In this document: positions 1 through 64,000 of the stretch, piece after piece
Layout of the letters: every line of letters starts with the position of its first letter
Numbering within the stretch: the first letter of the stretch is position 1
Assembly (NCBI GenBank): GCA_015229005.1
Contig: JADGCL010000002.1
Location: 1 to 64,000 of the forward strand
Origin: Magnetococcales bacterium
GTDB lineage: Bacteria; Pseudomonadota; Magnetococcia; Magnetococcales; JADGCL01
Direction: 5' to 3'
Length of the DNA stretch: 64,000 bases
Notes under the pieces: model-generated
Told to the model about the DNA's origin: nothing
The model's input: only the letters and a program-made list of their open reading frames with translations
Databases searched by the model: none
Position numbers and translations under genes: made by a program

Positions 1-1500
1 ATGGCGGGGTGCGATCCTCAGGAGGTCAAGACCGGCGGCCAGGATCCGGGACTCGAAGGTGGCCAATCCTTCGCTGTCGGGAAGGTTGAGGTCGAGCAGC
101 ACGACCGAGAAGCGTGTCTGGCACAGGTGCATCTCCGCCTCGCGGAGCGAGGAGGCCTGGACGATGTGGGGCTGCAGGTGACCCAGGGCCAATCCATGCG
201 CCTCCACCTCGTCGGTGACCCAGGCACTCAGCAGCTCGAAGTAATCCAGATCATCCTCCACGACCAGCAACCGCAGCTCCTGGGCCGTGGAATCACGGTC
301 CGGATCATACCCCTGGGCATGGACCGCAGCTCTTGGCGCATTGCACCCGCTCACCGTTTCGGACTTCGCTCTCACCTCCTGCGTCAGTTCGGTGATATGG
401 CCGACCGAATAGCGCAGCAGGCGGAGGGTCAGACTGGGCTCGGCCCGAAGGTAGGCCAGGAGCTGTCGCTCGCTGATCGGCGCCGCCAGGGTCTCCTCGC
501 GGGCCCGGGCGGTGAACATGCGCTTCTTGTCGGGGGTGAAGAGGGCCCCTTCCCCGAAGAAGTCCCCCGCCTCCAGCACCGCGATGCCGCGGAGCTCGCC
601 CGAGTCCGACTCGACCATCAACTCCACCGAACCCCTCTGGATGAGATAGAGGCAATCCGCGACCTCTCCCATCCGGAAGATGACCGTGCCAGTCTGGTAG
701 AAGAGCGCCTCCCCGCAGCTCTCCTCCAGGTTGGGATCGAACTCTTCCAGGTCCGGGATCCGTTCCGCAGGTTCAAGCGACGACCTCAGGGAGGCAACCT
801 CCTTCTCGGGAATGGTGAAGTTTTTCACCAGCATGCCGCAGAGGATCATCTCGACCACCTGATCGGTCGTGAAGAGGTCGGTATTGATGGCCATGTCGTA
901 GAACTGGCGCCGGCTCCGATGCCATTTGTAGACGCTGCGGTTGAACGCCTCGCGTTCGGCGTTCTTGGACTGAATCAGCTCGCGGGCCTTCGCTTCGGAG
1001 ACCTGCAGACGCTGCATGATCCGCCGTGCGCAGACCGGCAGCGAACCATCGAGCCGGACCCGGAAGAGGTGCGGAACACTGGAACACAGATGGGCGCCGC
1101 GCCCCAGCAGGACTCCCCCCTTGCGCCGGATGTCGGCGACCACCTCGGGCAGGACCCGGATCAACTCGGAGTTGCCCCCCATGCCGACCAGATTGTAGAT
1201 GGTCTCGTCCAGCCCGTGCACGGGTTGCTCATAGAGCTTTTCCATGAGGAACCGGTCGGCGCGGGTCCTGCGGCAGACCTCGGCGATCAACTCGCGGTCG
1301 TAGAACTCCACCTGCAACCGCCGCGCGAGCTCTTGAGCCACTTCGGTGCCGTTGGTGCCATAGGAGCGCGAGATGGTCACCATGGGTACGTGCGTCTCCG
1401 TCCGGGGGGCCGCATCGCCTGCCGCGCGGGCGAACGAGCCGGAGGCCACGAAGGAGGCCACGCCGTCGAATCTGGTTGTGTGGGGATGCGATCCGTTCAT
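1..1500 (-). CDS. Cytidylate-kinase-like domain + cyclic-nucleotide-binding domain + response-regulator receiver fusion (C-terminus runs off window)
   Basis: Manual minus-strand translation from ATG at 1500 is open to position 1: VTISRSYGTNGTEVAQELARRLQVEFYDREL (cytidylate-kinase-like N-term), GTVIFRMGEVADCLYLIQRGSVELMVES...GDFFGEGALF (cNMP-binding), LRLLVVEDDLDYFELL...FSVVLLDLNLPDSEGLA (REC). Not listed in the ORF track because it has no stop inside the window. Confidence 0.85.
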   Translation of the reverse strand, partial: MNGSHPHTTRFDGVASFVASGSFARAAGDAAPRTETHVPMVTISRSYGTNGTEVAQELARRLQVEFYDRELIAEVCRRTRADRFLMEKLYEQPVHGLDETIYNLVGMGGNSELIRVLPEVVADIRRKGGVLLGRGAHLCSSVPHLFRVRLDGSLPVCARRIMQRLQVSEAKARELIQSKNAEREAFNRSVYKWHRSRRQFYDMAINTDLFTTDQVVEMILCGMLVKNFTIPEKEVASLRSSLEPAERIPDLEEFDPNLEESCGEALFYQTGTVIFRMGEVADCLYLIQRGSVELMVESDSGELRGIAVLEAGDFFGEGALFTPDKKRMFTARAREETLAAPISERQLLAYLRAEPSLTLRLLRYSVGHITELTQEVRAKSETVSGCNAPRAAVHAQGYDPDRDSTAQELRLLVVEDDLDYFELLSAWVTDEVEAHGLALGHLQPHIVQASSLREAEMHLCQTRFSVVLLDLNLPDSEGLATFESRILAAGLDLLRIAPRH

Positions 1501-1662
1501 CTTCCGGCTCCTGGCTTGGTTCGGCGAACCCGGCTCCTGCGGCTCGACCGAGGGTTCCATGGTGAGTTGCCCGTCACGCGGGCCGACCGGGAGGGCAATC
1601 TGCCCGACCTCCTGGAAGGGCCGCCCGCTCCGGCGCGTTCGTTCCGATTCATCCGTTCCGGT

Positions 1663-2439
1663 TCATGCGCTTCCCGAGGCCTGTTGCCAGAAGTGTGTCT
1701 TTTTCAGGCGATAGGACCTCCAGCCGTTGTGCATCGGGTCGACCTGGACCGAACCCAGGCGCCCGCTCTGGCGCATGGCCAGCATCGCCAGTTGTACCAT
1801 CTGCTCGTCATCCAGGGTCTCGGCATTGAGGACGAGGTCATAGTAGGTGTTCTCCGTCGGGAAGCTGCGAAAAACCTCGCGCACCTGGCTTACGGAAGCG
1901 GCATTCTGCTCCCGGACCTGGGCGCGGGCCTCGGAGAAGGAGATCCCCTTCCGTTTGGCGAGGCGTCGTGCACAGTGGTCCTCCCCACCCTCCACCTTGA
2001 GGCGGAAGAGGTTGAAATGGGAGAGGATCAGATGGGCGCCGGCGCCGATGATCACACCGCTGCCGACGGCGGTCTCCATCACCACCTTCACCAGGTGCAG
2101 GAGGTGTTGCTGGCGCTTGTGGTTGCCGCTGGTGAGAAGCCCGAGGGTCCAGGTGTCCAGGGCCCCCATCCAGGGCATCTCCTCTTCGCGCCCGCGCCGG
2201 TCGGCCTCGGCCATGGAGGCCTCGACCAGCCGCTCGATGAGCGATTCGTCATAGCAGGGCAGTCCCAACTGCCGGGCCAGGCGGGAGGCGACCTCCTCGC
2301 GTCCGGCGCCGCGTCCTCCGGCAACGGTGACCACCAGGACGCCCTGCCGGTGTACTCTCGGCTCGTCCTCCATGCCGGATTCCGTTTCTTGCCCCGATTC
2401 CAGGCTTTCGGTCATCCGTGTGTCCATCTCTGTGTCCAT
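1663..2439 (-). CDS. Cytidylate-kinase-like family protein
   Basis: GVLVVTVAGGRGAGREEVASRLARQLGLPCYDESLIERLVEASMAEADRR...VGSGVIIGAGAHLILSHFNLFRLKVEGGEDHCARRLAKRKGISFSEARAQVREQNAAS; GGAGG RBS before ATG at 2439. Start chosen inside the longer 1663..2691 ORF. Confidence 0.75.
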   Translation of the reverse strand: MDTEMDTRMTESLESGQETESGMEDEPRVHRQGVLVVTVAGGRGAGREEVASRLARQLGLPCYDESLIERLVEASMAEADRRGREEEMPWMGALDTWTLGLLTSGNHKRQQHLLHLVKVVMETAVGSGVIIGAGAHLILSHFNLFRLKVEGGEDHCARRLAKRKGISFSEARAQVREQNAASVSQVREVFRSFPTENTYYDLVLNAETLDDEQMVQLAMLAMRQSGRLGSVQVDPMHNGWRSYRLKKTHFWQQASGSA

Positions 2440-2630
2440 CTCGAGTTCCTCCGCAGTGGCCCGGTCAGCGCGGGGCTGACGCCCTTCCCCCCCGACAGGG
2501 GGGTGTCGGGGGGGGCCGTTTCTTTCGGGAGACTCTCCCATCTCCGGAGCCGACCGCGACCGGCGGTCTCTCGAAACCCGTGAAGCCGGTTGCGGAATCA
2601 CTCCCCCCCTCTGCGATCGACGGTAACGAA

Positions 2631-3155
2631 TCATCCCCTCCTGCCGGCGCGGAAATTGCCCAGGAACATCGGCGGCGCGTGGCGACTGCATCCGCCCCAG
2701 GCCAAACCATCACGGTCGATGACGATCTTCGCCTCCGTCTCCTCACACTCCTCCGGGATGCTTTTCCTCCCCAGGATGGCATCGACTTTTTCGTACAACT
2801 CGTTCATGTCGAACGGCTTCATGATCACCTCGACGGCACCCAGCCTGTGGGCGATCCGCATGACCATGGAGTTGTTGATGACCATGTTGCCGCCGCCCGT
2901 CATCGCGATGATCCCGATCCGGTCGATGTCGACCCCGATCGGGGGCTGTCGCAACAGATCCAACATGAATTCGAAGCCATCCTTTCCGGGCATGAATATG
3001 TCGGTGATGATCAGGTCGGTACGGAACGACGCCAGCTCTTCGAGTCCCTGCCAGCCGTCGGCCGCACAGATCACCCTGTGACCGACCTTTTGCAGACTCT
3101 TCTGCAGCAGACAGCGAAAGTCCTCGTCGTCATCGAGCACCAGTATCCCGGCCAT
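2631..3155 (-). CDS. Single-domain response regulator (REC)
   Basis: MAGILVLDDDEDFRCLLQKSLQ...DLIITDIFMPGKDGFEFM...IIAMTGGG...VIMKPFDMNELYEKVD; AAGGAGGT RBS directly upstream of ATG at 3155. Confidence 0.9.
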   Translation of the reverse strand: MAGILVLDDDEDFRCLLQKSLQKVGHRVICAADGWQGLEELASFRTDLIITDIFMPGKDGFEFMLDLLRQPPIGVDIDRIGIIAMTGGGNMVINNSMVMRIAHRLGAVEVIMKPFDMNELYEKVDAILGRKSIPEECEETEAKIVIDRDGLAWGGCSRHAPPMFLGNFRAGRRG

Positions 3156-3470
3156 ACCCCGACCTCCTTTTCCCGACTCCCGATTTTCCCCGTGCGGAGA
3201 GACCCGCCCCGGAGTTCGATTGCCCTGTCCCGATCCCTCGGAATGACAATCCTGGCGCAATCCCCGTGCCGTTTGCCGGCAAATCATTCCCTTTTGCGAG
3301 GAATGAAAAATTTATCCAAAGAATAAAACAAGTTACAGGAAACTGTCGGGCCGGATCCCGCTCTCTCCGGCAGGAATTGCCGCTTTTTTCTGGTCGGTAT
3401 GGGAAACCTGAGGTAGCATGAAACCGTATGTGGCAAAAGAATTTGAAACACTCTTGGACCGGGAACCGCC

Positions 3471-5222
3471 ATGGTGCTTGTCGTCGACGACGATGAATTG
3501 ATCCGGGACATGGTTGCCGTCGTCATGGGTCGATCCGGGCAGGAGACCACCCCTGCCGGCACTCTCCAGGAGGCGCTGGGGGCTTTGCGGCGGCAGGGCT
3601 TCGACCTGGTGATCGCCGATCTTTGCCTCCCCGACGGTTCCGGGTTGCAGGTCCTGGCCGAGGTTCAGAAAAATCATCCGCGCACCTACGTCATCTTCGT
3701 GACCGGCTATCCCGAATTGGATTCCGTGCGCGAGGCTCTGCGGCAGGGGGCGTTCGACTATCTGATCAAGCCGATCATGCCGACGGAGCTTATCCATGTG
3801 GTCGGTCGGGCCCTGGAGCACAAGCATTTCCAGGAGGAGCGGGAGATGTTGGGCAATCGCCTGGAGGCCGTCTTCCGGGGGGTGGATGATGCCATCATCG
3901 CCATGGATGAAAGGTTTTCCATCATCCAGGTCAACGCCGCCGCCGAGCGCCTCCTGGGACCGGGGGTTCCGGTCGTCGGGCAATTGCTGGGTGAACGGGC
4001 CGGCTGGCTCTTCAACTCGGTGAAATCCCTGCTGCAGCAGGTGCAGGAGCAGCCGGAGGGCAAACGCGCCTTTTGCATGGTCGCCCTGAACGACAATGGT
4101 CGGGAGCGGATCCTGAGCTGCTCGGCGTCGCCGTTCCACGATCCGAAACCGAATGCCACCGGGACGATCCTGGTGGTGCGGGACGAGAGTCAACTGACCC
4201 GGCTGGAACCGGGGCTCCGGTCGCGACAGGGTTGGCACGGACTGGTGGGCGCCAGTCGGCCGATGCGCGAGGTCTACGAGCTGATCGAACTGCTGGCGGA
4301 GGTGGATTCCACCGCCCTCATCACCGGCGAAACCGGTACGGGCAAGGAACTGGTGGTCCGGGCGCTGCACGAGGCGAGTCCGCGGCGGGAGCGTCCCTTC
4401 GTGGCGGTCAACTGCGCGGCGCTGCCCCCGGGACTGCTCGAAAGCGAGCTGTTCGGTCATGCGAAGGGCGCCTTCACCAACGCCGTGCGCGACAAGGCGG
4501 GCCGGTTCAAGCTGGCCGACGGCGGCACCATCTTTCTGGACGAGATCGGCGATCTCTCCATGGAGATGCAGGTCAGGCTGTTGCGGGTGTTGCAGGAGCA
4601 GAGTTTCGAGGCCCTGGGGGACAATCGCCCGATCCGGGTGGATGTGCGGGTCGTCGCCGCGACCCATCGCAACCTGCTGGAGAGGGTTCGGGAGGGGCTG
4701 TTTCGCGAGGATCTCTACTATCGGCTCAAGGTGGTGGAGGTCCGGATCCCGCCGCTGCGGGAGCGCAAGGCCGATCTGCCGCTGCTCATCGACCACTTTC
4801 TGGCCAGATTCAATGCGCGGCTGAAGCGCTCGGTCAAGGGGGTGAGCGAGGAGGTTCTGGAGGTCTTCATGGAACACCACTGGCCAGGCAACGTGCGGGA
4901 GTTGGAACATGTCCTGGAGCATGCCGTGGTGGTGGCGCGGCAGCCCATCCTGGTGTGGTCCAATCTGCCCCCGGAACTGCGGGCCCGCACCGCCTCCCCG
5001 CTGGAGGCGAGACCGCCCGCGAGCGGGCAGCGCGGACGCCCCCTGAAGGGTGGCCTGGCGGTTGGGGAGTGGCCCGATCGGGAGAGCATCCTGCAGGCCC
5101 TGGAGGAATCCCGTTGGCAGGTCGGGGTGGCCGCCGACCGGCTCGGTGTCAGCCGCAGCACCCTGTGGCGGCGGATGAAGACCCTGGGAGTGCGTCGGGA
5201 GGAGACGACCGGGCGGGAATGA
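3471..5222 (+). CDS. Sigma-54-dependent NtrC-family response regulator (REC + PAS-like + AAA+ + HTH_8)
   Basis: MVLVVDDDELIRDM; AAA+ motifs TGETGTGKELVVRALH, GAFTNA (GAFTGA variant), GGTIFLDEIGDL; Fis-type HTH at C-term (LEESRWQVGVAADRLGVSRSTLWRRMKTLG). Confidence 0.95.
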   Translation: MVLVVDDDELIRDMVAVVMGRSGQETTPAGTLQEALGALRRQGFDLVIADLCLPDGSGLQVLAEVQKNHPRTYVIFVTGYPELDSVREALRQGAFDYLIKPIMPTELIHVVGRALEHKHFQEEREMLGNRLEAVFRGVDDAIIAMDERFSIIQVNAAAERLLGPGVPVVGQLLGERAGWLFNSVKSLLQQVQEQPEGKRAFCMVALNDNGRERILSCSASPFHDPKPNATGTILVVRDESQLTRLEPGLRSRQGWHGLVGASRPMREVYELIELLAEVDSTALITGETGTGKELVVRALHEASPRRERPFVAVNCAALPPGLLESELFGHAKGAFTNAVRDKAGRFKLADGGTIFLDEIGDLSMEMQVRLLRVLQEQSFEALGDNRPIRVDVRVVAATHRNLLERVREGLFREDLYYRLKVVEVRIPPLRERKADLPLLIDHFLARFNARLKRSVKGVSEEVLEVFMEHHWPGNVRELEHVLEHAVVVARQPILVWSNLPPELRARTASPLEARPPASGQRGRPLKGGLAVGEWPDRESILQALEESRWQVGVAADRLGVSRSTLWRRMKTLGVRREETTGRE

Positions 5223-5248
5223 CGACCCGCCATGAACTCCGATCGAGG

Positions 5249-6607
5249 TCACCGCCTCCGGAACAGGGCCGCGAGTTCCACATGGTGGGTCCCGGGGAAG
5301 AGGTCGAAGAGGCGGAGCCGCTCCAGGTGGAACCCCCCGTGAACCAGGATCGCCGCATCGCGGGCGAAGGTGGCGGGGTCGCACGCGACCGAAATGACCC
5401 GTCGGACCCGTGAAGCGGCCAGGCCGCGGGCGACGACGACCGCCCCTTCCCGCGGTGGATCCATGAGGATCGCCCCCTCGCCGATCTCTTCGAGCATCCC
5501 CGCCACCACCTCGGGGGCGGCGAGGTCCCCCTGGCGAAAGGTGGGGTCGAGCCCGTGGGCGCGGGCGTTCGCCCCGGCCCGAGCCACCGCCCCGGGATGG
5601 CTCTCCAGGCCGATGACCCGGGGAAAGGCCCCGGCCAGGGGGAGGGTAAAATTGCCGATCCCCGAGAAGAGGTCGCCGATCGGGCCGCAGGCCCCCTGCA
5701 TCATCGCCATCGCCTCGGCGACGAGGAGACGGTTCCCCTCAAAGTGGGCCTGGGTGAATTCCCCGGGTCCGTAAGCGAGTGCCAGGTCCGCCACCATGTA
5801 GTGGAGTCCGGCGGCGGCACGGAGGGGTTGCAGGCCGCTCCGGCGTCCCACCTGGATCCAGAGCTGATCCACCCCCTGGGCCTCGGCAAAGCACAACAGG
5901 CGCCGGCGATCCTGGTCGTCGGGGGTGAGGAGAAAATGCCAGACCATGCCGGTCGCGGCCTCTCCCGCAAGGAGATCGCACTGCGGCACGCCGCGACGGG
6001 CATCAAGTCCCTGAACCAGCTCCCGCATCGGTCCCAGGAGTCGACTCAGGCGGGGATGGAGGACCGGACACTCCTCGAGGTCGATCACCCGATGGCTGTT
6101 GGCGGCAAAGAAGCCGACCAAGGGCCGGTCGCCGACCCAACGGATCTTGATCCCCGCCCGCCGTCGATAACCCAGTCTCGGCTCCGGGGTCACGATCGGA
6201 TCGGGAGGCGAGGGCGGCGACAGGCGTCCGATCCGACGCAGGGAATCGGTGACGAAACCCTCCTTGGCCCCCGCCTGCGTCGCCGGGTCAAGATGCAGCA
6301 GTTGACACCCCCCGCAGCGCCCGAAGTGGCGACAGGGGGGAGGGATCCGGCCCGGTCCCGGCTCCAGAAGGGAGAGCATCGTCCCCCGTCCCACCCCTTT
6401 CCCGACCCGTTGCACCACCATCTCGATCCGGTCACCCGGGGCGGTAAAGGGAACGAGGAAGGTGACCCCGGCATGGTGACCCAGTCCCAGCCCCCCCGGG
6501 AGAAGGCGTTCGATGCCGAGTTCCACCGGTATCTGGCCGACGGCGGTCTCGACGGGATCGCGGGCGGCGCGGGGGGAGTGCCTCCCCCGGAGACGGGGGC
6601 GCCTCAC
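5249..6607 (-). CDS. rlmD: 23S rRNA (uracil-C5)-methyltransferase, RlmD/RumA family
   Basis: TRAM-like N-term, CRHFGRCGGCQLLHLD Fe-S cysteines, DLFSGIGNFTLPLA SAM motif, ILMDPPREGA and VISVACDPATFARD motifs. Confidence 0.88.
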   Translation of the reverse strand: MRRPRLRGRHSPRAARDPVETAVGQIPVELGIERLLPGGLGLGHHAGVTFLVPFTAPGDRIEMVVQRVGKGVGRGTMLSLLEPGPGRIPPPCRHFGRCGGCQLLHLDPATQAGAKEGFVTDSLRRIGRLSPPSPPDPIVTPEPRLGYRRRAGIKIRWVGDRPLVGFFAANSHRVIDLEECPVLHPRLSRLLGPMRELVQGLDARRGVPQCDLLAGEAATGMVWHFLLTPDDQDRRRLLCFAEAQGVDQLWIQVGRRSGLQPLRAAAGLHYMVADLALAYGPGEFTQAHFEGNRLLVAEAMAMMQGACGPIGDLFSGIGNFTLPLAGAFPRVIGLESHPGAVARAGANARAHGLDPTFRQGDLAAPEVVAGMLEEIGEGAILMDPPREGAVVVARGLAASRVRRVISVACDPATFARDAAILVHGGFHLERLRLFDLFPGTHHVELAALFRRR

Positions 6608-7680
6608 GGTGTCGCCGCCGCAGCGCGGGATGCCTCCAGGATCGCCGCCGCCCGCGCTGCCGTTTCCGGGTGGGTGGAAAGATAGCTTGTGATCGGGGAA
6701 GCGGACTCCCCGCCCTCCTCCGGCTTCGTTTTCGCCTCCTCGTCCCCGGCGGCCTCCAGGCGCAGGAGGATCGTTGCCAGATGATCGGGTTTTTCCCCAG
6801 CGGCGAGGAGGAAATCAGTCGCGAAACGATCCGCCTCGGTCTCGAAATCGCGGCTGTACTTGAGCTGGAGAACCCAGGTCGGCACAGTCGCAAGGAGGGA
6901 GTTGACGGCGGAGAGATCGCCGCTCACAAACACGACGAGGGCGGTCATGAAGGAACCCTCCAGGAGGTGGCGCAAGTGGTGGCGCTGATGGTGGTGCCCC
7001 GCCTCGTGGGCGAAGATGGCGAGGAGCTCCCGATCATCTTTCACCAGCTCGACCAGCTGGTCGGTGACGACGATGGTCCGGGGGGGAAGGGCAACGGCAT
7101 TGGTCCCGAGGCGCTTGCCCTCCCTGAGTTCCAGGCGCAGGGAGTGACCACCCTCCTCGATGTTGGCGGCCACACGGGCAAAGATCTCCCGTACCTCCTC
7201 CTGCCTTGCCGGGGGGAGTCGGGTCGGGGCAACGAACCCCAGGCGATCGAGCAGGTCCAGCCCCTCCTCCTGCAGGGAGGCAAGCCCCTGCAACGGCAGT
7301 GAAAAGGCGACCGCCCGGGCGATCAAGGGAATCCCCTGGAGGGCGAAGAGAGCAGTCCCGATGGCGGTGACCACGAAAGCGAGGAGGACATTGAGACGGC
7401 GGCTCTCCAGTCGGTGAACGAGATTGCGATGGCCACCGAGGCGGCGGAAGAGGTCGTCGATAAGGTCGTTGTCGGCCACCTCCAGGAGGCCGCCGTCGGG
7501 CAGATGCAGGGCCCTGGGGGTGTTCCCCAACCTGGGGGCAACGGTGATGCCGGCAAAGGGAAAGTGGAGAGAGAGTTCCCGTCCGCCCTTGATGCTGAGA
7601 TTGCCGATGTCGTCGAAGTGGATCACCACCGGGTGGGGGTGGGAGCGGTGACCGTCGAAGTAGAGGGCCGGGGTCGCCAT
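6604..7680 (-). CDS. M48-family zinc metalloprotease
   Basis: HExxH motif in ELLAIFAHEAGHHHQRHH; membrane segment; ATGA overlap with upstream DUF898 gene. Confidence 0.85.
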   Translation of the reverse strand: MATPALYFDGHRSHPHPVVIHFDDIGNLSIKGGRELSLHFPFAGITVAPRLGNTPRALHLPDGGLLEVADNDLIDDLFRRLGGHRNLVHRLESRRLNVLLAFVVTAIGTALFALQGIPLIARAVAFSLPLQGLASLQEEGLDLLDRLGFVAPTRLPPARQEEVREIFARVAANIEEGGHSLRLELREGKRLGTNAVALPPRTIVVTDQLVELVKDDRELLAIFAHEAGHHHQRHHLRHLLEGSFMTALVVFVSGDLSAVNSLLATVPTWVLQLKYSRDFETEADRFATDFLLAAGEKPDHLATILLRLEAAGDEEAKTKPEEGGESASPITSYLSTHPETAARAAAILEASRAAAATP

Positions 7681-8855
7681 CAGAGGCCGAAGTCCGCATC
7701 CATGAAGCTCCCCAGCTCCTCGCTGAGGGCACTGGGGTCTTCGCGACCGACCGCCGCCAGAAACGCCTCCTCGCCCGGAGGGACCAGCAGGACAAGGGCG
7801 GCGAGGCGATAGCGGATGAGGCGGATCCTGGCCCAGGGGGTGAGCAGTCCGAGGGTGACGAGGGTGGCGACGGTGTTGGTCAGGCGTATCCAGGCCATGC
7901 CGAAGGGGTTCAGGGTGGAGCGGAAACGGTGTCGGCCCAGTTCGACATGGCTCCAGATGTGGTTGATCACCCATGCCTCGACCATCCCGAAGGCCAGGGT
8001 GCTCCACACGACGAGGAAGGAGAAGACCCAACCGGAACCACCGAAAAGGGGAAGGAATGGCGGGAAGCCGAAACCGCCGCCGGTATCGGGACCGACCTCG
8101 CCCTGAGTCGGGTCGGTCCCGAGGAGGGCGAGGAGCTGACTGCTGAGGTATACGAACAGGAAACCGAGGAGAGCGAGAAGAAGCGGATTGACGAGAAGAA
8201 TGCGGAAAAATCGCTTGCAGGAGCCGGTAAAACGGGCCGGGGTGCGACCAAAATGGCAGTTGCGAAAGAAAAATTGCTTGGAGCGGCAGACGAACAGGGG
8301 GGTCAGGAGACCACCGGTGACCATGGAGAGGATCCCCTCGACAAGATAGACCCGATAGCTGCCGCGATAGTCCGGATGAAAATGGAAGCGGAGGTTGTGA
8401 TAGCTGGAGTTGGCCAGATTGAAGATCTGGGAGCGGACGATGAGCCACGGGATGATGGCGAAAAAAAGGATCTGGGTGATGAATTGCAGTTCGGGGACGG
8501 CGGCGTTGAAGGCGGCGGCAATGACGAGGAACAAGAAGACGAAGAGCCGCCCCTTGAGGATGCGCCTGGGGTCGGCGTGGTAGTCGAAAGGGGAGCCGGC
8601 GAGGAGGGTGGAGCGATAGAGGTAGCGTTGCCGTCGCACCTTGGCCCAGGCCGAATAGATCCCCAGGGTGAGGATGGTCAGGCAGACGTTGACGATCCAG
8701 ATGCGGAAGTACTCGCCGGCGCTGCCGGTGAAGGTGAAGGGCACCGGGCGGAGGGCGGCCTCGGGGAGCGGAGGGGGCGCACCGGTGATCGGGGCGGGGA
8801 AGGCGGAACCTTCAGGGCTGAAGGTAACGGGGGCATGGGCGGGATTGGGCATCAT
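7680..8855 (-). CDS. DUF898 / YjgN-like multipass membrane protein
   Basis: FTFTGSAGEYFRIWIVNVCLTILTLGIYSAWAKVRRQRYLYRST...: duplicated DUF898-type membrane module with IYSAWAKVRRxRY signature. Confidence 0.8.
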   Translation of the reverse strand: MMPNPAHAPVTFSPEGSAFPAPITGAPPPLPEAALRPVPFTFTGSAGEYFRIWIVNVCLTILTLGIYSAWAKVRRQRYLYRSTLLAGSPFDYHADPRRILKGRLFVFLFLVIAAAFNAAVPELQFITQILFFAIIPWLIVRSQIFNLANSSYHNLRFHFHPDYRGSYRVYLVEGILSMVTGGLLTPLFVCRSKQFFFRNCHFGRTPARFTGSCKRFFRILLVNPLLLALLGFLFVYLSSQLLALLGTDPTQGEVGPDTGGGFGFPPFLPLFGGSGWVFSFLVVWSTLAFGMVEAWVINHIWSHVELGRHRFRSTLNPFGMAWIRLTNTVATLVTLGLLTPWARIRLIRYRLAALVLLVPPGEEAFLAAVGREDPSALSEELGSFMDADFGL

Positions 8856-8861
8856 TGCGGT

Positions 8862-9554
8862 TCACTCCGTCTCTTCCGGGGTTCTGGATGGGGAGGTTGC
8901 GGGTTCACGGTGTTCCGTGGCAAGGCGACGGAGGAGGTCGGTGAACCAGGAGGGATCCCCGGGTTCCCGGTGGTGACCGTCGCGGCAGGCCTCCAGGGCA
9001 GCGAGTCGCCAGAAGCGGTGGCGCACTTCGGGATCGACCAGGGTATTCCGGACCTCCTGCCGCCGGGCGCCGAAGAGGGCAACGAGGCCCTCCCAGCCCG
9101 GTTCCAGCCACTGGTCGAGGCGCTCCTTGACAAGGCGGGCGAGGGCCGGGCTCTGGCCGGTGGTACCGACGGCGATGGTGAGGGCGCCGCGGCGGACGAG
9201 GGCGGGGACGAGGAAGGTACTCGTCTCCGGGGAGTCGGCGGAGTTGCACCAGAGGCGACGCTCCCGGCAGAGGGCGGCGATCTCCCGATTGCGCTCCGCC
9301 TGGTCGGTGGCGGCGAAAACGAGCTGGGGCAGCGGATCGGTCTCCAGGAGACGGGGGTGGAAAGGGAGGGGCAGGTGACGCACCTCACCGGCGGCGACCC
9401 GGGCCGCGACCTGGGGGTCGAGCCGGGGAGCGACCAGGGTGATCTCCGCGCCGCAATCGAGGAGGCCGGCCAGTTTGCGCCGTGCCACCCGACCGCCGCC
9501 GACGACCAGGACCGGCCGTCCGCCGAGATCGACCTCCATGAAGTAATGGCCCAT
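8862..9554 (-). CDS. Precorrin-2 dehydrogenase/sirohydrochlorin ferrochelatase (siroheme synthase N-terminal domain)
   Basis: MGHYFMEVDLGGRPVLVVGGGRVARRKLAGLLDCGAEITLVAPRL...LVFAATDQAERNREIAALCRERRLWCNSADSPETSTFLVPALVRRGALTIAVGTTGQSPALARLVKERL. Start approximate. Confidence 0.88.
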   Translation of the reverse strand: MGHYFMEVDLGGRPVLVVGGGRVARRKLAGLLDCGAEITLVAPRLDPQVAARVAAGEVRHLPLPFHPRLLETDPLPQLVFAATDQAERNREIAALCRERRLWCNSADSPETSTFLVPALVRRGALTIAVGTTGQSPALARLVKERLDQWLEPGWEGLVALFGARRQEVRNTLVDPEVRHRFWRLAALEACRDGHHREPGDPSWFTDLLRRLATEHREPATSPSRTPEETE

Positions 9555-9830
9555 CGACCCTCCGGGCTGAAGTTCCCCTGTGGGAGCATTCCGCGACGGG
9601 CGCAAGCCCCCCGGCCCGACCGGTTCCGGGAGGCGCCCCCCGCAACCATTATCGTCGCAGGAGACAGGGGATGTCACTGGAGAGCCCATCGTCTCCCGGG
9701 ATCGGCTTTCTGATCCTCTGGCAGTCCGAAGGGAATCCGGTCTCCTGTCGCCCGGATGATTCTGGCGACCGTTCTCTCGGGCGTGTTAGCATGTAATACA
9801 TCGCTCACGACTGGTATTACGGAGACGAAC

Positions 9831-10064
9831 ATGTTCACCACGGTCACCAGCAAGGGTCAGGTCACCATTCCCAAGGCCATGCGAGATCGCCTGGGAATCG
9901 GGCCGGGCAGCCGGGTTGCCTTCGAACTGGCGTCGGACGGGCGCGTCGTCCTGGTCAAGAGTGACGGCGACCGCCCTCGAAACCGCTTTGAATCCCTGCG
10001 CGGTTGCGCGGGTCCGGGACTCGGCACCGACGAGATCATGGCCTTGACGCGGGGCGAGGAGTGA
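9831..10064 (+). CDS. AbrB/SpoVT-type antitoxin (VapB-like)
   Basis: MFTTVTSKGQVTIPKAMRDRLGIGPGSRVAFELASDGRVVLVK: swapped-hairpin AbrB signature. Confidence 0.85.
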   Translation: MFTTVTSKGQVTIPKAMRDRLGIGPGSRVAFELASDGRVVLVKSDGDRPRNRFESLRGCAGPGLGTDEIMALTRGEE

Positions 10065-10471
10065 CCGTGACGTTGGTTGACACCAACGTCCTGCTGGACC
10101 TCGTCACCGCCGATCCCCTTTGGGCCGATTGGTCCATCCGGCAACTGGACATAGCCTCCCTCAGGGGGCCGCTCATCATCAACGACGTGGTCTATGCCGA
10201 ACTGTCGGTGCGTTTCGACCGGATCGAATCTCTTGATCAGCGCCTGGAGGAGGCCAGGATCACCCTGGAGGCCATGCCGCGTGCGGCGCTGTTTCTGGCA
10301 GGCAAGGCGTTTCGTCGCTACCGCGCCACCGGTGGTGTTCGCAACGGTGTTCTGCCCGATTTTTTCATCGGAGCGCATGCCGCCGTTCTGGGCCTGCCGC
10401 TCCTGACGCGCGATCTCCGGCGTTACCAGGCCTGTTTTCCTTCCGTCAGGCTGATCGCTCCCGGGATGTAA
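10061..10471 (+). CDS. PIN-domain ribonuclease toxin (VapC-like)
   Basis: GTGA overlap with antitoxin; VTVTLVDTNVLLDLVTADPLWADW...INDVVYAELSVRF...GVLPDFFIGAHAAVLGLPLLTRDLRRY (PIN acidic residues). Confidence 0.88.
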   Translation: MTVTLVDTNVLLDLVTADPLWADWSIRQLDIASLRGPLIINDVVYAELSVRFDRIESLDQRLEEARITLEAMPRAALFLAGKAFRRYRATGGVRNGVLPDFFIGAHAAVLGLPLLTRDLRRYQACFPSVRLIAPGM

Positions 10472-10595
10472 CCTTCGTTGGGTCGTCGGTCCCTGCTTCG
10501 AAGTGGCGAAAATCCACCACATGAGTTCCCCTGCGCTGGCCGGGCCTCGGGTACCGGGCACCTCCCGGATACCGCAGAGAACGCCACGAGGTCAA

Positions 10596-11177
10596 TCAAT
10601 CGTGACGCCGGTGTTTCCAGACCCAGGGCGGGGTCGGCAGGGGGTCCGACCACAGACCGAGGCGCTGCGATCTTGCCTCGACCTCGAGGAGTCCCAATTC
10701 GCGCTCGCGGGAGTAGCGCAGGTGCTGCCAGGCGAGGCCCCGGGAGAGCATCGTCCCGGCCCAGTCGGAGCCGTCGGTCAGGGTGACCCCGGCCACCAGG
10801 CGGCCATAGGTGTCCGTGACCCGGGGGTGGACGGTGACCCTCCGTCCCGCGGCCAGGCTTTGCGCCAGGCTCCGGGCCTTGTCCCCCCAGGGCTGTCCTT
10901 TCTCGGGGGCGTCGATCCCGTAGACCCGGATCTCGATCGTCTCGCTGCCGTGCCGCACTTTGAGGGAATCGCCGTCGAGGACCGCGACCACCTCACCCTG
11001 CCAGGCCACCTGCCCTGCATGCCTCCCCTCGCCTTCGAATGCGGTTCCCCGGGAGGTGTCGGCAATACCCGGGGAAAAGGGAAAGGGACCGGCGATCAGG
11101 ATCGCGAAGAAGAGCGCTGCCACGAGCGGGAACCGGCGACGGCGCACCCAGGGGTTGGATCCGTTGTCATCACCCAT
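10596..11177 (-). CDS. Secreted thermonuclease (SNase)-like protein
   Basis: N-terminal signal-like segment; GEVVAVLDGDSLKVRHGSETIEIRVYGIDAPEKGQPWGDKARSLAQSLAAGRRVTVHPRVTDTYGRLVA. Confidence 0.85.
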   Translation of the reverse strand: MGDDNGSNPWVRRRRFPLVAALFFAILIAGPFPFSPGIADTSRGTAFEGEGRHAGQVAWQGEVVAVLDGDSLKVRHGSETIEIRVYGIDAPEKGQPWGDKARSLAQSLAAGRRVTVHPRVTDTYGRLVAGVTLTDGSDWAGTMLSRGLAWQHLRYSRERELGLLEVEARSQRLGLWSDPLPTPPWVWKHRRHD

Positions 11178-11414
11178 CCGCCTTCGTCAGCCTCCCGATC
11201 GGAGTAACCTCGCCGCAGGCATTCGCCACCTCCGCCCGCAGGGTAGCACAGGGAACGGGCCTGTTTGAAGCCTCCCCCGGCAAGGGGGGAGAAACCGGAG
11301 GCGGATCGGTTCGAGGATCGTTGAACTGCGGGGGAGAAGTATGTTACTTGTCTTCCCCTCGGAGCGGGCTCGTTGCCCGAGGATGTCCATTCCCAAGCGG
11401 AGGACCGACACGCC

Positions 11415-11954
11415 GTGCAAGACAGCACCCTGGCCAAACGATACGCCAAGGCACTGGCGGAACTGGCCGTGGAAGCGGGAAACCTGGACGCCGTGGGGGA
11501 GGACCTCAAGCGTTTTCAGGAAGTCGTCGCGGCCACGCCCCATCTTCTCGAGCTGCTGACCGACCCCGCCGTGGCCGAGGGCGAGCGGTTGGCCGCCCTG
11601 GTCCCCTTCATCGCCCACGCGAAGCCGGCCCGGGTCACCGCCAATTTTCTCAACCTGCTGGTCGCTCGCCGGCGCATGGTCCTGATCGAAGGCATCATCG
11701 CCGCCTTCAACCGGGACGTGGAGGTCCGCCATGGCCGGGTCACCGCCTTCGTGACCACCGCCAAGCCCCTGACCCAGGCCCATAGCGCCAAGCTCCAGTC
11801 CACTCTGGCCGAGCTTACCCGCAAGGAGGTCCTCCTGGAGGTCGTCGTGGCGCCGGAACTCCTGGGAGGCCTCGTCATCCGGATCGGCAGCATGATGATG
11901 GACTACTCCATTCGCAGCCGCCTCAATCGCCTCAAAGCCTTCATGAGAGAGTAG
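11415..11954 (+). CDS. atpH: F1 ATP synthase delta subunit
   Basis: STLAKRYAKALAELAVEAGNLDAVGEDLKRFQEVV...GGLVIRIGSMMMDYSIRSRLNRLKAFM; GTG start; first gene of F1 operon. Confidence 0.93.
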   Translation: MQDSTLAKRYAKALAELAVEAGNLDAVGEDLKRFQEVVAATPHLLELLTDPAVAEGERLAALVPFIAHAKPARVTANFLNLLVARRRMVLIEGIIAAFNRDVEVRHGRVTAFVTTAKPLTQAHSAKLQSTLAELTRKEVLLEVVVAPELLGGLVIRIGSMMMDYSIRSRLNRLKAFMRE

Positions 11955-11960
11955 AGCCCC

Positions 11961-13502
11961 ATGCAGATCAGCGTCGCCGAAATCAGCGGAATCATCAAGA
12001 ACCAGATCGCCAACTACGGCCAGGGCGCCGAGATCTCGGAAGTGGGTCGCGTCATCACCGTCGGCGATGGTGTCGCCCGCATCCACGGCCTGGACAAGGT
12101 CATGGCGGGGGAACTGGTGGCCTTCGACGACGGCACCCAGGGGATGGCCCTGAACCTGGAGGAGGACAACGTCGGCGTGGTCATCTTCGGCGACGTGGTC
12201 GGCATCAAGGAGGGGTCGAACGTCAAGCGGACCGGGCGGATCGTCGACGTGCCGGTGGGCAAGGGTCTCCTCGGTCGAGTGGTGGATGCCCTGGGGGTGC
12301 CGATCGACGGCAAGGGTCCGGTCAACGCCGACGGCGGTCGGCGCAATGTCGAGATCCAGGCCCCCGGGATCATCGCCCGGAAGTCGGTGCATGAGCCGCT
12401 CTACACCGGTCTCAAGGCCCTGGATGCCCTGGTCCCCATCGGTCGCGGTCAGCGCGAGCTGATCATCGGCGACCGGCAGACGGGGAAGACGGCCGTCGCC
12501 GTCGATACCATCCTCAACCAGAAGCGGACCATGGAGACGGCAAAGCCCGTCTACTGCGTCTACGTCGCCATCGGTCAGAAGCGGTCGACGGTGGCCCAGG
12601 TGGTGAAAGTCCTCGAAGACCACGGCGCGATGGCCTACACCACCGTGGTGGCCGCCACCGCCTCCGATCCGGCGCCGATGCAGTTCCTGGCCCCCTACAG
12701 CGGTTGTACCATGGGGGAATACTTCCGCGACAACGGCATGCACGCCCTGATCGTCTACGATGATCTCTCCAAGCAGGCGGTGGCCTATCGGCAGATGTCG
12801 CTGATCCTTCGCCGTCCCCCCGGTCGCGAGGCCTATCCCGGCGATGTCTTCTATCTCCATTCGCGTCTCCTGGAGCGGGCGGCCAAGCTCTCCGACGAGC
12901 ATGGCGGCGGCTCCCTGACGGCCCTGCCCGTCATCGAGACCAAGGGCGGCGACGTCTCGGCCTACATCCCCACCAACGTCATCTCCATCACCGACGGCCA
13001 GATCTTCCTGGAGTCGGAGCTTTTCTACGGCGGTATGCGACCGGCCATTTCGGTGGGTCTGTCGGTCTCGCGGGTGGGGGGTTCGGCGCAGGTGAAGGCG
13101 ACCAAGCAGGTCGCCGGGAGCCTGCGTCTGGATCTGGCCCAATACCGGGAAATGGCGGCCTTCGCCCAGTTCGGTTCCGACCTCGATCCGTCGACGCAAA
13201 AGCTCATCCACCGTGGCGAGCGGCTCATGGAGCTTTTGAAGCAGGGGCAGTATCAACCCCTCTCGATGGAGGAGCAGGCGGTGGTGCTCTTCGCCGGCGC
13301 TCGCGGCTTGCTGGATGCCTTCCCGGTATCACGGATCACCACCCTGGAACGGGGAATCCGCGAACATATGGCAAGTCACCACGCTGATATCCTCGAGACC
13401 ATCCGCAAGGAGGAGAAGCTGAGCGGCGAGACCGAGAGCCGGTTGGCGGCGGCCCTGAAGGAGTACCTGGACAAGCAGCTGAGAGCGACCGAAGCGTCGT
13501 AG
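11961..13502 (+). CDS. atpA: F1 ATP synthase alpha subunit
   Basis: [38 protein letters not shown]-term. Confidence 0.98.
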
Positions 13503-13535
13503 CGTGGGAACCGGGTTGGGGAGGTTTTTCCGTCG

Positions 13536-14426
13536 ATGGCGAACCTGAAAGCTCTGTCGAGTCGGATCCGCTCGGTCAAGAACACCAAGCAGATCACCAA
13601 GGCCATGAAGATGGTTTCCGCCGCCAAGCTCCGGCGGGCGCAGGAGCGGGCCTTCGCGGCACGGCCCTACAGCCAGGCCATGGGGCGCATGATGGGAGCC
13701 CTGACGGTCGGTGGCGCGATGGCCGGGGCCCCACCGCTGATGGCGGGAAGGGGCGGGCCGGTCAAGCGGGTGGAGTTGGTGGTGTTCACCGCCGACCGGG
13801 GGCTGTGCGGGAGTTTCAACAGCGGCGTCATCCGGGCGGTGCGGACCAAGATCGCGGAGTTGACCGAGGCCGGACAGACGGTCACCCTGACCTTCGTCGG
13901 ACGCAAGGCGCACGATGTCCTGAAGCGGCAGTTCTCCAAGAATGTCCGAGCGGTGCATATCGGTCTCTCCCGGGGATTGACCTTCCAGGTGGCCGAGGAG
14001 CGGGTGGCCGGCGGCTTGTTGGATGCCTTTCATCGGGACGAGTTCGATCTCTGCCTCGCCGTTTACAACACCTTTCAGTCGGCCATGCAACACACCCTGA
14101 CGTGGCGGCAGCTGATGCCGCTGCCGATCCCCGAGACCGCCGACGATACGGCTCCGGCCTCCGGGATGGGGGGAGAATACGAGCCCTCCGGCGAGGAGGT
14201 GCTGGCGGCGCTGCTGCCGAAAAATGTGGCCGTGCAGATCTTCCAGGCGATGGTGGAGTCGGACGCCTCCGAACACGGGGCGCGGATGACCGCCATGGAC
14301 AATGCCGTGCGCAATGCCGACGAAATGGTCCGCAAGCTGACGATCACCTTCAATCGGACCCGTCAGGCGGCCATCACCACGGAGTTGATGGAGATTATCA
14401 GCGGCGCCGAGTCGCTCAAGGGATGA
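13536..14426 (+). CDS. atpG: F1 ATP synthase gamma subunit
   Basis: MANLKALSSRIRSVKNTKQITKAMKMVSAAKLRRAQ; TRQAAITTELMEIISGAESL C-term. Confidence 0.97.
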   Translation: MANLKALSSRIRSVKNTKQITKAMKMVSAAKLRRAQERAFAARPYSQAMGRMMGALTVGGAMAGAPPLMAGRGGPVKRVELVVFTADRGLCGSFNSGVIRAVRTKIAELTEAGQTVTLTFVGRKAHDVLKRQFSKNVRAVHIGLSRGLTFQVAEERVAGGLLDAFHRDEFDLCLAVYNTFQSAMQHTLTWRQLMPLPIPETADDTAPASGMGGEYEPSGEEVLAALLPKNVAVQIFQAMVESDASEHGARMTAMDNAVRNADEMVRKLTITFNRTRQAAITTELMEIISGAESLKG

Positions 14427-14439
14427 GATCCGCATCCTC

Positions 14440-14495
14440 GGGTCGTGGATTGCGGGTCGTGGATTGCGGGTCGTGGATTGCGGGTCGTGGATTGA
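14440..14495. repeat. 14-bp tandem repeat x4 (GGGTCGTGGATTGC) between atpG and atpD
   Basis: Read directly: gggtcgtggattgc repeated four times, last copy ending ...ttga. Confidence 0.95.
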
Positions 14496-15956
<1,461 letters not shown>

Positions 15957-15970
15957 CGAGGCCGGTCGCC

Positions 15971-16375
15971 ATGGGGAAGTCCTTGAAGATGGAGTTGGTC
16001 ACCCCGGAGCGGCGGGTGCTGGCGGTCGAGCCGGAGATGGTGATCATCCCCGGGGTCGATGGCGATTTCGGGGTGTTGCCGGGGCACATGCCTTTGGTCA
16101 GCACGGTGCGGGCCGGTCGGCTGGAGGTCAGGGACGCCGCCGGGACGCGTCGCTATGTGGTCTCCCGTGGCTATGCCGAGGCGTTGCCGGATCGGGTGAC
16201 GCTCCTGGTGGATCGGGCGATCCCGGTGGAAGAGCTCAAGGCAGAGGCAGCCAAGGCCTCGCTCTCGGAGGAGAACGGGCGGCTCGCGCAGATTCCCGAG
16301 GCCGACCCGGCGTATGACCGGCAGAAAGCGGCGGTGGAATTCGCTGCGGCCTGTGTGGCGGCGGTCGGGGAGTGA
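15971..16375 (+). CDS. atpC: F1 ATP synthase epsilon subunit
   Basis: LKMELVTPERRVLAVEPEMVIIPGVDGDFGVLPGHMPLVSTVRAG. Confidence 0.95.
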   Translation: MGKSLKMELVTPERRVLAVEPEMVIIPGVDGDFGVLPGHMPLVSTVRAGRLEVRDAAGTRRYVVSRGYAEALPDRVTLLVDRAIPVEELKAEAAKASLSEENGRLAQIPEADPAYDRQKAAVEFAAACVAAVGE

Positions 16376-16401
16376 CCTTGGGCGGTTGTGGTCGTTAGCG
16401 C

Positions 16402-17796
16402 ATGAGCGGTCTGGCGGTTGTCATCCTCGCGGCCGGTCAGGGGACCCGGATGCTTTCGCAGCAGCCGAAGGTATTGCATGCCCTGGCCGGCATTCCCTTG
16501 TTGGCGCATGTGGTGCGGGCGGCGATGGGGCTTCGACCAGAGCGGTTGGTCGTGGTGGTGGGTTTTGGCGCCGGGGCGATCCAGGAGGCGATCGGGAAGG
16601 TTCTTCCCAACGCCGGGATCACCTGGGTGACCCAGGAGGAGCGCCTGGGGACGGCACATGCGGTGGGATGTGCCCTGCCGGCGCTCTCCGGATTCCACGG
16701 AGATGTCCTCATCCTCAACGGCGATCATCCGCTGATTCGGACTCCGATTCTCGAGGCGTTTGTTGCGGCGCACCGGGACGAGGGATGGGCGGTGACCCTG
16801 CTATCGACAACACCAGCGACGGCAGCGGGTTACGGTCGGGTGGTCCGCAGGGCTGGAGGGCGGCTGGAGCGGGTAGTCGAGGAGAAGGATGCTACCCCGG
16901 CAGAGCGGGACCTGGTCGAAGTAAGTACGGGTACCTATTGCCTGGCGGCGGATCGATTGCCGGGGTGGATCGCACGGGTGGGCAACGCCAACGCCCAGGG
17001 GGAGTATTACCTGCCCGATGTCGTCGCGTTGGCGGTGGCGGACGGGGTGGGGGCCGGGGCCTTTCACCATCCCGAGGCGGCATCCTTGGTTGGGGTGAAC
17101 AACCGTCGCCACTTGGCGCAGTTGGAGGGGTTGCTCCGGGATCGGCTGGTGGGGGAGTGGATGGATCGGGGGGTAACCTTCGTCGACCCGAGTTCCTGTT
17201 GGGTGGCGGCGGATGTCGAACTCGGTGCCGATACGGTAATTTTTCCACATGTCATCCTGGGGCCCGGGGTGGTGGTCGGGCGGGATTGCGAGATCGGTCC
17301 CTTCTGTCAGGTGGTCCGGAGCCGGCTTGCGGAGCGGGTTCGGGTACTCTCCTTCTGCCACCTGGAGGGGGCGGAGATCGCCGCCGATTGCGTGGTGGGT
17401 CCCTATTCGCGATTGCGACCGGGTACAGAGCTGGCGTCCAAGGCCCGGATCGGCAATTTTTGCGAAACCAAGAAGGCCCGGATCGGGGTCGGTTCCAAGG
17501 TCAACCATCTTTCCTATATCGGCGATGCCGAGGTGGGGGCCGGGGTCAACATCGGCGCGGGGACGATCACCTGCAACTACGATGGGATCCTGAAGCACAA
17601 GACTGTCCTCGGGGATGGTGTCTTCGTAGGCTCCGATACTCATTTTGTGGCGCCGATCACGGTGGGTGATCGGGCGGTGGTGGGTGCCGGAACGACGGTG
17701 ACCGAGGATATCCCCGCCGATGCCCTGGCCGTGGCCCGGGCGCCGCAGAGGAACATTCCCAACTGGACCGCCCGGCGTCCGAAGAGGTCCAAGTAG
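16402..17796 (+). CDS. glmU: Bifunctional N-acetylglucosamine-1-P uridyltransferase / glucosamine-1-P acetyltransferase
   Basis: LAVVILAAGQGTRMLSQQPKVLHALAGIPLLAHVV; left-handed beta-helix C-term KKARIGVGSKVNHLSYIGDAEVGAGVNIGAGTITCNYDG. Confidence 0.96.
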   Translation: MSGLAVVILAAGQGTRMLSQQPKVLHALAGIPLLAHVVRAAMGLRPERLVVVVGFGAGAIQEAIGKVLPNAGITWVTQEERLGTAHAVGCALPALSGFHGDVLILNGDHPLIRTPILEAFVAAHRDEGWAVTLLSTTPATAAGYGRVVRRAGGRLERVVEEKDATPAERDLVEVSTGTYCLAADRLPGWIARVGNANAQGEYYLPDVVALAVADGVGAGAFHHPEAASLVGVNNRRHLAQLEGLLRDRLVGEWMDRGVTFVDPSSCWVAADVELGADTVIFPHVILGPGVVVGRDCEIGPFCQVVRSRLAERVRVLSFCHLEGAEIAADCVVGPYSRLRPGTELASKARIGNFCETKKARIGVGSKVNHLSYIGDAEVGAGVNIGAGTITCNYDGILKHKTVLGDGVFVGSDTHFVAPITVGDRAVVGAGTTVTEDIPADALAVARAPQRNIPNWTARRPKRSK

Positions 17797-17850
17797 GGGA
17801 TCGGGGACGGGTCGCGTTCGATAGGTCGGTTACTTTCGCGCTGATTGGTA

Positions 17851-17886
17851 TTTCAGGGGCTTCGCCCCCGAACCCTCGCTGAGGGA
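17851..17886. repeat. Intergenic GGGGCTTCGCCCC-type palindromic repeat, copy A (short)
   Basis: tttcaggggcttcgcccccgaaccctcgctgaggga; shares core with copies at 17927 and 60091. Confidence 0.8.
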
Positions 17887-17926
17887 ATGTCTGTTGCGCT
17901 GGCTGTGATGCTGGTCGATCCGTGTC

Positions 17927-17995
17927 GTTTCAGGGGCTTCGCCCCCGACCCCCTACTGAGGGGGCAGGCGGAGCCTCCCCCTCAGGCTCCCCCAA
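17927..17995. repeat. Intergenic GGGGCTTCGCCCC-type palindromic repeat, copy B (long)
   Basis: gtttcaggggcttcgcccccgaccccctactgagggggcaggcggagcctccccctcaggctccccc: two nested inverted repeats. Confidence 0.85.
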
Positions 17996-18116
17996 CTACT
18001 CTTGACGTCGTCTTTTCGTTTGATGTCGGTCAATCCGAATTGCCGACGCTCGGGGGGCCTGTTACCGCAGAGGGGCCTGCTGCGGGATGCTCTCCGGAGG
18101 ACGGGAGGTGTCTGCC

Positions 18117-19943
18117 GTGTGCGGTATCATTGGTGTCATCGGCGAGCGGAATGCCACCCCTGTCCTGATGGAGGGGCTCAAGCGTCTGGAGTACCGGGGA
18201 TACGACTCGGCGGGTATCGCCCTGGCGTGGCGGGATGAGCTGGTGGTGGTTCGGGCGTTGGGGAAGCTCGTCAATCTGGAGCGGGCCCTGACGGTCGAAC
18301 CCCGGATCGGTTTCGTGGGGATCGGTCACACCCGCTGGGCAACCCATGGGGCGCCCACCGAGCGCAATGCACACCCGCACTGCTCGGCGAATGTGGCGGT
18401 GGTTCACAATGGCATCATCGAAAATCACCCGGAGCTGAAGGCGGAGCTGCTGTCGGAGGGGGTCGAGTTTACCTCGGAGACCGATACCGAGGTGATTCCC
18501 CACCTGATCGAGCGGGAGCTGCGACGGGAGGGCGACCCGGAGGTTGCGGTCCGGCGGGTACTCCAGCGCCTCGAAGGGGCCTTTGCCCTCGGGATCCTGT
18601 TGCGGGGGCATGACGAGGTTCTGTACGCCGCCCGGCGAGGCAGTCCGCTTCTCATCGGCCTGGGGGAGGGGGAGAATTTCATCGCCTCCGATGCGACACC
18701 GCTGGTGCCCTACACACGGCGGATGGTTTATCTCAACGACAATGATTTTGCCATCCTGACCCGGGATGGGGTGAGGCTGACCGATTTTCAGGGCAGCCCC
18801 GTGGTCCGGGAGGTGAAATATTCGCAAGTCAGCGCCGATCTCACCGACAAATGGCCTTACCGCCACTACATGCAGAAGGAGATCTTCGAGCAGCCGACGG
18901 CGATAGGCGAGACCCTGAAGCAGTTGATTCGCCCGATGGAACGGGTGGTGGCGCTGGAGGCGTTGACCTCGGTGATTTCCCTGGGTGAGGTCAGCGCCGT
19001 TTCGATCATTGCCTGCGGCACTTCCTGGCACGCGGGTCTGGTGGCGCGTTATTGGATCGAGCAGTTGGCGCGGATTCCGACGAGCGTGGAGATCGCCTCG
19101 GAGTACCGCTACCGGGAACCGCCGTTGGCGCCGGGGGGGATCACGGTGGTGATCTCTCAGAGCGGGGAGACGGCGGACACCTTGGCGGCGTTGCGTTACG
19201 CCAAGGGGCATGGGCAGAAGGTGGTGGCGATCGTCAACGTCGCGGAGTCCTCGATTGCGCGGGCGGCGGATGTGGTGTTGTTGACCCAGGCAGGCCCGGA
19301 GATCGGCGTGGCTTCGACCAAGGCCTTCACGACACAGCTGGTGGTATTGGCGGTGTTGGCGCTGGGTTTGGGGCGGGCCCGGGGAGAGATCACCGAGGCG
19401 GTGGAGAAGGAACACGTCGAACAGTTGGTCAGGCTCCCGGGACGGATCGAGCGGGTCCTGGCGCGGGATCGGGAGATTCAGGAAATTGCGGCCAAGTTTC
19501 TCCATGCCCGGGGGTTTCTTTTCCTGGGACGGGGCTCCTCGTTTCCGATTGCCCTGGAGGGGGCCCTGAAGTTGAAGGAGATCTCCTACATCCACGCGGA
19601 GGGGTATGCGGCAGGAGAGATGAAGCATGGTCCGATCGCGCTCATCGACGAGGAGTTGCCGGTGGTGGTGGTGGCGCCGCGGGACCGCCTGTTCGACAAG
19701 GTTTTGAGTAATCTGGAGGAGGCGCGGGCGCGGGGAGGAAGATTGGTGGTGGTGACCAATACCGAGGTTGTCGCTGATTGGCCACTGGTGGATGATTGCA
19801 TCTCCGTTGGGGAGTGTGAGGAGTTCACTGCGCCGATGTTGACGGTGGTTCCGTTGCAGTTGTTGGCCTATCACATTGCGGTCTTGAAGGGGACGGACGT
19901 GGACCAGCCCCGAAACCTGGCCAAGAGCGTCACGGTGGAGTAG
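18117..19943 (+). CDS. glmS: Glutamine-fructose-6-phosphate aminotransferase (isomerizing)
   Basis: GTG start preceded by GGAGG; CGIIGVIGERNATPVLMEGLKRLEYRGYDSAGIA; ISQSGETADTLAALR; C-term DVDQPRNLAKSVTVE. Confidence 0.97.
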   Translation: MCGIIGVIGERNATPVLMEGLKRLEYRGYDSAGIALAWRDELVVVRALGKLVNLERALTVEPRIGFVGIGHTRWATHGAPTERNAHPHCSANVAVVHNGIIENHPELKAELLSEGVEFTSETDTEVIPHLIERELRREGDPEVAVRRVLQRLEGAFALGILLRGHDEVLYAARRGSPLLIGLGEGENFIASDATPLVPYTRRMVYLNDNDFAILTRDGVRLTDFQGSPVVREVKYSQVSADLTDKWPYRHYMQKEIFEQPTAIGETLKQLIRPMERVVALEALTSVISLGEVSAVSIIACGTSWHAGLVARYWIEQLARIPTSVEIASEYRYREPPLAPGGITVVISQSGETADTLAALRYAKGHGQKVVAIVNVAESSIARAADVVLLTQAGPEIGVASTKAFTTQLVVLAVLALGLGRARGEITEAVEKEHVEQLVRLPGRIERVLARDREIQEIAAKFLHARGFLFLGRGSSFPIALEGALKLKEISYIHAEGYAAGEMKHGPIALIDEELPVVVVAPRDRLFDKVLSNLEEARARGGRLVVVTNTEVVADWPLVDDCISVGECEEFTAPMLTVVPLQLLAYHIAVLKGTDVDQPRNLAKSVTVE

Positions 19944-19957
19944 TTGCCGGATACTGA

Positions 19958-21937
19958 ATGAGTACGATATTACCCATCAATATCGAAGACCTTCTCAACC
20001 ACCGCAGCGTGGAATCCGCCCGCGTCGAGTTCAAGGCTTCCTGGGACGAGAAGACCACCTCCCACCAGGTGATCAAGTCCATCTGTGCCTTTGCCAATGA
20101 TCTCCAAAACCTGAACGGCGGCTATATCGTGATCGGGGTCGCGGAGGAAAATGGCGCCGCCGTCAGACCTGTCAAGGGCATCACGGCAGAGAGTCTCGAT
20201 GCGGTTCAGAGGTGGCTCAGGGGACACTGCAACGAGATCGACCCACCCTACCAACCGGTATTTTCCCCCGAAGTGGTCGATACAAGAAACATCCTGGTCA
20301 TCTGGGTCCCGGGAAGTGACGTGCGCCCCCACAAGGCTCCCGATGGACCGAAAACAAGAAAAAAATACTACGTCAGGATCGGATCCGAGTCGGTCGATGC
20401 CGAGGCGAATGGCGTTCTCCCACAACTGTTGCAAATGACGGCCCGGGTCCCTTTCGATGACCGGCGCTCACTGACTGCCAGAATCGAGGACCTGCGGGAA
20501 TCGAAGGTCAGGGAATTTTTGAACGACATCAACAGTGGCCTGCTTGAGGAGAACAATCAGAGGGAACTCTACAGAAAGTTGCAGATATCTGCGCAAGTCA
20601 ATGGGCATGACGTTCCCAAAAACATCGGCCTTCTCATGTTTTCGACAGACCCGGAAACCTGGTTTCCCGGCGCCAGAATCGAGATCGTGCAATTCGCCGC
20701 CGATGGCGCCGGCAATGTCATCGAGGAAAAAGTGTTCCGGGGCGGCATTCACGAACAGTTACGAAACGCGCTCCAGTATCTTGAAAACATTTCGAGTCAA
20801 CATCTGGAGAAACGAACGAACTCATTTCTGGTCAAAAGTTGGGTCAGCTACCCCGTCCAGGCGCTGCGAGAAGCCCTGGTCAACGCCGTTTACCATCGGG
20901 GATACGAGGGCACCCCGGAGCCCCCCATCAAGGTCTATCTGTACTCCGATCGGATTGAGGTGATCAGTTATCCCGGCCCCGTCCCCGGCATCGAAGAGAA
21001 ACATTTGGCACAGCTCAGCCCCATGCCCCCGGTTCCGGCCAGGAACCGAAGGATCGGGGAGTTCCTCAAGGAACTCAAGCTGGCCGAGGGGCGGGGAACC
21101 GGTTTGCCGAAGTTGTTCAAGGCCATGCGCAACAATGGTTCCCCCGAACCATCCTTCGATTTCGATTCCGGCAGGACCTATTTCCGGGTCACCCTTCCCG
21201 CCCACCCGGAATATGTCGCCATCTCGGCGATGCGGGATGCGGCCTACATGCGCGCCATCGGCGACCAGGAGGGGGCCTTCGCCCGGATCAGGGAGGCCTG
21301 GAAGCAACGATCTGGTTCGCCGTCCCTGACCGCCGAGCTGATCCGACTCCAGGGCATGAGACATGACATGACCGAAGCCAGGAAATGTTTCGACGAGTTC
21401 CTTTCCTGCGCCTCGGATCCATTCATCCCTCATGTCAGCAACGTGTTCATTGAGATTCTTTTGAACGAACGGATGAATGAAGAGGCAAAGGAAATCCTGG
21501 ACAAACTTCCCTCGTTCCTCTCGAGCGACGAGGCCTGCGACACGGCAATCCTCTCGCGCCGCTTGGGACAACAAGCGATCGCCCATCGGTATTTCGAGAG
21601 GGCCGGAGATGCCGTCCTGCACAATGCCAGGGCGCTTCTTGAATTTGCGCAAACGAAAATCGCCCTGGCCCAGGATGTCCTTCACAAGAATCGCGACCGG
21701 GAGACCAACAATCGATTGTTGCGCGAGGCCAGGGAGCTGCTGGAACGGGTCATCCGGATGGAGACCGAGACCGTCCGGCAGGCCTGGGCGTGGAGAGAGC
21801 TGGGCAGGATCGGGAACTGGTTGAAACACCCCGCGACGGAGATCGAGACCGCCTACAAGAACGCCATCCGGCTGCTGCCGGGAGAACGGCGATTCCAGGA
21901 TGAGTTGGCAAAGCTGAAGGAAAGACGGCGGCGCTGA
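19958..21937 (+). CDS. AlbA_2/Schlafen-type putative DNA-binding domain + GHKL-like C-terminal domain + helical/TPR-like tail
   Basis: ESARVEFKASWDEKTTSHQVIKSICAFANDLQNLNGGYIVIGVAEENG (AlbA_2-type); YPVQALREALVNAVYHRGYEG...IEVISYPGPVPGI...RNRRIGEFLKELKLAEGRGTGLPKLFKAM (COG2865-like ATPase region). Confidence 0.8.
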   Translation: MSTILPINIEDLLNHRSVESARVEFKASWDEKTTSHQVIKSICAFANDLQNLNGGYIVIGVAEENGAAVRPVKGITAESLDAVQRWLRGHCNEIDPPYQPVFSPEVVDTRNILVIWVPGSDVRPHKAPDGPKTRKKYYVRIGSESVDAEANGVLPQLLQMTARVPFDDRRSLTARIEDLRESKVREFLNDINSGLLEENNQRELYRKLQISAQVNGHDVPKNIGLLMFSTDPETWFPGARIEIVQFAADGAGNVIEEKVFRGGIHEQLRNALQYLENISSQHLEKRTNSFLVKSWVSYPVQALREALVNAVYHRGYEGTPEPPIKVYLYSDRIEVISYPGPVPGIEEKHLAQLSPMPPVPARNRRIGEFLKELKLAEGRGTGLPKLFKAMRNNGSPEPSFDFDSGRTYFRVTLPAHPEYVAISAMRDAAYMRAIGDQEGAFARIREAWKQRSGSPSLTAELIRLQGMRHDMTEARKCFDEFLSCASDPFIPHVSNVFIEILLNERMNEEAKEILDKLPSFLSSDEACDTAILSRRLGQQAIAHRYFERAGDAVLHNARALLEFAQTKIALAQDVLHKNRDRETNNRLLREARELLERVIRMETETVRQAWAWRELGRIGNWLKHPATEIETAYKNAIRLLPGERRFQDELAKLKERRRR

Positions 21938-21987
21938 GCCAAAGAACCATTCGGGGGGGGCATAGGCAAGGAGAGAGCGGCTCCCGG

Positions 21988-22719
21988 TCAACCCAACCGC
22001 GCCAACCCCGGAAACCACTCCATCAACCACACGCTCAGGCGACTGAAATCCCCCAGAAAGATCATCACCCCAACCGCCACCAGCAACACCCCGCTCGCCA
22101 CCTCGACCTTGTGCAAATAGGGCCGCAACCGCCCCGATACCTGGAAAAACCGATTCAAACCTACCCCGGCCAACAAAAAAGGAATCCCCAGTCCCAACGA
22201 ATAACACCCCAACAACCCGATGCCCTCCCAAACGCTCTCCCGTCCCCCCGCAATCGTCAAAATGGCCGCCAGAATCGGCCCGATGCACGGCGTCCAGCCA
22301 AACGCGAACGCCAGCCCGATCACAAAGGCGCCGAACAATCCGGGAGGCTTCCGTTCGAGATTGAACCGCGCCTCGAGGTTCAAAACCCCGATCCGGAACA
22401 ACCCCATGTAGTGCAGACCGAACAAGACGATCAAAACCCCACCGACCCGGCTCAGCTCCGTCATGTAACGCAACAACACCTGCCCCAGCACCGTCGCCGA
22501 GGCCCCCAGGGAGACAAACACCACCGAGAATCCCACGACGAAACTCAGACTGACGAGCCCGGATCGCGCCAGCGTCGCCCCCTCCCCCTTCGCCCCGCGC
22601 AAATCATCCACCGACACCCCAGTCATGAAACTGAGATAGGCCGGAACCAGCGGCAAGACGCATGGCGACACGAACGACAACAACCCCGCCACGACCGCCG
22701 CCGCATATCCCACTTCCAT
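21988..22719 (-). CDS. ccdA: CcdA/DsbD-like cytochrome c biogenesis membrane protein
   Basis: AAVVAGLLSFVSPCVLPLVPAYLSFMTG...AFAFGWTPCIGPILAAIL. Confidence 0.92.
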   Translation of the reverse strand: MEVGYAAAVVAGLLSFVSPCVLPLVPAYLSFMTGVSVDDLRGAKGEGATLARSGLVSLSFVVGFSVVFVSLGASATVLGQVLLRYMTELSRVGGVLIVLFGLHYMGLFRIGVLNLEARFNLERKPPGLFGAFVIGLAFAFGWTPCIGPILAAILTIAGGRESVWEGIGLLGCYSLGLGIPFLLAGVGLNRFFQVSGRLRPYLHKVEVASGVLLVAVGVMIFLGDFSRLSVWLMEWFPGLARLG

Positions 22720-22729
22720 CGTTCACTCC

Positions 22730-23065
22730 TCAACCAGCAATCCGCCCCTTCGCCGTCACCCCGAACAGCCAGTCGCGATAGGCCGGCAACGCCCGCTCGA
22801 CCGTAATCCCCAAGATCTCCGGGACCTCGTAAGGGTGCCGCTCCGCCAACCGCGCCTGCAGCCGCTCATAAAGCTCCGCACGCGTCTTGATCACCATCGA
22901 CCACTCCCCCTCCCGGTGCAGACTCCCTTCCCATTCGTAGAAGGAGAGACCACCCGGCAATACATGAACGCACGCCGCCAATCCCTCCTCCACCAGGAGC
23001 CGCGCCAGCGACTCCGCCGTCGCCGCATCCGGGGCATTGCTCAACACCACCATCAATTCGCCCAT
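22730..23065 (-). CDS. cutA: CutA-family divalent-cation tolerance protein
   Basis: VVLSNAPDAATAESLARLLVEEGLAACVHVLPGGLSFYEWEGSLHREGEWSMVIKTRAELYERLQARLAERHPYEVPEI. Confidence 0.93.
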   Translation of the reverse strand: MGELMVVLSNAPDAATAESLARLLVEEGLAACVHVLPGGLSFYEWEGSLHREGEWSMVIKTRAELYERLQARLAERHPYEVPEILGITVERALPAYRDWLFGVTAKGRIAG

Positions 23066-23070
23066 CCCCC

Positions 23071-23610
23071 CTACCCCTCCTTCGCCTCCTCACCGAGATG
23101 CTTCCTGACCAGGTTGCGCATCCGCTCCAGGTCCATCCCTCCCATCACCGTCTCCACCACCCGCCCCTCACGATCCAGCAGGATGCTGGTCGGCAAACCC
23201 CGAACCCCCCCCAGGCTCCCGGCAAAACCCATCATCCTCGCCGGTTCCGTGGCAAACACGATCGGATAATTGATCGCCAGGCGGTTGGCAAAAGCGGTCA
23301 GGCGATCCACATCCGCCCTCTCCATGATGTTGGCGCCTATGATGACGAAATCCCGCTTCTCGAACTCCGTCTGCAGCCTGACGAAGTCCGGGATCTCCTT
23401 CAAGCAGGGCGGACACCACGTCGCCCAGAAATTGACCAACACCAACTTGCCCCGCAGATCCGTCAAGCGCATAGAGCTGCCATTCAGCCGCTCCAGGGAG
23501 GTATCCACCCCCCCCGGCTCTTCCGCCCGAAGGCCCTCCGGGGTCGATGCCAATATGAGGGGCCCGAACAACACCAGGAAAGTGGCCAACCGAACGAATG
23601 ACCGCAGCAT
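23071..23610 (-). CDS. TlpA/ResA-like thioredoxin-fold protein
   Basis: LVLVNFWATWCPPCLKEIPDFVRLQTEFEKRDFVIIGANI; AGGAGGT RBS upstream of ATG at 23610. Confidence 0.9.
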   Translation of the reverse strand: MLRSFVRLATFLVLFGPLILASTPEGLRAEEPGGVDTSLERLNGSSMRLTDLRGKLVLVNFWATWCPPCLKEIPDFVRLQTEFEKRDFVIIGANIMERADVDRLTAFANRLAINYPIVFATEPARMMGFAGSLGGVRGLPTSILLDREGRVVETVMGGMDLERMRNLVRKHLGEEAKEG

Positions 23611-23731
23611 CCTCAACCTCCTGCCCAATGAACCGGAACGAAACGGACACCCCCTCCGGAGCATAGCCCCGGATCCGGGAAATTGCCACCGCCACACGAA
23701 ACCGGCCCCGCATGAAGCCCGGCAGCCAGAC

Positions 23732-23772
23732 AAAAAAAGGATGGGGAGGCCAAAAATCCCCCCCATCCTTTT
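23732..23772 (-). terminator. Rho-independent terminator downstream of the bc1 operon
   Basis: Minus strand AAAAGGATGGGG...CCCCATCCTTTTTTT: 12-bp stem followed by T run. Confidence 0.85.
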
Positions 23773-23836
23773 CCCACACTCGACACCGCGCCCAACCGCC
23801 CAACAGCGGCAACCCAGGGACCGGAAAACTCCGGCG

Positions 23837-24664
23837 TCAGTGAACCTTCGCCCAGATCCGCCGCTTCACCGCGTACAACATCGCCGTGAACACCAACAGG
23901 TAGATCATGACACCGATCCCCATGCCCTTCCTCTGCTCCGCCGTCGGCTCCGCCGCCCACGCCAGGAACGTCACCACATCCCGACTCAACTGCTCCAAAG
24001 AGGCCTTCGTCCCATCCCCATACTCGACCGCCCCATCCTGCATGGGCTGTGGCATCGCCAGAAAATGGCCGGGGAAATACTTGTTGAAGTTGCCGCCACC
24101 CTCAAGCTTCGTGATCGCTTCCTTAAGCTTATCCTCATGGCGCGGATCCATATGAAGGACGTGCGCGACCTCCATCCGCTCGGTTTCGGACAACTTCCCG
24201 TCCTCCATCGCCTTCTTGATGTCGGCCGATTCCTGGTCCGTCAAATAGCCCGTAAGGATCCCGTAGGCATAGTCCTCGTACCCTTTCCGCGCCTTGGTCA
24301 TCAGGGAGAGGTCGGGAGGCTCGATCCCATACGTCTCCTTGGCCGAGACCGCATCCATCACCGACAGCATCCGGTCCTTCCGCGACCGCCCGGAGTCCTT
24401 CGCCATCGCCTCAATTTCCGCCTCGGGAAGACCAAAGGCCCGCATCTGGTCGAATTTGATATACTTCAGCGAGTGACAATTCATGCAGACACCCACCGCC
24501 ACCTTCGCACCCCGCTTCAGGGCAGCCTCATCGAACTTGCCGAAAATGCCCTTGAAACCCCACTCCTGCACCGGCAACGCCGCACCGCCGGAGGCCTGCC
24601 CCCATTGCGGCAACAGCAGGACCAACAGTGCAGCAACCTTGATCGTCCCCTTCATGAGATCCAT
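23837..24664 (-). CDS. petC: Cytochrome c1
   Basis: VGVCMNCHSLKYIKFDQM heme-binding motif; C-terminal membrane anchor; adjacent to cyt b and Rieske genes. Confidence 0.92.
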   Translation of the reverse strand: MDLMKGTIKVAALLVLLLPQWGQASGGAALPVQEWGFKGIFGKFDEAALKRGAKVAVGVCMNCHSLKYIKFDQMRAFGLPEAEIEAMAKDSGRSRKDRMLSVMDAVSAKETYGIEPPDLSLMTKARKGYEDYAYGILTGYLTDQESADIKKAMEDGKLSETERMEVAHVLHMDPRHEDKLKEAITKLEGGGNFNKYFPGHFLAMPQPMQDGAVEYGDGTKASLEQLSRDVVTFLAWAAEPTAEQRKGMGIGVMIYLLVFTAMLYAVKRRIWAKVH

Positions 24665-24677
24665 GGTGGTCCCCCTG

Positions 24678-25910
24678 TCAAATGCTCTTGGGCAGCGGCT
24701 TGGGTTTCTCGATCTTCAGCACCGTGACCAACCACAACCCCACGAAATAGCTGAAGTAGACCGCCGTCGCCGTCCGACCGATCACGATCAGCGGCAACGC
24801 CCCGTCGAACAGCGTGGCATCGGCAGGGTTGTAGCCGACCCAGCCGAGAACGAAGCAATCCAGCACAAACACCCAGAACAGTTGCCGCGAAAGCGGACGG
24901 TAACGGAAAGAACGCACAGGCGAACGGTCAAGCCAAGGCAGGATGAACAGTATCGCAATCGCCCCACCCATCGCCACCACCCCGGCCAGCTTGCTGAACG
25001 ACCCGAGAAAATCAATCGAACGCAGGATCGCGTAGAAGGGCAGGAAATACCACTCAGGAACGATGTGCGCCGGAGTCTTCATGGGATCCGCAGGGATGTA
25101 ATTATCCGGCTCCAGGAAGAAGTTCGGCGCAAAAAACACGAATGCCAGATACACCATCAAGAACACCCCGACACCGTACAGATCCTTGATCGTGTAATAC
25201 GGATGAAACGGCAGCGTGTCCTTACCCTCGTGGACGTCGATTCCGTCCGGGTTGTTCGAATGGACCGCGTGCAGCGCCCACATGTGCAGAATCACCAAGC
25301 CGAACACCACGAAAGGAAACAGAAAATGCAGCACGAAAAACCGGTTCAGCGTCGGGTCTCCAACCGAAAACCCGCCCAAGATCCAGACCACCAGCTCCTC
25401 ACCCACCACCGGGATCGCCGAAACCAGGTTCGTGATCACCGCCGCACCCCAGTAGGACATCTGCCCCCAGGGCAGCACGTAACCCATGAAAGCCGTCCCC
25501 ATCAGCGCAAAGAAGATGATCACCCCGAACCACCACAGAATCTCCCGCGGCGACCGGTGCGAACCGTAATACATTCCGCGCAGTATGTGAATGTACACAC
25601 AGACGAAAAAGAAGGTCGCACCGTTGGCGTGAAGATACCGCAACAACCATCCGAAGTTCACATCCCGCATGATATGCTCGACGGAATCGAAAGCCAGATT
25701 CGCGTCCGGCTTGTAGTGCATCGCCAGAAACAATCCCGTCGCCAGCATCACGATCAGTACAAACAGGGCCAGCGAGCCAAAATTCCACCAGTAATTCAGA
25801 TTCTTCGGGGTCGGGTATTCCGTTGCCTGCGATTTGATCAGGTCACTGACCGGCAGTCGGGCGTCCACCCACTCCATGATTGACTTGAACACCGCGAGAT
25901 CTCCTTGCAT
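24678..25910 (-). CDS. petB: Cytochrome b of bc1 complex
   Basis: [75 protein letters not shown] (PEWY motif). Start uncertain. Confidence 0.96.
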
Positions 25911-25971
25911 AAGTGCGTCAGTATCGGCGATTCCATCGGTCCGTCGCCCGGTCGATGCCGGGAGCTCCCGA

Positions 25972-26511
25972 TCAGCCCACCGCCTTGCCGATCACCAGGG
26001 TGTTGCCATCATCCTTGAAATCGTAGTCCGGAACCGTCAGATTCGCCGGCGCCGGTCCCTGGCGGATCCGCCCGGAAGTGTCGTAGTGCGACCCGTGACA
26101 GGGGCACAGAAACCCCCCGAAATCCCCCGTCCCGATCGGCTGCGGCACACACCCCAGGTGCGAACAGACCGCCAGCACCACCAGGTACTCCGGACGCTTG
26201 ACTCGCTCCGCATCCTTGCTCGGGGGATTCGGGTCGGGCAATTTGACCTTGTCCCCCTCCCTGGCCGACGCGATCTGCTCGGCCGTCCGCTTCAGCACGA
26301 ACACCGGCTTCCCCTGCCAGGGAACGGTGATCATCTGCCCCTCCTGCAAGGCGCTGATATCCACCTCCGTCGTGGCCTGCGCCAGCACGTCCGCCGAAGG
26401 ACTCCAGGAACGGATGAACGGCCACGCCGCCCCCGCCACCCCCCCCAACCCGACGACGCTCGTCGCCAGGATCAGAAAATCCCGGCGATTCTCTTCCGCT
26501 TCTATGGCCAT
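25972..26511 (-). CDS. petA: Ubiquinol-cytochrome c reductase Rieske iron-sulfur subunit
   Basis: [11 protein letters not shown] ... [27 protein letters not shown]. Confidence 0.95.
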
Positions 26512-26597
26512 GGCAACTCCTACCTCCCCAATCGGTCTGGCTCGCGGGTGGATCGTGACCTCCCCTGCAGAGTAATCACCCCCCCCTCCGTGACTTG

Positions 26598-26658
26598 CTC
26601 AACCCCAACCGGCTCAACTCCTGGCCGGATCAACTCCAACCGGCTCAACCCCAACCGG
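26598..26658. repeat. 15/16-bp tandem repeat x4 (CTCAACCCCAACCGG-like)
   Basis: ctcaaccccaaccgg/ctcaactcctggccgg/atcaactccaaccgg/ctcaaccccaaccgg. Confidence 0.85.
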
Positions 26659-26872
26659 CAGTGCGCGGTCGCACCGACAAGCCGCCATAAACGGGCGATA
26701 CAACCTCGCGGCAAACTTCCCGCCACCGCAGGTCCAACCCCGCCGCCCCCACCGGAATTTCCTGCCACCAAGGGCAGTGGGACGCCGCCAAATTCAAAGG
26801 GATGCCGCCAGATTCAGAAACGGTTAATATTGGGAAAGAAGCCCCTGCCGTCAACCGGAAATTCGTTCAGGA

Positions 26873-27427
26873 TTGACTGTGATCAATTCCCTCTCCCGAG
26901 ACCCGCCCCACGAGGCCGCCACCACCGGCGCCGACCGACCCCCGCAACCGGGCGAGGCCCCCCCCTTCCACATCATTCTCCATCAGCCGGAAATCCCCGG
27001 CAATACCGGCAACATCATCAGACTCTGCGCTGCCGCCGGCGCCGTCCTCCACCTGGTGGGCCCCCTCGGCTTCCGCCTCGACGCCGCCGCCCTTCGCCGC
27101 GCCGGCATGGACTACCGGCAGCTCGCCGACTGCCGCCGCCATCCCGATTGGAACGCCTACCTCGAACAAGAACCCGCCGGCTCCCGGCGCTTCGCCCTGA
27201 CCACGCGCGGCGAATCCCGCCCGGACGAACACGCCTTCCGCCCCGGGGATCGATTCCTCTTCGGCTCCGAAAGCTCCGGACTGCCCCAAGCCCTGCTCGA
27301 AGACCACCCGGGACGCCGCCTGCGCATCCCCATGCGCACCGACGCCCGCAGCCTCAACCTCGCCAACAGCGTCGCCATCCTCCTCTACGAGGCCCTCCGC
27401 CAGAACCACTTCCCCGGGCTCCGCTGA
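26873..27427 (+). CDS. trmL: SPOUT tRNA (cytidine/uridine-34 2'-O)-methyltransferase, TrmL-like
   Basis: FHIILHQPEIPGNTGNIIRLCAAAGAVLHLVGPLGFRLD...FLFGSESSGLPQAL...IPMRTDARSLNLANSVAILLYEALRQ. Start TTG 26873 or GTG 26879. Confidence 0.92.
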   Translation: MTVINSLSRDPPHEAATTGADRPPQPGEAPPFHIILHQPEIPGNTGNIIRLCAAAGAVLHLVGPLGFRLDAAALRRAGMDYRQLADCRRHPDWNAYLEQEPAGSRRFALTTRGESRPDEHAFRPGDRFLFGSESSGLPQALLEDHPGRRLRIPMRTDARSLNLANSVAILLYEALRQNHFPGLR

Positions 27428-27518
27428 CCCCGGAAGGAGTGCCCCGCCAACAGCAAACCCATGCCTCCTGCTCTTCCTGCCCGGGATCGCCGTCCTCACC
27501 TCCCCAGGGCAGCCTTCC

Positions 27519-28550
27519 TCACTTGCCCGGGGCCGCCGCCTTCGCCGCCGCAAGCTCCGCGTCGATGGCCGTCTTGAACTCCTCCAACGGCAGGGAGCCG
27601 ACCATCGAAATGCCGTTCACGAAGAAGGTCGGGGTCCCGGAAACCCCCAGCCGCTCACCCTCTTCCCGGTCGGCCTTGACCCGGGCCGCCTGCGTGCCGC
27701 CGTCAAGACAGGCATCGAACTTCGCTGCGTCCAAACCGGTCGCCTTCGCCAGCGCCTTGAGATCGGGAACCGTGAGCTTGTTCTGCTGCTTGAACATCGC
27801 GTCGTGGAACGGCCAGAACTTCCCCTGCTCCTCGGCGCACTGACCGGCCTCGGAAGCCTTGGCCGCATTCGCGTGAAACGGCATGGGGAAATGGCGAAAG
27901 ACGATCCTGATCCGATCCCCGTAGTGGGCCAGAAGCTGCCCGAGGACATCCTGAACACGGCTGCAATAGGGACATTCGAAATCCGAGAACTCGACCACCG
28001 TCACCGCCGCCTGCGCCCCGCCCTTGACCGGGGTCATCGCCCCCTTGACCTCCACCCGCGGCGGTTCGGGCGCCGTCAGGAGAATTTCGGCGTTGTACTT
28101 CTGCTCAAGGCGACCGATGACCTTCCCCCAGGCGGCCCGCTCCCCCTGAAGCTTCAGGAATTTCCCGACCTTCGCTCGCAACTCGTCGTCCACATTGGGA
28201 AATTTCTGGGCATTGGCCTTGAGAAACTGATCGACCTCCGACGATTCCACCGGCTTCGCCGTCCTGGCGATCTCCTGCTCGAGATAGGCGTCGGCGGTCA
28301 TCCCCAGGGACTTCGCCTCCAGCTCCAGGAGATGATCGGCGACCAAGTCCCGCGCCTGATCGTGGCGCAACTGGTAGAGCTGCCGATCCACCTCGTAGCG
28401 CTTCATCCCCAGCGCCTTGTCCACCTCCTCCACGGTGATCTGCTTCCCGCCCACCTTGGCCGCCAGGGTGCCGGCTTGCAGGGGAGCAGCCACGGAGAGC
28501 GCCAACCAGGCGCCAACCGCCAACATCAGGTACCGCTTCGATCGCATCAT
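27519..28550 (-). CDS. DsbA-family (thioredoxin_4) oxidoreductase with SurA-like N-terminal region
   Basis: Signal-like N-term MMRSKRYLMLAVGAWLALSVAAPLQA; VVEFSDFECPYCSRVQDVLGQLLAHYGDRIRIVFRHFPMPFHANA; VSGTPTFFVNG. Confidence 0.85.
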   Translation of the reverse strand: MMRSKRYLMLAVGAWLALSVAAPLQAGTLAAKVGGKQITVEEVDKALGMKRYEVDRQLYQLRHDQARDLVADHLLELEAKSLGMTADAYLEQEIARTAKPVESSEVDQFLKANAQKFPNVDDELRAKVGKFLKLQGERAAWGKVIGRLEQKYNAEILLTAPEPPRVEVKGAMTPVKGGAQAAVTVVEFSDFECPYCSRVQDVLGQLLAHYGDRIRIVFRHFPMPFHANAAKASEAGQCAEEQGKFWPFHDAMFKQQNKLTVPDLKALAKATGLDAAKFDACLDGGTQAARVKADREEGERLGVSGTPTFFVNGISMVGSLPLEEFKTAIDAELAAAKAAAPGK

Positions 28551-28579
28551 GGGTTGGGTAGTCCTCGAACTCTCTCTCG

Positions 28580-29011
28580 TCAGCGGCCGTACACGCTCTG
28601 GGCCCGTTGTTGGAACGCCTGAACCATGTCCTTGGTAACCTTGGCGAAAAGTGGCCCAAGGGTGGCATTGAGGAGGCGATTCTTGAACTGAAACTTGATC
28701 TCGAAATCCACCCGCGTCCCGCTCCCGACGGGGGTAAAGAGCCAGGTACTCTCCAGGCTCTGGAAAGGCCCCGACTCGAGTTGGATATCCACCCTCTGCC
28801 CGGGAATCAGGCGATCGATTGTCCGGAAGGTCTCCCGCATCCCCTTGATGGCGAAGGTCATCTCCGAGCGGAAACTGGTCCCGGTCTCCTCCGACTTCGT
28901 CGCCTTGACGCACCAGGGGAGGAATTCCGGGTAACGATCCATGTCCACCACGAGATCGTACATCTGCTGCGGCGACCAGGTCACGACCGTCGAGGCCTCG
29001 CGATGGATCAT
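28580..29011 (-). CDS. RatA/COQ10-like START-domain protein, copy 1
   Basis: STVVTWSPQQMYDLVVDMDRYPEFLPWCVKA...STWLFTPVGSGTRVDFEIKFQFKNRLLN; ATGA overlap with the next upstream gene. Confidence 0.85.
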   Translation of the reverse strand: MIHREASTVVTWSPQQMYDLVVDMDRYPEFLPWCVKATKSEETGTSFRSEMTFAIKGMRETFRTIDRLIPGQRVDIQLESGPFQSLESTWLFTPVGSGTRVDFEIKFQFKNRLLNATLGPLFAKVTKDMVQAFQQRAQSVYGR

Positions 29012-29463
29012 GATGCCCCGCCCCCTTTCCCCCCGTCGCCGTAGATCGCACGCGCCCGGTCGCGGAAAGCCACCAGCATCTGTCGGGATATGTGCGTGAA
29101 AACCGGCCCCACCATGACCTCCTTGACCCGGTTGCGAAAACGGAAATTGATGAAAAAATCGACCCGGGTCTGGTTGCCGACCGGGGTGAAGTGCCAGGTG
29201 CTGGCCAGGTACTGGAACGGCCCGCTCTTCAGGTTGATCTCGACCCGGCTGCCCGGCACCACCGTGTCCAGCGTCTGGAAGGTCTCGCGGATGCCCTTGT
29301 AGGCCACCGTCAGCTCGGCCATGAACTGCCCCGGCTGGTGGTCGAAGGCCCGGGTCTTCACGCACCAGGGCAGAAACTGGGGATAGCTCCCCACGTCAAC
29401 CACCAGATCGTACATCTGGGTCGCACTGAACGGGAGGATCTCACTGAGGCGGATCTGGGGCAT
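29008..29463 (-). CDS. RatA/COQ10-like START-domain protein, copy 2
   Basis: SEILPFSATQMYDLVVDVGSYPQFLPWCVKTRAF...STWHFTPVGNQTRVDFFINFRFRNRVKE; start ATG at 29463 inside longer ORF. Confidence 0.87.
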   Translation of the reverse strand: MPQIRLSEILPFSATQMYDLVVDVGSYPQFLPWCVKTRAFDHQPGQFMAELTVAYKGIRETFQTLDTVVPGSRVEINLKSGPFQYLASTWHFTPVGNQTRVDFFINFRFRNRVKEVMVGPVFTHISRQMLVAFRDRARAIYGDGGKGGGAS

Positions 29464-29683
29464 CGGGCTTTCGGCGGCGCGGTCTCGATGCGACCTTATC
29501 GTCGCGTTTCTCCAAGACTTCTTCAAAGCAAAGGGGGCGCAAACCGCACGCCCCGGACGAAGGCGCCGGACCCCGGGCGGAGAGTTCTTCGCGGAGGGCT
29601 TCATCCAGCACGTTGTCAACGGGCTCCCAATCCAATATCCTGTGAGGATATTCCAAACCGGCGTCCCGGTCCATGCTCCGCAT
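29441..29683 (-). CDS. Hypothetical small protein overlapping start of RatA-like gene
   Basis: ORF MRSMDRDAGLEYPHRILDWEPVDNVLDEALREEL...; position and codirectionality only. Confidence 0.35.
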   Translation of the reverse strand: MRSMDRDAGLEYPHRILDWEPVDNVLDEALREELSARGPAPSSGACGLRPLCFEEVLEKRDDKVASRPRRRKPDAPDPPQ

Positions 29684-29811
29684 GAGGCCCTTTCCTCCTC
29701 CCCCGGAAATCGGGGGCGGGGTGTGATCGGACCCCCACGCGGAAACCCGGAACCTGCGGGCGCCCGGTTGGCTACACTCGCAATGAAGGACTCATCAAGG
29801 AGGCTTGGAAG

Positions 29812-30816
29812 ATGACGATTCGTATCGGTGTCAACGGGTTCGGCCGCATCGGCAGGATGGTTGTCCGCGCAAAGCTCGGCAACTCCAAGTACGACAACAT
29901 CGAGTTGGTGGGCATCAACGACCTCGGCGCCAAGGACACCATGGTCCACCTGCTCAAGTACGACTCGGTGGCACTGCGCCTCAAGCAGGAGGTCCACGCC
30001 ACCCCCGAGGGGATCTCCATCGACGGCAAGAACATCCCCATCCTCTCGCAGCGCAACCCCGCCGACCTGCCCTGGGGCAAGATGGGCGTCGACTACGTCG
30101 TCGAGTCCACCGGCTTCTTCACCAAGCGCGACGCCGCCGAAGGCCACATCAAGGGCGGCGCCAAGCGCGTCGTCATCTCCGCCCCCGCTACCGGCGATGT
30201 CAAGACGATCGTCATGGGCGTCAACGAGAACGAGTACGACCCCAAGGCCCACACCGTCCTCTCCAACGCCTCCTGCACCACCAACTGCCTCGCCCCCTTC
30301 GCCAAGGTGATCCTGGACAAGTTCGGCATCAAGCGCGGCCTGATGACCACCGTCCACGCCTACACCAACGACCAGAGCATCCTCGACTTCCCCCACAGCG
30401 ACCTTCGCCGCGCCCGCGCCGCCGCCGTCAACATGATCCCCACCAAGACCGGCGCCGCCGCAGCCATCGGCCTCGTCATCCCCGCCCTCAAGGGTAAGTT
30501 CGACGGCGGCGCCGTGCGCGTCCCGACCCCGAACGTCTCCATCGTCGACGCGGTCATGGAAGTCGAGAAGTCCACCTCCGTCGAGGAGGTCAACGCCGCC
30601 CTCAAGGCCGCCACCAATCAGTACCTCGGCTACACCGACGAGCCCCTGGTCTCCATCGATTTCCAGGGCGACCCCCGCTCCTCCATCGTCGATGGCGGCT
30701 GCACCAAGGTCATCGGCGGTCTCTCCGTCAAGGTGATGAGCTGGTACGACAACGAGTGGGGCTATTCCAATCGCGTCCTCGACCTGATCCAGCACATCGC
30801 CTCCCAGGAGAAGTAA
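29812..30816 (+). CDS. gap: Glyceraldehyde-3-phosphate dehydrogenase
   Basis: MTIRIGVNGFGRIGRMVVRAKLG; SNASCTTNCLAPFAKV catalytic Cys motif. Confidence 0.98.
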   Translation: MTIRIGVNGFGRIGRMVVRAKLGNSKYDNIELVGINDLGAKDTMVHLLKYDSVALRLKQEVHATPEGISIDGKNIPILSQRNPADLPWGKMGVDYVVESTGFFTKRDAAEGHIKGGAKRVVISAPATGDVKTIVMGVNENEYDPKAHTVLSNASCTTNCLAPFAKVILDKFGIKRGLMTTVHAYTNDQSILDFPHSDLRRARAAAVNMIPTKTGAAAAIGLVIPALKGKFDGGAVRVPTPNVSIVDAVMEVEKSTSVEEVNAALKAATNQYLGYTDEPLVSIDFQGDPRSSIVDGGCTKVIGGLSVKVMSWYDNEWGYSNRVLDLIQHIASQEK

Positions 30817-30826
30817 GCCTCCGACC

Positions 30827-33800
30827 GTGGCCAACGGCCCCGAGTCCGCAACCGAAATCGATCGGAATCGGCCCCCCGATTCCGATGCGGTTCGGGCCAA
30901 TCTGGACCAGACCTACGTGGAGCGGGTCGCAATCGACCCGCTCCACTTGGTCCTCACCCTCCCGGTCGCGGACTTCTTCGGCCTCTCCCGCGCCCTCGAA
31001 CACCTCCTCCTCGAACTCAACCACCCGCTGCGCAATTGGCCCCTCCTCCTCCCGGAACTCAAGGGCTTTCTCCTCCAGAACAGCAACCGCTACCTCCCCC
31101 ATCCCCGGGGACCCGAGTGTTTTACCCTTTTTTTTGGATTTTTCCTCCAGGCCCTGGCCGAATCCACCCGACCCCAGACCCGCGCCGAGGCCCTCGTCGC
31201 CCTGACCGCGGCGCTCGATCGCCTGGCCGGACTCATGGACGGCAACCTGGCCACCCCCTACGGCGCCGTCTGGGAAGATATTTTCTCCAGGCTCGCCGCC
31301 CTGCCGACAGAGGAGCAACGTCTCCTCGCCCAGAGCCATTTCCCCCTGGCGCGGATCATCCGTACCCTCCTGGAACACACCGGCGACAGCGCCCCCATCG
31401 CCCTCGCCCCCATGCACTCCCTCCTGGGTGTCTCCTGCCGAACGACCTACGATCACTGGCTCACCCAGTTTGACCCGGGCGTCTTCGCCGAGCCCGCCGC
31501 CACCGCCTTCGAGCGGATCCGCCACGACGCCCTGAGGCACGATGCCCAGAGGCTCGAACGGCTCCTCGCGGCGCCTCCCTCCCGGGCCAATCTCTTCAAA
31601 CTGGCGGCCCTGCCCTCCTATCTTGACATCGTCCGCGGTTACCGCCAGGCAGTCGACCAGCTCGGCGAGCCGGCCGGAGGCGAGGCCTCGCCGGCAGCGG
31701 CCCGCTTCAGCGAAAGCCGCAAGCTCCGCTTCATGTTCCATATCCTCGAGATGGAGTCCCTCGACCTCATCCACGAGGAGACCCTGAAAAAGGTCAACCT
31801 CAGCCTGGTCCATCTCGTCGAACTCAAACAATCCTTCGGGCGGATGGAGGAACTCTTCCTCTCGACCTTCGCCTTCCTCAAGACCAACGTCGTCCGCTAT
31901 CCCCACACCGCCCTCCAGTGCATCGAGGTCCTGGGTACCGAGGTCTTCCGCCGCGAAAGCAGCATCCTCATGGAGGCCTTCCTCGACCAGGTGGTCCGCT
32001 TCGGCTTTCAACACGCCCGCATCCAGGGAGTGGGCGCCGACTGGCAACCCCGGGTCAACCCGGCGCACCTGTATAATATCCGCGTCTGGCTCAACCTCAT
32101 CATCCAGCGGCCCAAGTGGTGTTCGACCCTGCTGTCGGCCCTGATCCTCAATATCAAGCTCACCGGCGTCCTCATCCGCGACACCGATCTCTTCCAGAAA
32201 GAGATCACCGCCCTCCTCAACAGCGAGTTTGCCCCGGTCACCAACCTGGTCAAGCAGTTTTGCCGTCTCCTCCCGGTCTATTACAACGAGATCGGCGCCG
32301 AGGGCGAGATCCGCGAGGTCTCCACCGAGCTCGACGAAATCCACCGGCGGGCGGATCGCCTGGTCCACTTCCTCCGCAAGCAGTGCCATGTGGAGAGTAC
32401 CAATCTCACCGTCGAGCTTGCCCGCGCCGCCCTCCACTTCTGGCGAACAGGCGACAAGACTCCCCTCGCCGGTGTCATCGCCCCACCCCTCTGGGCCTCC
32501 CTCGAGACCGGCAGCGATCTCTTCGACCGGGTCCACGCGCTCACCGTGCGCCTCTTCGCGGCCCTCGACCTGGCCGACGAGACCGCACTCCTCACGGTCA
32601 CCCCCGAAAGGATCGCCGCCACTCTCGCCCCGTGGGAGGATTCCGATCCCGGCGAACGTCGGCGCCTCTTTCTCCTCTGCCGGCTCTATCACCTCCTCCA
32701 CGCGAAATACAACCTGGGCGCCCAGGGGGTGCGGGAGGCCCTCGCCGGGGTCCACGATCTGAACCTGACCACTCGGGAGAAGCTCCTCGACCTCCTCGAC
32801 CAGGGCGTGACCGGGCTGCCCCGCCTCGAGGCCCTGCTCGACACCCTGGAGGAGTTGCGGGCCGTCATCCACTCCCCGGAACGGTTCGAGGCCCGCGAGG
32901 AGCTCTACCGCAAGCGTCATCTCACCGTCGACATCCCCTCGGTATACGGGCGCTATCTCGAACGGAAATTCGACGCCCTCTCCCTGACCTTCCGCCTGGA
33001 GAACCTGGCCAGCGTCGAGTTGGAGGCGCTCGTCCGGCGAATCCCCGAGGAGTACATCTCCCAGGCGATTTTTTTCCGCGTCGCCAAGTATCTCAAGATC
33101 TTCCTCCGCGCCCTCGCCCTCGACGGCATCACCTCGCGCAAACTGACGAACCTGGGGAAGGTCCTCGATCGAACCCTGGAACTCAATCTCTTTGCCTTCG
33201 ACCAATACCGCGACATCTTCCAGGGGTTTTCCCAAGCGGTGACGGACATCGTCACCACCTACTTCACCAGTTACCACCGGGACAATCTGGCGATCATCGT
33301 TCCCGAGATCCCCGTGGAAGCCCTGACCCGCCGCTTCGCACCCCTGCGGACGGCGGAGCTGCCGGCCTCGGTCGAACGGATGAGCGAGGCCCTGCTGCGG
33401 GATCTCATCGGCGAGGCCTTCGGTCTCCAGGCCCTCGACAATTTCGTCGCCCGGCTGCAGAAGGCGCTTACCCGCCAGGAGGGGCGTCTCGCCCCGGAGC
33501 AGCTCGACCGCCTGATGAGCTATGACCCGGGCAAACTCTTCTGTCCGATCCACCACCCGACCGACCGCACCCGCAATCTGATCCACCTGGGGGCCAAGGG
33601 CTTCAACCTGGTACAGATGGCCGAGGATGGCCTGCCGGTCCCCGCCGGGGTCATCGTCACCACCGAGTATTTCCGCTGCCACGACCTCGTCGCCCAATTC
33701 CCGCCGGCTCGGCGCGAATTCGCGGCGATGTTGCGCCACGAGGTGCATGGCCTCGAGAGAGAGACCGGACTCCATTTCGGCTCGACCACCAGGCCGCTCC

Positions 33801-35110
33801 TCCTCTCGGTCCGGAGCGGCGCCCTGATCTCGATGCCGGGCATGATGCATACCATCCACAACGTCGGCCTGAACGAGGAGATCGTCGCCGGGCTCGCCCA
33901 CGCCACCGGTCGCCCCTTCTTCGCCTGGGACAACTATCGCCGCTTCATCCAGTCCTGGTCGATGACCCACGATGTCGACCGCCAGGTCTTCACCGCCCTG
34001 ATGCGCGCCGCCAAACACAGTCACGGCGTCCGCAAGAAACACGAGTTGAGCCCATCGGCGATGGCCAACCTGGCCAGGCAGTACCGGTGCGCCGCCCAGG
34101 GCCTCGGGGTCGAAATCCCCGACAACCCCTGGGAGCAGCTCACGGCGGCGATCCACCGGGTCCTCGCCTCCTGGGAGAGCGACAAGGCCGGGGAGTATCG
34201 ACGCCTGATGGGCGTCTCCCACCGTTGGGGAACGGCGGTCGTCCTCCAACGGATGGTCTTCGGCAACGTCCATGAGCAGGCGGGCAGCGGCGTCGTCTTC
34301 ACCGCCCACCCGCATCGCAAGCTCGACCGGGTGGTCCTGTGGGGAGATTACACCATCGGCGACCAGGGAGAGGACATCGTCGGCGGCCTGGTCTCGACCC
34401 GGCCCATCTCCCTGGAACAGTGCCAGTATGACCGCCGCCCCCCGGCCTCCAGTCTGGAACGCTGCTTCCCGGAGATCTTCCAGGCCCTCCTCAAAGTCGC
34501 CGAGCAGCTCATCTACACCCAGGGGTGGAACCCGCAGGAGATGGAGTTCACCTTCGACGGCCCCTCGACCGAAAACCTCTACATGCTGCAAACCCGGGAC
34601 ATGTCCTCGGCCTCCCGGCTCAACCCCCTGGCCGGCGTCTTCGTCGAGCGGCCGGAACTCGCCACCGCCCTCCTCGGCCAGGGGATCGGGGTCAGCGGCG
34701 GCGCCCTCTGTGGCCGGGTCGTCTTCTCCGCGGCGCACATCGAACGTTTTCGCCGCGAGGGGGAAAAGGTCCCCCTGATCCTGGTCCGCTACGATACCGT
34801 CCCCGACGACATCCGCGAGGTCGTCCTGGTGGACGGACTCCTCACCGCCCGCGGCGGACAAACCTCCCATGCCGCCATCGTCACCGCCCGCCTGGGGAAG
34901 ACCTGCGTCGTGGGCTTCGAGGAGCTGACCCTCTGGGAGGGCGATGAGCGTTGCACCATGGGAGGGGTCACCATCCGCCCCGGGGAGATGATCGCCATCG
35001 ATGGGCGGCGGGGACGAGTCTATCGCGGCGAGCAGCCGGTGACGCACGCGATCGTCGGGACCTCGGCTGCCGACCTGGCGGCGATGGATGAGGCAGATGA
35101 TGGCGACTGA
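30827..35110 (+). CDS. PPDK/PEP-synthase-related ATP-grasp + phosphohistidine-domain protein with ~900-aa uncharacterised N-terminal region
   Basis: Residues from ~905: [80 protein letters not shown]; near C-term [21 protein letters not shown] (swivelling-His motif). Protein ends shortly after, so no PEP-binding barrel. Confidence 0.88.
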
Positions 35111-35301
35111 ATCGGCCCTGGGCCCGTGCCACCCCCGAAGGCCCCGGATGGACCGTTGTCAAGGCCATCCCACGGACTATCATGGCCGTTCCCATGACTT
35201 TTCAGGACCGTTTTTCATTCGATATCGGTCAATCTGATCAAAATTTCCGGTTCTGTACTTCGGTGAACGCCTACCATTCGATGAAGTGCAAGGGAGCGCC
35301 C

Positions 35302-36285
35302 ATGAAGATCCAACTGAACGGCGAGGCCTTCGAGTTGCCGGACGGGAGTACGGTCCACGAGCTCCTGGTCCGTCTGGAGTTCAACCCACAGCGGGTGGCA
35401 GTCGAACGAAATCTGGAAGTCGTCTCCCGACAGGGATACCATGAGGAACGGCTTCAGGAAGGAGACCGGATCGAGGTGGTTCATTTCATCGGCGGCGGGG
35501 AGGCAACCTTGACAGAAGATCCTTTGGTGATTGCCGGCAAGAGCTATCGAAGCCGGCTCCTGGTGGGAACAGGCAAATACAAGGACTTCGAGGAGACGGC
35601 ACGGGCGATCGAGGCCTCGGGGGCGGAGATCGTCACGGTCGCGGTGCGGCGGGTCAACGTCAGCGACCCGAAGGCGCCGATGTTGACCGATCACGTCGAT
35701 CCGCGACGCTACACCTATCTGCCCAATACCGCCGGTTGCTTCAACGCCGACGAGGCGGTGCGCACCTTGCGCCTGGCGCGGGAAGCGGGTGGCTGGGATC
35801 TGGTCAAGCTCGAGGTTCTCTCCGATCCCAAATATCTCTGGCCGAACAATCCGGAGACCCTGAAGGCCGCCGAAATCCTGGTCCGGGAGGGGTTCAAGGT
35901 GATGGTCTACACCACCGACGACCCCTACCTGTGCAAGCGCTTCGAGGAGATGGGGTGCGTGGCGGTCATGCCCCTGGCGGCGCCGATCGGCTCCGGGCTG
36001 GGAGTGCGCAACCCCTTCACCATCCGCATCATCATCGAGCAGGCCAAGGTCCCGGTGTTGGTCGATGCCGGGGTGGGATCGGCCTCGGACGCGGCCATCG
36101 CCATGGAGTTGGGGTGCGACGGCGTCCTCATGAACACGGCGATCGCCGGGGCGAAACATCCCATCCTGATGGCGAGCGCGATGAAAAAGGCGGTCGAGGC
36201 GGGTCGGGAGTCGTTCCTGGCGGGGCGGATCCCGAAAAAACTCTACGCCACCGCCTCAAGCCCCCTGGATGGGACATTTTTCTGA
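35302..36285 (+). CDS. ThiS-ThiG fusion (sulfur carrier + thiazole synthase)
   Basis: [41 protein letters not shown]...[11 protein letters not shown] (ThiS with internal GG) followed by [47 protein letters not shown]...[33 protein letters not shown] (ThiG). Confidence 0.95.
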
Positions 36286-36287
36286 GG

Positions 36288-36836
36288 ATGGGCAACACCG
36301 GGCAAAAACCCTCCTGGGATCTGCGCTGGCCCGACCCGGTGGCGATCAAGGTCGCGGGCGAGCGCCTGTTGCCGGAGGTGGAAAAATCAGGCAGGGAACT
36401 GAACTGGCGTCTGCCGGTGGTGGTGCAGATGGAGTTCCCCCCGGATTCGACCGCCCTGCCGCGGGGTTTGCTGGTCTCCCCATGGGGCGTGGAGCGGATC
36501 TACTGGGGGCGTCCCGGAAAGGGGACGCCGCCGGTGCGCTCGGCGCTGCCCCTGGAGCCCGATGAGGCGGGTCGCGTCGCCCGGGGACAGGGGGTGCTGT
36601 TGACCACCGAAACGGGCGAACGCCCGGTCGTGATCGCCTGGGAACCGGAAACAGGACACCACTTCGTGGAATCCCTGCTGAGTTCGGTGGTTTGCGTCCT
36701 CTCGGTCGAAGAGGCGATCCAACGGGCCCTGGGAGAGGCCGGACCACCGGCGCCGGCCAGGTCGATTTCGAGCCACCTGGAGCGTCCGGTGGGGCGCCGG
36801 GCGCTCTTCCAGCTCTTCCGAAGGAAATCCTCCTGA
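36288..36836 (+). CDS. Hypothetical protein, likely co-transcribed with thiSG
   Basis: ATG 3 nt after thiSG stop; 182-aa ORF MGNTGQKPSWDLRWPDPVAIKVAGERLLPEVEKS...; no family recognised. Confidence 0.6.
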   Translation: MGNTGQKPSWDLRWPDPVAIKVAGERLLPEVEKSGRELNWRLPVVVQMEFPPDSTALPRGLLVSPWGVERIYWGRPGKGTPPVRSALPLEPDEAGRVARGQGVLLTTETGERPVVIAWEPETGHHFVESLLSSVVCVLSVEEAIQRALGEAGPPAPARSISSHLERPVGRRALFQLFRRKSS

Positions 36837-36969
36837 CCCGGAAGCCGTTCACAACCTCTTCTTCGCATCAAGCAATGTTTTCGGCATGGTTTGCGCCAAC
36901 GCAGGACGGCGAAAAGGCAGACGGCAGACCCGATGGGATCTGGTAAGCTTGGTGGGAAAGGAGATTGCC

Positions 36970-37275
36970 ATGAGTATTGCCGTAACGTTCGACACCCATG
37001 CCTACATCAAGCGCCTGAGAAGCGCCGGAGTCCCCGAATCTCAGGCCGAGGCCCAGGCAGAGACCCTGAACAGGGCCTTGGACGAAGCCATCAATGGCAA
37101 AATGGCCGAACTGGCCACCAAGGGAGACTTGTGGCAGCTTGAAACCAAGCTCGACTCCAAAATCGACACCAAGATCGCCGAAGCCAAAGCCGACCTCATC
37201 AAATGGATGTTCGGCGTGGCCGCCGGGCAGGCGATGTTCATCATCGCCATTCTCAAAATGTTCCCGTCCCGTTGA
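36970..37275 (+). CDS. Small coiled-coil + C-terminal TM protein (DUF1640/CCDC90-like), copy 1
   Basis: MSIAVTFDTHAYIKRLRSAGVPESQAEAQAETLNRAL...WMFGVAAGQAMFIIAILKMFPSR; paralogous to 63408..63710. Confidence 0.85.
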   Translation: MSIAVTFDTHAYIKRLRSAGVPESQAEAQAETLNRALDEAINGKMAELATKGDLWQLETKLDSKIDTKIAEAKADLIKWMFGVAAGQAMFIIAILKMFPSR

Positions 37276-37372
37276 ACCCTGGCCGCTCGTGGGATGCAGG
37301 CAAGAGGGATTTTCCCACCGAAGCCGGGGCAACCAGAGGTGATACCGGGCCATCCCGCCCAACGGAATGGCA

Positions 37373-39082
37373 TCACCGAAGCGCCAGCGGCGAAAGGTCG
37401 AGTACCCGGGAGATCTCGTCCAGGCTCGTCGATCCCTCGCGCACGCGACGGACGCCATCTTCGGCCATCGTCCCGAGCCCCTTGCCGGCGGCAAGCTTGA
37501 GAAAGGCGCTCTTGGGGGCGCCGCCGGCGATCAGATCGTCGAATTCGTCGTCCATCTTCAGGACCTCCATGACCGTCATCCGCCCACGGAAACCCATGCC
37601 GAAGCACCGTTCGCAACCGATGGCCCGGTAGATCGTCGCTTTCTCGTTTGCACCGAAACCGAGGATACGCCGCTCCAAATCGTCGGGAGGGTACCCCTTC
37701 TTGCAGTAGCGGCAGAGGCGACGCACCAACCGTTGGCCAAGAATGCCGATGATATTCCCCGCCAGAACCCCCGGAGTGACGCCGATATCGAGGAGTCGCG
37801 GCAGGGCCCCGAGCGCCGAGTTGGTGTGCAGGGTCGACAACACCTGGTGGCCGGTCATGGCCGCCCGCAGCGCCATGTTGGCAGTATCCTCATCGCGGAT
37901 CTCACCCACCAGGATGATATCGGGATCCTGACGCAGGATCGAGCGGATGCCATCGGCAAAACCCAGATTGGCGGTTGGATTGACGGTCGTCTGCCGGACC
38001 ATCTGCATCGGATACTCGACCGGATCCTCCAGAGTCATGATGTTGACCTGCTCGGTATTGAGATAATTCAGCATCGCGTAGAGCGTGGTCGTCTTGCCGC
38101 TGCCGGTGGGGCCAGTGACCAGAATGATCCCCTCGGGCCGGGCCATCATCAGCTTGAGGTTGACAAGAGTCTCCTCCGCCAGCCCCAACCCTTCGAGAAG
38201 AAGCCCCCCCCGGCTGCGGTCGAGAATGCGCAGGACGATGTTTTCACCGTAGGTGGTCGGCTGCGACGAGGCACGGAAGTCGATGGTGCTGTTGGCGAGC
38301 GAAAGGGAAAAACGACCATCCTGCGGCGCCCGCGTCTCGGCGATGTTCATCCCGGCCATCACCTTGAGACGAACGAGCAACCCCGAAAGAAAATCGCGGT
38401 GGAGGCTGCGCACCTCCAGCAGCACCCCATCGATCCGATAGCGAATGCGAACATAACCCGCTTCGGGCTCGATGTGGATGTCGGAAGCCTCCCGGCGGAC
38501 CGCCTCGGCAAGTAGCGAGTCCACCAGCCGGACCATCGGATGGCTGAATTCACCCGTCTGGCTGGCAAGGCTCTCCAGATCCACCACCCCGGTTTCGATC
38601 TCCCGGAGAATGCCATCCAGGGAGAGTTCGACGGCGTAGTACTTGTCGATCGCCCGAGAGATCTCACTCTCGCCAGCCAGAACCCCCTTGACCGTGACCC
38701 CGTGCTTCATCCGCGCCTGGACCTTGTCCAGGACCCCGACATCCAGGGTATTGGCCATGGCCACGGTGAAGGTCGAGGTGGCGGCCTCCCACTTGACCGG
38801 AAAGACCCGATAGCGGTCAACCAGGACCTTGGGGAAATCAGCAATCACCGCCGGGTCGATGCGGGTGCTGTCAAGAGAGATGCTCTCCTCCCCCAGTGCC
38901 GCCCCGAGGAGGTCACGCATCACCGGTTCGGGGACGAACCCCAGGGTGACAATGATCCGACCCAACTGGGCGCCGCTTTTTTTCTGCTCGGTCAGGGCAA
39001 TGTGGAGCTGATCGTCGGAAATGAAACCGCCCTCGGTCAGCAGCTCACCGATCCGACGCCTGGGCTTGCCGGCAGGGACCAT
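37373..39082 (-). CDS. mshE: GspE/PilB-type secretion/pilus ATPase, MshE-like
   Basis: VTGPTGSGKTTTLYAMLNYLN (Walker A), VGEIRDEDTANMALRAAMTGHQVLSTLHTN (Walker B/His box), CRYCKKGY...CERCFGMGFRGR Cys pairs. Confidence 0.93.
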   Translation of the reverse strand: MVPAGKPRRRIGELLTEGGFISDDQLHIALTEQKKSGAQLGRIIVTLGFVPEPVMRDLLGAALGEESISLDSTRIDPAVIADFPKVLVDRYRVFPVKWEAATSTFTVAMANTLDVGVLDKVQARMKHGVTVKGVLAGESEISRAIDKYYAVELSLDGILREIETGVVDLESLASQTGEFSHPMVRLVDSLLAEAVRREASDIHIEPEAGYVRIRYRIDGVLLEVRSLHRDFLSGLLVRLKVMAGMNIAETRAPQDGRFSLSLANSTIDFRASSQPTTYGENIVLRILDRSRGGLLLEGLGLAEETLVNLKLMMARPEGIILVTGPTGSGKTTTLYAMLNYLNTEQVNIMTLEDPVEYPMQMVRQTTVNPTANLGFADGIRSILRQDPDIILVGEIRDEDTANMALRAAMTGHQVLSTLHTNSALGALPRLLDIGVTPGVLAGNIIGILGQRLVRRLCRYCKKGYPPDDLERRILGFGANEKATIYRAIGCERCFGMGFRGRMTVMEVLKMDDEFDDLIAGGAPKSAFLKLAAGKGLGTMAEDGVRRVREGSTSLDEISRVLDLSPLALR

Positions 39083-39084
39083 GA

Positions 39085-41826
39085 TCAGGGGATCCGACGC
39101 GACAGGACGGCGAGGCGGCGTACCACCGCCTTGTGATCGAAGACCGGGCCGGACTCGCCCCGAAGATGACGCAGAGCCAGACGATAGTAGCGGATGGCCT
39201 CCCGGTTCTCCTCCAGATGGTCGAGACTCACAGCCAGATTATAGAGAATCTCAGGATTTTCCCGATCCAGGCGCAGGGCATCGGCAAAGCTCGCCCGGGC
39301 CTCCTCCCAGCGACCGCTGGCAACATGGATGTTGCCCAGCGCAAAGTGCAGATGGATCGCATCGGGATGATCGGCAAGGAGCATCTTCAAACGATTCTCC
39401 TCGGTATCCGGATCACCGCCGCCATCGAGACCGAGGAGCGCCGCCTCGGCCACGGTATTATGGGGATCGTCGCGGAGAATTCCCTGGTAAAGACGCCGGG
39501 CCCGGACAAGATCCCGTTGCCGGGCAGCCAGGGAGGCCATCCCGAGACGGGCCTCGATGTTGTCGGGTTCAGCCTCCAGGATGGTCCGAAAGTGACCCTC
39601 GGCCTCCCCCAATCGCCCTTCTCGAAAGGCCTCCGCTCCCTGATCCAGCCGTTCCCAGAGCGACTCCTGCCGACGACTCTCCCGCACCACCCGCAGACGA
39701 TCGGCATCTCCCTCCCCGGCCCTCCGGCTCTCCGCAGCGGCAAGAGAAGCCGTCCCCCCGGACTGCGGTTCCGGGGCATCCTGGCCTCGGCCCGACACAC
39801 CACTCCCGGGTGAGAGGCGAAAGGCCGAGGCCCGCTCCTCCCGCGGGGGCAATACACCGTCGGTCGACCCCTTCCCAACGCCAGGGATCGGCGCCGGCTC
39901 AGGTGATGCCGGCCCTGTCGGCGGCGCAGGTGAAACAACGGCCACCGCAGTCGACTCCGGAGGGACGGCAACCGACCCCGCAGGGGGAGAAGCAGCCGGC
40001 GCCGCAGGGGGAGAAGCAGCAGGCGCCGCAGGGGGAGAAGCAGCCGGCGCCGCAGGGGGAGAAGCAGCAGGCGCCGCAGGGGGAGAAGCAGCCGGCGCCG
40101 CAGGGGGAGTGGCAGCAGGCGCCGCAGGAGAAGTGGCAGCAGGCGCCGCAGGGGGAGTGGCAGCCGGCGCCGCAGGGGGAGTGGCAGCCGGCGCCGCAGG
40201 GGGCGGAACCGGTTCCAATGCCGCCGCCTGCAGTGTCGTCCCGTCACCGCCTTCACCTCCGACCTCACCCTGGGAGGGGGGAGCAAGGGCTTCCCGATCA
40301 CCGGCAACCACCTGGGGCTCGCCACCCGAAGTGGCATCCGCCGCCGGGGAGGGCGAATCCGGGGAGGGTAGAGATCCCGTGGTCCCGCCGGACACCTCCC
40401 TGGCCCGGACCGGGAGGTGCGTCGGTTCGTCGCCACTCCTCCGGAGAGGCCCCGCCATCTCCCCACCGGATTCCAGGGATTCCAGAGCCCGGGTCAAAAA
40501 CAGCCAGGCCCCGACCAGAACGACGACGGTCACCCCGGTACCGGCAAGAAGCCAGGTCAGAAGGTTCCTCTGGCCCCCTTCGCGGCGCTCGGCCTGCAGG
40601 AGACGCCGACCGTCGGCCGGAGCCGGACTTCGACCCCTCCCCTGCCCTGCCACCGGCACTCCCCGCAGCGGCGAAGCGCCCCTCTCCGCCCCGAGAGTGC
40701 TACTCCCCGACGTCCCAGCAATGGACTGGGGACCCGCAGGGGTCGTCGTTCGACCCACCTCAGTGCGCAGAAAGGAGTGGGCTCCCGGCTCAGTCGAGGC
40801 GGCGACCTCTGGCACCAGTGAGCGGGAAACAGCATCGCCCGGACTCTCACCGACCGCTCGACGATCACCCTCACGGCCACTCTCTCGAAAAGGGGATCCC
40901 TCCCCCAGACCGGGAAGGCTCCCGGCGCCCGTCTCCTGAAAAGGGGAGCCCTCTTCCATATCGGATGGGCTCTCCGTGTCCCTCTTCTGAAAAGGGGATT
41001 CCTCCCACCTGCCGATGCCGGGAAGCACCTCGCCGGCGGGAAGTGACGGCAGTGACCGGGAAGGATCCACTGAGGCCGTCTGCTCCTGCTCCACCGCCTC
41101 GAAAGGGATCCTCTCGATCGCAACCACTCGGGAAGTTGCGGATGGAGCCTCGCCGCCATCGTCGGATCCCGGAAAAAGCCGGGGGAGTGTGGGAGGAATC
41201 TCGATAAGCCCAATCCCGTCGGTCTCCGTGCCCATGGCCGAAAAGAGCGGATCGGTGCGCGCCGCAGGAGAGTCTGCCTCCGCAGCGCTCCCGGGAACGG
41301 ACAGCCCGGCGCCAACAAAATCCGGTGGCATCCGCGCCGGCGGGTCGACCAAATCTCCTGCGAAATCGTTCAGGGTGAGATCGGGAGGGGGCTCCTCGTC
41401 ATAACGCTCACCGGATGCCTCCCCATCCCCAATGATGGCCTCGGCGTGGGGGGAGGCGTCCGGACGATGGGCAACCTCGGCAAGGGAAGATGGAGACCCG
41501 GCAAGGGAAGATGGAGACCCGGCAAGGGAAGAAGACTCGGCAAGTGAAGAAGACTCGGCAAGGGAGGGGAACTCGGGGGCAGAGGCGGGATCGGTAAGTG
41601 GAGGGGACCCGGCAAGAGAAAGCGGCTCCGGAACAGAAAGCAACCCGGCAGGGGAAGGGGGCTCGGTGAATGAAGGAGACTCGGCAAGGGAGGGCAACTC
41701 GACGCCCGGAGCAACCAACCCCGCAGGGCTCCCGTCGACAGGAGCCGGCTCACCCTGCCGGCGAGCCGCCTCCCGTTTGCGCCTGGCGCGATCCGCCACC
41801 CGCAAGGTTTCGATCAGGAGGCTCAT
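39085..41826 (-). CDS. TPR-repeat protein with long Pro/Ala/Ser-rich linker, MshN-like
   Basis: N-term MSLLIETLRVADRARRKREAARR; TM LLTWLLAGTGVTVVVLVGAWLFL; C-term TPRs (AEGHFRTILEAEPDNIEARLGMASLAARQRDLVRARRLYQGILRDDPHN); ATGA overlap with secretin gene. Confidence 0.8.
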   Translation of the reverse strand: MSLLIETLRVADRARRKREAARRQGEPAPVDGSPAGLVAPGVELPSLAESPSFTEPPSPAGLLSVPEPLSLAGSPPLTDPASAPEFPSLAESSSLAESSSLAGSPSSLAGSPSSLAEVAHRPDASPHAEAIIGDGEASGERYDEEPPPDLTLNDFAGDLVDPPARMPPDFVGAGLSVPGSAAEADSPAARTDPLFSAMGTETDGIGLIEIPPTLPRLFPGSDDGGEAPSATSRVVAIERIPFEAVEQEQTASVDPSRSLPSLPAGEVLPGIGRWEESPFQKRDTESPSDMEEGSPFQETGAGSLPGLGEGSPFRESGREGDRRAVGESPGDAVSRSLVPEVAASTEPGAHSFLRTEVGRTTTPAGPQSIAGTSGSSTLGAERGASPLRGVPVAGQGRGRSPAPADGRRLLQAERREGGQRNLLTWLLAGTGVTVVVLVGAWLFLTRALESLESGGEMAGPLRRSGDEPTHLPVRAREVSGGTTGSLPSPDSPSPAADATSGGEPQVVAGDREALAPPSQGEVGGEGGDGTTLQAAALEPVPPPAAPAATPPAAPAATPPAAPAATSPAAPAATPPAAPAASPPAAPAASPPAAPAASPPAAPAASPPAAPAASPPAGSVAVPPESTAVAVVSPAPPTGPASPEPAPIPGVGKGSTDGVLPPREERASAFRLSPGSGVSGRGQDAPEPQSGGTASLAAAESRRAGEGDADRLRVVRESRRQESLWERLDQGAEAFREGRLGEAEGHFRTILEAEPDNIEARLGMASLAARQRDLVRARRLYQGILRDDPHNTVAEAALLGLDGGGDPDTEENRLKMLLADHPDAIHLHFALGNIHVASGRWEEARASFADALRLDRENPEILYNLAVSLDHLEENREAIRYYRLALRHLRGESGPVFDHKAVVRRLAVLSRRIP
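39979..40204. repeat. 24-bp tandem repeat, nine units, in the TPR-protein gene
   Basis: cgcagggggagaagcagccggcgc-type units at 24-nt intervals (39979, 40003, ... 40195); encodes PPAAPAAS/T octads on the minus strand. Confidence 0.95.
41479..41700. repeat. Degenerate short tandem repeats encoding SLAESSSLAGSPS-type low-complexity segment
   Basis: Repeated ggcaagggaagatggagacccggcaagggaagaagactcggcaag... Confidence 0.8.
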
Positions 41827-43526
41827 GGATTCAGGGTCTCGACCTTGACACCCCCGCCGCGATCAGGGGCCTCCGTGGGGACGCTGCGGGAGTCGGCCTC
41901 CTCCCCGGGCCCGCGGCTTCCCAGCCAATCCCCGCGAATCTCCGCATTCACCCCATCGAAGAGCCGGCGATCCCCGGTCGAGGCCAGATCGACGGGCTCC
42001 CGAACGACCACCGGACGCAGAAAGATCACCAGCTCCGTCTTGCGCGCCTCGCGGGTGCGGTAACGAAAGAGGTCGCCGACGACAGGGAGCGTCGCCAGGT
42101 AGGGGACCGAATCGTTCCCCTGCACGAAACTGTTCTCCATCAGTCCCCCCAGAACGGCCACCAGACCGTTGGGAACCCGCAGCACCGAATCCATCTCCTG
42201 GACCCGGAGCACCGGAACCTGCACCGCACGGGGGTCGGTCACGGCGACCTTGTGCAGTTCCGGGTCCGGGTTCTCCTTCCACTCGGAGATCCGCTGTATG
42301 GTCGGGCGCAGGGTGAGGGTGACGACCTCCCGGTCGCTCACCTGGGGGGTCACATGCATGATGAACCCCTCGGGGACGGTACGGATCTGGAATTCGGTCA
42401 TCGGGTCGCTGGTCTTGCGCCCGTCCCGATCGAACTGCGCCGGAGTGACGCTGGTCTGGAAATAGACCTGATTGGTCGAGACCCGCAGAATCGCCGTCTG
42501 ATTGTTGATGATCGTGATCTTGGGCGACGAAAGGACCCGGGTACTGCCGAACTTGGCAAGGAGGCGCAGCGTCAGCTTGAGGTCCGGCCCCCGGAGAATC
42601 CCGGTGACGCTGATGGGCGAATCATCGAACAGATTGGTATTGATCGACGGCAACGGCTCGTCGGAGATGTCGGTCGAGCCCCGGATCTGGCTCCAGTCGA
42701 CCCCGGCCTGGTACTTGTCGTCGAGGAGTACCTCCACCACGGTCGCCTCCAGGACCACCTGCCGCCGGGCGCTCTCCATGACCCGGTCGAGGAAGGCCTG
42801 GACCTCGGCGTGGCCACGGCTGTTGGCCATGACGTTGATGATCCCCGACGCCTTGTTGACGATGACCCGCTTGTCCTCACCGTCCGGGGGGACTCCGATG
42901 ATCTCCTCGATGTTCTCGACCAGGCCTCCCCAGAAATTGACGTCGGAGGCGCTCTTCAGGTTGACGCCGGAGCTGTTGCTGCCGCTCGTGGTCGCGACCT
43001 GGGTGGAGACGGCGACGTCGGAGGTCATGCCACGGGCAGTGGCGACATAATCGACCCGATAGTTGCGACGGTAGGGAAGGTCGGGGGTGATGATGATGTC
43101 ATCGCCCTCCAGCCGATAGCGCAGACTCGCCTGGCCGGCGATACGGTCCAGGATCCTGGGCAGCGTCTGGTTCACCGCGTTCAGGGTGATGTTGCCCTCG
43201 ATCCCGGGATAGACATCGATATTGAGCTCCGCGTCACGGGCAAGGGCAAAGAGGACCTCCCGGATAGGGACGTCGGTCACCGTCACGGTGTAGGTGGCCA
43301 ACTGCGGCGTGGGACGTTTCCCCCGCACCAGGAAGGGAGCCATCGCCAGAGGCTCGGGGATCGGGGCATCCTCCTCCACCCCGGGGGTGTCGCCAGAAGT
43401 ATCGGACGAACCCTTCGCGGCGGATTCCGGGTTGGTGGCAACCTCCGCGCAGGAGGAGACCAAAAGGGCACAGAGGAGCGTCCATCCCGCCGACGGCCTT
43501 GACCTCCCTCTCCGCCCCCGCCGCAT
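41823..43526 (-). CDS. mshL: MshL-like secretin
   Basis: Lipobox-like LLCALLVSSCAE; VTDVPIREVLFALARDAELNIDVYPGIEGNITLNAVNQTLPRILDRI; secretin core VLRVPNGLVAVLGGLMENSFVQGNDSVPYLATLPVVGDLFRYRTREARKTELVIFLRPVV. Confidence 0.9.
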   Translation of the reverse strand: MRRGRRGRSRPSAGWTLLCALLVSSCAEVATNPESAAKGSSDTSGDTPGVEEDAPIPEPLAMAPFLVRGKRPTPQLATYTVTVTDVPIREVLFALARDAELNIDVYPGIEGNITLNAVNQTLPRILDRIAGQASLRYRLEGDDIIITPDLPYRRNYRVDYVATARGMTSDVAVSTQVATTSGSNSSGVNLKSASDVNFWGGLVENIEEIIGVPPDGEDKRVIVNKASGIINVMANSRGHAEVQAFLDRVMESARRQVVLEATVVEVLLDDKYQAGVDWSQIRGSTDISDEPLPSINTNLFDDSPISVTGILRGPDLKLTLRLLAKFGSTRVLSSPKITIINNQTAILRVSTNQVYFQTSVTPAQFDRDGRKTSDPMTEFQIRTVPEGFIMHVTPQVSDREVVTLTLRPTIQRISEWKENPDPELHKVAVTDPRAVQVPVLRVQEMDSVLRVPNGLVAVLGGLMENSFVQGNDSVPYLATLPVVGDLFRYRTREARKTELVIFLRPVVVREPVDLASTGDRRLFDGVNAEIRGDWLGSRGPGEEADSRSVPTEAPDRGGGVKVETLNP

Positions 43527-43528
43527 CG

Positions 43529-45778
43529 TCAGGAACTCCCAACCCGCGCCAGGCGACCGATGGAACTCCGGATCCAGGGCAGCGAGCGGATCATGGGACG
43601 CGATTGGCGCCACTCCTCGGGAAGCTCACGGATGACCTTTTCCGCTTCGTCCGAGTGGGCAAATTCGTTGAGATAGACCAGGAGCCGGTTGTCCACCAGG
43701 CGGAAGAGACGAATCTCCGCCGGCCCGATCCGCTCCACCATCTCGCCAAGGCGATGCTCCAATACCTCCACCCCCTCGTCCTGGGTCAGAATCATCAACT
43801 GGATGCTGAACCCCTGCCCCTCGCCATAGAGCCACTCGTGGGAAGCCAGGATCGCGTCCCGATACCGGTCCGCCGGCATCAAGTAGGGCGATCCCCTCTC
43901 CCGGATGGCCGCACCCCCGGAGTCCGGACCTACTCCACCACTGCCACCGGCCACCGACGCCAGGGTAATGCTCCCCACCCGGGTCGTCGTGACGGCGCTC
44001 TGGCCACCCCCCGCCGTCGCCACCCCGACCAGGGTCCCCTCCCCACCCTCCGTTTCGACGGCGATGAACTCCTGGGCCGGCAACTCCGGCTCCCCCCTGC
44101 CGACATCTTCCGCCAACGCTGCCACCGAATGCAGAGCCACACCGGCCTCCGACCTCTCGATTGCGACCCGCTGCGGCAATCGCGATACGGGACGAACCGT
44201 CGGCGGGCGGAGCGCCATCGCCGGCGCCAGAGTAGCTGCCAGAGCAGGTGCCAGAGCAGGCGCCGGTAGACGCGCCGGAGCCGGGATCGTCCCGGAAGTC
44301 GGCGGGACAACCGTCGCCGATCTGCCGGCCACCGCCGGGGCCGATGCCGGCAGGGCGGACTTCACCAGGGCCGGAGACGACGCCAGCGATGCGGTCACTA
44401 CCGGCAAGGCGGTGACGGTTCTCTCTCCGGGAGAAACCCAGGAACTCTCGATGGCTGGTCCCGACGTTCCATTGGTCCCCTGTTTCCGGGAAGAACCCGT
44501 ACCCGCCTCCCGAAGGGCATCGGCCAAACGGGCCAACTGCACGGCCTGGGCCGCCCCCGCGCCGGGGAACTCCCCTCCCCCCTCGGCACCCACCCGTCCG
44601 GCGGCGGGGAGTGCCGCCGCCGGAGGTGAAAGCTCCGGAAGTGATGGCCTTGCCGCCTCCAAGCGCCGACGAACCCCCTCCTCGGCGGCATCGATGGCAC
44701 TCATCTCCGGGAGAGCCGGCGCACCAACCGGGGCAACCTCGGGCCTGGGGGGCAGCTTTCCCCGAAAGACCGGAGGCTGGGAACGAGACTTGCCGCCAGC
44801 TCCGGTCAAGCCCCCTTCCCGGACGACATTTGCCTCTGCGACGCTCTCCGCCACAGGATCGGCAGCAAGCCGTATCGGCGCCGAAAGAAGGGCGGTCGTC
44901 ACGGGGACCATTACCAGAAGGCCGGCAGCAATCAGGACGGGACGGCGCCAGGCCTGGAACCAACGGGGGGAGAAATCACAGGAACGGAGCGCCATGACGA
45001 CCTCTCCGTAGCCCACCTGCCGCCGGCTGGCGGCAAAGGCGGCCATCATCGCCTTGTGGGCAAGAATGTTGATGCGCCGCAGGCTGCCTCCGGAGTGCCA
45101 GCGAATGGCCCGGATCGCTGCCTGGGAGAAGAGGTGGGGTCCACGATAACCGCAACCACGCAGACGGGTCTGGAGATAGTGATCCAGTTCATGGCCCGAA
45201 AGCGCATGGATGTAGAAACGGCTGGTGATCCGCTCACGAATCTGTCTGCTCTCGGGGCCGGCCAGAAGCTGGTCGAGCTCCGGCTGCCCGAACAGGACAA
45301 CCTGGAGGAGTTTCCGGCGCTCAGTTTCGAGATTGCACAGGAGCCGCACCTCCTCCAGGGTGGCGAGAGGCATCCCCTGCGCCTCCTCGACGAAAAGAAC
45401 GACCTGGCGTCCCTCGGCATGGCGTTCGATGAGACAACTCTGGAGCCTGTGCAACAACTGATAGCGATCGTGGCCCCCCCCGGGCGGAATCGCACCAAGC
45501 TCGGAGAGAACGGCAGGCAGGATGTGTTCCGGTCCGAGATTGGGGTAGAAGAGGTAGAGGGTCTCCACCTTCTCCGGCAAGCGCTCCATGAGGGTCCGGC
45601 AGATGAGGGTCTTGCCGCTCCCCACCTCGCCCACGACCTTGATCAGCCCCTCGCCGTTCTCAATGGCGCTTTGCAAACGCTCGAGGATGACCCCACGATT
45701 CCCCCCCTCGTAAAAAAAATCGACCTCGGGGGTAATGGCAAACGGGACTCTTTGCAGGCCAAAGTGTTCCAGGTACAT
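43529..45778 (-). CDS. mshM: ExeA/MshM-type AAA ATPase with TM segment and SPOR-like C-terminus (DamX-like architecture)
   Basis: MYLEHFGLQRVPFAITPEVDFFYEGG...LIKVVGEVGSGKTLICRTLMERLP...VVLFVEEAQGMP; TM VLIAAGLLVMVPVTTALL; C-term GFSIQLMILTQDEGVEVLEHRLGEM...RLFRLVDNRLLVYLNEFAHSDEAEKVIRELPEEWRQSRPMIRSL. Confidence 0.85.
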   Translation of the reverse strand: MYLEHFGLQRVPFAITPEVDFFYEGGNRGVILERLQSAIENGEGLIKVVGEVGSGKTLICRTLMERLPEKVETLYLFYPNLGPEHILPAVLSELGAIPPGGGHDRYQLLHRLQSCLIERHAEGRQVVLFVEEAQGMPLATLEEVRLLCNLETERRKLLQVVLFGQPELDQLLAGPESRQIRERITSRFYIHALSGHELDHYLQTRLRGCGYRGPHLFSQAAIRAIRWHSGGSLRRINILAHKAMMAAFAASRRQVGYGEVVMALRSCDFSPRWFQAWRRPVLIAAGLLVMVPVTTALLSAPIRLAADPVAESVAEANVVREGGLTGAGGKSRSQPPVFRGKLPPRPEVAPVGAPALPEMSAIDAAEEGVRRRLEAARPSLPELSPPAAALPAAGRVGAEGGGEFPGAGAAQAVQLARLADALREAGTGSSRKQGTNGTSGPAIESSWVSPGERTVTALPVVTASLASSPALVKSALPASAPAVAGRSATVVPPTSGTIPAPARLPAPALAPALAATLAPAMALRPPTVRPVSRLPQRVAIERSEAGVALHSVAALAEDVGRGEPELPAQEFIAVETEGGEGTLVGVATAGGGQSAVTTTRVGSITLASVAGGSGGVGPDSGGAAIRERGSPYLMPADRYRDAILASHEWLYGEGQGFSIQLMILTQDEGVEVLEHRLGEMVERIGPAEIRLFRLVDNRLLVYLNEFAHSDEAEKVIRELPEEWRQSRPMIRSLPWIRSSIGRLARVGSS

Positions 45779-46134
45779 GGCGACCTTCCTTCCCAGCGAC
45801 GACGACCGGTCGAACCCGGGATGAGACCCGGACGGGAAGCAACCCGAATGGGGCTCCCGGACCAGGGCCAGCGACACCAAGCAAGCCCTATGCCGCAATC
45901 ACTCCTGTCTCAAGGGTCATACGGGGAAAGTGGAAAGGCAGAAAAGACGCGGCAACCCGTCGAAAAACGGACCACATTTTCCGAAGATAAAGGCCAATGG
46001 AAACCCAGAGGGAAAAAAAGCCGGCGACCCGCAGACAAACGCGCCACCCCCCGCCGGAAACGGCGGACGGCGTCAACTGAAGGACTTGAAACATCGACAT
46101 CGGAAGGATCGGAACAGCCGGGGGGAAAAGAATT

Positions 46135-46503
46135 CTACCCTTGTTTCCTCAGAAGAAACGACTCGCGCCGCTGCATCCCGCCATACTCGAAACGCATCGC
46201 CTGCAACCGCCGGTTCTCCGCCAGCAACTGCCGGGCGATCTCCGAACGGTGGGTCGCAAGCGCCGCCGTGATCGCCGGCAGGCGCTCCAACAACCCCGTC
46301 AACCGACGTTTCACCCCCAACGGCGCCTTCCGCCCGGAGGCAACCCGCGCCTCGTGGTCCTGAACCAGCCCAAGAACCGCCGACTCCCACTCCTGCGCCA
46401 TCGCCCCGACGCTCTCGCCGTCAAGAAGCTCCGGCCTCTCCAGAAGCCTCGCCAACTCCTCCAGACGCCCCAGGGTCGTCTCCATCGTCACGGCTCCGTC
46501 CAT
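46135..46503 (-). CDS. FliT-like flagellar chaperone / hypothetical
   Basis: Small helical protein METTLGRLEELARLLERPELLDGESVGAMAQEWESAVLGLVQDHEAR... directly downstream of fliS; alternative start 46485. Confidence 0.5.
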   Translation of the reverse strand: MDGAVTMETTLGRLEELARLLERPELLDGESVGAMAQEWESAVLGLVQDHEARVASGRKAPLGVKRRLTGLLERLPAITAALATHRSEIARQLLAENRRLQAMRFEYGGMQRRESFLLRKQG

Positions 46504-46523
46504 CGGCGACGCCCCCCTCCGGG

Positions 46524-46967
46524 TCACATACTGCTCACTCGCAGCTGACCTGCCTGACCGGCCGAGGGGGCAGCCCCCCCCGTCCCCAAACCCTGGCTCT
46601 TCACCTGCCGGACCGCCTCCCGCCACCCTTCCAACAAGGTGTTGAGATGCTTGATGACGATGCGGATCGGCTCCATATCCTGGGCGATGTTGGCATGGGT
46701 CAACTGGTCCAGCATATAGCCGTAAAGCTCGAAAAGCTGAAGCGCCAGATCGCCGCCCTTCTCGAAGTCCAGGGTACTCTGCAGCTCGGCGATGATCGCC
46801 AGCCCACGCCTGAGGGCCATCTTGTGATCCGCGAGCTTCTTCTCCTCCTTCAAGACCAGGGAACGCTCCAGAAACCGGATCGCCCCCTCGTAGAGAAGCA
46901 GCAACAGATCCTCCCGCGAGGCCGTATTGGCGCGCGACGTCTTATAGCGTTTCAACCCATAGGACAT
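46524..46967 (-). CDS. fliS: Flagellar export chaperone FliS, copy 1
   Basis: MSYGLKRYKTSRANTASREDLLLLLYEGAIRFLERSL...LDFEKGGDLALQLFELYGYMLDQLTHANIAQD. Confidence 0.92.
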   Translation of the reverse strand: MSYGLKRYKTSRANTASREDLLLLLYEGAIRFLERSLVLKEEKKLADHKMALRRGLAIIAELQSTLDFEKGGDLALQLFELYGYMLDQLTHANIAQDMEPIRIVIKHLNTLLEGWREAVRQVKSQGLGTGGAAPSAGQAGQLRVSSM

Positions 46968-46977
46968 GCGTTTGTCC

Positions 46978-47361
46978 TTACGGAATTCCGGCAGTTTTGG
47001 CCCCGCGCCACCCCTCCAGGAGGGTCCGCAACTGCTCGACCACACGCTGGATGTACGGGACCTCGTGAGTCAACTCGGCCTGTGCCAGACTGTCCAGCAT
47101 GAAGGCGTACAGATCATCCAGCTGCGACGGGACCGCCCCCCCCCTCTCGAAATCCAGGGTCTTGCGAAACTCCTCGATGATCCGCCGACCGCGCCCCAAC
47201 CGCTCCTTGAAGGAGGCCACCTGCCCCGCCTCACAGGCCGCTATCGCCTCGTCGAGGAACCGGATCGCCCCCTCGTAGAGCCGAATCAAGATATCCAGTT
47301 GTGTCAGCACTTCCCCTTCCGCCGCCGCAGGCGAACCCCCTTCTGCCGCATTCCTCTCCAT
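46978..47361 (-). CDS. FliS family protein, copy 2
   Basis: VLTQLDILIRLYEGAIRFLDEAIAACEAG...KTLDFERGGAVPSQLDDLYAFMLDSLAQAELTHEVPYIQRVVEQLRTLLEGWRGA. Confidence 0.87.
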   Translation of the reverse strand: MERNAAEGGSPAAAEGEVLTQLDILIRLYEGAIRFLDEAIAACEAGQVASFKERLGRGRRIIEEFRKTLDFERGGAVPSQLDDLYAFMLDSLAQAELTHEVPYIQRVVEQLRTLLEGWRGAKTAGIP

Positions 47362-47513
47362 AACAGGCTCCAGTTCCTCGAAAAAGACACCGGCCCACCC
47401 GCCCGCCCCCTCCGGGAAGGACCCTCCGGACCGCTGGCGAGGATCGAGACCACCCCGCCAACCCCGTAAAAGGCCCCCAACTCCTCCCCTCCTGGCAGCC
47501 GGGATCCCGACAA

Positions 47514-49091
47514 CTATAGCTTGGCCAACGTCGATTGCAAGGATCCTGCCGAACCATTCATATTGTTGATCATTTGTTCCAGATTGGAAAACTTCAGCGT
47601 CAATTGCTCCCGAACCCGCTCCAGACGCTTCTGTTCCTTCTCGATACTGTCGTTCAGACGGGTGATGCGCGAATCCAGACCATCGGTCTTCCCAGTCAAG
47701 GAACCGTCGGTGCTGTTCGTGATCGACTCGACCAGGGTCTCCATCCGATAGGCAAGACCCGGCTTGTTCCCCGTCCCAACTTCAGTCTGAGTGTTGGTGA
47801 AGAGGGTCTTCACCGCATCGAAATAATTGTCGAGCGCCGTATCCAGCGTCGTCGAGTCGAAACTGAGCTTCCCGGTCTTGGAGTCGGTCCGCAACCCGAT
47901 CTCCGCGAGAAGCGAGTAGGGCGTCAACGCATCCCCGCTCAAGTCGGCCTCGGCGGTGGGCGTGTTCAACTCGTTGCGCAGCGAGGCGACGATCCCCCGC
48001 GCCAGAGAGGCCCCCTGGAAGGCCCCCTCCTTCTTGCTGTTGATATAATCGATGATGTCGTTGAACGCCGTCGTGAAGCTCTCCAGCGTCTCCTTCATCG
48101 TGGTCTTGTCGTTCTCGATCGAGATGGTCACCGGCGCCGCAGTCACATCCTTGAGACTGAGCGTCACCCCGGTCAATACCCCGGTAACCGTATTGGTCTT
48201 GCTGGAAACGGAGACCCCGTTCACCATCAAGGCCGCGTTCTGCCCGATCCCCTCGTGACGCCGCTCGAAATCGGCAGTAACGATGGATTTGGCCGCCGTG
48301 TTGAAGGAGAGATTGGCGGAGTTGACCAGAACCCGCTGGTCCTTCTCGTTCAGGGAGCCATCGGCACCCAGTGCCGGCGTCTCGGTGACGGCAGTGCCAG
48401 CACCGTTGTCGGTGAACACCCCCCCGTTGTAATCCGTGTCGGCAAGACCGGTGTCCTTGGAGACCAGCATCAGGCGATAGCTCGTCCCGTCGTTCAGGAC
48501 AGACGCCGAAACCCCCTTGCCGCTCTCGTCATCGCCAGCGCCGCTGTCGTTCACCCCGTCGGGACCATACGACCAATTGATCGCGTTGATCATGTTGGCC
48601 AGGTCCTGCAACGTCTCCCCGCCGACCAGCGGCCCGAATTGACCTCCGGCGGTGGAATCGTAGAGCTTGCCATTGTAGTAGAACGAGAAGGTCGATCCCA
48701 GGTCCAGGGTATCCGTACTCGTGATCGTCTTGGTCGGATCACCTCCCGCCGCCTTCATGATCTGCGCCGAGTGGGTCGCAAGCTGGCTCACTTCGACCAC
48801 GTGATACCCGGCGGAGGCCGTGCTGTCAGCGGTGATGGCAACCTTGTCGCTGTCCGAACTCGTCGCCGTATGCGGCGCCCAGGCGCTCACGTCCTGAAGC
48901 TCGGTGGCCTTGGTCTCCAGGGCCAGGAGCTTGGTCTTGAGATCGCCGAAGGCGCTCTTCTGGCTGTTGTAGTAGGCCTTGTCCTGCTGCAGATCCTTCA
49001 GCCGGGTCTGCTGCGCGGCCACGAGCTGGTCAACGATATCGGACGGCAGCCCGCTCGCCAATCCACCGAAGGTTACGTTGCCCAGTGCCAT
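47514..49091 (-). CDS. fliD: Flagellar filament cap protein FliD
   Basis: MALGNVTFGGLASGLPSDIVDQLVAAQQTRLKDLQQDKAYYNSQKSAFGDLKTKLLAL; C-term RITRLNDSIEKEQKRLERVREQLTLKFSNLEQMINNMNGSAGSL. Confidence 0.95.
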   Translation of the reverse strand: MALGNVTFGGLASGLPSDIVDQLVAAQQTRLKDLQQDKAYYNSQKSAFGDLKTKLLALETKATELQDVSAWAPHTATSSDSDKVAITADSTASAGYHVVEVSQLATHSAQIMKAAGGDPTKTITSTDTLDLGSTFSFYYNGKLYDSTAGGQFGPLVGGETLQDLANMINAINWSYGPDGVNDSGAGDDESGKGVSASVLNDGTSYRLMLVSKDTGLADTDYNGGVFTDNGAGTAVTETPALGADGSLNEKDQRVLVNSANLSFNTAAKSIVTADFERRHEGIGQNAALMVNGVSVSSKTNTVTGVLTGVTLSLKDVTAAPVTISIENDKTTMKETLESFTTAFNDIIDYINSKKEGAFQGASLARGIVASLRNELNTPTAEADLSGDALTPYSLLAEIGLRTDSKTGKLSFDSTTLDTALDNYFDAVKTLFTNTQTEVGTGNKPGLAYRMETLVESITNSTDGSLTGKTDGLDSRITRLNDSIEKEQKRLERVREQLTLKFSNLEQMINNMNGSAGSLQSTLAKL

Positions 49092-49157
49092 CGCCGTCTC
49101 CCATCCCCGACCCGATCATCCGATACCCCGACAGGAGGCCCCCCCGAGGCCCGACTC

Positions 49158-49192
49158 CCCTTCCGCGAACACGGACCCCGTGTCGCGAAGGG
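49158..49192 (-). terminator. Hairpin between flagellin and fliD (terminator/attenuator-like)
   Basis: cccttccgcgaacacgg-acc-ccgtgtcgcgaaggg inverted repeat with minor mismatches; no long T run. Confidence 0.5.
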
Positions 49193-49360
49193 CGGTCCCG
49201 AACCCCCTCCTCCCCAGCCAACGACCCCACCCCCTCTCTCTTCCATCGGCCATCGGCCACACCGACTTGAGAAGTATCCTCCCCCCACCCGAACCCGCCC
49301 CCGGCGGGGCCGCACCGGGACCGAGGCCGCAAACGGGCATCGATCCCCTCCCGAAAGAGA

Positions 49361-50209
49361 TCATCCCAGAAGTTGCAGCGCCAACTGCGGCTGCTGATTC
49401 GCCTGCGCCAGGACCGCCGTGCCGGCCTGCTGCAAGATCGCATTCCGGGTCAGGGTCGCCGTCTCCGCCGCGATGTCGGCATCCATGATCCGCGACCGCG
49501 CCGCCGACATGTTCTCGACCACGTTCGACAGGTTCTGGATCACCGACTCGAACCGGTTCTGCACCGCGCCCAGGGTCGCCCGCAGATCGGAGATCGAGTT
49601 CAGGGCGTTGGTCAGCTTGCTCAGGGCGGACTCCGCCTTGGCGGTGGTGCTGATGGTGATGTTGGAGATCATCGTCCCGTCGGTCGACAAGGCCCCAACC
49701 CCCAAAGCGGAGGCGTGCGCAGCGCCGATGGAGAGCTTGATCGTCTGGTTCTCTTCCGTCCCCACATGGAAGGCCTGACCGGTGAATCCCCCGGAGAGCA
49801 GCGGCGTCTTGTTGAACTCCACATCCGTGGCGATCCGTTGAATCTCCTGGACCAGCTGATCGACCTCTTTCTGAAGATCGGCCCGGTCGGACGAATTGTA
49901 GGTGGAGTTCGCCGACTGCACCGCCAGTTCCCGGATCCGCTGCAGGGCGTTGGTCGTCTGATCCAGCGCCCCTTCGGCCACCTGCGCCAACGAGATACCG
50001 TCGTTGGCATTGCGGATCGCCTGGTTCAGACCCCGGACCTGCGAGGTCATCCGCGCGGAAATGGCCAGACCTGCGGCGTCATCCTTGGCCGAGTTGATCC
50101 GGAGACCGGAGGAGAGTCGCGCAAAGGTCTGACCCAACTGCCCGGTCGACACGTTGAGGTTTCTCTGGGCGTTCAGCGAAGCGACGTTTGTATTGATGAA
50201 CAAAGGCAT
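49361..50209 (-). CDS. fliC: Flagellin (normal size, 282 aa)
   Basis: MPLFINTNVASLNAQRNLNVSTGQLGQTFARLSSGLRINSAKDDAAGLAISARM; C-term RSRIMDADIAAETATLTRNAILQQAGTAVLAQANQQPQLALQLLG. Confidence 0.97.
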   Translation of the reverse strand: MPLFINTNVASLNAQRNLNVSTGQLGQTFARLSSGLRINSAKDDAAGLAISARMTSQVRGLNQAIRNANDGISLAQVAEGALDQTTNALQRIRELAVQSANSTYNSSDRADLQKEVDQLVQEIQRIATDVEFNKTPLLSGGFTGQAFHVGTEENQTIKLSIGAAHASALGVGALSTDGTMISNITISTTAKAESALSKLTNALNSISDLRATLGAVQNRFESVIQNLSNVVENMSAARSRIMDADIAAETATLTRNAILQQAGTAVLAQANQQPQLALQLLG

Positions 50210-50315
50210 GATCGGCTTCCTCTCGTAAGATTTCCTTCCGCGCTACTTGCCGGCGGCGTCCAGCCTGCGCATTCGGCGATTCGCGGACCTGTTCGATTCC
50301 CTTTGGAAATCTCGG

Positions 50316-50810
50316 TTAACGTCCTCCACTTACCGCCCGGCCCCTCCTGGTCCGGACCTGCTTCTCTTCCCGGTAGGTCGACCGCATCTCATCCGGGATC
50401 AAGGGCTGCCTCGGCGAATACTCCTTGAACAGGATCTGCCGCCCCTGGCGATTGCCGGCATTGACGACCACCGGTCCAGCAAGGTTGGTCCGCATGTCCT
50501 CGGGCCGTCCCTCCGGGATCGTCACCAGGGTGAAGACCTCCACATCCTCCCGCCGCTCCAGGCCGATCGCCTCCGCATCCTGATCGGAGACGACAAACTC
50601 CAGATCCTTGAAGAAGTCGAAAGGATCGATGACGATGAACGCAATCTCGGGCTCGTCCACCGACTGCAACCAAAAGAACGAGGAGTCATCCCCATACGGA
50701 AAGAGGAGGTACCGGCGGCTCATGGGGAACCCCAACAGTCCCTCGTTCAGTTGGATGATGTCCTCCTCACTGAATTCCAGCGTCCCAAATCGGGTTCCCT
50801 GAATCTCCAT
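50316..50810 (-). CDS. fliW: Flagellar assembly factor FliW, copy 1
   Basis: MEIQGTRFGTLEFSEEDIIQLNEGLLGFPMSRRYLLFPYGDDSSFFWLQSVDEPEIAFIVIDPF. Confidence 0.94.
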   Translation of the reverse strand: MEIQGTRFGTLEFSEEDIIQLNEGLLGFPMSRRYLLFPYGDDSSFFWLQSVDEPEIAFIVIDPFDFFKDLEFVVSDQDAEAIGLERREDVEVFTLVTIPEGRPEDMRTNLAGPVVVNAGNRQGRQILFKEYSPRQPLIPDEMRSTYREEKQVRTRRGRAVSGGR

Positions 50811-51151
50811 GGTCTTCCGACTCTCCGATAGAAGTTTCGGACCTTGGGGCCTTGCCCCCTCCACTTCGGTCCACCGGCCTGCAGGTCTCTCTCTGTGATT
50901 CCGATTCCAGTCGATCTCTCCAATGATTCAATGCAATCGCTTCCCACTCTTTCCGGCTCCGCTCTTCCGGGACCCTCCCCTGGCCGATCCCCCCCTGCAA
51001 TCCTCTCGTTGTAATCTACAGAAAGTCTTTCTATTCACATACCGTGCCGATAATTTTTACCTGAACAATCCACCCGTTTCCCACTTCCCCGGGCCAAAAT
51101 TGCCCCCTCCGCGCCTTCCGTCCAACCTTCCCTTCCCCCTTCTCTTCGGGA

Positions 51152-51168
51152 GCGGAAAAATTTTCCGC
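51152..51168. promoter_or_regulatory. Perfect dyad GCGGAAAA-a-TTTTCCGC in intergenic region
   Basis: Read directly; function unknown. Confidence 0.5.
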
Positions 51169-51245
51169 CCCCGTCGTCGCTTCTTTACCGGCGGGGTCGG
51201 GAAAAGGGCACAACCGGCCCCCTCCCCGACCCGACCACCGGCAAA

Positions 51246-54128
51246 CTAGCCGCTCAGGAGTTGCAGGGCCAACTGCGGCTGTTGGTTCGCCTGGGCCAGC
51301 ACCGCCGTCGAGGCCTGCTGCATGATCGCATACTTGGTCAGATTGGCCGTCTCCTCGGCGACATCCGTGTCCAGGATCCGCGAGCGGGCCGCCGAGACAT
51401 TCTCCACGACGTTGGAGAGATTCTTGATGTTGGCCTCGAACCGGTTCTGGATCGCCCCCAGCTCGGCGCGGGTGCCGGAGACCCGGTCGATGGCATTCTT
51501 GATGATGCCGATCATCCGCCCCGCCGCCGCCTGCCCGTTCAGGGGCGGGTTGGTGCTGTTGGTCGCCGGCGGATTGAAGGGCAGGGTCGGATCCGTCGGA
51601 ATCGAGTTGCCGGTGATGTCCACCAACGGTGTCGGCGGAAACCGGGTGGTGCCGCTCTGATCGATCAACCAGTCCGGAACCGTGATGTGGCTGCCGGCGA
51701 TCGGCTTGGCACCGACATTGGCCGCATAGCTCACCGCGTAGTCGCGCGCATCGAGGACCTTGGCCATGTTGTGGGCCGCCGAAAGAGTCGTCGCAATCGT
51801 CGCCCCGCCCTGGGCCGCCGCGATCCCCGCCGCCGCAATCACCTTGGCAGTATCGTTGGCCAGGTTACCGCCCTGGTCAGCCTTCACCGCGTTGGCGGCG
51901 ATCGTCTCGATATCCTTGCCGGTATTGACCGCCTGGGCAAAGGCCTGAAGGACGATGAGAATATTGCCCACCGGGACATCCTTCACCCCGGCCTTGACCA
52001 CCGCCTCCTCCACGACCTTCGAGGTACTCGTGGCATTGGCCACGGCGGTGACCACCGCCTCCTTCGTCGGCGTCGCCTTGGCGGCCAGGACCACACTCCC
52101 GGAGGTCCCCGTGGTCGCACTCGCCTTGCCCGCCTCCAACGCCGCCGCGGAGATCGTCATCGCCTCGTGATAGGTCAGGTTATGACCGGCATCCGCCGCC
52201 ATCGCCGCCCGGGCGATGGTCACCTGATCATCCCCGGAGGTGACCCCGGCATCGATGGCCGAAATCACCGCCGCCTGTTCGTTGGCCCCAACGCTGGTCG
52301 CCTTCACCGCGTCATCGACCACCGCCCCGGTCGTGCTCGCCGCACCGATGGCGGTCGTCAGCGGATCCCGGGCCGCTTCGGCAATGCTCCCCTGGCTCCC
52401 CGTGGTCGCGCCGCTCCGGGCGGCGGCGATCCCCGCCGCCGCGATCACCTTGGCGTCAGCCAGGGTAAGGGTACCGTTACTGTCCGCCGCCACCCCCGCT
52501 GCCGCCACCACATCGACGTTGCTGCCAGCGGCAATCGCCGCATCGAAGGCCGCGATCACATCGTTCAGGTTGGTCGCATCGGCGGTCGTGTTCTTGACCC
52601 CGGTCGCCGCCACGGCATTATCCACCACCGCTGCCGCCGTCGCCGACCCTTCGATCGCCGTGAACACCCCCGTCCGGTTGTTCGACTCCGAGGCCTTGAA
52701 CGCCGCCGCCGCAATCACCTCCGCCTGGTCGGCACGGATCGAGGAGTCGGCATTGGCGATCGCCACCCCCGCCGCCGCGTTCCGGGCGTTGGTCACGCTC
52801 CCGGTCAGAGACCCGGCAGCCAGACCCGCCGCCGCAATCGCCTTGGCATCCTTCAGGGTGATCGTCGCGTCCGCCGCATTGATCGCCACCGCGATCGTCG
52901 CCGCATCCTGGCCCGCCGTCACCCCCGCATCCGCCGCCGCGATCGCCGCCGCCTTGGCGCCGGCCGTGCCGCCGCTCACCGCGTTCACCGCATCATCGAC
53001 CACACTCGCCGTGTTCGCCGCGTTCGCCACCGCCGACACCAGGATCGTCGCCGACTCCGCCGATTGCGCCGCCGCCGTCGCCGCAGCCACCGTGCCGCCG
53101 CCGGCCAGGCTCTTCGCCGCCGTCGCCATGATCCGCGCCTCGGCCACGCTCAGCGTGCCGGAGGAGGCCGACGCCGCCAGCGTCGCCAGCGCCCCAACAT
53201 CCGAGGTCGCCGTCGCCCCATCCAGCACCGCGATCACCGCCGCCTTCTTCGACTCCGGGACATTCGATGCCTGCACCGCGTTGTCATTGACATCCGCCGC
53301 CGCTGCCGTCGACTGAATCGCACCGATGATCCCCTTGGCCTTGTCCTTGCCGGCGGTCGCATAATCAATCGTCTTGAGCGACGTGGCGTTGCCGTTGACC
53401 GCATTGATCCCCGAATCCGCCACCCCGCTCATCAACGTCGTGAAGGGCGATTTCGACTGGGTGTTGGCATTGGCGATCCCGGCAATGATCGTCGCCACAT
53501 TGTTGTTGAAGAGCTTCGAGCCCGCCAGCGGCGTCGACGGCGCCGTGATCGTGAGCCCCTTGATCTTGGGGTTGTCGACGCTCTCCTTGGCGTTGGGATC
53601 GGCCAACACGTTCTGCGCCAGGAGCGTCTCGGCCCGGGCATCGGCGAGCGTCACGACGATCGTCTGTCCCTCCCTCGCCCCCACATGGAACACCAGCGGC
53701 TCGGTCTCGCCGTTCAGCATCGGCCAGTTGTTGAACTCGGTCTCCTGCGCCACCCGCTCGATCTCGGCGAGGAGTTGGTTGATCTCCTGTTGCAGGCTCT
53801 CCCGATCCGCCGGGCTGTTGGAGGCGTTGGCCGCCTGCACCGACAGCTCGTTCATCCGCTGGAGCATGTTGGCGTGTTCGGCCAATGCCCCTTCCGCCAC
53901 CTGCGACACCGAGATGCCGTCGTTGGCATTGCGCACCGCCGAGTTCAGTCCACGAATCTGCGCCGTCATCCGGTTCGAGATCGCAAGCCCCGCGGCGTCA
54001 TCGCCGGCGGTGTTGATCCGCAACCCCGAGGAGAGGCGGGCGAAGACCTTGCCCAGCCGATCGGTGGAACCCAGCAGGCTGCGCTGAGCGTTCAAGGAGG
54101 CGACGTTGGTATTGATAAAGAGAGCCAT
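51246..54128 (-). CDS. Giant flagellin (960 aa) with Ala-rich repetitive central domain
   Basis: N-term MALFINTNVASLNAQRSLLGSTDRLGKVFARLSSGLRINTAGDDAAGLAISNRM and C-term RSRILDTDVAEETANLTKYAIMQQASTAVLAQANQQPQLALQLLSG flank a large insert of imperfect repeats. Confidence 0.93.
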   Translation of the reverse strand: MALFINTNVASLNAQRSLLGSTDRLGKVFARLSSGLRINTAGDDAAGLAISNRMTAQIRGLNSAVRNANDGISVSQVAEGALAEHANMLQRMNELSVQAANASNSPADRESLQQEINQLLAEIERVAQETEFNNWPMLNGETEPLVFHVGAREGQTIVVTLADARAETLLAQNVLADPNAKESVDNPKIKGLTITAPSTPLAGSKLFNNNVATIIAGIANANTQSKSPFTTLMSGVADSGINAVNGNATSLKTIDYATAGKDKAKGIIGAIQSTAAAADVNDNAVQASNVPESKKAAVIAVLDGATATSDVGALATLAASASSGTLSVAEARIMATAAKSLAGGGTVAAATAAAQSAESATILVSAVANAANTASVVDDAVNAVSGGTAGAKAAAIAAADAGVTAGQDAATIAVAINAADATITLKDAKAIAAAGLAAGSLTGSVTNARNAAAGVAIANADSSIRADQAEVIAAAAFKASESNNRTGVFTAIEGSATAAAVVDNAVAATGVKNTTADATNLNDVIAAFDAAIAAGSNVDVVAAAGVAADSNGTLTLADAKVIAAAGIAAARSGATTGSQGSIAEAARDPLTTAIGAASTTGAVVDDAVKATSVGANEQAAVISAIDAGVTSGDDQVTIARAAMAADAGHNLTYHEAMTISAAALEAGKASATTGTSGSVVLAAKATPTKEAVVTAVANATSTSKVVEEAVVKAGVKDVPVGNILIVLQAFAQAVNTGKDIETIAANAVKADQGGNLANDTAKVIAAAGIAAAQGGATIATTLSAAHNMAKVLDARDYAVSYAANVGAKPIAGSHITVPDWLIDQSGTTRFPPTPLVDITGNSIPTDPTLPFNPPATNSTNPPLNGQAAAGRMIGIIKNAIDRVSGTRAELGAIQNRFEANIKNLSNVVENVSAARSRILDTDVAEETANLTKYAIMQQASTAVLAQANQQPQLALQLLSG

Positions 54129-54166
54129 GAGCGTGTTCCTTCTCGAATCCTTATTGTCCCGATGAA

Positions 54167-54733
54167 TCAGCCAGCCTGCGCCAAACGGATAGGCCTGGAG
54201 GTTGTTTTTCTCTGACCCGCTGCCACCTGGGTCCCCTCGTCAAGCCCCCGCTGCCGGGCCCGCTGCCGGGTCCGCTCCCTGCCGGCTTCCTCAACAAACT
54301 GACCCCTCAGCTCCTCGGGAATCAGGAACTGCCTCGGGGAATATTCCTTCAACAGAATCTGCCGCCCGTGCCGGTTGGCGATGTTCACCACCACCGGCCC
54401 CGCCAGATTGGTCCGCATCTCCTCCGGGTGACCCTCCGGGATCGTCACCAGACTGAAGATCTCCACATCCTCGCTCCGGGCCAGCCCGATCGCCTGGACA
54501 TCCTCGTCCTGGATGGAAAACTCCAGGTCGGCGAAGAAGTCGAACGGATTGACGACGATGAAGGAGATCTCCGGCTCATCCACCGACTGCAACCAGAAGA
54601 ACGAGGAGCCCTCCCCGTAGGGAAAGAGGAGAAATCTCCGGCTCATCGGAAAACCGAGCAAGCCCTCGTCCAGGCAGATGATCTCTTCCTGATCGTATTC
54701 CAGTGTCCCGAACCGGGTGCCGTGAATTTCCAT
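54167..54733 (-). CDS. Flagellar assembly factor FliW, copy 2
   Basis: MEIHGTRFGTLEYDQEEIICLDEGLLGFPMSRRFLLFPYGEGSSFFWLQSVDEPEISFIVVNPF; close paralog of 50316..50810. Confidence 0.94.
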   Translation of the reverse strand: MEIHGTRFGTLEYDQEEIICLDEGLLGFPMSRRFLLFPYGEGSSFFWLQSVDEPEISFIVVNPFDFFADLEFSIQDEDVQAIGLARSEDVEIFSLVTIPEGHPEEMRTNLAGPVVVNIANRHGRQILLKEYSPRQFLIPEELRGQFVEEAGRERTRQRARQRGLDEGTQVAAGQRKTTSRPIRLAQAG

Positions 54734-54766
54734 GACCGTCTCTCCATTCCCGCGTTTCATGCCCGC

Positions 54767-55963
54767 CTACCGCAGAAAATCCAACAGCGACGTGTTGAGA
54801 ATCTGCCGCTGACTCGTCGACATCACCTGCATTGCCTGCGTCGTCTTCTCCAGATCCGTCAACACCGCGAACAGATCCGCCTCCACGTTGGTCGCCTTCA
54901 CCCCCGACAGCGTCGTCTCGTCCAATTGCAGGGTATGATTGACCGCATCCACCTGGGTGTTGCGAATCCCCGTCAGCGACTGCATGTCCGCAAGCTGCGC
55001 CCGACACTCCTGGACCTGGGTCAGACGCGCCGCCAACTCCCGGTTGTCGTGCCGCAACAGCGCCCCGCGCATCCCGGCCAACACACCGAAGATGTTGATG
55101 TCCCGACCAAAACCTTCGCCCTCGATCACCTCGGCGCCGGTGACGTTGCCGAGCATCACCCGACCGTTCAAAGATTTGACGGCCCGGTCCTCTCCACTAC
55201 CCTGGTACTTCGGGACAACCTCGAAGAAGTAGGCATCACTTCTGTCGGTCGGGGTCGCCAAAACCGTGACGGTCAATCCCCCTCCCAGGTCGAGCTTCGG
55301 CGGCGTCCCGGTCGCCTTCAGATCCTCACGCTTCTGGCCGTTGACATCGACCGTCCAGGTCCCTTGCAGATCCTCGTAGGTCAACTTCACCGAGAGCGGG
55401 ATATCCGTCAGCCCGTGCTCCTCGGTGACCTCGGCCACCAGAACGTTCGCAGCCTCGTGCATCGTGTCCAGGTTCCCGGTCCGCCGCAGCACCGGCGTCG
55501 TCGTCAGGCGGCTCTCGGTGAAGGGCGACCGCGTCCGTGCCCCGCCAAACACCGGCACCCCGTCCAGCTCCTGGTTCATCGCCTTGAAGAGATCCTGGTA
55601 GATCCCCACCGCCTCCTCCGAGGCCGCCGTCAGGATCGACGGGTCTCCCCCTGCAAAATCGTTGCCCAAACGCAGCACCAGATCCTGGGCACTCAACATC
55701 CGCGTATGCATCTCCTCGAGATTGGCATCCGCCAGACGCATCCGCTGCGAGGCAAAATCGGTCGTCTTCTTCAGGCTCGCCACCCCGTCCAGGTCCGACG
55801 AGTAGAGCAGGTGCCGGAAGGTCCCCGTCGGGTCATCGGAGGGACGATTGGTCCGATTGCCGGTCAGGGTCTTCTCCTGCACCCGTTGCAGATCACGCTG
55901 CTGGCTCTGCATCGCCTGCGCCGTACCCTGAAACAACTGGTTCTGGGTCACTCGAATCGCCAT
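54767..55963 (-). CDS. flgL: Flagellar hook-filament junction protein FlgL
   Basis: MAIRVTQNQLFQGTAQAMQSQQRDLQRVQEKTLTGNRTNRPSDDPTGTFRHLLYSSDLDG; directly downstream of flgK. Confidence 0.9.
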   Translation of the reverse strand: MAIRVTQNQLFQGTAQAMQSQQRDLQRVQEKTLTGNRTNRPSDDPTGTFRHLLYSSDLDGVASLKKTTDFASQRMRLADANLEEMHTRMLSAQDLVLRLGNDFAGGDPSILTAASEEAVGIYQDLFKAMNQELDGVPVFGGARTRSPFTESRLTTTPVLRRTGNLDTMHEAANVLVAEVTEEHGLTDIPLSVKLTYEDLQGTWTVDVNGQKREDLKATGTPPKLDLGGGLTVTVLATPTDRSDAYFFEVVPKYQGSGEDRAVKSLNGRVMLGNVTGAEVIEGEGFGRDINIFGVLAGMRGALLRHDNRELAARLTQVQECRAQLADMQSLTGIRNTQVDAVNHTLQLDETTLSGVKATNVEADLFAVLTDLEKTTQAMQVMSTSQRQILNTSLLDFLR

Positions 55964-55978
55964 CGCCGTCTCCCGGGC

Positions 55979-57715
55979 CTAGACCATGCTCACGATGCTT
56001 TTCAGAAGCTCGTCGGCAGCCGTCACCATCTTGCTCGACGCCTGAAAGGCCCGCTGATAGCGGATCAGATCCGTCAACTCCTCCTCCAGCGACACCCCGG
56101 AGTACGAATCCCGCAGATTCTTGAGAAAATCCTGTGTCGATCCCTGCGCCTTCAGCGCCTCATCGTTGCGTTGGATCGTCGACCCCAAAATCCCCACCAT
56201 CGAGGCGTAGTGGGCCGTCAGCGTCAGGTTGTCGTCGAAAAGCTCGTACTTGCTGGTCCGCAGCTCCCCCAGGGCAATGGCGCCCCGGTTGTCGGCGTCA
56301 TTGAAGGTCACCGTACCGTCGGCGTCCACCTCGAGACGACCGACCCCAAGCTTGTCCGGGTCCTCCACCAGCTCGTCGCTCACCTCGAAACTCCTCGCCC
56401 CCACACTCGAGAAGAGCGCCCCCACACCCAACGCCGCCAGCACCCCGGAGGTGTCCGAAACCACCCCGTACACCCCAGACTGGGCCGAGAGCTTCAGCCG
56501 ATTGCCGACAATCTCCGCCTTGATCGCCGGCGAGGCATCCAGCGCCGCCCGAATCGCCTCGATCGAGGCGCCGGGATCGATCGCCACCGTATCGGTGGTC
56601 AGATGGTCGCCGTCGGCCCCATAGGCGAAGGTGACGCTCCCCGCAGTCACCCGGCCCAGGTCCGGCGGCGAACCGACGTAGTCGTCCGAGGTGGCATCCG
56701 TCACCAATGCGTTCATCGCCGTCGTCAGGTCGCCGCCCAGGGAGAACGCCCCGGTCTGCCCGGAAAAAAGTGCCTGGCTCACCGATTGGCTGCTCACCCG
56801 ATTGAGCTGCCAGCGCAGCTCGTCGGTGATCGTCTTGAACCGGGTCAGGAGCCCGTCCGGTCCGTGGATCACCTCGTCGCGCACCTCCATCAGACCCCGG
56901 ATCTGACCGCCGATCATGCTGGTAAAATCACGCCCGTTCAGGGAGATCCCCGGGTACCCCGAGGCCGTCTGCTGCGCACTCCGGGTGAAGGTGGCGGCGT
57001 AGACCGTGTCGGCCAAAAGCTCCTGCCCCTTCGCCGTCATCACCTGCACCGACCCGTCCTGCATATCCAGGGTCTGGATGTCCACCATTTCCCCCAGGGC
57101 GGTGATCTCGTTGCGCAGGTGGTCCTTCAGGTCCAGGGCCGGGCGCGTCGCCTCGGTCCGACCGATCTGGCCATTCAGCTTGCGGATGTTCTGCAGCCGA
57201 CCATTGATGTCGGCCATCACCACGTCGATCTCCTTGTCCACCGGCATGGCCCGGTCCCGGAGCGACTCCTGCATCTTGTTCACGAAACCGGCAAGTCCTT
57301 CCGCCCGGCTCACCAGATCCGCCCGACCCACCGGATTGGTCGGGTTGTCGGTCAGGAGATCGGCGGCGCTGTAGAGCGAATCCAGCCTCTCGGAGAACCC
57401 ATCCCCGTCCATCTCGTTGAAGACATTCTCGACAATCGTCAAAAACCGCTCCCGCGCCTGCAACCGACCCATCTCGCCGTTGCCCATCGCCAGCCGCCGA
57501 TCCAGAAGATTGTCCAGCTGCCGCTTCGCCTCCTGGACCTGTACCCCGGAGCCGATCCGCCACTCGCCCCAGCCCGGCTCCGATTGCAGACTCACCGTCT
57601 GCCGCGAATAGCCAGGGGTGTTGACGTTGGCGATGTTGTGGGAGACCGCCTGCATCGCGCCCTGGTTGGCGAAGATGCCGAGCTTGGAGACATTCAGGAG
57701 ATCGGAGATGCTCAT
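55979..57715 (-). CDS. flgK: Flagellar hook-filament junction protein FlgK
   Basis: MSISDLLNVSKLGIFANQGAMQAVSHNIANVNTPGYSRQTVSLQ; C-term SGVSLEEELTDLIRYQRAFQASSKMVTAADELLKSIVSMV. Confidence 0.95.
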   Translation of the reverse strand: MSISDLLNVSKLGIFANQGAMQAVSHNIANVNTPGYSRQTVSLQSEPGWGEWRIGSGVQVQEAKRQLDNLLDRRLAMGNGEMGRLQARERFLTIVENVFNEMDGDGFSERLDSLYSAADLLTDNPTNPVGRADLVSRAEGLAGFVNKMQESLRDRAMPVDKEIDVVMADINGRLQNIRKLNGQIGRTEATRPALDLKDHLRNEITALGEMVDIQTLDMQDGSVQVMTAKGQELLADTVYAATFTRSAQQTASGYPGISLNGRDFTSMIGGQIRGLMEVRDEVIHGPDGLLTRFKTITDELRWQLNRVSSQSVSQALFSGQTGAFSLGGDLTTAMNALVTDATSDDYVGSPPDLGRVTAGSVTFAYGADGDHLTTDTVAIDPGASIEAIRAALDASPAIKAEIVGNRLKLSAQSGVYGVVSDTSGVLAALGVGALFSSVGARSFEVSDELVEDPDKLGVGRLEVDADGTVTFNDADNRGAIALGELRTSKYELFDDNLTLTAHYASMVGILGSTIQRNDEALKAQGSTQDFLKNLRDSYSGVSLEEELTDLIRYQRAFQASSKMVTAADELLKSIVSMV

Positions 57716-57787
57716 ATCGCTGGTTTCCCACTCGTTGGTCCGGGGCCTTTTCCTGCCCGCCGGTTCCGGCTTTACGAACCCGATCGT

Positions 57788-57803
57788 TGCACCACTCGTG
57801 CCA
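57788..57803 (-). promoter_or_regulatory. Sigma-54 (-24/-12) promoter upstream of flgK
   Basis: Minus strand TGGCACGAGTGGTGCA matches TGGCACG-N4-TTGCW at all but one position with correct GG-N10-GC spacing, ~72 nt upstream of the flgK ATG. Confidence 0.85.
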
Positions 57804-58134
57804 AGTGTCGATTTCCCCCGAAATCACCCCAGGTTCAGCCCCCACAAATACAGAATAAGGCCTTGAATTTTGCATAATTGCCAAGTTCTGCCGACACCAC
57901 GCCGACGCTCCGCCAGCAGCCAGCGCAGATCTTGTGCCAAAGCTTCCGTTTCCCCTCCAGGGCCGGCAAACTTTACCTCTCCCACACCCATTGCCGACCT
58001 CCCGGACCGGAAACGAACACCCGATCGACCGCCCCAAAGCGACCGGAACGACCATCGACAGGCCATGACGACGGGGGAACCCTCGTGATACCCTATGATT
58101 TTTCGGAGCCTTCGGTAACCTTCCAGGACCTCGG

Positions 58135-58962
58135 ATGAACTATTCGCCCCTCCTGACCGTCATGGTCCGCGCCGCCCGCAAGGCCGGCGCCCTCGCCGTC
58201 CAGTTCTTCGATCGCCGTCACCAACTGGAGGTGGCCTTCAAGGGCAAGGATGACCCGGTCACTTCTGCCGACACCGCCGTGGAGAAGGAAATTCTCTTCC
58301 ACCTCCGCAAGGCCTATCCGCGTTACGGAATCCTGGCCGAGGAGAGTCCCCCGTCGACCGGCAAGGAAGAATGGCAGTGGGTGGTCGACCCCATCGACGG
58401 CACCCTCAACTTCCTCCACGGCAATCCCCACTTCGCCCTCTCGATCGGCCTGGCACGGGGCGACGAGCTCCAGGCGGGCGTGGTCTACGACCCGGTCCGC
58501 GACGAACTTTTCACCGCCGAAAGGGGAAGGGGGGCCTTTCTCAACGACCAGCGTATTCGCGTCAGTGATCGCGGCACCTTGAACGGGGCCCTGATCGCCA
58601 CCGGTTTTCCGTTGCGCCGGAAACACCTGGCCGCCCCCTATCTCTCCTCGTTCGCCGCCGTCTTCGCCGCCAGCGCCGATATCCGCCGCGCCGGCAGCGC
58701 CTCGCTGGACCTGGCCTATACTGCCGCCGGTCGCTTCGATGGTTTCTGGGAGTCGGGGCTGAGCCCCTGGGACATCGCCGCCGGCTGCATCATCGTCCAG
58801 GAGGCGGGGGGGTTCTGCAGTGATTTCCAGGGAGGCAATCAATTCCTGGGTTCGGGGAACATCGTCGCCGGCAATCCCAACCTGCACCGGCACCTCCTGA
58901 CGACCCTGGAGGGATCGGAGCTCCCTCAGGCCCTGGGTCAATCCGGGACCGGTCCGGGATAA
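58135..58962 (+). CDS. suhB: Inositol-1-monophosphatase family protein
   Basis: MNYSPLLTVMVRAARKAGALAVQFF...DPVTSADTAVEKEI...WVVDPIDGTLNFLHGNPHFALSIGLARG...GLSPWDIAAGCIIVQEAGG. Confidence 0.95.
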   Translation: MNYSPLLTVMVRAARKAGALAVQFFDRRHQLEVAFKGKDDPVTSADTAVEKEILFHLRKAYPRYGILAEESPPSTGKEEWQWVVDPIDGTLNFLHGNPHFALSIGLARGDELQAGVVYDPVRDELFTAERGRGAFLNDQRIRVSDRGTLNGALIATGFPLRRKHLAAPYLSSFAAVFAASADIRRAGSASLDLAYTAAGRFDGFWESGLSPWDIAAGCIIVQEAGGFCSDFQGGNQFLGSGNIVAGNPNLHRHLLTTLEGSELPQALGQSGTGPG

Positions 58963-58968
58963 TCGGGA

Positions 58969-59838
58969 TCACAACTCCAGAGCCACCATCTCGCTGTAGA
59001 GAAAATCCACCTCCCCGGCCCCGGCGGGGACTCCCACCGCCGGCGGGCGATAGAGGCGCGGCTGGGTATCCTCGGCAGCCCAGGCCAGAACCGGTCGGGT
59101 CGCCACGAGACGGGTCGGAATCGACAGCAGGGCCACCCCCAGCCGCCTCCGAACGCCGGCGGCCAGAGGACCCAGACCCCCGGCGAGGATCCCGGGGTCG
59201 CTCGCATGCAGAACCCGCAACATCGGCAACCGTTTGTAGCGGCAAAACGTTCCCACCAGGTACGACCATCCCGCCCCGCCATCGCCCAGGGCCAGATGCA
59301 CCAGCCAGGGATAGCGCCGGTGCCAGCGGAAATCCTCGGCGGCCTGACCGCGCAGCCGCTCGCCGATAGCGGCGTGATCCCCGACCACCTCCCAGCGCCG
59401 CGAGAAGAACCCGGTCGGGGAGAGGGCCGGGACGACCCAGAATCGACCCGGCAGACGCCGAAAACCCAGCCGCTCGCAAATGGCCGCCACCTCGGCCGTC
59501 GGCGTCAGACTGGTGAAATGACACCCCTTCCGCCCCAGCGCCGCCAGCAACAGCCGCAGGCTCTCCCGACGCCACGCCGGCAGGACGCACCAACTGCCCA
59601 GGTTGCAGAACAGCGCCTTTTGCCCCGCAACCGACCGCTCGGAATAAAGACCCAGAATGACCCCCACTACCCGCCCCTCATGGCGCAAATGAAAGCCGTA
59701 ATCGGGCTTGTCCGACAGCCAGGGATAGCGACAAAGTCCCAGCCAGTCGGCGACCGGAATATGGGACGGCAGCTCTTCGTGCAGAAACCGGCAAACCGGG
59801 TCGAGATCCGCTTCCTGGATGGGACAAAGTGTGGCCAT
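58969..59838 (-). CDS. GNAT-like acetyltransferase / hypothetical
   Basis: LCPIQEADLDPVCRFLHEEL...GFHLRHEGRVVGVILGLYSERSVAGQKALFCNLGSWCVLPAWRRESLRLLLAALGRKGCHFTSLTPTAEVAAICERLGFRRL. Confidence 0.6.
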   Translation of the reverse strand: MATLCPIQEADLDPVCRFLHEELPSHIPVADWLGLCRYPWLSDKPDYGFHLRHEGRVVGVILGLYSERSVAGQKALFCNLGSWCVLPAWRRESLRLLLAALGRKGCHFTSLTPTAEVAAICERLGFRRLPGRFWVVPALSPTGFFSRRWEVVGDHAAIGERLRGQAAEDFRWHRRYPWLVHLALGDGGAGWSYLVGTFCRYKRLPMLRVLHASDPGILAGGLGPLAAGVRRRLGVALLSIPTRLVATRPVLAWAAEDTQPRLYRPPAVGVPAGAGEVDFLYSEMVALEL

Positions 59839-60090
59839 ATCGCGCCCGGAAAGAGGATAGATCTCCTGCAAAAGGAAGGAGCTCCATGACGGAACCGTCA
59901 GATCAAGTCCCTCCCTGGAAGACTCTTCCCGTCCATCAACAGGCCAACGAGGGAGAGACCCCCATCCTGGAGAATGACCCGGCAAAGGTCAACACCGACC
60001 GCCGCCGGACAAACCCGCCCCGAAAGGAGATGAATCGGGCCAGGGGATTGCGGTATGATGGCAACCGCTTGCCACCGGAACGGATCATGT

Positions 60091-60157
60091 CGGGGGCTTC
60101 GCCCCCGAACCCCCACTGGGGGGCGGCAAAGCCTCCCCCCAGACCCCCCAGCCCCTT
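60091..60157. repeat. Intergenic GGGGGCTTCGCCCCC-type palindromic repeat, copy C
   Basis: cgggggcttcgcccccgaacccccactggggggcggcaaagcctccccccagacccccc; same core as 17851 and 17927. Confidence 0.9.
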
Positions 60158-60177
60158 TTGGGAAGTGGGAAGTGCTT

Positions 60178-60999
60178 ATGACGCCCCCCGGAGATCCGGT
60201 CGACTCCTACTCGCGACTCGGCGCCGGAGTCTACGAAGACGCGGTCAACAAGAGTCTCCTGCACTACGGGGAGGCGAGTCGGGAGTTCCTGGAGGGGCTC
60301 TGCTGGCGGCCCGGGGAGCGCCGCCTCCTGGACATCGGCTGCGGCACGGGGATGCTCTTCGATCTCCTCGGAGAGAAACTGGCCGCGTTGGGCATCACCG
60401 CCCTGGGGATCGACCCCGCCGCCGGAATGTTGGCCATCGCCCGGGAAAAACACCAGGGAAAACCCCATCTCACCTTTGCGGAGGGTTCCTTCGAGCGGAT
60501 CCCGCTCCCCGACGACGAGGTCGACCGCATCGTCTCGGTCTTCGCGCTCCACTGGGTCCCCGATATCGCCGCCGCGGCCCGGGAGATGGCCAGGGTCCTC
60601 AAAAAGGATGGGGAGGCGGACCTGATCCTGATCGCCAAGGGGGACGGCGCCAGGTTTCACAAGGCGGTGAGTCAGGCCCTCCGCAAACATCTCTCCTTCG
60701 CCGAGATCATGAAGACGACCACCATGGTCCGCAGCGTCGACGAGGCAAAACTGCGCCTGGCGCTGGAACCCCTGATCGCGGGAAGAGAAAGCCTGATCCG
60801 GACCCGCGAGCGCGTGGTCCATGCCAGCTTCGAGGAGCACATGCGCTGGTGGCAGGCGCGGGCGGCCACGGTCTTCGCCACCGTCCGGGACAAGGAGAAG
60901 TTCCTCGGGGATCTCCGCGAGGAGTTGGAAAAAACGGCCACGGATCAGGGGATTCCCTTCGATTCGGTCACCATCACCGTGCATGTGGGAGCAGCCTGA
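60178..60999 (+). CDS. SAM-dependent class I methyltransferase
   Basis: ERRLLDIGCGTGMLFDLLGEKLAALGITALGIDPAAGMLAIAREKH...DDEVDRIVSVFALHWVPDIAAAAREMARVLKKDGEADL. Confidence 0.88.
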   Translation: MTPPGDPVDSYSRLGAGVYEDAVNKSLLHYGEASREFLEGLCWRPGERRLLDIGCGTGMLFDLLGEKLAALGITALGIDPAAGMLAIAREKHQGKPHLTFAEGSFERIPLPDDEVDRIVSVFALHWVPDIAAAAREMARVLKKDGEADLILIAKGDGARFHKAVSQALRKHLSFAEIMKTTTMVRSVDEAKLRLALEPLIAGRESLIRTRERVVHASFEEHMRWWQARAATVFATVRDKEKFLGDLREELEKTATDQGIPFDSVTITVHVGAA

Positions 61000-61002
61000 A
61001 CC

Positions 61003-61227
61003 ATGAAACGGGAAGAGATCGTCGAACGGTTGAAGGCACGATTGGCAAAGGAGAAGATCGTCATCCGCGAGGAGACGGATCCCCTCGATCTCGACTCCTT
61101 CCTGATCGTCGAACTCATCGCCTGGGCCCAGGACGAGCTGGGGATCGCCCTGGATGTGGCGGCAATGGATTTTTCGGTCTTTGCCAGTTTCGACGCCCTC
61201 GCGGAACACATCTTCGACACCCAGTGA
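61003..61227 (+). CDS. Acyl-carrier-protein-like protein
   Basis: REEIVERLKARLAKEKIVIREETDPLDLDSFLIVELIAWAQDELGIALDVAAMDFSVFASFDALAEHI: ACP fold with DS(F) phosphopantetheine-type site. Confidence 0.8.
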   Translation: MKREEIVERLKARLAKEKIVIREETDPLDLDSFLIVELIAWAQDELGIALDVAAMDFSVFASFDALAEHIFDTQ

Positions 61228-61254
61228 GCCGGGCGCGGCGCAAAACCGGGCCAT

Positions 61255-62283
61255 TCAGGGAACGGCGACCCTCGCCAGGAGTTCGGCGACGAAGCGATCC
61301 GCCGTCACCCCTTCCGCCTCCGCCTCGTAGGTCAGGATCAGGCGGTGGCGCAGGACCTCGAACGCCACCGCGTGGAAATCCCCGGGGGTGACGTAGTCGC
61401 GCCCCGAGAGCCAGGCGTGGGCCCGGGCGCACCGGTCCAGGGCGATCGTCGCCCGGGGGCTCGCCCCGTAGCGGACCCAGCCCGCCAGCTCGCTCCCGAA
61501 GGGTGACGGATCCCGGGTCGCCAGGACCAGACGCACCGGATAGGACTCGAGGGCGGGGGCAAGATGCACCTCCAGGACCTGCCGCCGGGCGGCGAAGAGG
61601 GTCTCCTGGGTCACGACCGGCGGCGGCAGGAGCGCCGTCGCGTCTCCGGGGGCGGCCAACGCCGCCAGCGCCTCGCCCCGGGCGAGCCGCAGGATCTCCG
61701 CCTCCGCCCCGGCCCCGGGGTAGTCGATCCGGACCTTCATGAGAAACCGGTCGAGCTGGGCCTCGGGCAGGGGGTAGGTCCCCTCCTGCTCGATCGGGTT
61801 CTGGGTCGCCATCACCAGAAAGAGCCGCGGCAGGGGATGCGTCTCCTGCCCCACCGTCACCTGCCGCTCCGCCATCGCCTCCAGCAGGGCCGACTGCACC
61901 TTCGCCGGCGCCCGGTTGACCTCGTCGGCAAGGACTAGATTGTGGAAGACCGGTCCCGGACGGAACCGGAACGACCCCTCCTCCGGGCGATAGACCTCCG
62001 TCCCCACCAGGTCCGACGGCAGGAGATCCGGGGTGAACTGGATACGGTGGAAATCCCCCTCCAGGGAGGCGGCGAGCGCCCGCACCGCCCGCGTCTTCGC
62101 AAGCCCCGGCGCCCCCTCCACCAGAAGATGCCCATCGGCCAGGAGGGCCACCAGCAGGGAGCGGATCAGCCCCTCCTGACCGATCACCTGCCGTTCCAGA
62201 TGTTCCCGCAACGCCCGCAAGGCTTCCTGTCCCGACACCGTCTTCACCCCTCCGCCAGCGTCCACCCGCCCCCACCCTCCCAA
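61255..62283 (-). CDS. MoxR-family AAA+ ATPase
   Basis: LLVEGAPGLAKTRAVRALAASLEGDFHRIQFTPDLLPSDLVGTEVYRP...VLADEVNRAPAKVQSALLEAMAERQVTVG...ATQNPIEQEGTYPLPEAQLDRFLMKV. Confidence 0.95.
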   Translation of the reverse strand: MGGWGRVDAGGGVKTVSGQEALRALREHLERQVIGQEGLIRSLLVALLADGHLLVEGAPGLAKTRAVRALAASLEGDFHRIQFTPDLLPSDLVGTEVYRPEEGSFRFRPGPVFHNLVLADEVNRAPAKVQSALLEAMAERQVTVGQETHPLPRLFLVMATQNPIEQEGTYPLPEAQLDRFLMKVRIDYPGAGAEAEILRLARGEALAALAAPGDATALLPPPVVTQETLFAARRQVLEVHLAPALESYPVRLVLATRDPSPFGSELAGWVRYGASPRATIALDRCARAHAWLSGRDYVTPGDFHAVAFEVLRHRLILTYEAEAEGVTADRFVAELLARVAVP

Positions 62284-62521
62284 TCAGGGATTATTTCATG
62301 CGGCCGGCGGCGGCTGTCAACCCATCCCCCCAGGAAAAAAACGGCACCGATTTTTCCCCATCCGGGGTGTCGCCGCGACCTTCACCCCCTGTAGACTGGC
62401 GCCGACGCCCGACCCCGCTCCTTCGAGGGAGCCCGACCGGCCCTCTCCCCGAGCCTCACGCCCCCGGACCGTCCCGCTAGGACCGTCCGGGAACAGGGGA
62501 AGCGGCCCAACCTCTGGACCG

Positions 62522-63139
62522 ATGCCGACCATGACGACCGAAACCCTCGCCGCCACGCTCCCGATGGCCCAGATATCGGCCATTCTCACCGCCTACTTCC
62601 CGGTGGCCCTGGCGGAGATGGGTGACAAGAGTCAACTGGTCTGCATGACCCTCGCCTCGCGCTATCGCCCCTGGCCGATATTCCTCGGCGCCGGGAGCGC
62701 CTTCATCCTCTTGAACATCCTGGCGGTCCTCTTCGGGGCGACGGTGGCCGCGTGGGTCCCGGAGCGGCTCCTGACGATCGGCGTCGCCCTGCTCTTCGCC
62801 GGTTTCGGGCTCCACACCCTCTTCGCCGCTGAACCGGACGCAAAAGAAGCTGCGGTGGAAGGCCCGCACCACCACGGGGCGATCACCGCTTTTCTGATGG
62901 TTTTTCTGTCGGAGTTTGGGGACAAGACCCAGATCGTGGTCGCCGGCCTGGCCGGAACCGCCGCGAGCCCTGCCGCCATCTGGCTCGGGGCGACGGCGGC
63001 CCTCCTCACCACCACCGCCCTCGGCATCTGGGCGGGACGCGCCCTCCATGGCAGGCTGCCGCTCGCCCACCTCAAACGCGGCGCCGGCATCCTCTTCCTG
63101 CTGCTCGCGGCCATGGCAGCGCTGAAGGCGGCGGCCTGA
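62522..63139 (+). CDS. TMEM165/GDT1 (UPF0016) family cation transporter
   Basis: Two ExGDKS/T motifs: VALAEMGDKSQLVCMTLASRY and FLSEFGDKTQIVVAGLAG; six TM-like segments. Confidence 0.92.
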   Translation: MPTMTTETLAATLPMAQISAILTAYFPVALAEMGDKSQLVCMTLASRYRPWPIFLGAGSAFILLNILAVLFGATVAAWVPERLLTIGVALLFAGFGLHTLFAAEPDAKEAAVEGPHHHGAITAFLMVFLSEFGDKTQIVVAGLAGTAASPAAIWLGATAALLTTTALGIWAGRALHGRLPLAHLKRGAGILFLLLAAMAALKAAA

Positions 63140-63407
63140 AGAAGCGCCCCTTCCCAGGAAGTTCACCTCCGCAATGCGAAGGCCCGCCCTTTCCCAAGAA
63201 CTCCACCTCCACAAAAGGTTCGATGGAGCGTCTCAAAAGGTGATGATCCGTCCAAAGAGGTCTGGTAGGATGGGCGGGGGAGGTTCTGTGAGCGGTGCGT
63301 GGAACGTCTCCTCTCCCGCGCAGGAAGTCCGCCGACGCGGCGCTGTGCCTCGGTCGGTGAAATGACAAGGGAAGGAGCCGGCAGGACCGACGCAAAAGGA
63401 GATCACC

Positions 63408-63710
63408 GTGAGTGCTGCCGTAACGTTCGACACCCATGCCTACATCAAGGAACTGAAGGCCGCCGGGTTTACCGAGGAACAAGCCGAAGTCCAGTCAAAA
63501 GCCCTCTCCAGCATCTTCAGGGCGAACCTGGATGAGTTGGCCACAAGACGGGACCTCAAGGAACTGGAGCTGTCCACCAAGGGAGATTTGCGGCAGCTGG
63601 AAACCAAGATCGCCGAGGTCAAGGCCGAACTCATCAATTGGATGTTCGGCGTGGCCGCCGGGCAGGCGATGTTCATCATCGCCATCCTCAAAATGTTCCC
63701 ATCCCGCTGA
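63408..63710 (+). CDS. Small coiled-coil + C-terminal TM protein (DUF1640/CCDC90-like), copy 2
   Basis: MSAAVTFDTHAYIKELKAAGFTEEQAEVQSKAL...WMFGVAAGQAMFIIAILKMFPSR; GTG start. Confidence 0.85.
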   Translation: MSAAVTFDTHAYIKELKAAGFTEEQAEVQSKALSSIFRANLDELATRRDLKELELSTKGDLRQLETKIAEVKAELINWMFGVAAGQAMFIIAILKMFPSR

Positions 63711-63723
63711 ACCCCGGTGATTC

Positions 63724-63999
63724 CTAGCGAATCACCGCATGCAGGCGGATCGCGAGTACCCGGGGGGACATTTCCCCGAGCTGCTCCAGGAGCCCTTCCA
63801 GGACGGAAACCTTCTCGTCATCGCGAAAGAACTCCCGGACCTCCTCGCTGAAACGGTCGCTCCCGACCTCCCGATTGGCGAGATCATCGGCCAGGAGATA
63901 CCCCTCCGCCGTCAGGCTCGGCAGTCCCACGTCCCCGGTCACGACCCCTTCGCGCCGCTTCTCCTCGAAGAGGGGACCCCATTCGCGATAGTCGAAGCG
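63724..63999 (-). CDS. C-terminal part of a hypothetical protein (N-terminus outside window)
   Basis: Minus-strand frame open to window edge: RFDYREWGPLFEEKRREGVVTGDVGLPSLTAEGYLLADDLANREVGSDRFSEEVREFFRDDEKVSVLEGLLEQLGEMSPRVLAIRLHAVIR. Confidence 0.55.
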   Translation of the reverse strand, partial: RFDYREWGPLFEEKRREGVVTGDVGLPSLTAEGYLLADDLANREVGSDRFSEEVREFFRDDEKVSVLEGLLEQLGEMSPRVLAIRLHAVIR

Positions 64000-64000
64000 G

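What the first reader, a model, noticed from the sequence alone, without database searches (positions are those of the whole stretch)
30827..35110. PPDK/PEP-synthase-like phosphotransfer protein with a ~900-aa unknown N-terminal region and no PEP barrel, encoded 10 nt behind gap
Sequence: residues ~905-1400 carry PPDK-type signatures ([65 protein letters not shown] with candidate catalytic His codon at ~34868). Knowledge: PPDK is ATP-grasp/His/TIM-barrel; rifampin phosphotransferase (RPH) is ATP-grasp/Rif/His; glucan water dikinases have the His domain before the ATP domain. The order here (unknown ~900 aa, ATP-grasp, terminal His domain) matches none of them. Inference: a dikinase that phosphorylates something other than pyruvate, with substrate recognition in the N-terminal region; proximity to gap suggests a link to central carbon metabolism.
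Basis: partly seen in the sequence, partly recalled or inferred. Interest (0 to 1): 0.78.

Follow-up and report, generated by a model that had tools for sequence, protein, structure and literature searches.

The report
GAPDH-linked phosphotransfer enzyme family
A 1,427-residue enzyme that is part pyruvate phosphate dikinase and part a previously undescribed helical domain is conserved in Magnetococcia, many sulfate reducers and a few other bacteria, and it nearly always occurs with a particular version of the sugar-metabolism enzyme GAPDH, which suggests a second, unknown way of handling the GAPDH/phosphoglycerate step of central metabolism.

Summary
Window 30827-35110(+) encodes one 1,427-aa protein ("X"), 10 nt behind a type I gap gene. 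Its C-terminal ~490 aa are a PPDK ATP-grasp plus phospho-His domain with the PPDK catalytic residues kept (His1348). There is no PEP/pyruvate barrel. Residues 1-905 match no Pfam or NCBIfam family and no solved fold, but AlphaFold predicts them confidently (pLDDT 88.6), all helical, with two almost invariant charged patches (452-523 and 691-725). X is a conserved full-length family: 45/48 Magnetococcia, 65/198 sampled Desulfobacterota, 0/372 other Pseudomonadota. The window genome and two relatives show no GapX; in all three, ordinary gap sits directly upstream of X. PGK and, mostly, canonical PPDK coexist with X, so X replaces neither. Best reading: a dikinase passing phosphate from ATP via His1348 to an acceptor in the helical domain, most likely 3-phosphoglycerate, coupled to GAPDH. 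The dikinase core and the GAPDH coupling are well supported; the substrate is inferred and untested.

The parts
29812..30816 (+). gap: type I glyceraldehyde-3-phosphate dehydrogenase (334 aa), first gene of the pair; the only GAPDH detected in this 79%-complete genome
   Evidence: TIGR01534 419.6 bits against a cut-off of 367.2; only one GAPDH match in G000
30827..35110 (+). X: PPDK-like phosphotransferase, 1427 aa, GTG start 10 nt behind gap
   Evidence: conserved full length in related loci
30827..33541 (+). N-terminal all-helical region of unknown fold (residues 1-905), proposed acceptor-substrate domain
   Evidence: no Pfam/NCBIfam match for this protein; AlphaFold pLDDT 88.6, pTM 0.82; no global PDB fold match
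32180..32395 (+). conserved patch 1, residues 452-523 (D452, D454, N487, E492, R496, D503, E504, R508, D510, R517, K518, H521, E523 in 70/70 sequences)
32897..33001 (+). conserved patch 2, residues 691-725 (K696-R697-H698, P704, S705, Y707, G708, Y710, E712, K714, R723 in 70/70); AlphaFold confidence falls below 50 at 697-700
33566..34621 (+). ATP-grasp domain, residues ~914-1265 (K924, R996, R1038/R1039, E1182, D1183, E1238, E1240, Q1255, R1257)
   Evidence: Pfam PF01326, alignment to PPDK, Foldseek to 1kbl E 1.1e-28
34673..35035 (+). swivelling phospho-His domain, residues ~1283-1403; T1346 is the equivalent of the regulatory Thr453 of PPDK
   Evidence: Pfam PF00391; PDB 2fm4 E 3.2e-21 by sequence and TMt 0.80 by fold
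34868..34870 (+). codon of the catalytic His1348 (PPDK His455)
   Evidence: invariant in 22 X and 12 PPDK sequences

Best explanation
X is a three-site dikinase. Shown by sequence and model: a complete PPDK-type ATP-grasp site and a swivelling phospho-His domain, so ATP (probably with Pi, as in PPDK) should phosphorylate His1348 and release AMP. Inferred: the His domain swings to a charged active site in the N-terminal helical domain, which replaces the PEP/pyruvate barrel. Shown by genomics: X is coupled to a GAPDH, either the co-inherited GapX or a type I gap in the same operon. Inferred and least certain: the acceptor is 3-phosphoglycerate, giving 1,3-bisphosphoglycerate + AMP + PPi/Pi, which GAPDH (GapX probably with NADPH) reduces to glyceraldehyde-3-phosphate. 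This would be an AMP-forming bypass of phosphoglycerate kinase for gluconeogenesis, parallel to PPDK or PEP synthase bypassing pyruvate kinase. The same chemistry could run backwards with PPi.
For: Catalytic core intact. No barrel in X, while 34 of 48 Magnetococcia have a separate PPDK-sized barrel protein. N-terminal domain confidently folded and carrying two nearly invariant charged patches, one next to a low-confidence (possibly mobile) loop. X and GapX have identical distribution in 198 Desulfobacterota (both in 65, neither in 133; Fisher p 6e-54, phylogeny not corrected), even when unlinked in 14 genomes. All 25 X genomes checked across groups have a GapX. Where GapX is not found (G000, G003, G015), a type I gap is directly upstream of X, so ordinary GAPDH chemistry seems to suffice. 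GapX keeps the catalytic Cys and His and aligned substrate-phosphate residues, and lacks the NAD-selecting Asp32, with an Arg two positions on. GapX is the only GAPDH found in four small Thermodesulfobacterium-like genomes. Gene order gap-X-gapX-pgk-tpi occurs in several lineages.
Against: PGK is present in essentially every near-complete genome with X, including those where GapX is the sole GAPDH, so a bypass is not strictly needed. No substrate, direction or cofactor has been measured. Nothing in the sequence specifically identifies 3-phosphoglycerate.
Confidence: 0.42

Rival explanations
1. X and GapX form a catabolic, PPi/AMP-linked pair: glyceraldehyde-3-phosphate is oxidised to 1,3-bisphosphoglycerate, whose acyl phosphate is passed to His1348 and used to make ATP from AMP and PPi, as PPDK does in glycolytic bacteria.
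For: X is far closer to reversible PPDK than to PEP synthase (TIGR01828 376.8 against TIGR01418 72.2 bits); PPDK runs both ways in nature (PMC8100219); same genomic data as the main explanation.
Against: Many carriers (sulfate reducers, Thermodesulfobacteria, Magnetococcia) build sugars rather than burn them (general knowledge); the GapX cofactor site looks NADP-type, which favours reduction.
Confidence: 0.15
2. X phosphorylates a different small molecule (another phosphorylated acid, or a sugar or glycerate derivative), and GapX acts on its product rather than on 1,3-bisphosphoglycerate.
For: This superfamily has changed acceptor domain before (RPH, HpeHI, PpsAB; PMC4844700, PMC12167813); GapX is divergent, about 30% identical to the window's type I gap, with large insertions.
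Against: GapX is the only GAPDH found in four small Thermodesulfobacterium-like genomes, so it probably supplies triose phosphate there; the window genome, G003 and G015 pair X with an ordinary type I gap and show no GapX.
Confidence: 0.2
3. X is a regulator: the solenoid-like N-terminal region binds GAPDH and the His domain phosphorylates or otherwise controls it according to ATP/AMP state.
For: Fold search of the N-terminal model returns mainly helical-solenoid proteins that bind other proteins, though with TM-scores of 0.2 or less; strict co-inheritance with one GAPDH clade.
Against: The invariant patches are clustered, charged and polar, as in a catalytic site, which a binding scaffold would not need; X also pairs with type I gap.
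Confidence: 0.13
4. X is a degenerate or fused leftover of PPDK with no separate function.
For: Homology to PPDK and loss of the barrel.
Against: Catalytic residues kept, full length conserved across groups, 45/48 Magnetococcia carry it.
Confidence: 0.02

Closest known systems
Pyruvate phosphate dikinase (PPDK, EC 2.7.9.1)
   Same: ATP-grasp and phospho-His domains align end to end (residues 916-1411, E 1.6e-79; Foldseek 1kbl E 1.1e-28); catalytic Lys, Arg, Glu, Gln, Thr and His residues kept
   Different: no PEP/pyruvate TIM barrel (PF02896); ~905 extra N-terminal residues; Asp321 replaced by Glu; separated from the sampled PPDKs by a long branch
Rifampin phosphotransferase (RPH) and two-component relatives HpeHI, CreHI, PpsAB
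   Same: same principle: ATP-grasp plus swivelling His domain serving a non-pyruvate acceptor domain, AMP released (PMC4844700, PMC12167813)
   Different: domain order is ATP, acceptor, His in RPH but N-terminal domain, ATP, His here; RPH was not among listed fold matches of the N-terminal region, and RPH scores far lower than PPDK in the core
PEP synthase (EC 2.7.9.2)
   Same: ATP-grasp and His domains recognisable (TIGR01418 72 bits)
   Different: much weaker match than PPDK; no barrel
Alpha-glucan water dikinases (GWD/PWD)
   Same: large protein with an N-terminal substrate region and dikinase chemistry (general knowledge)
   Different: His domain precedes the ATP domain in GWD, the reverse of X (general knowledge); no carbohydrate-binding module found here
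Type I GAPDH / NADPH-using gluconeogenic GAPDHs (relatives of GapX)
   Same: GapX keeps the catalytic Cys and His and the aligned substrate-phosphate residues
   Different: ~410 aa, below the TIGR01534 cut-off (299-343 against 367 bits), altered coenzyme-selecting residues, tied to X

Membership tests
PPDK | PPDK-type ATP-grasp with Lys22, Arg92, Arg135, Glu323, Gln335, Arg337 | tested here: met
   Asp321 is Glu in 21 of 22 X sequences, Arg337 is Lys in one
PPDK | phospho-His domain with His455 and Thr453 | tested here: met
   H1348 and T1346 in 22/22 X sequences
PPDK | PEP/pyruvate TIM barrel (PF02896) | tested here: not met
   no match in the protein; none in the 79%-complete own genome
PPDK | equivalog score TIGR01828 at or above 843 bits | tested here: not met
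   376.8 bits
PPDK | pyruvate as phosphate acceptor | not testable with these tools
   needs an assay
Rifampin phosphotransferase / HpeHI | RIF-binding-domain fold as acceptor domain | tested here: not met
   RPH not among the 50 listed fold matches of the N-terminal model; RPH hits of the second model are weak and cover fewer than 500 columns; RPH NCBIfam 45 bits against a cut-off of 999
Rifampin phosphotransferase / HpeHI | order ATP-grasp, acceptor domain, C-terminal His | tested here: not met
   His domain is C-terminal, but the extra domain precedes the ATP-grasp
Alpha-glucan water dikinase | His domain before a C-terminal ATP domain; carbohydrate-binding module | tested here: not met
   order is ATP then His; no CBM
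Dikinase superfamily (mechanism) | ATP to AMP through phospho-His | not testable with these tools
   residues present; chemistry not assayed
X family (defined here) | N-terminal helical region with patches 452-523 and 691-725, then ATP-grasp, then C-terminal His | tested here: met
   69 full-length homologues aligned with the window protein

The most novel reading that the evidence does not exclude
X plus GapX is an undescribed AMP-forming route between 3-phosphoglycerate and glyceraldehyde-3-phosphate: a '3-phosphoglycerate dikinase' that bypasses phosphoglycerate kinase, with a new acceptor-domain fold, in Magnetococcia and many sulfate-reducing and related bacteria.
Probability: 0.33. Interest if true: 0.9.

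Novelty: new variant of a known kind. Interest (0 to 1): 0.72.

Why it matters
I know of no dikinase at the PGK/GAPDH step of central carbon metabolism, and no paper on one was found in the literature held here. A conserved two-gene module that pairs a PPDK-like engine, carrying a new acceptor domain, with its own GAPDH suggests a further energy-coupled control point in gluconeogenesis of anaerobes and magnetotactic bacteria. It would also add another acceptor fold to the dikinase superfamily, and such proteins are easily mistaken for pyruvate phosphate dikinase because only the core is recognised. Two proteins and a spectrophotometric assay would test it directly.

Tried and rejected
X replaces PGK: rejected, PGK is present in all 27 Magnetococcia at least 90% complete and no more than 5% contaminated, and in the genomes where GapX is the only GAPDH. 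X is the organism's PPDK: rejected for the class, 34/48 genomes have a PPDK-sized barrel protein as well (the other barrel hits are PTS enzyme I-sized frames or fragments); the window genome shows none but is only 79% complete. N-terminal region is a RIF-binding or PEP-barrel relative: no support by Pfam, NCBIfam, PDB profile search or Foldseek. The weak profile hit 3zpj (E 0.007) and weak Pfam hits (best E 0.0004, PI4KB accessory domain, 5 of 30 members) look like general helical-repeat similarity and were not pursued. Karyopherin fold hits have TM-scores of 0.2 or less and were rejected as homology. The plasmid search found only ordinary PPDKs through the C-terminal part. A tree of the core separated X from PPDK on a long branch but with UFBoot 70 only, and the intended PEP-synthase-like outgroup dropped out (the tree used some wrong reading frames and is superseded).

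Full report
WHAT IS THERE. The window holds, on the + strand, a type I gap gene (29812-30816) and 10 nt later an uninterrupted 1,427-codon gene, X (30827-35110). Pfam sees only PPDK_N (963-1195) and the PEP-utilising mobile domain (1317-1396); there is no PEP-utilizers_C barrel and nothing in residues 1-905. The C-terminal part aligns with C. symbiosum PPDK over 916-1411 (E 1.6e-79), but X is far below the PPDK equivalog cut-off (377 against 843 bits). The next frame downstream looks like a ThiS-ThiG fusion, unrelated in function as far as can be told.

X IS A CONSERVED FAMILY. A protein search of 84,980 species genomes returned 80 loci at 33-63% best-segment identity, nearly all one ~1,350-1,450-aa frame except where contigs or frames are broken. 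Titles are mostly Magnetococcales and Desulfobacterota, with single hits from Acidobacteriota, Bacteroidetes, Bacillota and Syntrophomonadaceae MAGs. In whole-genome searches with the N-terminal profile, 45 of 48 Magnetococcia and 65 of 198 Desulfobacterota (at least 95% complete) have it, against 0 of 372 other Pseudomonadota (one further Desulfobacterota hit at E 1.5e-4 was not counted). The N-terminal profile appeared inside a ~1,400-aa frame in nearly every case; the exceptions are broken frames or contig ends.

THE CATALYTIC CORE IS INTACT. In an alignment with 12 canonical PPDKs, all 22 diverse X proteins keep K22, R92, R134/R135, D280, E323, Q335, T453 and H455 (C. symbiosum numbering; the assignment of roles to these residues is from general knowledge). 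E279 and R337 each have one conservative exception, and Asp321 is Glu (Gln once). The second AlphaFold model (residues 260-1427, pLDDT 87.1, pTM 0.74) matches PPDK structures by Foldseek (1kbl, E 1.1e-28) and the isolated PPDK phospho-His domain (TMt 0.80). So ATP-driven phosphorylation of His1348 is very likely; whether Pi is the co-acceptor, as in PPDK, is inferred from the closer match to PPDK than to PEP synthase (377 against 72 bits).

THE N-TERMINAL REGION. AlphaFold with 62 aligned sequences gives a confident, almost entirely helical model (pLDDT 88.6, pTM 0.82). Foldseek against the PDB finds only solenoid proteins with TM-scores of 0.2 or less; profile and HMM searches find nothing convincing. 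Conservation is concentrated: of 83 columns at least 95% uniform in residues 1-905, 28 lie in 451-525 and 18 in 690-726. D452, D454, N487, E492, R496, D503, E504, R508, D510, R517, K518, H521, E523, K696, R697, H698, S705, Y707, Y710, E712, K714 and R723 are identical in 70 of 70 sequences. The K696-R697-H698 stretch adjoins the lowest-confidence internal loop of the model (697-700), as a substrate-gating loop might. I infer an active site for an anionic acceptor; this is not proven.

THE GAPDH LINK. In the 80 loci, a divergent ~410-aa GAPDH (GapX) lies directly downstream of X, or a type I gap directly upstream, in 33 of 35 fully testable non-Magnetococcales loci and 14 of 24 Magnetococcales loci. 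The order gap-X-gapX-pgk-tpi occurs in Thermodesulfatator and others. Genome-wide, in 198 Desulfobacterota the genomes with X and with GapX are identical sets of 65 (best GapX hit per genome at least 600 bits; genomes without it peak at 194 bits). In 43 of them the genes are close neighbours on one strand, in 8 convergent, in 14 unlinked (Fisher p 6e-54 without phylogenetic correction). All 25 X genomes chosen through loci from different groups carry a GapX. In Magnetococcia, 42 of 45 X genomes have GapX; of the three genomes without a detected X, one (G039, 99% complete) also lacks GapX. The three X genomes without a detected GapX (the window's, 79% complete; G003, 100%; G015, 97%) all have type I gap immediately upstream of X. 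In total at least ten Magnetococcia from six families have gap directly upstream of X. GapX keeps the catalytic Cys and His, the Thr-Gly and the Arg expected to bind substrate phosphates, but at the coenzyme-selecting position has N-x-G-R instead of N-D, which suggests NADP(H). GapX is the only GAPDH found in four small Thermodesulfobacterium-like genomes (G052, which is T. hveragerdense through L053, and G093, G122, G243), so it probably makes or uses triose phosphate there.

WHAT X DOES NOT REPLACE. PGK is present in all 27 Magnetococcia at least 90% complete and at most 5% contaminated and in the four genomes where GapX is the sole GAPDH. A PPDK-sized (about 890-1,025 aa) barrel protein is present in 34 of 48 Magnetococcia; other barrel hits there are PTS enzyme I-sized frames or fragments.

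MECHANISM. Shown by sequence: intact ATP-grasp, intact phospho-His domain, conserved charged sites in a domain that stands in for the PEP barrel, strict co-inheritance with a GAPDH. Inferred: phosphate moves from His1348 to an acceptor in the N-terminal domain; the acceptor is a substrate or product of the GAPDH step, most simply 3-phosphoglycerate/1,3-bisphosphoglycerate; the direction is reductive. The precedent for swapping the acceptor domain of this engine is good: rifampin phosphotransferase (PMC4844700) and the two-component HpeHI, CreHI and PpsAB enzymes (PMC12167813) do it with a different, RIF-binding-type domain. No paper describing X, GapX or a phosphoglycerate dikinase turned up (only open-licence papers were searched, and the one text hit for 'phosphoglycerate dikinase' is a rice seed proteomics paper).

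CAVEATS. Related genomes are not independent, so the Fisher value overstates significance, though the 14 unlinked cases argue for real functional coupling. Substrate, direction and cofactor are untested. Most genomes are MAGs. G045 lacks a detected X although GapX is present; its GapX hit lies in an implausibly long open frame, perhaps a masked contig. G023, the other genome with GapX but no X, is 75% complete.

VERDICT. Real, well conserved, and a new variant of a known kind: a PPDK-type engine with a new acceptor domain, coupled to GAPDH. The metabolic role is the open question and is directly testable.

Noticed in passing
window 30728-35047 (-): A 1,439-aa antisense ORF covers the whole X gene; similar antisense ORFs occur in some relatives. 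Probably a by-product of high GC and codon bias, not a gene.
   Followed up: partly
window 35182-36285 (+): The frame after X looks like a ThiS-ThiG fusion (thiamine biosynthesis), judged from the sequence only.
   Followed up: no
window ~27519-29700 (-): Divergent from gap-X lie two neighbouring RatA/START-like frames and a peptidyl-prolyl isomerase/DsbA-like frame; the same block sits upstream of X in many Magnetococcales loci (clusters 2 and 3), even where gap is not there.
   Followed up: partly
L063 and L078 (Desulfamplus magnetovallimortis): Two X copies in one genome: one near type I gap, one (longer frame, 1,582 aa) beside gapX. Possible specialisation for the two GAPDHs.
   Followed up: no
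G122:C1:682932-685599: X is split by a frame break with internal stops in a Thermodesulfobacterium-like genome whose only GAPDH is GapX: a sequencing error or a recently broken gene.
   Followed up: no
window 39085-41826 (-): A 913-aa frame with a long Pro/Ala-rich repeat stretch and a TPR-like C-terminal part, next to a type II secretion/pilus ATPase-like gene (37373-39082 -).
   Followed up: no
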